A DNA stretch of 20,073 bases from a virus. The stretch covers positions 1 through 20,073 of IMG/VR virus record IMGVR_UViG_3300042290_000775; one strand, given 5' to 3'. Below the pieces are notes generated by a model, which was given only the letters and a program-made list of their open reading frames with translations, was not told the DNA's origin and ran no database searches. Below are positions 1-20,073 of the stretch, one piece after another (position 1 is the stretch's first letter; each line of letters opens with the position of its first letter). A program made the position numbers and the translations under genes.

Positions 1-48
1 TCCACGCGATCCTGATTTCCCTCCCCGCCGACACCGACCGCCTCCCAC

Positions 49-101
49 ACGCTGGAGCCAGAGAAGGGGATTGAACCCTTGACCTGCGGTTTACGAAACC
101 G
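49..101. repeat. attL: 53-bp direct repeat, displaced tRNA-Thr 3' half
   Basis: Identical base for base to 19948-20000. Bases 53-101 are the 3' 49 nt of tRNA-Thr read on the minus strand, from the anticodon arm to the encoded CCA. Bases after 101 diverge from the real tRNA, so this copy cannot fold into a tRNA and marks the left end of the island. Confidence 0.95.
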
Positions 102-128
102 TCACTGCCCATAGGTAAGGCGTTTTGC

Positions 129-163
129 GTTGGCACCGTGTTGGCACTTCTCGGCTCTTTTTG
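129..163 (+). promoter_or_regulatory. Putative integrase arm-type sites, left end
   Basis: GTTGGCAC occurs at 129-136 and again at 140-147, spaced 11 bp. The second copy belongs to the pattern GTTGGCACTT-N7-CTTTTTG (140-163), which recurs exactly at 19839-19862, next to the other end of the island. Repeats shared by the two ends just inside the att cores are what arm-binding sites of tyrosine integrases look like; that function is inferred. Confidence 0.5.
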
Positions 164-442
164 TCCGATTCCCCCTTGGGACGCATGAAGCGAATGCGCG
201 TAGATCGCATCGTCCAACGACGCCACTGCGCTGTTCCTCGCCACCGTACGACCCCGACTTGCTTCCTGCATCTCCTGCCTCTCGATGCAAGCGGCGTGGC
301 GAAACGATGGTTTCGGGAGCGTCGTCTCTTGCGCGCGCGGGCGTTGAGGCGCGATGGAACGTCAATTTCTCGTCTGAAAACAGGTCGCGGCATCGTGCCG
401 CTTGCATCCGACGGAACGAGATTGACATCAACAGACGGATGA
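164..442. other. Region without a supported gene
   Basis: Between the left-end repeats and the first credible gene I see no convincing coding region. Open frames exist on the plus strand (one could start at an ATG at 185 and run to 442), but the products are arginine-rich, show no domain, overlap one another in different frames and lack a ribosome-binding site. The promoter for the zinc-ribbon/TerS-like pair probably lies here, but I cannot point to its boxes. Confidence 0.4.
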
Positions 443-910
443 ATGACGCCGCCGGCCATGACTCGAAAGCTACCGCCGCAGGTCGTGCGAATCCCCGTTG
501 ATGCGAGCACTGCCGCCGAGATCCGGCGCGTCTGCTCATTGGGTGGCCGGAGCCACTCGAAGGCGCATTTGGCTGAAATCGGAAGGCGTGGCGGGTTGAA
601 ACGGTGCGAGCCGAAACCCGGACGGACGCCGATGACCGAACTTTGGAAGCATCGCTGGCGGAAAGACGAAATGGCTGCACTGCGCGGCGATCCCGTCCCG
701 CCCCCCGGCCCGATGAACCCGGAGATCAAGTGCGCTGCCGATTGCGGATTTACGATGATCGCGGCGAACCGAGTGCGCGACATTCTCAACAGTGGGCGCG
801 CATTCGATCTCACATGCCCCCGATGCAGCGCCATGATGCGCGTCCGAAGGAGCAAGGTCCGCGGCCTCGCTGGCTACTTCACGGCCAGCGTCGAACTCCT
901 CGGCAAATGA
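443..910 (+). CDS. Small zinc-ribbon-like protein upstream of TerS-like gene
   Basis: A 155-residue protein I cannot assign to a named family. Residues 97-128 hold a C-x3-C ... C-x2-C pattern (C97, C101, C125, C128) with small hydrophobic residues between, as in zinc-ribbon knuckles. The N-terminal part (residues 30-75) is basic, with a GRRGGLKR stretch. Together this suggests nucleic-acid binding, by inference only. Its stop overlaps the start of the next gene in an ATGA junction (907-910), so the two are translationally coupled and probably act together. An ATG at 458 (residue 6) is an equally good start; neither has a clear Shine-Dalgarno sequence. Small zinc-ribbon proteins are common next to phage packaging genes, but I would not name a function. 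Confidence 0.65.
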   Translation: MTPPAMTRKLPPQVVRIPVDASTAAEIRRVCSLGGRSHSKAHLAEIGRRGGLKRCEPKPGRTPMTELWKHRWRKDEMAALRGDPVPPPGPMNPEIKCAADCGFTMIAANRVRDILNSGRAFDLTCPRCSAMMRVRRSKVRGLAGYFTASVELLGK

Positions 911-1572
911 ACGAGCAAGGTCCACCACTGCCGCCGGAGCCGACTTGGACGGAACGCCAGCTTGCCCGTGCCGCAAAGCCGGAGCCGATGCTGGAGCGCG
1001 ACTACGCGCACATGATCCGCGTCCACGATGAAACCGTGAGCGCCACCGATCCGCTCACCGGGGAGAAGGTGGCTGCGAGACTTTCACCCGAGGCTGCGGC
1101 ATACTTGGGGTTCCTTCGCTCCTGCCCTGCGCCACGGATGGCGAGAGATGCGGCGGGGGTTTCTTCGGGTTCGGTTGCCAACTGGCGGCGGCAGATCGAA
1201 GGGTTCGCTGCCCTTGAGCGTGAGGCGGTGCAGGACGCAAAGGACACGCTGCTCGCCTCGGCCTACAACCGGGCGGTGCATGGGGTGGTGAAGCCGGTGT
1301 TCCAGCTTGGGAACCTGGTCGGCTACGAGCGGGAGTATTCGGACAAGCTGATGGAGGTTTTGCTGAAAGGGATGCGGGAGGAGTTCAAGCCGGAGCCGCC
1401 GAAAGAGGTCGGGAGCACGACGAACATCGTCATCACGGATCCGGCGGCGATTGCGGACGTGGTGCGCCGGCTGAGTCCGACGAGCCAGCCGAAGCAGGCG
1501 CAGGCGATCGAGATCGCCGCACTGCACTCCGAGGGCACGCTCCCGCCCACGCTCGATCCCGCCGTACGATAA
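907..1572 (+). CDS. Phage terminase small subunit-like DNA-binding protein
   Basis: A 221-residue protein. Residues 75-100 look like a helix-turn-helix (ARDAAGVSSGSVANWRR). Residues 111-161 carry the pattern typical of many phage small terminases: an A-x2-RAV-x-GV-x-KPVF segment, a short hydrophilic linker to VGYEREYS, then DKLMEVLLKGMREEF. In phages TerS recognises the packaging site and hands DNA to the large subunit TerL. No TerL is found downstream or anywhere in the island, which fits a satellite that redirects a helper phage's packaging motor, or a decayed prophage. The start at 907 is chosen because it overlaps the upstream stop (ATGA); the open frame extends further upstream to 604, but that part is a shadow of the upstream gene. 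The tail after residue 165 is proline-rich and unassigned. Confidence 0.6.
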   Translation: MNEQGPPLPPEPTWTERQLARAAKPEPMLERDYAHMIRVHDETVSATDPLTGEKVAARLSPEAAAYLGFLRSCPAPRMARDAAGVSSGSVANWRRQIEGFAALEREAVQDAKDTLLASAYNRAVHGVVKPVFQLGNLVGYEREYSDKLMEVLLKGMREEFKPEPPKEVGSTTNIVITDPAAIADVVRRLSPTSQPKQAQAIEIAALHSEGTLPPTLDPAVR

Positions 1573-1738
1573 CTACCCCTCTGCCACTCCCAATATTTTT
1601 CCGTGCGAAAGGCCCGGTGCCGCGTTGGATGGCGATGAGAAATTCTGTGGGCTTTTTCGGGTCAAAATTTTCGGGAAATCTTCCGTGCGTGAAGCCCTCG
1701 CGGTTTGGTGCCGCGCGGTTCTTTCAGGCGTTGATTGA

Positions 1739-2191
1739 CTCACTCTCGCAGCCGAATTAACAAGACGCTGTGCCTTCGACACCGCCGCCCGAGTCCAAAA
1801 AGCCCTTGCCGACCTTTCAGCAGGCCGCGGAAGCCTTTTCGCGGAAGCCTTCGCTGCCGTACGAAAAAAAGTTGGAGCAACTGCGGCGGAATCGGGAGCA
1901 GCTATCGAGGATGAGCGGGAAGCCCTCATCGAGTGGGCCATCCGAAACAAGCGGGTAATTGCGCCGTCGAAGTTTGCCAATCGCGCGGGCGATGATGGTG
2001 GTGTAGAGCACACGGTTTTCTACAAGGAGTTCGGGGAGCGAGTCGGCAAGGTGACGCTCGACAAGCCGCTACACGGTTACGTGCGTGAGGCTTTTGGGTT
2101 TGGTGTCGGCTGGTTCTGCCCCGCTTCGCTGCTCTGCCAGCCGAAACTCGTTCAGCAGCCGCAAGCCGATGCCTTCAGACTTAGATGCTGA
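1739..2191 (+). pseudogene. Remnant of polyvalent-protein-kinase-like phage/plasmid protein
   Basis: The frame from 1739 to the TGA at 2189-2191 has no ATG or GTG before about residue 30, yet reads as protein-like sequence: alanine-rich helices, then EREALIEWAIRNKRVIAPSKF, then VEHTVFYKEFGERVGKVTLD. An AL-x-EWA-x2-N-x-RVI-x-P segment followed by EH-x-V-[FY] and a V-x-K-x-T strand is, from memory, the opening of putative polyvalent protein kinase domains carried by mobile elements. The rest of the kinase lobe is missing: after GYVREAFGFGVGWF the sequence runs into unrelated residues and stops. No start and an abrupt end point to a broken gene. A 41-codon open frame at 1635-1760, in another frame, could be a fragment of its 5' end. 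Other frames here (such as one starting with GTG at 1770) give less protein-like products. Confidence 0.5.
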
Positions 2192-2222
2192 CAAAAGACC
2201 GCAGCGCACATAGCCTCGCATC

Positions 2223-3266
2223 ATGGCACACGAAATCTTTGGCGAACGGTTTCTCGATCGGAAGGCGGCGTGGCATCACGTCGGGTTTCAAAATGTGACC
2301 GAGGACTTGAGTGCCGTGGCCGCGCTGCGGAAAATTGACGGCGATTTTGATGTCGAATTGAAGCCGCTCTATTTCAAGATGGATGGGAAGGAAGTGCCGT
2401 CGGGATTCAATCAAATCCTGCGCTGTCCCACCAAGGATGACGACGAGTATGTGCCGTTCGGTCAGCCGGTGGGCAAAGACTACCGTGCGTTCCGTCCTCG
2501 CGAACTGTGCAAGGTGTGGGATGCTGCGCTGCCAGACGCGCGGGTGGAGACGATGGGGGTGCTTCGGCGCGGCGCGATGTTTTTCATCACGACGAGGCTG
2601 CCGACGATTGATGTTTGCGGTGATGAAGTTGAGCGGTACCTCGGCGTGACTTCGCCGCTGGACGGAACGAGCGCATTGTCGGCAGAGGAATGGCCGCTGC
2701 GCGTGGTCTGCGCGAACACGCTGCGCGCCGCACAGGCGGCTGCCAGGGTGGCGTATCGCGTGGTTCACAACGAGGAGGCACTCGACCATCTGGGGGCATG
2801 GATCAAGGACGCCTACGACGTGGCGAAACAGAACGAAACGAACCTCAAGCGGGCGTTCGAGATTCTCGCGAAGACCAAGGTGGATGACGCGACGGCGAAA
2901 AAGAGCTTTGAGCGGGTCTATCCGCTCCCGGAGCGTCCGACGAAAACGGCACCCGACGCCGTGATGTCGAAACGGATGGAGCGGTATGAGGCGGAGCGCC
3001 GGTGCATCCAGCGTTTTCGCGGCGAGGCGTTCGCGCTTTTCGACGGCAAGGGCAAAGGGATGTCCGTGCTGGCGACGAACCACACGGCGTGGGGCTGGGT
3101 GAATGCCGTGACGGAGCTGGAGGACTTTCGCAAAAGCACTTTCGCTGGCGGCAAGGAGGCTGAAGCCTCGCGTGCTGCGGAATCGGCGCTATTCGGGCAA
3201 CGGGCTGCCGTGAAGCAGGGGGCTTTTGAGATCGCGATGGAAATTGCGGGCCAGCGCGGGCGGTGA
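2223..3266 (+). CDS. DUF932 phage/plasmid-like protein
   Basis: A 347-residue protein with the features of the DUF932 / phage-plasmid-like TIGR03299 family: an N-terminal HEIF-x-ERF and RKAAWHHVG opening, a central GVLRRGAMFFITTRLP strand pair, a VVCANTLRAA segment around residues 160-170 (the family's conserved CxNT), and a C-terminal NHTAWGWVNAVTELEDF segment. The family is widespread on phages, plasmids and integrative elements. Its molecular role is not established, so none is claimed. The length is normal and the frame intact. ATG at 2223 is the first start of the family-like sequence; no Shine-Dalgarno sequence precedes it. It converges with the small XRE gene, 23 bp beyond its stop. 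Confidence 0.85.
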   Translation: MAHEIFGERFLDRKAAWHHVGFQNVTEDLSAVAALRKIDGDFDVELKPLYFKMDGKEVPSGFNQILRCPTKDDDEYVPFGQPVGKDYRAFRPRELCKVWDAALPDARVETMGVLRRGAMFFITTRLPTIDVCGDEVERYLGVTSPLDGTSALSAEEWPLRVVCANTLRAAQAAARVAYRVVHNEEALDHLGAWIKDAYDVAKQNETNLKRAFEILAKTKVDDATAKKSFERVYPLPERPTKTAPDAVMSKRMERYEAERRCIQRFRGEAFALFDGKGKGMSVLATNHTAWGWVNAVTELEDFRKSTFAGGKEAEASRAAESALFGQRAAVKQGAFEIAMEIAGQRGR

Positions 3267-3289
3267 AAAATAGCGGACAGCGATCTGCG

Positions 3290-3526
3290 CTACTCGCGGA
3301 AGATGTCGCTCATCCGGCATTTGAGCCGTGAGAGGAGGTGCTCCAAGGTGTCGATGGTGATGTTCTGCTGGCACATTTCGAGACGTTGAAGCGATGATGC
3401 AGACACACCGATCCGACGCTCGAACTCTAAGAACGTCATCTCTCCGCGCGTTCTGCGCAGGTATTCAGCGAGTTTCTTGCGGAGGTGACGACGCACGTAG
3501 GCAGCGTGCGGCAGTCTCCGTCCCAC
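3290..3526 (-). CDS. Small XRE-family helix-turn-helix regulator
   Basis: A protein of up to 78 residues that is almost entirely a Cro/CI-type HTH: LAEYLRRTRGEMTFLEFERR (helices 1-2), GVSASSLQRLEMCQQNITID (recognition helix and turn), then TLEHLLSRLKCRMSDIF (helices 4-5). The S-x-SSLQRLE recognition helix is typical of this class. It is likely a DNA-binding repressor or autoregulator; target unknown. The longest frame starts with GTG at 3526. A GTG at 3496 would give a tidier N-terminus, and the ATG at 3439 would cut into the HTH, so the start is uncertain. A perfect 14-bp palindrome at 3521-3534 covers the upstream start and may be its own operator. It is the only gene in the left arm on the minus strand. 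Confidence 0.8.
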   Translation of the reverse strand: MGRRLPHAAYVRRHLRKKLAEYLRRTRGEMTFLEFERRIGVSASSLQRLEMCQQNITIDTLEHLLSRLKCRMSDIFRE

Positions 3527-3534
3527 ATGTGGGA
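3521..3534. promoter_or_regulatory. Perfect 14-bp palindrome, possible operator of XRE gene
   Basis: TCCCACATGTGGGA is a perfect dyad at the 5' end of the small XRE gene and about 100 bp upstream of the divergent 55-aa gene. Small XRE regulators commonly bind such dyads over their own promoter. The position suits this, but function is inferred and a chance palindrome is possible. Confidence 0.35.
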
Positions 3535-3633
3535 TTTTGCTTTACCTCTCGGCTTCATCCAGACCAGCCTGCCGTCAGTCCAACCTCTATTGCGCATGGC
3601 CCATAAACTCCGAACCGAAAATGGGAGGATCGC

Positions 3634-3801
3634 ATGAGCTTCTGGAAAACACTGTTTGGCGACGGTTCAATGGCAAAGCGGCGCTGCAAGCCAACGCTGC
3701 AAGGCACAACGGCAACCTCGGTTTCGCACGCTGCACCCTTGGGGTGTCCGGCTGAAAGAGAATTTGTGAGGGATTGGGAGAAACTGGCCCGTCGAGAATG
3801 A
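3634..3801 (+). CDS. 55-aa unknown protein with strong ribosome-binding site
   Basis: A short frame beginning MSFWKTLFGDGSMAKRR and ending DWEKLARRE, 55 residues. What makes it credible is the GGGAGG seven bases before the ATG (3625-3630), the best Shine-Dalgarno sequence I found in the island, where most genes have none. The first ten residues (MSFWKTLFG) look like a short amphipathic, aromatic helix as seen at the start of small membrane-associated or phage proteins. The C-terminal 15 residues are charged and probably helical. The middle is low-complexity (TATSVSHAAPLG). It is divergent from the XRE gene at 3290-3526 and could be under its control. I do not recognise a family. Confidence 0.5.
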   Translation: MSFWKTLFGDGSMAKRRCKPTLQGTTATSVSHAAPLGCPAEREFVRDWEKLARRE

Positions 3802-3837
3802 ACAGCCGATTCAGGGCCCCAGAGCAGTAATGTCTTC

Positions 3838-4188
3838 TTGAATATGATTACCTCCCGTAAAAACTACCGATTCGGCGGCAGGGTGACGACCGTTGAGACT
3901 CCGACTTTTTGCTGCATGATCAGCACAGCCAAGGAAGGTATATTTAAGAAACAATCCGTCATGTTTTCTGACTTTTCAGACGGCATGGAGAACCGCAGGC
4001 ACGTAGCGAAGCTTGTTTACAGCGATCGCCTAGACTCCGAAGCGCGGCTCGATTTTCACGATCAAATTGCCGCCCATCTCGATGGAGGTGGGATGGCCGG
4101 ACAGACGCTCCGAGAATCTCTGCACGATTTATTCGCGGCTGTGGCGGCGGATGAAACCGGATTCGGCGCGCTTTTGGACGAGCTATAA
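3838..4188 (+). CDS. Hypothetical protein, acidic C-terminal half
   Basis: An open frame of up to 116 residues. The convincing part begins at residue 42 (ATG at 3961, MFSDFSDGMENRRHVAKLVY) and continues through SDRLDSEARLDFHDQIAAHL and an acidic helical tail ending DLFAAVAADETGFGALLDEL. The preceding 41 residues look less protein-like, so 3961 may be the true start, giving 75 residues; an ATG at 3916 is a third choice. No domain, signal peptide or membrane segment is evident. Base composition here is less GC-rich than in the restriction operon, hinting at a different origin for 3.6-4.7 kb. It lies 63 bp before the next plus-strand gene and may share its transcript. Confidence 0.5.
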   Translation: MNMITSRKNYRFGGRVTTVETPTFCCMISTAKEGIFKKQSVMFSDFSDGMENRRHVAKLVYSDRLDSEARLDFHDQIAAHLDGGGMAGQTLRESLHDLFAAVAADETGFGALLDEL

Positions 4189-4251
4189 TTCTTTGCGCTG
4201 CCGCCTGTTCACCCTCCGCTTGGTTGGTCCCTTTCCAAATTTCCACACCCC

Positions 4252-4737
4252 ATGTTCTTCAAGAAAAAGATTGATATAGAGGATTACTGCACGATGAACC
4301 TCAAGAGCCTCTTTTCGACAGAGAGGGAGATAGTTTATGAGAAGCTGCGACAGGCATGTGCAGACCCGGCTCTAAGCGCCGCAGACAAAAAGCTCTATTT
4401 TGACCACATCAGAGCTGCTGTGATTCAGCTTCTCCACGTCGCAATCCTCAAAAACAGCAACTCGGACATTTCATTCGACGGGCACATGTCCGTGATGATG
4501 TTTCTCAACCAGCGGGGGCTGTCCCACATTGAGACGCTTGGAGGAATCTACAACCGAGCTTTTGGAGGACACCCTCAAGACGGCATCGCAGGCATTGTGG
4601 AAGCGTTTTCCGGGCATGTTGCAAAGCCCGAAATGAGGGCTGATACAGCGGAGCATTTTTATGGCGAGTTCTCCCAAATGTCCAAGGCGTTCAACGATGA
4701 TTTCAAGTCCATCAAGCTGACCACTAAGCGAAAGTGA
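4252..4737 (+). CDS. Hypothetical soluble helical protein
   Basis: A 161-residue protein starting MFFKKKIDIEDYCTMNLKSL. It appears wholly helical and soluble: REIVYEKLRQACADPALSAA, then KKLYFDHIRAAVIQLLHVAI, a loop with SDISFDGHMS, and a lysine-rich C-terminus (FKSIKLTTKRK). I see no catalytic motif, signal peptide or membrane span, and recognise no family. Codon use is less GC-biased than in the neighbouring operon, supporting a real gene of separate origin rather than a shadow. It is transcribed toward the 3' end of the leftward restriction operon (convergent). An Imm-type or accessory defence role would be a guess. No Shine-Dalgarno sequence is seen. Confidence 0.7.
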   Translation: MFFKKKIDIEDYCTMNLKSLFSTEREIVYEKLRQACADPALSAADKKLYFDHIRAAVIQLLHVAILKNSNSDISFDGHMSVMMFLNQRGLSHIETLGGIYNRAFGGHPQDGIAGIVEAFSGHVAKPEMRADTAEHFYGEFSQMSKAFNDDFKSIKLTTKRK

Positions 4738-4808
4738 TGTCGCCACACCGCCCGGCACTCCCCGCCAGCAACCGCGCCTGCACTCCCGCGGCGCGGAGCA
4801 TCGGCAGT

Positions 4809-5006
4809 TCATCGGCAACGTTGCGCAGCCGTCGGAAGGAACTCCTCCAACGGAACCCGGAGCGCGTGGGCCAGAAACACCCACTCGGAATCTGACACCC
4901 AGCGGGTCTGCCCCTCGTTCTTGGCGATCATGTCCCGGCTCGCGTCCCACCCCACGCGCTGGCGGGGCGAATAGGCGGCAAGGCGGGGCGGTTTACGCGC
5001 TTGGGA
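4809..5006 (-). pseudogene. Truncated XRE-type regulator fragment, in frame after a TAG
   Basis: Read on the minus strand directly after the TAG that ends the 48-aa gene (5009-5007), the same frame continues for 65 codons to TGA at 4811-4809. The product includes VGWDASRDMIAKNEG and RWVSDSEWVFLAHALRVPLE. This is the second half of an XRE-like HTH regulator of the GWD-x-SR-x-x-[IL]AK-x-E-x-Q-x-RWVSD-x-E type. The first helix is missing, there is no start codon of its own in front, and only 20 residues precede the core, so it looks like a 5'-truncated relic. Translation by stop-codon readthrough is possible but unsupported. It marks the downstream edge of the restriction operon. Confidence 0.6.
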
Positions 5007-5153
5007 CTAAAGCAAGTCGCTTGCTTCCTTTCCGCGTTGCGCCTTGGGCTTCTTCACCTTTGCGGCTTTGGCTTCGTCTGCGGCGCGGGCGAGGTTCAAT
5101 TCGAGCAAGCGGGCGAGAATTTCATCTTCGCTCATGTCAGCGGGCCAGCCCAT
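5007..5153 (-). CDS. 48-aa protein at the end of the R-M operon
   Basis: A short protein, MGWPADMSEDEILARLLELN followed by a helical, lysine-rich tail (AADEAKAAKVKKPKAQRGKE). The DEILARLLELNLARA helix looks like genuine coding sequence, and small proteins of this kind often follow hsdR and the YgjP-type peptidase gene in type I operons, as far as I recall. An ATG at 5135 (MSEDEILARL) may be the true start, giving 42 residues; that start lies just after a TGA in another frame. It sits 53 bp beyond the metallopeptidase stop in the same direction. Function unknown; a small accessory or DNA-binding peptide is a guess. Confidence 0.55.
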   Translation of the reverse strand: MGWPADMSEDEILARLLELNLARAADEAKAAKVKKPKAQRGKEASDLL

Positions 5154-5206
5154 TGCGGACGAGTTCCTGCGCGAGGTCTTTGCTGTCTGCCGGTCGCAGA
5201 GCGGAG

Positions 5207-5935
5207 TCAGGGTTTCCGGGCGTAGCTTCCGAGCGGCGCGGCATTCAACTCTCCACGGGACACGCGCCATTGCGGGAGGTGCTTGTCGAGGATGGCGATG
5301 AAGCGGTCGTTGTGGTGGCGCTCGATCAAGTGGGCCAGTTCGTGGGCGATGACGTATTCGAGGCACTGCGCGGGCTTCTTGGCGAGTTCGAGGTTCAGCC
5401 AGATGCGGCGGGCGGCGGGGTTGCAGCTTCCCCACTTGGTTTTCATTTTCTTGATGCCCCACGCAGCGGCGCGGACACCGAGGGCCTTCTCCCACTTTTT
5501 CAAGAGCGGCGGGACCGCATCGCGGAGTTGCTGGCGATACCATTGGTGAAGCACTTCAACGCGCTGATCCACGGTGGCGTCGGGACGGACATGGAGTTCC
5601 ATCGTGGTTCGGTTGCGCAGCACGATCGCGGCGGGGCCGGAAGTGCGGATGAGGCGCAAACGGTATCGCGTGCCGAGAAAATAGTGGCTCTCGCCGCGCA
5701 CCATCTCGCGCTCGGACTGACGGGGTTGGGCCGCGAATCTCGCCCGCTGGCGTTTGATCCAGCCGAGCTTGCCGATCACCGCCAGCCGCACGGCTTCATC
5801 CGTCACGGCCATCGGTGCGGCGACGCGCACGCGCCCGTGTGGGGGATAGACGCCGAGGTGCAGGTTTTTGATGCCTTTGCGGACAATCTGCACGGGCAGG
5901 CCGCTCACCACGATCTGGTGGTCGTCAGTATTCAT
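5207..5935 (-). CDS. YgjP/SprT-like zinc metallopeptidase (DUF45)
   Basis: A 242-residue protein of the YgjP/WLM-like gluzincin family. It has the HELAH zinc motif at residues 198-202 (glutamate 199 catalytic), followed by ERHHNDRF, whose H207 or H208 would be the third ligand, and the family's KTKWGSC signature at 165-171. The N-terminal half (PVQIVRKGIKNLHLGVYPPH, then VRVAAP and the GWIKRQR helix) matches the family's usual lead-in. Length is normal. Its start lies inside the end of hsdR (11-bp overlap at 5925-5935), so the genes are co-translated. Such peptidase genes commonly ride with type I restriction operons. Whether the enzyme trims HsdR, clears DNA-protein crosslinks like SprT, or does something else is not known from sequence. 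Confidence 0.9.
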   Translation of the reverse strand: MNTDDHQIVVSGLPVQIVRKGIKNLHLGVYPPHGRVRVAAPMAVTDEAVRLAVIGKLGWIKRQRARFAAQPRQSEREMVRGESHYFLGTRYRLRLIRTSGPAAIVLRNRTTMELHVRPDATVDQRVEVLHQWYRQQLRDAVPPLLKKWEKALGVRAAAWGIKKMKTKWGSCNPAARRIWLNLELAKKPAQCLEYVIAHELAHLIERHHNDRFIAILDKHLPQWRVSRGELNAAPLGSYARKP

Positions 5936-8900
5936 CCTGTTGCTTTACCAGTTCGAGGATTCGGTCCACGCGCTCGTCATCGGACTCGGGGGTTTGCTCG
6001 CCCGCAGGTGGCCCTTCACGAACGACGGAGGAAGTCACGGCACCGCCCAGCGCCGCTTTGATCGCGTTCCTCACTGCCTTCAATTTGAACGGATTATTGC
6101 GCCAATCATCCTGTCGCTTGGTGGCATCCACGGCAAGCGCGAGGGCCTCGTCCTTGCCGAGGTTGTCGTAGAGCGCACGTTTGCCGGGTGTGGCAAGGCT
6201 CGCGGGATAGGCGGCACCCGTGGCGGGGCTTTTCACCTTCTTCGTCAGCTCGACGATTTTTTGCAGATATTCCTCGTAGGCGATGGCCTCCTGCCGCCGC
6301 TGCTGGATCAATGCGTCGAGCAGCTTCGACATTTCCTCGTAGTACTTCGGATTGATCGGCGATTCGTCCACAATGAGCTTGCGGACGTTGTTCTCGATGG
6401 TTTCGGCGACGGCGTTCTTGTTCTTTTGAATCCCCTTCGGCAGTCCCTTCACCGCATCGGCCCCGCGCTCCACGATCAGTTCGATCAGGGACATGTCGTC
6501 GAAGGATGAAATCTTCTCGCTCTCCTCGGCGCGGATGTAGGCGTCGATCAGGTGCCGCATGGCGGGCTCGTACTGCTTGAGGTCGATGGCATCGCTGCTG
6601 TGCACCTTCACTTCGCTTCGGAGATTCTCGTAGAACGTCACTTCCTTCTTCACGGCCTCCGCCTCCGCGTCGCTGTAACCGGCCTCGGTCATCTCGCTGG
6701 CGATGTCCGCGTAGGCGCGCACGAGTGCCGCGACGTGTTTGTAGAGGGAAAGGCGCTGCGGTTCGTTCGCCTTGAGTTGCTCGGCGTTGCCGGGGTCTTT
6801 CGATGAGAAGTAGCGGAAGTATGCCTGCCGATCGTGTGGCGCTTCGACCGGCTCGCAGAGGGCGCGCACGGATTCCAAGGCTTCTTCCAGACGCTTCCGC
6901 GCCTTGCCGAGCCGATCTTCGAGCAGGCCCGCCACGTCCTCCTTGTCGTAGCCGTCCAGTGCGCCGGACGTGTAGTCATGCACCGCGCCTTCGAGGCTCT
7001 TGAACAGATCCTTGTAGTCGATGATGTAGCCGTATTCCTTGTCGTCGCCGTCGAGCCGGTTCACGCGGCAGATCGCTTGGAAAAGCCCGTGGTCGCGCAT
7101 CTGCTTGTCGATGTAGAGAAACGTGGCCGGGGGCGCGTCGAAGCCGGTGAGCAGCATGTCCACGACGATGAGCAGCTTCATCTGCCCCGGCTCGTCGATG
7201 AACTTCTTCTTCACCGCCGTCTCGAACTCCTCCACGCGGTTCACCGCCTTCTCCGGCGGCTCATTGAACCACTCGGCCAGCATCTTCTGGTAGATGCCGT
7301 ACTGGTGCAGCTTCTCGGTTTTGCCCTCGCCGGATTCCTCGCCCTTGATGGCTGCCGCCGTGGGCACGTAGGAAGTCACGATGGCGCATTTACCGTGCAG
7401 GTCGGTCTGGTCGAACAGCTCGAAGAACTTGCACGCCTCGTAGATGCTCCCGGCCACGAGGATCGCGTTGCCGCGCCCGCTTTTCAGCCGGTCGCACTTT
7501 TCCATGTCCATCATGATGTCGGCCACGATGTTCTCCAGCCGGTCCCGGCTCGACAGCACCTTCTGCATCGTGCCCCAGCGTTGCTTGAGCTGCGCCTTGG
7601 CGAGCGGCGTCAGGCCCTTCGTCTTGAGTTCAAACCATTCATCAATCTTCTTCGGCGAGGTGATGCGCTGGTCGATCTCCCGCGCCTCGTAGCGCAAATC
7701 CAGCACCACCTTGTCCTTCACCGCCTCGTCGAATTTGTAGGTGTGGATGTAGCCGCCGAAGACCTCGATGCTCCGCTGCTTGTCGTCTTTGAGCAATGGC
7801 GTGCCGGTGAAGCCGATGAACACCGCGCCGGGCAGAATCTCCTTCATCGCCTCGTGCAGCTCGCCGGAATTGGTGCGGTGGCACTCGTCCACGAAGACAT
7901 ACAGCGTTCCCTTGGGTTTGAAGTTCGGCGGGAGCTTCGCCTTCATCTGCCGGATGAACTCGTCCACATCGCCCTCCTCCTCGTCGTTCTTCTTGCTGCC
8001 AAATTTGTGGATGAGGGAGCAAATCAACCACGGCTTGGCGGCGTTCAGCGTGCCCACGAGGTCCGCGCCGCTCTTGGTGCGGTAGATGTCCTCGCTCACG
8101 CCCTTGAAGACCCCCTCGATCTGCGCGTCGAGTTCCGTGCGGTCGGTGATGATGAGCACGCGGGGATCGGTCACGTTCTCCCGAATCCACTTCGCCAGCC
8201 ACACCATCACGAGGCTCTTGCCGCTGCCCTGCGTGTGCCAGAGGATGCCGCCCTCCCGGCGCTTCACGTAAGCTTGCGAGGCACGCACGCCGAAATACTG
8301 GTTGTGCCTGCATAGCTTCTTCACCCCGGCGTCGAACACGATGAAGTCGTGGATCAGTTCGAGGAAGCGGGCCTTGCCGCACATCTGGATCAACCCCCGA
8401 TCCAGCAGATTCTCCACGTCGCTCTCCTCCTTCCACGTCAGGTAATACTTCTCCTTGGTCCCGGTGGTGCCGTAGCGCAGCCCCTCCGTGTCGTTGCCCG
8501 CCATCACCCATTGCATCGTGGAGAAAAACGGCTGGATGAACTCCTTGTTCTGGTTGTCGAGATTCTGCCGGATGCCCGTGGAGACGGACACCGTGGACCG
8601 TTTCAATTCCAGCACGCCCAGCGCGATGCCGTTCACGTAGAGCACGATGTCCGGGCGCTTGTCGTGCGCCTTGGTGTTGGCGGCGGTCACGGTCACTTCC
8701 TCGGCGATGGCGAAGTCGTTGTTCTCCGCGTCCTTCCAGTCCACGACAAAGACGGTGACGTTGTTCTCGCCCACATCGGGCCGCACCTTCACCCCGTAGC
8801 GCAGCAGGTCATACACGGCGCGGTTGCGGTCGTAGAGGCTCTTGCTCGTGTCGCCCGCCGTCCGTTCCAGTTCGCGGAGCACCTTGGCGATGAGGGCGTC

Positions 8901-9065
8901 CGCGTGCCCCTGCCGCCTGAGCCACGCCCGCAGCAGCTCCGGCTCGATGTTGCGGTTGTTCTCCCGGTCGGTCCAGTCGCCGAGGTAGTCGTAGCCCAGC
9001 GTCTCGCGGAAGAGCTTCACCACCCGCCGCTGGGTTCTCTTTTCGATCTGTCCGATGGTGCTCAT
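5925..9065 (-). CDS. hsdR: Type I restriction enzyme, endonuclease/translocase subunit R
   Basis: A 1046-residue subunit that cuts DNA after ATP-driven translocation when the HsdMS complex meets an unmethylated site. Visible motifs in order: PD-(D/E)xK nuclease with D139 and E153-x-K155 (RPDIVLYVNG ... LELKRS), followed by the Q-rich QNLDNQNKEF helix; SF2 motor with Walker A HTQGSGKS (277-284), DECH box (393-396), motif III FTGTP (419-423), and motor domain 2 with DMLLTGFDAP; a helical C-terminal region for assembly. The start at 9065 is chosen because it gives the standard MSTIGQIEKRTQ opening and overlaps the upstream stop (ATGA at 9065-9062). The open frame extends 35 codons upstream, but into the kinase gene. 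All key residues are intact, so the enzyme should be active. Confidence 0.97.
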   Translation of the reverse strand: MSTIGQIEKRTQRRVVKLFRETLGYDYLGDWTDRENNRNIEPELLRAWLRRQGHADALIAKVLRELERTAGDTSKSLYDRNRAVYDLLRYGVKVRPDVGENNVTVFVVDWKDAENNDFAIAEEVTVTAANTKAHDKRPDIVLYVNGIALGVLELKRSTVSVSTGIRQNLDNQNKEFIQPFFSTMQWVMAGNDTEGLRYGTTGTKEKYYLTWKEESDVENLLDRGLIQMCGKARFLELIHDFIVFDAGVKKLCRHNQYFGVRASQAYVKRREGGILWHTQGSGKSLVMVWLAKWIRENVTDPRVLIITDRTELDAQIEGVFKGVSEDIYRTKSGADLVGTLNAAKPWLICSLIHKFGSKKNDEEEGDVDEFIRQMKAKLPPNFKPKGTLYVFVDECHRTNSGELHEAMKEILPGAVFIGFTGTPLLKDDKQRSIEVFGGYIHTYKFDEAVKDKVVLDLRYEAREIDQRITSPKKIDEWFELKTKGLTPLAKAQLKQRWGTMQKVLSSRDRLENIVADIMMDMEKCDRLKSGRGNAILVAGSIYEACKFFELFDQTDLHGKCAIVTSYVPTAAAIKGEESGEGKTEKLHQYGIYQKMLAEWFNEPPEKAVNRVEEFETAVKKKFIDEPGQMKLLIVVDMLLTGFDAPPATFLYIDKQMRDHGLFQAICRVNRLDGDDKEYGYIIDYKDLFKSLEGAVHDYTSGALDGYDKEDVAGLLEDRLGKARKRLEEALESVRALCEPVEAPHDRQAYFRYFSSKDPGNAEQLKANEPQRLSLYKHVAALVRAYADIASEMTEAGYSDAEAEAVKKEVTFYENLRSEVKVHSSDAIDLKQYEPAMRHLIDAYIRAEESEKISSFDDMSLIELIVERGADAVKGLPKGIQKNKNAVAETIENNVRKLIVDESPINPKYYEEMSKLLDALIQQRRQEAIAYEEYLQKIVELTKKVKSPATGAAYPASLATPGKRALYDNLGKDEALALAVDATKRQDDWRNNPFKLKAVRNAIKAALGGAVTSSVVREGPPAGEQTPESDDERVDRILELVKQQDEY

Positions 9066-9814
9066 GCTTCGCCCGGGGAAATCTTTTCCCAGACCGCGTG
9101 TTTGAACCACGCTGGCATCTGATCGGTTTTCATTTCCAGCTCCTTGCCATCGGTGACCTCCGCCAACCATGTGCGTTCCTGCCCCTCGCCGGAGTTGTCG
9201 AAAATGTAGGCCCGGTTCGTATTGCGGATCGCATCCATCAGCAGGCCGAGCGAGGCGTGGTAACGCTTCACGATTTTGTCCTCCGGCACGGCGTGACCGC
9301 GCAGCCGCACGCGGTTCCGCACTCGCGAGATGTTGATGTCCGGATCGTCGGTCGCGATGAAATACAGATAGGTCCGGTAGCCGAGCCGCTGCGCCTGCTC
9401 CAGCAGCGCCACTTTGCCGCGATGCGACATCACCGTTTCGAGCGTGAACGAAGCCCGTGCATCGAGCAGCCGTTGCCGGAAAAAATCTGCGGTGACGGAT
9501 GCCACGTAGGAATTCACCGCCACACGATCAAAAATCAGCCGTCCTTCCGATACCGACACCTTCTCCGCCACATCGGCGAACCCCGTCGCTTTCAGGAAAT
9601 CTGAACCTCGGAAAAACGCCCGCGCCTCCGCCTCCGTCGTGCTCACACCGTAGGCCGCGAGATCGAGGAAGCCCGGCGTTTTCATCTCCCCTTCCATTTC
9701 ATCCGGGTTGAGATACACGCCGAGAAGTTCCGGGCGGAGAACCTTCTTCAGCGCACTTTTGCCCGAGCCGTTCGGCCCCCCAAACATGCGCAGTCGCGGG
9801 ATCGCATCGCTCAC
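9062..9814 (-). CDS. Zeta-toxin-like P-loop kinase inside the hsd operon
   Basis: A 250-residue P-loop protein of the zeta-toxin / predicted ABC-type ATPase (COG4185-like) group. Walker A is GGPNGSGKS (12-20); NPDE at 36-39 and FTLETVMSH at 123-131 match the acceptor/catalytic region of zeta kinases; the RVRLRGHAVPEDKIVKRYHA lid with its arginines is at 168-187. Classical zeta toxins phosphorylate UDP-N-acetylglucosamine and are held by an epsilon antitoxin; many relatives of this length have untested substrates. Upstream it overlaps a small antitoxin-like gene by 4 bp, and downstream hsdR by 4 bp, so it is produced with the restriction enzyme. That placement suggests addiction or an abortive back-up for the R-M system, which is inference. 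All motifs appear intact. Confidence 0.85.
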   Translation of the reverse strand: MSDAIPRLRMFGGPNGSGKSALKKVLRPELLGVYLNPDEMEGEMKTPGFLDLAAYGVSTTEAEARAFFRGSDFLKATGFADVAEKVSVSEGRLIFDRVAVNSYVASVTADFFRQRLLDARASFTLETVMSHRGKVALLEQAQRLGYRTYLYFIATDDPDINISRVRNRVRLRGHAVPEDKIVKRYHASLGLLMDAIRNTNRAYIFDNSGEGQERTWLAEVTDGKELEMKTDQMPAWFKHAVWEKISPGEA

Positions 9815-10038
9815 CGAATGGCTACCTTCGTTCCGGTTTGGATGGGAGTCGGCGGCTCGATCTTTTTCACCACCTTGCGCGAGCCGTCGGGGAAGACCTC
9901 GTAGATCACACCGTTCTCGCTCTGGAGCACACTCTGGCCCGATGCGAGCGTCTCGTTTCGTGCAGTGGTGAATGCCAGTCCGGACAGCGCCGGAAACTTC
10001 GCCTCAAGTTCGTGGATGATCTTTTCAGACTCGCTCAT
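9811..10038 (-). CDS. Small partner (antitoxin-like) of the zeta-like kinase
   Basis: A 75-residue protein: an N-terminal helix (MSESEKIIHELEAKFPALSG), a middle segment (RNETLASGQSVLQSENGVIY) and a C-terminal strand pair with KKIEPPTPIQTGTKVAIR. Small proteins with the GQSVLQ-x-ENG-x-IY and DGSRK-x-VK-x-IEPPTP pattern regularly precede COG4185-type kinases in bacterial genomes, as I recall, and are assumed to be their antitoxin or partner. It is unlike the classical three-helix epsilon antitoxin. The stop overlaps the kinase start by 4 bp, so both are made in a fixed ratio. The ATG at 10038 lies within the last codons of the 32-aa ORF upstream. Antitoxin function is inferred from position. 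Confidence 0.75.
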   Translation of the reverse strand: MSESEKIIHELEAKFPALSGLAFTTARNETLASGQSVLQSENGVIYEVFPDGSRKVVKKIEPPTPIQTGTKVAIR

Positions 10039-10123
10039 GGTCGTTCGGATTGGCTTCCACCATACGCCGGTAAAATTTTAAGGCAATCCTGCCCTTCGTG
10101 ATCGTTGCGCTTTCGCAGCTCAT
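10025..10123 (-). CDS. 32-aa coupled ORF between hsdS and the kinase pair
   Basis: The ATG at 10123 overlaps the hsdS stop in an ATGA junction, and the stop (10027-10025) lies 14 bp inside the next gene. The 32 residues (MSCESATITKGRIALKFYRR followed by MVEANPNDHERV) form a basic helix and an acidic end with no stop or poor-quality stretch. Such overlap on both sides suggests it is translated, either as a mini-protein or to carry ribosomes from hsdS to the kinase pair. No family recognised. Confidence 0.45.
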   Translation of the reverse strand: MSCESATITKGRIALKFYRRMVEANPNDHERV

Positions 10124-11310
10124 ACCAGCCGCGTCCTCCCGGTGAGGAGTTCCTGCATCATGGCCTGCTTGAGGGCGCGGGTCTTCTCTCGCCGATGCTC
10201 CAACGCCGCAAGCTCCGCGTCCATGTCCCCCAGCACCTCGGCGATCGCGGTCTGTTCGGGGACGGGTGGCACATTCACCGTCAAGCTCCTGAACTTGCCC
10301 AGCGAGATGACGTAGCGAGTTCCGCCCCCATCGCAAATTGTCTCAGCTTGGTTCAGGAAAGAACGGGGCTTGAAAGCGTAGGTGCGGAAGCGCAAATCCC
10401 ACGGCTCTTTCAAACGAAGACGGACCACATGATAGCTGTAGGCCGCATCGGAGATGTCCTCCATCGCTACGGCGGAGTTTGCGATGTCGTCGCGTGTCTC
10501 GGACGATGGTGTGAAGAACACATCGCCTTTCTGCACAGCACAGCGTCGGGCTTGGTGCGGCTGCGCGGTCACCCAATGGTTGAGGTCTTCGGAGAAGATG
10601 AAGGCCCTGCGGTAAACATCCATGTAGTTCAACAGGCGAACTGGCGTTTCATCTGGCCGGGACTTCTTGTCCACGCCTGAGCCGCTTATTTCGCCAAGCT
10701 CCCCAAGCCGCTTCACCTCCCACTCGCCGTGGAAGCCGGGGAGGCGGGTTTGGCCGGTGAGGAGTTGCTGCATGGCGGCCTGTTTGAGGTTGCGCTTCTT
10801 GGCGATGAGCCGGTCCAGCCCGCCCAGCAGCCCATCCACATCGCTCAACGCCGTAGCGATGGCGCGTTGTTCGGGCTCGTGTGCAGGAGACGGAAATTCA
10901 AATCCTGTGAGATCTTCCTTCTTGATGTAGGGAATCGAAGTCCCGATTTTTCCAAGTCCGAGGGAACCGGCGAGCCGGTAATTCAACTGATGCCAGATGT
11001 AGCGAACAGGGGTGGCGAACTTGTGAACAACGTAGGTCCGTTGGTAAGCCTCGAAGCGCCCCTTGTAGTAATTCAAATTTCCGACTTCGCCATTCCCCGC
11101 AATCAGTATCGCCTCCGTGTCGAATGAGTAGTGGTCGCTGAACGTGTGAGTTCGTGAGCACGTAAAAAAGGGGTATTCACCCGCAGGATTGCCCTCGTTG
11201 ACATCCTTCCTACCCGTCGTGATTGCAGTGAGGCTTCCAAGTTGCTTCACGTCCCACTCCTCCGGGATGACGCCGATCTCTGTTTGCTTGTAGCCGTGTT
11301 TCAGTTCCAT
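10120..11310 (-). CDS. hsdS: Type I restriction-modification specificity subunit S
   Basis: A 396-residue subunit that sets the DNA target of the HsdM methyltransferase and HsdR nuclease. Two target-recognition domains alternate with two long helices: TRD1 about 15-145, central helix EPEQRAIATALSDVDGLLGG to LKQAAMQQLLTGQTRL (145-190), TRD2 about 194-348, C-terminal helix PEQTAIAEVLGDMDAELAAL to LKQAMMQELLTGRTRL (350-395). The GVIPEEWDVKQL opening is standard for the family and fixes the start at 11310, although the frame is open 24 codons further upstream. The target is bipartite but cannot be read from the protein. The repeated helix ends are also a 35-bp DNA direct repeat (10139-10173 and 10754-10788, 30 matches), a place where TRDs could be swapped by recombination. 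Both halves look complete. Confidence 0.96.
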   Translation of the reverse strand: MELKHGYKQTEIGVIPEEWDVKQLGSLTAITTGRKDVNEGNPAGEYPFFTCSRTHTFSDHYSFDTEAILIAGNGEVGNLNYYKGRFEAYQRTYVVHKFATPVRYIWHQLNYRLAGSLGLGKIGTSIPYIKKEDLTGFEFPSPAHEPEQRAIATALSDVDGLLGGLDRLIAKKRNLKQAAMQQLLTGQTRLPGFHGEWEVKRLGELGEISGSGVDKKSRPDETPVRLLNYMDVYRRAFIFSEDLNHWVTAQPHQARRCAVQKGDVFFTPSSETRDDIANSAVAMEDISDAAYSYHVVRLRLKEPWDLRFRTYAFKPRSFLNQAETICDGGGTRYVISLGKFRSLTVNVPPVPEQTAIAEVLGDMDAELAALEHRREKTRALKQAMMQELLTGRTRLV

Positions 11311-11598
11311 GAGCGAATAGACCCCTAGCCCTGTTTGAGCCGCGTAAATTGCTTTGGCCATGATGCGGGCGGCTTGAGGCACATCGCGTCAGCACGCACA
11401 AATGCGCAGACCTTCGGCATGGAATGACTCGCGCAGATGTCGGGATTGGTGTGGCGGCAACCTTCCGTTTGAGTTGCCGTATCCTTCGGTGCCAGAGGGG
11501 CGTGAAAGATGCCCTGCTGTCGTTGTTTCGGTGTCATGGCGCTTCGGTTGTTTCAGCGGATCAAAGGCGGGGTGGCATAGTTTTTCAATGGCGGGAAC
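11311..11598 (-). other. hsdM-hsdS gap without a firm gene
   Basis: In most type I operons hsdM and hsdS overlap or nearly touch; here 288 bp separate them. A 70-codon minus-strand frame (11325-11537, MTPKQRQQGIFHAPLAPKDT...) fills most of it, but its composition (many C, P, T, H) and lack of a ribosome-binding site make it doubtful. Plus-strand frames in the region are no better. It may be the scar of a lost gene or hold an internal promoter for hsdS and the kinase genes; no boxes are recognisable. Confidence 0.4.
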
Positions 11599-14061
11599 TC
11601 ACGCGGTGCAGCCCATCTTCTGGAGGTGGCCATCCACGCGGGCGGCGAGCGCGGCCACTTCGGCGGTGAGCTGCGGCAGCGGGGTGGCATAGCGTTCGGC
11701 GAGCTGGCGGATGCGTCCGGTGAGGGTCTGCGAGACGCGGTCCAGCTCGCCCTGCACGGCGGCGGCAATCGTGGCCAGCCATTTGTCGTCCACCACGAGG
11801 GTCCGGATCTCGTCCTCGGTGAGTTGGCCGTATTTTGCGGCGACCTTTTCCATGAGGGCGTCCTGCGCGGCCTTGAGCTTCTCGCCGGTGTCGGCTTCCT
11901 GCTCGGTGAGGGCGAGGTAGTCTTGCAACGCCTTGCGTTCGTCAGCGGCTTCGGCGTCTTTCTTTATATCCTTCAGCCGTGCGGCGGCGGAGGCTTTGGT
12001 GAGCTTGTCCTTGTCGTTCTTCGCGTCCTCCAGCAGGCCGCCTTCGCCGCCGTGTTCCTCGGCCATTTCCTCGATCTGCTGCGCGAGGGCGGCGAGCTGC
12101 GCCTCCAGCGTGTCGATGGCGGCTTGCTCCTTCGCGTAGTAGCGGGCGATGACGAGCGCGGGCGGGATCAGCTCGGCTTTATACTTCTGCCTGCCGATGG
12201 CGAAATCGGGCTTCACCTTCGTCTTCCGGTCCTTGTCCTCGGTGATGAGCCGGAGCGTGGCGGCCTCGCGCCAGCCGTCGCCCACGATCATGTAAACGTC
12301 GTCCTGCATGGTCCCGGCCCAGTAGTCCATGAGATGCTGATACACGTCGTAGGGATCGAGCAGCGGGGCTTTCTCGAAGGTGGCGAGCAGATCCTCGGAG
12401 AGCAGCTCGATGAGCGCCTTTGGCCTGCCGCCCTTCGCGATGCCCTTCATGCGCGGGGTGCTGGCTGACTTCCATTTCGCAAACAGCTTCACCGCCGATT
12501 CGTTGAACGCGGTGAACTCCGCGTGGGCGAAGATGGCGGCCTTGATGTCCGCGATGGGCACCCGGAGCTGGCTGGAGCCGGGGCGGTCGCCCGCATTGAA
12601 CAGCGCAGCGCGGACGCCGGGGAGGACCTGCCAGTAGCGTTCGAGAGCGTCGATGTCGCGCTCCGGGATGCCGCCGCGCAGGTGGGCCGTGATGTCCTGC
12701 AAATCCTCCGGCTCGGTGCTGTCGATGTAGCGCGGGAGGTTGAGGTTGAAGTCGTTCTTCGGGTCGCTGATCTCGGTGAGCGACACCATGCGCGAGTAGC
12801 GGGGGATCTCGGCGAGGCGCGTGAAGGCGTCCACGATGCGGTGAATGTCCTGCTCGCGGAGGCGGTTCTTGTTGCCGTCCTTCCGGAAGCCCTTGGAGGC
12901 GTCGATCATGAAGATGCCCTTGCGGGCGGCGGCGTTTTCCTTGTCGATGACGATGATGCAGGCGGGGATGCCGGTGCCGTAAAAGAGGTTCGCGGGCAGG
13001 CCGATGATGCCCTTGATGGTGCCGCGCCGGACGATCTCCTTGCGAATCCTGGCCTCCGCGCCGCCCCGGAAGAGGACGCCGTGCGGGAGGATGATCCCGG
13101 CTTTTCCGGTGCTCTTGAGGCAGGCGAGGATATGCAGCATGAAGGCGTAGTCGCCATTCTTCTGCGGGGGAATGCCGAAGCCGAAGCGCCCGTAGAGGTC
13201 GTTGGCCGGATCGAAGCCGTTGCTCCACGCCTTGGTGGAGAAGGGGAAATTCGCCACGATGAAGTCGAAGGTCTTGAGCGCGCCGGTCTGGGCGTCCTTG
13301 AAATACGGGGCGGAGAGCACGTTGTCCTTCCAGATTTCCGCCGTGGGGCAGTCGTGGAGGATCATGTTCATGCGCGCCAGCGCGGCGGTGGCGTTGTCCA
13401 TTTCCTGCCCGTAGAGCGCGAGGTCGAAGCCGGTCCGGTTCTTCGCTTCATCGTGCGCCTTCAGCAGCAGCGACGCCGAGCCGCAGGTGGGATCGTGGAC
13501 GGACTGGCTGGCGCTTTTCGCGCTGCCGATGCCGATGACCATCGAGATGACGCGGGAGACTTCCGACGGGCTGAGGAACTGCCCCTTGCTCTTGCCCGAC
13601 TCGATGGCGAAATGCCGCATGAGGTATTCGTAGGCGTCGCCCAGCAGGTCGTCGCCCTCGGCGCGGTTGCCCCGGAAATCGAGCGAGGGATTGTCGAAGA
13701 TGGAGACGAGATTCGAGAGGCGATCCACCATGTCCTTGCCCTTGCCGAGCTTGTCCGCGTCGTTGAAGTCCGCCACGTCGATCACGCCCTTGAGGTCATT
13801 CGCCTCCGCGAGCCTGCCGATGATCTTGTTGATCTTGTCGCCAATTTCCTTGTCGCCCTTCAGCGCCACCATGTCCGCGAAACTCCCGCCCGCGGGGACA
13901 TCCACGAGCGCATCCGCCTTCCCCGCGTACTTGTCCGAGACGTACTTCACGAACAGGAGCACGAGCACGTAGTCCTTGTACTGCGAGGCATCCATGCCGC
14001 CGCGCAGTTCATCGCAGCTTTGCCAGAGGGAGGAGTAGAGTTCGGATTTCTTGAGGGCCAT
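11599..14061 (-). CDS. hsdM: Type I restriction-modification methyltransferase subunit M (long form)
   Basis: An 820-residue N6-adenine methyltransferase subunit. The N-terminal helical domain opens MALKKSELYSSLWQSCDELR. S-adenosylmethionine motif I is DPTCGSASLL (190-199), preceded by GQFLSPSEVSR (160-170). Motif IV is NFPF (271-274) instead of the usual NPPF. The later part includes ILPHGVLFRGGAE and the FNLNLPRYID segment typical of HsdM. The C-terminal extension from about residue 645 holds long charged coiled-coil helices (LEAQLAALAQQIEEMAEEHG onward); HsdM proteins of about 500 residues lack it, but a long class of about 800 exists. ATG at 14061 is chosen because it begins the family-like sequence; the frame stays open to 14907, but that extension is arginine/proline-rich and overlaps inverted repeats. 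First gene of the operon; its promoter must lie in the palindrome-rich region upstream. Confidence 0.95.
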   Translation of the reverse strand: MALKKSELYSSLWQSCDELRGGMDASQYKDYVLVLLFVKYVSDKYAGKADALVDVPAGGSFADMVALKGDKEIGDKINKIIGRLAEANDLKGVIDVADFNDADKLGKGKDMVDRLSNLVSIFDNPSLDFRGNRAEGDDLLGDAYEYLMRHFAIESGKSKGQFLSPSEVSRVISMVIGIGSAKSASQSVHDPTCGSASLLLKAHDEAKNRTGFDLALYGQEMDNATAALARMNMILHDCPTAEIWKDNVLSAPYFKDAQTGALKTFDFIVANFPFSTKAWSNGFDPANDLYGRFGFGIPPQKNGDYAFMLHILACLKSTGKAGIILPHGVLFRGGAEARIRKEIVRRGTIKGIIGLPANLFYGTGIPACIIVIDKENAAARKGIFMIDASKGFRKDGNKNRLREQDIHRIVDAFTRLAEIPRYSRMVSLTEISDPKNDFNLNLPRYIDSTEPEDLQDITAHLRGGIPERDIDALERYWQVLPGVRAALFNAGDRPGSSQLRVPIADIKAAIFAHAEFTAFNESAVKLFAKWKSASTPRMKGIAKGGRPKALIELLSEDLLATFEKAPLLDPYDVYQHLMDYWAGTMQDDVYMIVGDGWREAATLRLITEDKDRKTKVKPDFAIGRQKYKAELIPPALVIARYYAKEQAAIDTLEAQLAALAQQIEEMAEEHGGEGGLLEDAKNDKDKLTKASAAARLKDIKKDAEAADERKALQDYLALTEQEADTGEKLKAAQDALMEKVAAKYGQLTEDEIRTLVVDDKWLATIAAAVQGELDRVSQTLTGRIRQLAERYATPLPQLTAEVAALAARVDGHLQKMGCTA

Positions 14062-14229
14062 GAGCCGCGCATCCTGAACACGTCGCGGCGCAATGGCACG
14101 CGATAAACGAGCGGGCAAGCGAAGCGCGCAGAGTGTTCCTCCCGAGGCCGGGGAGCGCGAGGGCGCGCCGGAGAGCGCCCTTGCTCGTAACGCTCTGCGA
14201 GCATCGCGAGCCATCTTTTCGGGCGGCGG

Positions 14230-14316
14230 GGTCGCGGCACTCGGCAGAGTCCGTTTTGCGCGCCGTGGTGGGAGCCGCGGCGGGCGCGCTGACGGACGGC
14301 GCTGAGTGCCGCGACC
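14230..14316. repeat. 87-bp inverted repeat (large hairpin) upstream of hsdM
   Basis: GGTCGCGGCACTC (14230-14242) pairs perfectly with GAGTGCCGCGACC (14304-14316). Further in, CCGTTTTGCGCGCC pairs mostly with GGGCGCGCTGACGG. The result is a long hairpin with a GC-rich loop. It may be a dispersed palindromic repeat of the host genome, a terminator-like barrier in front of hsdM, or a structured RNA. Confidence 0.65.
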
Positions 14317-14556
14317 GGGGACGGGGGCTGGAATCAAATTGCTTTCGCGCGGAGCGCGCTGACTGGCGGTGCGGGCAACTCGGCCCGCGTGCTGGAAGCG
14401 CTTTCGCTCCGCAGGATGCGGCTGATGTTTGAAACACTGCCGGTGCCGCACGATGGCGGGGGTGTGATTCACACGGCGAGGGCGGCGGGCACGGCTGATG
14501 GTCCGGGCGTGGGTGGGAGCGGTACGCCGGGCAGAGGCGGTTGGAGTGGTGGGACA

Positions 14557-14653
14557 CTGCATCGCACAGCGCCGGTAGTATCGCAGCACGCGGCGGAGTG
14601 AGCTTGTGGCGGCGGGGGTGCTGCATACTACCTGCACTGTGCGACGCCCGTGC
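14557..14653. repeat. Second large inverted repeat with GTAGTAT core
   Basis: The arm at 14559-14589 (ending CGGTAGTATCGCAGCAC) pairs with 14619-14649 (beginning GTGCTGCATACTACCTGC) over about 30 bp, with roughly three mismatches and one bulge. The loop sequence GGAGTGAGCTTGTGGCGG recurs in altered form just after the right arm (GGAGCGAGCTTTGGCGG, 14655-14671). The unit therefore seems to occur twice, in part inverted, like a palindromic mobile or dispersed repeat. Confidence 0.6.
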
Positions 14654-14945
14654 AGGAGCGAGCTTTGGCGGGGGCGGTCTTTTGGCGCGGGGTTTTCGGC
14701 GGGAGCGGCGGGGGCGGGATGGGCTCGCGGCTGGATGGATGAGGGGGCGGAGTGGGCAGGAGGCTTCGCGGTGGTCGCGGATTCGCGGGTGCGAGTCTTG
14801 AGCATCGCGACACGATGTTGGTGGGATGGGGCGCGAGTGGTCGCGGGCTGGCGCACGGGACGCGCGACGGCGCCGAGCGGAAACATGGCGGCGGCCGTGC
14901 GTGGCACGCGCGACAGGCCGCGACGCCGAGCGGCGGCGGGATGGT

Positions 14946-15200
14946 TCAGGCTGCTATGCGCTGCGTGTCCTCGTCCTCGATGAACTCCCAGCCGCGCATG
15001 ACGCCCAACTCGCGGGCGTAGGCCTCGGGATCAACGTGGGCGTCGAGGATGCGGTTGCGGCCCAGGTCAATGACGTGGAACTGGCCGAAGTTGGATTGCA
15101 TCATGCGTCCTCGAGTCTTTCGTAGCATTTTGAAATCGGGTTTCAGATTGCGGTTGATGCGTGCGGTGATGGCTTTCGTTGTGACGGGTGCTGTTTTCAT
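14946..15200 (-). CDS. Small conserved-looking hypothetical protein
   Basis: 84 residues from the ATG at 15200: MKTAPVTTKAITARINRNLK, then a basic helix KMLRKTRGRMMQSNFG, then QFHVIDLGRNRILDAHVD and AYARELGVMRGWEFIED. The INR-x-L ... LRK ... GQFHVID-x-x-x-N-x-[IV] ... ELGV arrangement is one I recall from small proteins on integrative elements and plasmids, of unknown function. The longer frame up to 15272 adds an unlikely N-terminus. It follows the rep gene on the same strand, 153 bp after the 15354-15578 gene, and probably belongs to the replication operon. No Shine-Dalgarno sequence; an A/C-rich leader precedes the ATG. Confidence 0.65.
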   Translation of the reverse strand: MKTAPVTTKAITARINRNLKPDFKMLRKTRGRMMQSNFGQFHVIDLGRNRILDAHVDPEAYARELGVMRGWEFIEDEDTQRIAA

Positions 15201-15353
15201 GGTGGGTTGTTTTTGTGGGTTTGGTGTTCTGCAAAATGGCCATGCGTTGATGCTGGTGAGCGCCAGTCGCATGGCTTGCTTTTCGGCGAGAGATTCCTGT
15301 CTGCGCCGGGCCTCGGTGGTGGTGGTCGCGCTCAGGATGGCACCGCTGGACGG

Positions 15354-15578
15354 TCAGGATACTTTGAACAGAACTGCCGAGCGCCCGGTGCGTCGTGCCC
15401 ATTCCGCGATGATGTCATCCCGCCAAGGCTCGTATTCGCTGAGGAATTGCTTGTGCAGCCTCTTGTCCGTCGGTGGCGGCGTGCTCCAGAGGCAGTCAAA
15501 TTTCCCGGTGGTTCCGTTGTGCCGCATGGTGCAGGTGGTGCCGCAGGTCATCTTCAGTAAGTGTGTGGTGATGTTCAT
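15354..15578 (-). CDS. Small hypothetical protein downstream of rep
   Basis: 74 residues from the ATG at 15578: MNITTHLLKMTCGTTCTMRH, a W-containing middle (KFDCLWSTPPPTDKRLHKQF) and an acidic helical end (EYEPWRDDIIAEWARRTGR). The C-terminal helix looks like real protein. C35, C39 and C52 of the longer frame (three cysteines near a histidine) might bind metal, but the set is incomplete. The frame is open to 15647, but that extension reads through the inverted repeat and iteron zone, so the shorter start is preferred. Function unknown; position suggests a role linked to replication or its control. Confidence 0.5.
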   Translation of the reverse strand: MNITTHLLKMTCGTTCTMRHNGTTGKFDCLWSTPPPTDKRLHKQFLSEYEPWRDDIIAEWARRTGRSAVLFKVS

Positions 15579-15601
15579 ATTTGGTTTGGGGTGGTTGTTC
15601 C

Positions 15602-15740
15602 GGGAAAGTCTCCCCGACTCGCTGAGAGACAGACACCTCCCGGCCATACAAGTATAGGCCGGGGAAGTGTGTCTCTCGGGTCTGGCTGACGAGACTTTCC
15701 CAAACGCTGGAAAAGTCGGGAAAGTCTCTGGGAAAGTCTC
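15602..15740. repeat. Iteron-like cluster at the end of rep, candidate origin
   Basis: The 11-mer GGGAAAGTCTC occurs exactly at 15602-15612, 15718-15728 and 15730-15740 and, inverted, at 15691-15701. A relative (GGAAAAGTC) lies at 15709-15717. Two copies are 12 bp apart, near one helical turn, and the inverted copy with its neighbour forms a dyad. The last copy touches the stop codon of the replication ATPase gene. Rep-bound iterons beside the rep gene, with a palindrome between them, are typical of origins in plasmids and satellites; origin function is inferred. Confidence 0.65.
15624..15677. repeat. Long palindrome inside the iteron cluster
   Basis: GAGAGACAGACACCTCCCGGCC (15624-15645) pairs with GGCCGGGGAAGTGTGTCTCTC (about 15657-15677), with one bulge and a few mismatches, around the AT-rich loop ATACAAGTATA. 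It could be the rep transcript's terminator, the unwinding part of an origin, or a single-strand initiation hairpin. Confidence 0.6.
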
Positions 15741-17355
15741 ACTTCATGCCCTCCAAAGTCGCCTGCCGATGGCGCGAGATGCGGACTTCCGCGTTGGTTC
15801 TTGGTCGCTTGTGATGCGCTACGAAGAGTCTCTCGGCGTGCAGCATCTCGGCAAGCGTCGCTTCGGCTCCATGTTTGGTGAATCCGCATTCCCGCGCTTT
15901 TTGAAGCAGCGTCACTTTGGGGATCTCGCCTTGCATCGGGACAAGCGCCCACATGTCGTCGGTCGTCTTGCTCGGCTGGCGACGCTTCTTGTCGGCAATT
16001 GCTTTGCCGAGCGCTGCGATGTCCTGCTCGTCTGCGTCCCTCCAATAAATGCCGTCTCTCGCGTGCCCGAAGCAGCGGAAGATGGTCGGCTCACCGTTCT
16101 CGCCAGTCCAACCGATGCGGCTTCCGCGCTTGGCTGCTATGAATCGAAAAAGACCGTCTGCGTGCGTGGGATCAATGACGAGGATTGCTCGTGCCCAATT
16201 TGTCACGTCTGCGCTCCCTGCGCCGCTATACATCCAGTCGCTCGCACGCCAATTCGACGTGTCGCGGTTCGTGACCTTGGGTGTGTGGTGATTCACGATG
16301 CAGGCGACGCGATGCTTTGCCAGTAGCGGATTCAGCCCGGTGCGGAGAAAGGCGGCGGTCTGCTCGGCGTCGTTGATGTCCGCGCCCAAGTATGCGAGCA
16401 ACGGGTCGATCCTGAGCAAGTCGAACTGCATTTTGGCGAGCCTTCGATCCACGTAGCGGAGAAACTCCGCGCCAGTGCGCCCGCATTCCGTTTCGTAAAA
16501 GACATTTCCGCGGACTTGCTCGCGGTCTTCTTCGGTGAGGCGCAAGCCCTTGATCACTCCGTCGCGCATCTCCGCCAAGTCTTCGGCGTCGTTCTCCGCC
16601 TGTATGGTGAGGATGCGAAGCGGGCGTGCAGGACGGATGTCGAATGCGGGACGGCCAAGGCTCCAAAGAACATCCTGTTGGACGCTCGCGGAAGATTTGC
16701 CGATCCCGCTCGGGCCGACGAAAATTCCCGCACCGCCGATGCACAAAAAGCGGTTGCCTAGCAAGTTTGCCCTCGGATCGGTCGCGCCCGCTGAAATGTC
16801 CATGAGGGACACGAGCGGCGCCGGCTTGGGTGCCAGGCGTGCCGCTTCCCCAATGGCGCGCTCCGCTTCGCGGCTTACCTCCTCCACCTCCTCGCCGCCA
16901 TCGGAGGCTCCGCGCTTGAGGGTCTCTGCGATTCCGATCAGGTGGCGGCGGCGAGCCTGATCCCGAACGATCCCGATGTAGTGGGGAGTGGTCGCGGCGG
17001 TCGCCAAGTGGGTGAACAGTTCGCTGATCGCTGCGGCACCGCCAACCTGATCGAGCTTCCCGCCGTCGCGCAGCTGCTGTGCGATGGTGATGAAGTCCGG
17101 CGTCTTGCCTTCAATGATGATGCCTGTGATCGTGTCGAAAATGATTCCGTGCGCGGAAATGTAGAATTGCCGCGCGTCAAGGTTTGCCTCGGCGCATAGC
17201 TGGAAAACTTGGGCCGGTGCCAGGAGCAGCGATGCGAGGACGCCCTTCTCCGCCTCCGGTGACTGCGGGATTTCACGCTCTGGCGTCTTGCCATTGGTGG
17301 TCTGCGGTGAGGGCGGCTTCAGCGTGTCGGCGCGCGTGCGGGCGTGCGCGCTCAT
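15739..17355 (-). CDS. Replication ATPase: DnaB-type N-domain fused to RepA-like P-loop domain
   Basis: A 538-residue protein. Residues 30-135 resemble the DnaB helicase N-terminal domain (PQSPEAEKGVLASLLLAP, FYISAHGIIFDTI, LATAATTPHYIGIVRDQARR). Residues 195-400 form a RepA/AAA_25-type RecA-like ATPase with Walker A GPSGIGKSS (214-222), Walker B FDLLRID (311-317) and NHHTPK (355-360). Residues from about 466 look like a winged helix (KVTLLQKARECGFTKHGAEA). RepA-like hexameric helicases start replication of plasmids, satellites and phages. It begins at the base after the stop of the AlpA-like gene, so the two are coupled, and ends in the iteron cluster, its probable binding site. A full DnaB C-terminal domain with linker helix is not obvious, so RepA-like is the better name. 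All ATPase residues are present. Confidence 0.85.
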   Translation of the reverse strand: MSAHARTRADTLKPPSPQTTNGKTPEREIPQSPEAEKGVLASLLLAPAQVFQLCAEANLDARQFYISAHGIIFDTITGIIIEGKTPDFITIAQQLRDGGKLDQVGGAAAISELFTHLATAATTPHYIGIVRDQARRRHLIGIAETLKRGASDGGEEVEEVSREAERAIGEAARLAPKPAPLVSLMDISAGATDPRANLLGNRFLCIGGAGIFVGPSGIGKSSASVQQDVLWSLGRPAFDIRPARPLRILTIQAENDAEDLAEMRDGVIKGLRLTEEDREQVRGNVFYETECGRTGAEFLRYVDRRLAKMQFDLLRIDPLLAYLGADINDAEQTAAFLRTGLNPLLAKHRVACIVNHHTPKVTNRDTSNWRASDWMYSGAGSADVTNWARAILVIDPTHADGLFRFIAAKRGSRIGWTGENGEPTIFRCFGHARDGIYWRDADEQDIAALGKAIADKKRRQPSKTTDDMWALVPMQGEIPKVTLLQKARECGFTKHGAEATLAEMLHAERLFVAHHKRPRTNAEVRISRHRQATLEGMK

Positions 17356-17544
17356 TTACGCGACGGCCTTTCGCTCGAATTTGTCCAACGCTGCGCGGAC
17401 GCGCTCCGGTGAGAATCTGATCGTCCGATGCCCCAAGACCAGCGCGGGGATTTTTTTTGCGTGATAAAGGGACCGCAACGTGCGGACCGGCAAGCCGAGT
17501 TCAGCGGATAGCCCTTGGAAGTTTACGAGCAGACGGGTGTTCAT
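17356..17544 (-). CDS. AlpA/excisionase-type HTH regulator
   Basis: A 62-residue winged HTH of the MerR-like AlpA / excisionase / HTH_17 type: VNFQGLSAELGLPVRTLRSL as helix-turn-helix, YHAKKIPALVLGHRTIRFSP as wing, and ERVRAALDKFERK as the last helix. Such proteins bind near att or early promoters and act as directionality factor, activator of the early operon, or both, as AlpA does in gammaproteobacterial satellites. It sits between the 345-aa gene and the rep gene, whose start follows its TAA without a gap. Two inverted repeats upstream (17547-17558 and 17578-17606) suggest autoregulation. Excisionase versus replication regulator cannot be told apart from sequence. Confidence 0.85.
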   Translation of the reverse strand: MNTRLLVNFQGLSAELGLPVRTLRSLYHAKKIPALVLGHRTIRFSPERVRAALDKFERKAVA

Positions 17545-17546
17545 GC

Positions 17547-17558
17547 GCCAGTTCTGGC
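17547..17558. promoter_or_regulatory. 12-bp palindrome at the alpA-like start
   Basis: GCCAGTTCTGGC is a perfect dyad 2 bp upstream of the ATG at 17544. It occupies the place of a Shine-Dalgarno sequence and could be an operator or a hairpin that hides the start. It is partly alike to the GTTGGCAC end repeats (TGGCAC at 17555-17560). Confidence 0.35.
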
Positions 17559-17577
17559 ACGTTTCGCGATCCTGCTA

Positions 17578-17606
17578 TATCGCACCTCGCAAGGTCAGGT
17601 GCGATA
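17578..17606. promoter_or_regulatory. 10-bp perfect inverted repeat upstream of alpA-like gene
   Basis: TATCGCACCT (17578-17587) and AGGTGCGATA (17597-17606) are exact inverted copies 9 bp apart, in the 94-bp gap between the 345-aa gene and the AlpA-like gene. No T-run follows on the minus strand, so an operator or Rep/Xis binding site fits better than a terminator. It would give alpA and rep their own control point inside the int-led transcript. Confidence 0.55.
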
Positions 17607-17638
17607 CAGAAACCCAACCACGCCGAGCCTTCGGGATC

Positions 17639-18676
17639 TCACGCAGCTAGCGCATGGAGAGCTTTGCGGACTCGCTCCGTGATGCGAAGCGCGAGTAGTG
17701 GATCGTAGTCTGGTGTTTTAGACCTGTCTGCATGAGACCCAGCCTTGCCGCCATACTGTAGTTGATCTCCCTCGCCCAACATTTCTGCTCCTTCTTTCAT
17801 TCCACCCTGTACCACCAGATGCCAGAGAACCAGGCCTTCGACCACCCGCTCGTAATTGCCCAAGGACTCTGCTCGCAGTTCGTCGGGAATATCAGTGCAG
17901 TATTCCATCCACCACGGCCAAATCAGCTCTCGCCCTCCGGGTGTTCGGTATGACTGCACTTGCATGGTTTTTCGCATCCGCGACGGCGCACGATTTTCGG
18001 TTTTCTCCAGTGTCGAAGCCATTTGCAGTGTCCAAAACGCGAGGGCGTACCGATTGTTGTAACGCGCCGCCTCGCACGCCGCCTCCACCCACCTCCGCCA
18101 GTCGCCGTCTGACTGATCGCCCTTCTTCTGCCGTGTTCCTGCACGACTTTCGGGACGTGTGACGATATTCGCCTCGGTTCCGACCCCCGCGCAAGTGACG
18201 TTGGTCGGCCAGGCAGGGATTGTTTTTCGTGCTCGCCTGAGTTCGGTACTGCCGCCAAGTTGATTGAGTTTTTGCACCAGCTCGAACGTGAACTGGCATA
18301 GTCCTTCAGCAGCTTTCGTGGGATCGGTGGTGTTGATCCAATCAGCGGTTTCTCTTGCCCATACGGTCACTGCCACAACGTCGTCTCCGTTGAGTTTAGC
18401 AAGCATGTCTTTAATGGTGAACGGCTGGATAACACTGCGCCCCTCCGCCAGTGAAATTTCGAGCTGCTCGATTGGCAAAAAGCTCAGTGCTCCTGCTGCG
18501 ATACGCTGCTTTGCAGCGAGCGGGTTCGTCGGCGGTTGAATCTCCGGGGGGGAATCGCTTGCGGGGCGATTGTTGCCGCTGCAAATCTGCACTCTCTTGA
18601 CTGCCACTGCTGGCGCTGGCGACTCCGGTGCCCGCGAACGCGGAGTTTTCTTCGTCGGCTTTTTGTTTTTCTTCAT
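17639..18676 (-). CDS. 345-aa unknown protein coupled to the integrase gene
   Basis: I do not recognise a family. The N-terminal 70 residues are disordered: lysine-rich at first (MKKNKKPTKKTPRSR), then proline-rich. A folded, mostly helical body begins near residue 75 (FLPIEQLEISLAEGRSVIQP) and contains TVWARETADWIN, a tryptophan-rich patch with WPWWMEYCTDIPDEL, and a helical end (LLALRITERVRKALHALAA). No membrane span, signal peptide or catalytic motif is visible. Its ATG overlaps the integrase stop (ATGA, 18676-18673), so it is made with the integrase, which suggests a role in recombination, regulation or early replication. The basic N-terminus would allow DNA binding. Frame and length show no damage. 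Confidence 0.8.
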   Translation of the reverse strand: MKKNKKPTKKTPRSRAPESPAPAVAVKRVQICSGNNRPASDSPPEIQPPTNPLAAKQRIAAGALSFLPIEQLEISLAEGRSVIQPFTIKDMLAKLNGDDVVAVTVWARETADWINTTDPTKAAEGLCQFTFELVQKLNQLGGSTELRRARKTIPAWPTNVTCAGVGTEANIVTRPESRAGTRQKKGDQSDGDWRRWVEAACEAARYNNRYALAFWTLQMASTLEKTENRAPSRMRKTMQVQSYRTPGGRELIWPWWMEYCTDIPDELRAESLGNYERVVEGLVLWHLVVQGGMKEGAEMLGEGDQLQYGGKAGSHADRSKTPDYDPLLALRITERVRKALHALAA

Positions 18677-19818
18677 GCGGCGGCCCTGCCGAGATGGATG
18701 ACTTTGCGGGCCTCGGTGGAGGGTCCGATCTGCCAGTAGCGTGCCGCGTCTTTCGGTTTCACCAACTCCCGGTAGTGCGCGAAGATTATCTGCGGGCTGT
18801 TTCCCATTTCCAGACTCACACGAGCGGCGTCGTGGCAGTCAGCAAGCCGATATGATGCGTAGCTGTGGCGCATCGCATTTGCCGGCCACGTCTTGAAGCC
18901 TGCACGGGCTTTGGCAGCGTCGAGGCGGTCGCGGAGTGCTACGGGAGCCACGGCACCGGCTCGGCGCGCCAGCGGTCGAATCCATGCGGCGAGATTTTCC
19001 GAGATCGGAATCAGGCGACGCGATCCGGTCTTTGCCTTCGCGCCCTTCACCTCGATATGTCCGCCGTCGAGATCCACTTCCGACCAGTCGAGCCGCTCCG
19101 CCTCGGCAGCGCGGAGGCCGGCGAACAGCGAGATTGCGACGAACGGCAGCGTGTCGGCGTCGCACGCGTTCAGCAGCGCGACGGCCTGCGTGCATGTCAG
19201 GATTTCCGGCGCGCCTCGTTTCACTTTTGCCTTGGCGGTGCGCTCTACCGGGTTTGCAACGGCGTAGCCTCGGGACACCGCGAAGTTGAAAAGGTTGTTG
19301 ATGACGGTGCGGTAGTTGTTGCGGGACTGAGGCGACAATTCGAGCGCGCGGAGCCAGTCATCGATCTGCGCCGTGCTCACGGTCGCGGCGTTCTGTTCAC
19401 CAAAGCTCTGCCCAAAGCGTGTCAGGCGGTCGCGCAGGTCGCGCAGGTGCCGCGGGCTGGCACCGTCTGTTTCCTTCGCTTTCAGCAACTCAGCGACAAT
19501 CTCGGCGACAGTGCCGCTTTTCGCCGATGCGTCCAGAAATGCGATGAAATGGTCGGTGGCGTCCTTGAGCGTCTTGCCGTGCGGCTCGAGCCGCACGTTG
19601 CATTCATCGGCCATCACGCGAAGCCATGAAGGGAACTCCGCGCCCTCACGCCCTTGGGCTTGAAATGCCAGTGTGCGGTTGCGGGTGAAGTTTTCCGCAT
19701 CACGCTTCGTGGTGAAAAACTTCCGCTTTCGTCTGCCGTTCTCGCGGAAGGTGACGATGAAATTCAGCGTCGGCCTGCTCGGGTCGTTGTATTCGCGGAG
19801 ACGGAAGGGCTTTCTCAT
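18673..19818 (-). CDS. int: Tyrosine-type integrase of the island
   Basis: From the ATG at 19818 a 381-residue site-specific recombinase. Residues 1-60 are an arm-binding-like N-terminal domain (MRKPFRLREYNDPSRPTLNF), 80-190 a SAM-like core-binding domain, 200-381 the catalytic domain. Catalytic residues: R235 (AGLRAAE), K263 (KAKTG), R317-H318 (AMRHSYASY) and nucleophile Y349 (FAHYREL). The first histidine of box II is asparagine (N314), and the later GH is GN (339-340), variants I have seen in related integrases. The frame is open to 19929, but the extra 37 codons cover repeated GTTGGCAC motifs and look non-coding, so 19818 is preferred. It should catalyse integration at the adjacent tRNA-Thr 3' end. 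A GTGCCAAC repeat directly before the ATG suggests self-control. Confidence 0.95.
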   Translation of the reverse strand: MRKPFRLREYNDPSRPTLNFIVTFRENGRRKRKFFTTKRDAENFTRNRTLAFQAQGREGAEFPSWLRVMADECNVRLEPHGKTLKDATDHFIAFLDASAKSGTVAEIVAELLKAKETDGASPRHLRDLRDRLTRFGQSFGEQNAATVSTAQIDDWLRALELSPQSRNNYRTVINNLFNFAVSRGYAVANPVERTAKAKVKRGAPEILTCTQAVALLNACDADTLPFVAISLFAGLRAAEAERLDWSEVDLDGGHIEVKGAKAKTGSRRLIPISENLAAWIRPLARRAGAVAPVALRDRLDAAKARAGFKTWPANAMRHSYASYRLADCHDAARVSLEMGNSPQIIFAHYRELVKPKDAARYWQIGPSTEARKVIHLGRAAA

Positions 19819-19862
19819 GTGCCAACCGTTGGCTTTTTGTTGGCACTTTACAAGCCTTTTTG
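19819..19862. promoter_or_regulatory. Putative integrase arm/operator sites, right end
   Basis: Three related half-sites: GTGCCAAC at 19819-19826 (inverted), GTTGGC at 19828-19833, which makes the dyad GCCAACCGTTGGC with the first (19821-19833), and GTTGGCAC at 19839-19846, continuing as GTTGGCACTT-N7-CTTTTTG exactly as at 140-163. They lie directly upstream of the preferred integrase start, so they may serve both in recombination and in repressing int. Confidence 0.55.
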
Positions 19863-19947
19863 CGTCAAAATGGGAAAATACCCGTTTGAATGAGTTTTGC
19901 CTCTCATTCGCCTGAGAGCCTGTATTCATGCGGTTTTCAGAGGGGAA

Positions 19948-20000
19948 ACGCTGGAGCCAGAGAAGGGGATTGAACCCTTGACCTGCGGTTTACGAAACCG
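19948..20000. repeat. attR: 53-bp direct repeat within intact tRNA-Thr
   Basis: Exact copy of 49-101, spanning the 3' 49 nt of the tRNA gene plus four bases beyond CCA. The island supplies this 3' end and so keeps the tRNA functional. Divergence from the left copy starts exactly at 20001, inside the tRNA's anticodon arm. Confidence 0.95.
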
Positions 20001-20026
20001 CTGCTCTACCACTGAGCTACTCTGGC
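19952..20026 (-). tRNA. tRNA-Thr (anticodon CGT), intact
   Basis: 75 nt with encoded CCA. Acceptor GCCAGAG pairs with CTCTGGC; D-stem GCTC/GAGC; anticodon stem GCGGT/ACCGC with loop TTCGTAA, hence CGT reading ACG (threonine); T-arm AAGGG-TTCAATC-CCCTT. All stems pair fully. It is the integration target: the part from the anticodon arm to CCA equals the att core. Confidence 0.95.
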
Positions 20027-20073
20027 GTTGCGCAAATTGCGGGCGCGGAATATCGGGAGCCCCCCGCGCCTTG

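Follow-up and report, generated by a model that had tools for sequence, protein, structure and literature searches.

The 139-bp repeat cluster at the 3' end of the rep gene in the viral DNA analysed here (an IMG/VR record of 20,073 bases, referred to as the window) is very probably the cis-acting origin of replication, oriV, of a PICI-like integrative element, and would be bound by the winged helix predicted at the C-terminus of the Rep protein. The initial annotation had read the cluster as the origin of the island, and as far as the sequence tells this reading is supported, with clusters of rep-specific iterons and a hairpin located behind most distant rep homologs.

Repeats and hairpin at the 3' end of rep

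In total, four exact copies of the iteron GGGAAAGTCTC were identified, located at 15602-15612 (+), 15691-15701 (-), 15718-15728 (+) and 15730-15740 (+), with no further exact copies elsewhere in the 20,073-base window. A degenerate copy, GGAAAAGTCGG, was recognised by direct reading of the sequence at 15709-15719 (+), and the three direct repeats, the single inverted repeat and the additional degenerate one that had been annotated initially were all confirmed at the same positions. The first copy is distal to rep, and its aligned position is kept in two loci with homologous rep genes, L001 and L042, which also have the identical spacing of 12 bp between the third and fourth copies. The second, inverted copy forms a second stem with 15730-15740 (or 15718-15728). 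The fourth copy overlaps by two bases with the rep stop codon on the minus strand (15739-15741), in agreement with the earlier statement that the cluster touches this codon.

The long palindrome with an AT-rich loop that had been noted previously was located at 15624-15677, where it is imperfect and has a TA-rich centre. On the rep strand it reads GAGAGACACACTTCCCCGGCC-tatacttgtat-GGCCGGGAGGTGTCTGTCTCTC, and its two arms (15624-15649 and 15652-15677) are 26 nt each, 73% complementary, and contain the iteron-like sequence ACTTCCCC. Single-strand folding of the cluster region gave z = -4.7, with none of 200 shuffles being equally good, and 2 of 200 shuffles of the whole window contained as many as four copies of one 11-mer within 200 bp. 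The A+T content of the cluster is 43%, as compared to 39% for the window, and TA-richness is confined to the loop of the hairpin. The centre of the cluster is a hairpin with a GC stem. A PICI-style AT-rich unwinding element beside the iterons was absent; the maximum A+T content of a nearby 80-mer, partly outside the cluster, was 51%. Matches to Rfam in the window were to tRNA only. GC skew, which had been suggested as a check, showed no switch or turning point at the cluster and gave no support for an origin at this site.

The cluster could also be a regulatory site bound by Rep, with the iterons serving as operators that control rep or the following gene, the hairpin as a terminator or attenuator, and replication starting elsewhere. 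A small ORF starts just downstream, inside 15354-15647 (-), transcripts often end at hairpins, and plasmid iterons can also autoregulate. We nevertheless consider this explanation unlikely, since neither an intrinsic terminator with a T-tract nor a sigma-70-like promoter was found at the cluster, operators are normally located upstream of rep, and private iterons flanking a hairpin are more than a terminator requires. Moreover, the next gene downstream in L001 is convergent (9344-10708, -), leaving nothing to promote.

Rep homologs and their 3' ends

A survey covering 289 genomes from the phylum and 213 from the order yielded 45 distinct usable rep loci, the window included, which are not fully independent, as some are from the same genome or from close relatives. 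The search with the single Rep protein against viral contigs identified no relative. In L001, a Spartobacteria MAG, rep is 70-71% identical in the matched part and the 3'-end arrangement is the same with nearly the same spacing, of which the 12/27-bp spacing of the iterons is identical. The rep genes of L042 (62% identity) and L043 (56%) are both followed by GAGACTTTCCC in the layout of the window, and the order (>, >, <, hairpin) is common to all four sequences, with the distal iteron copy present in L001 and L042 and not recognisable in L043. Both stems are supported by the alignment of the four sequences, in which seven pairs have changed on both sides; the hairpin is conserved in L001, L042 and L043, with two-sided changes that compensate each other. 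A lack of conservation of the repeats near homologous rep genes had been named beforehand as evidence that would speak against an origin; this test did not refute the reading, the iteron and the layout recurring behind reps of 56-71% identity.

No match to the exact iteron-pair patterns was found in the viral contigs. A looser tandem GAGACTTNCC pattern was present in eight viral stretches, none of which is beside a rep homolog, and these were rejected as chance or unrelated repeats. Two tandem iterons alone are therefore not diagnostic.

The reps with 29-50% identity mostly have a different, private iteron, but the 3' end of rep follows the same design. Private repeats located behind rep include AGTCGTCC (L051), ACTCGTCCT (L052), CAGTTATCC (L055), ACCATCAAG (L054), TGCTGCAAA (L053 and L058), CGAAAAAGA (L019 and L040) and TTGAGACAA (L016), among others, and they are usually found around or inside a hairpin in which a C-run and a G-run are separated by a short stretch of TA. 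The best hairpin at the 3' end exceeded all 49 shuffles in 27 of the 45 rep loci, as compared to only one of the 45 control regions, which were taken inside or upstream of rep. The C-run/TA/G-run apex was identified in 24 loci and two controls, and the difference in hairpins between loci and controls was highly significant (paired Wilcoxon, p = 2e-8). Iterons with at least five copies (9-mers, one mismatch) that beat all 20 shuffles were identified in 21 loci, for which the control is weaker than for the hairpins, since inner-rep regions sometimes reach high counts too. For 10 of the 24 longer loci, no segment away from rep equalled the iteron score of the rep 3' end. The number of iteron copies per 500-bp region was 6.3 in the own origin, 3.0 above 50% Rep identity and 0.13 at 30-40% identity, a comparison with some circularity, since each iteron had been selected by its home count; the non-circular part is that an iteron is common to related reps and missing from unrelated reps.

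These patterns also bear on whether the cluster might be a site of partition (centromere) or of recombination, or a MITE that has inserted at the end of rep, all of which have inverted and direct repeats as well. We regard this as highly improbable, since the place behind rep recurs with unrelated repeat sequences. Furthermore, no ParA gene was recognised among the ORFs scanned, the borders of the element are in tRNA-Thr and not at the cluster, and a MITE would be multi-copy, whereas the iteron pair pattern occurs only once in the L001 genome.

At the sensitivity used, about half of the distant loci have only one of the two features or neither. In the several distant loci with neither an iteron cluster nor a hairpin, the origin could lie at another place, or the 3' end of rep may have been mis-assigned. 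In a viral clade of IMG/VR contigs (L080-L086) with about 49% Rep identity, a different gene is located directly behind rep, and neither iterons nor a hairpin were found at the rep 3' end. The arrangement is thus not universal, and the origin in this clade must lie elsewhere or work differently. The cluster is present at the rep 3' end of L087.

Some individual loci have features of their own. In L084, a 20-bp perfect TA-rich palindrome is located at 15427-15468. The rep homolog in L049 (G292:C17) has an internal TAG and a damaged 3' end, but its hairpin has survived and is identical in apex sequence to that of L056 from the same genome; L049 is a decaying copy of an element. A sub-family (L009, L034, L036, L037, L011, L035) combines GTCAAAACC/CTGTCAAAA repeats with a C-run/G-run hairpin, and in some of its members the cluster is inside the 3' coding end of rep. 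Integrases near the distant reps were searched for with a crude regular expression. Pfam confirmed the candidates in L001, L060, L063 and L077 only, and two others from this search were not integrases.

The element and its Rep protein

A perfect 53-bp direct repeat is present at 49-101 and 19948-20000, of which the latter copy is inside tRNA-Thr(CGT) (19952-20026). Given this location in the tRNA, the two att repeats bound an element of about 19.9 kb, which is essentially or almost complete and is flanked on each side by about 50-70 bp of host sequence. No match to the att sequence was found in the viral contigs. Next to the tRNA is a run of minus-strand genes, consisting of a tyrosine integrase (18673-19929; PF00589, phrog_1 E=2e-34), a 345-aa protein (17639-18676) for which Pfam, PHROGs, NCBIfam and PADLOC gave no match, a small MerR/excisionase-like (AlpA-like) protein of 62 aa (17356-17544) and rep (15739-17355), which was identified by Pfam, PDB profile, AF2 and Foldseek. 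The matches of the 62-aa protein are to phrog_66 (E=0.005, weak) and to TIGR01764 (E=5e-4, under the NCBIfam cut-off).

A complete type I restriction-modification system (HsdM, HsdS, HsdR) is encoded on the minus strand at 5925-14061; the gene of a zeta-toxin-like ATPase separates hsdR from hsdS, and other genes code for a YgjP metallopeptidase and a DUF932 protein. A terminase small subunit-like ORF is located at 604-1572 (+; phrog_4044 E=2e-22), the exact start of which is uncertain. No capsid or tail gene was recognised among the window ORFs scanned, and the presence of a TerS-like ORF on such an element suggests that it is a satellite of Verrucomicrobiota packaged by a helper. Judged by these predictions, the gene set is that of a PICI-like satellite or island with defence cargo. 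The parallel to satellites and integrative elements drawn in the initial annotation holds, in that att repeats, int, an ORF with weak matches to excisionases, rep and terS are combined as in PICI-type satellites.

Because a TerS-like protein is encoded on the element, the cluster might be thought to be a packaging (cos/pac) site for the element's own terminase small subunit. However, terS is 14 kb distant, and the cluster is tied to rep across loci of many make-ups, with a sequence that varies with rep, such that we give this explanation very little credence.

Residues 30-132 of Rep correspond to a DnaB N-terminal-like domain and residues about 183-361 to AAA_25, an RSF1010-RepA-like hexameric helicase core (both Pfam). 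A profile built from 24 Rep homologs recovered a single solved relative, RSF1010 RepA (1g8y, hmmsearch E=0.0015). In Foldseek, the Rep model was aligned to RepA with a TM-score of 0.74-0.78 on the target, and DnaB was aligned over a longer stretch. The C-terminus (residues 465-527) is predicted to be a winged helix, with a confident a-b-a-a-b-b topology in the AF2 model, where the pLDDT for most of the domain is around 90 or higher. The top Foldseek matches to this domain were mostly winged-helix proteins or regulators, although individually weak (best E = 0.03). In the relatives of Rep, AAA_25 is constant and the N-terminus is variable, containing DnaB-N, a DnaG zinc ribbon, PriCT_2 with Toprim, PriCT_1 or the NrS-1 HBD, all of which are replication modules.

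We infer from these features a route by which the element could replicate autonomously from the putative origin. The integrase and the putative excisionase would free a circle from tRNA-Thr, and the C-terminal winged helix of Rep would bind the GAGACTTTCCC iterons that flank the hairpin, such that at least two rings of the Rep helicase would be nucleated over the palindrome. The GC stem with its TA loop would then extrude or melt, and the RepA/DnaB-type motor would self-load onto the single strand thereby exposed. The host primase DnaG may be recruited by the DnaB-N-like domain, while the relatives may bring their own primase domains.

On balance, we lean slightly towards the view that these loci represent a widespread, apparently undescribed class of replicons in Verrucomicrobiota, in which an RSF1010-RepA/DnaB-type hexameric helicase, an initiator winged helix and interchangeable priming domains have been fused to give a single self-loading protein. 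Every lineage would have a private iteron-hairpin origin with the C-run/TA/G-run apex immediately behind the gene, and rep and ori would move together and co-diverge as a cassette. Origins are usually found experimentally, whereas in this case dozens of rep/ori cassettes that differ in their cognate repeats can be recognised in the sequence. In Verrucomicrobia, a phylum with few genetic tools, such cassettes are candidate replicons for vectors, and they allow tests of initiator-iteron specificity, incompatibility groups and the self-loading of RepA/DnaB-type motors. The finding supports the presence of a PICI-like, replicating satellite or island with a type I restriction system in Verrucomicrobiota, and the literature searched contained no paper on satellites with terS from Verrucomicrobia.

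Comparison with known replication systems

The SaPI Rep and SCCmec Cch2 proteins are experimentally studied helicases, the C-terminal domains of which bind iterons located immediately 3' of the respective genes (PMC7581432). Gram-negative PICIs have the same organisation, and the cloned pri-rep-ori region of EcCICFT073 has been assayed in E. coli for its ability to maintain a plasmid (PMC6092414). Similarities to SaPIs and PICIs include the putative origin immediately 3' of rep, the element-specific iterons, the gene order int - (putative) excisionase - rep - ori, the presence of terS on some members and, as predicted for the window, excision from a specific att site (PMC6092414). Of these PICI features, the window contains a specific att site with an adjoining integrase, terS and, in terms of anatomy only, an origin with iterons directly 3' of rep. 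However, the two iteron sets of PICIs flank an AT-rich region, whereas the iterons of the cluster are associated with a GC-stem hairpin and flank no AT-rich stretch, and the cluster is thus not a textbook PICI origin. The core of Rep, which is of the RSF1010-RepA/DnaB type (AAA_25), may be a further difference from SaPI Rep.

In SCCmec, the Cch2 helicase uses its C-terminal domain to bind repeats that immediately follow its gene, as predicted for Rep of the window, self-loading has been proposed, and the putative origin contains inverted repeats (possible hairpins) as well as direct repeats (PMC7581432). It differs in the helicase class (the D5 family is discussed in PMC7581432), in its short AAGTG iterons and in the host phylum. 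In the Sulfolobus plasmid pRN1, too, a stem-loop is located 3' of rep, which codes for a multidomain protein (primase-helicase-winged helix). This stem-loop is variable in sequence, conserved in shape and required for replication (PMC4234260). Unlike Rep of the window, pRN1 has an SF3 helicase and an archaeo-eukaryotic primase, and its single large stem-loop is not accompanied by an iteron array.

The helicase core of Rep corresponds to RepA of the IncQ plasmid RSF1010, both by profile and by fold. The oriV of RSF1010 consists of iterons, which are 20 bp long, and hairpin priming sites, and RepA, RepB' and RepC are three separate proteins, whereas one fused protein in the window appears to do the work of all three. 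The iteron layout of SaPI, SCCmec and PICI elements and a pRN1-like stem-loop are thus combined with an RSF1010-RepA/DnaB-type motor, which points to an oriV for a self-loading Rep. Origins of this general kind are known; what is new is the type of helicase, the hairpin and the breadth of the arrangement in Verrucomicrobiota.
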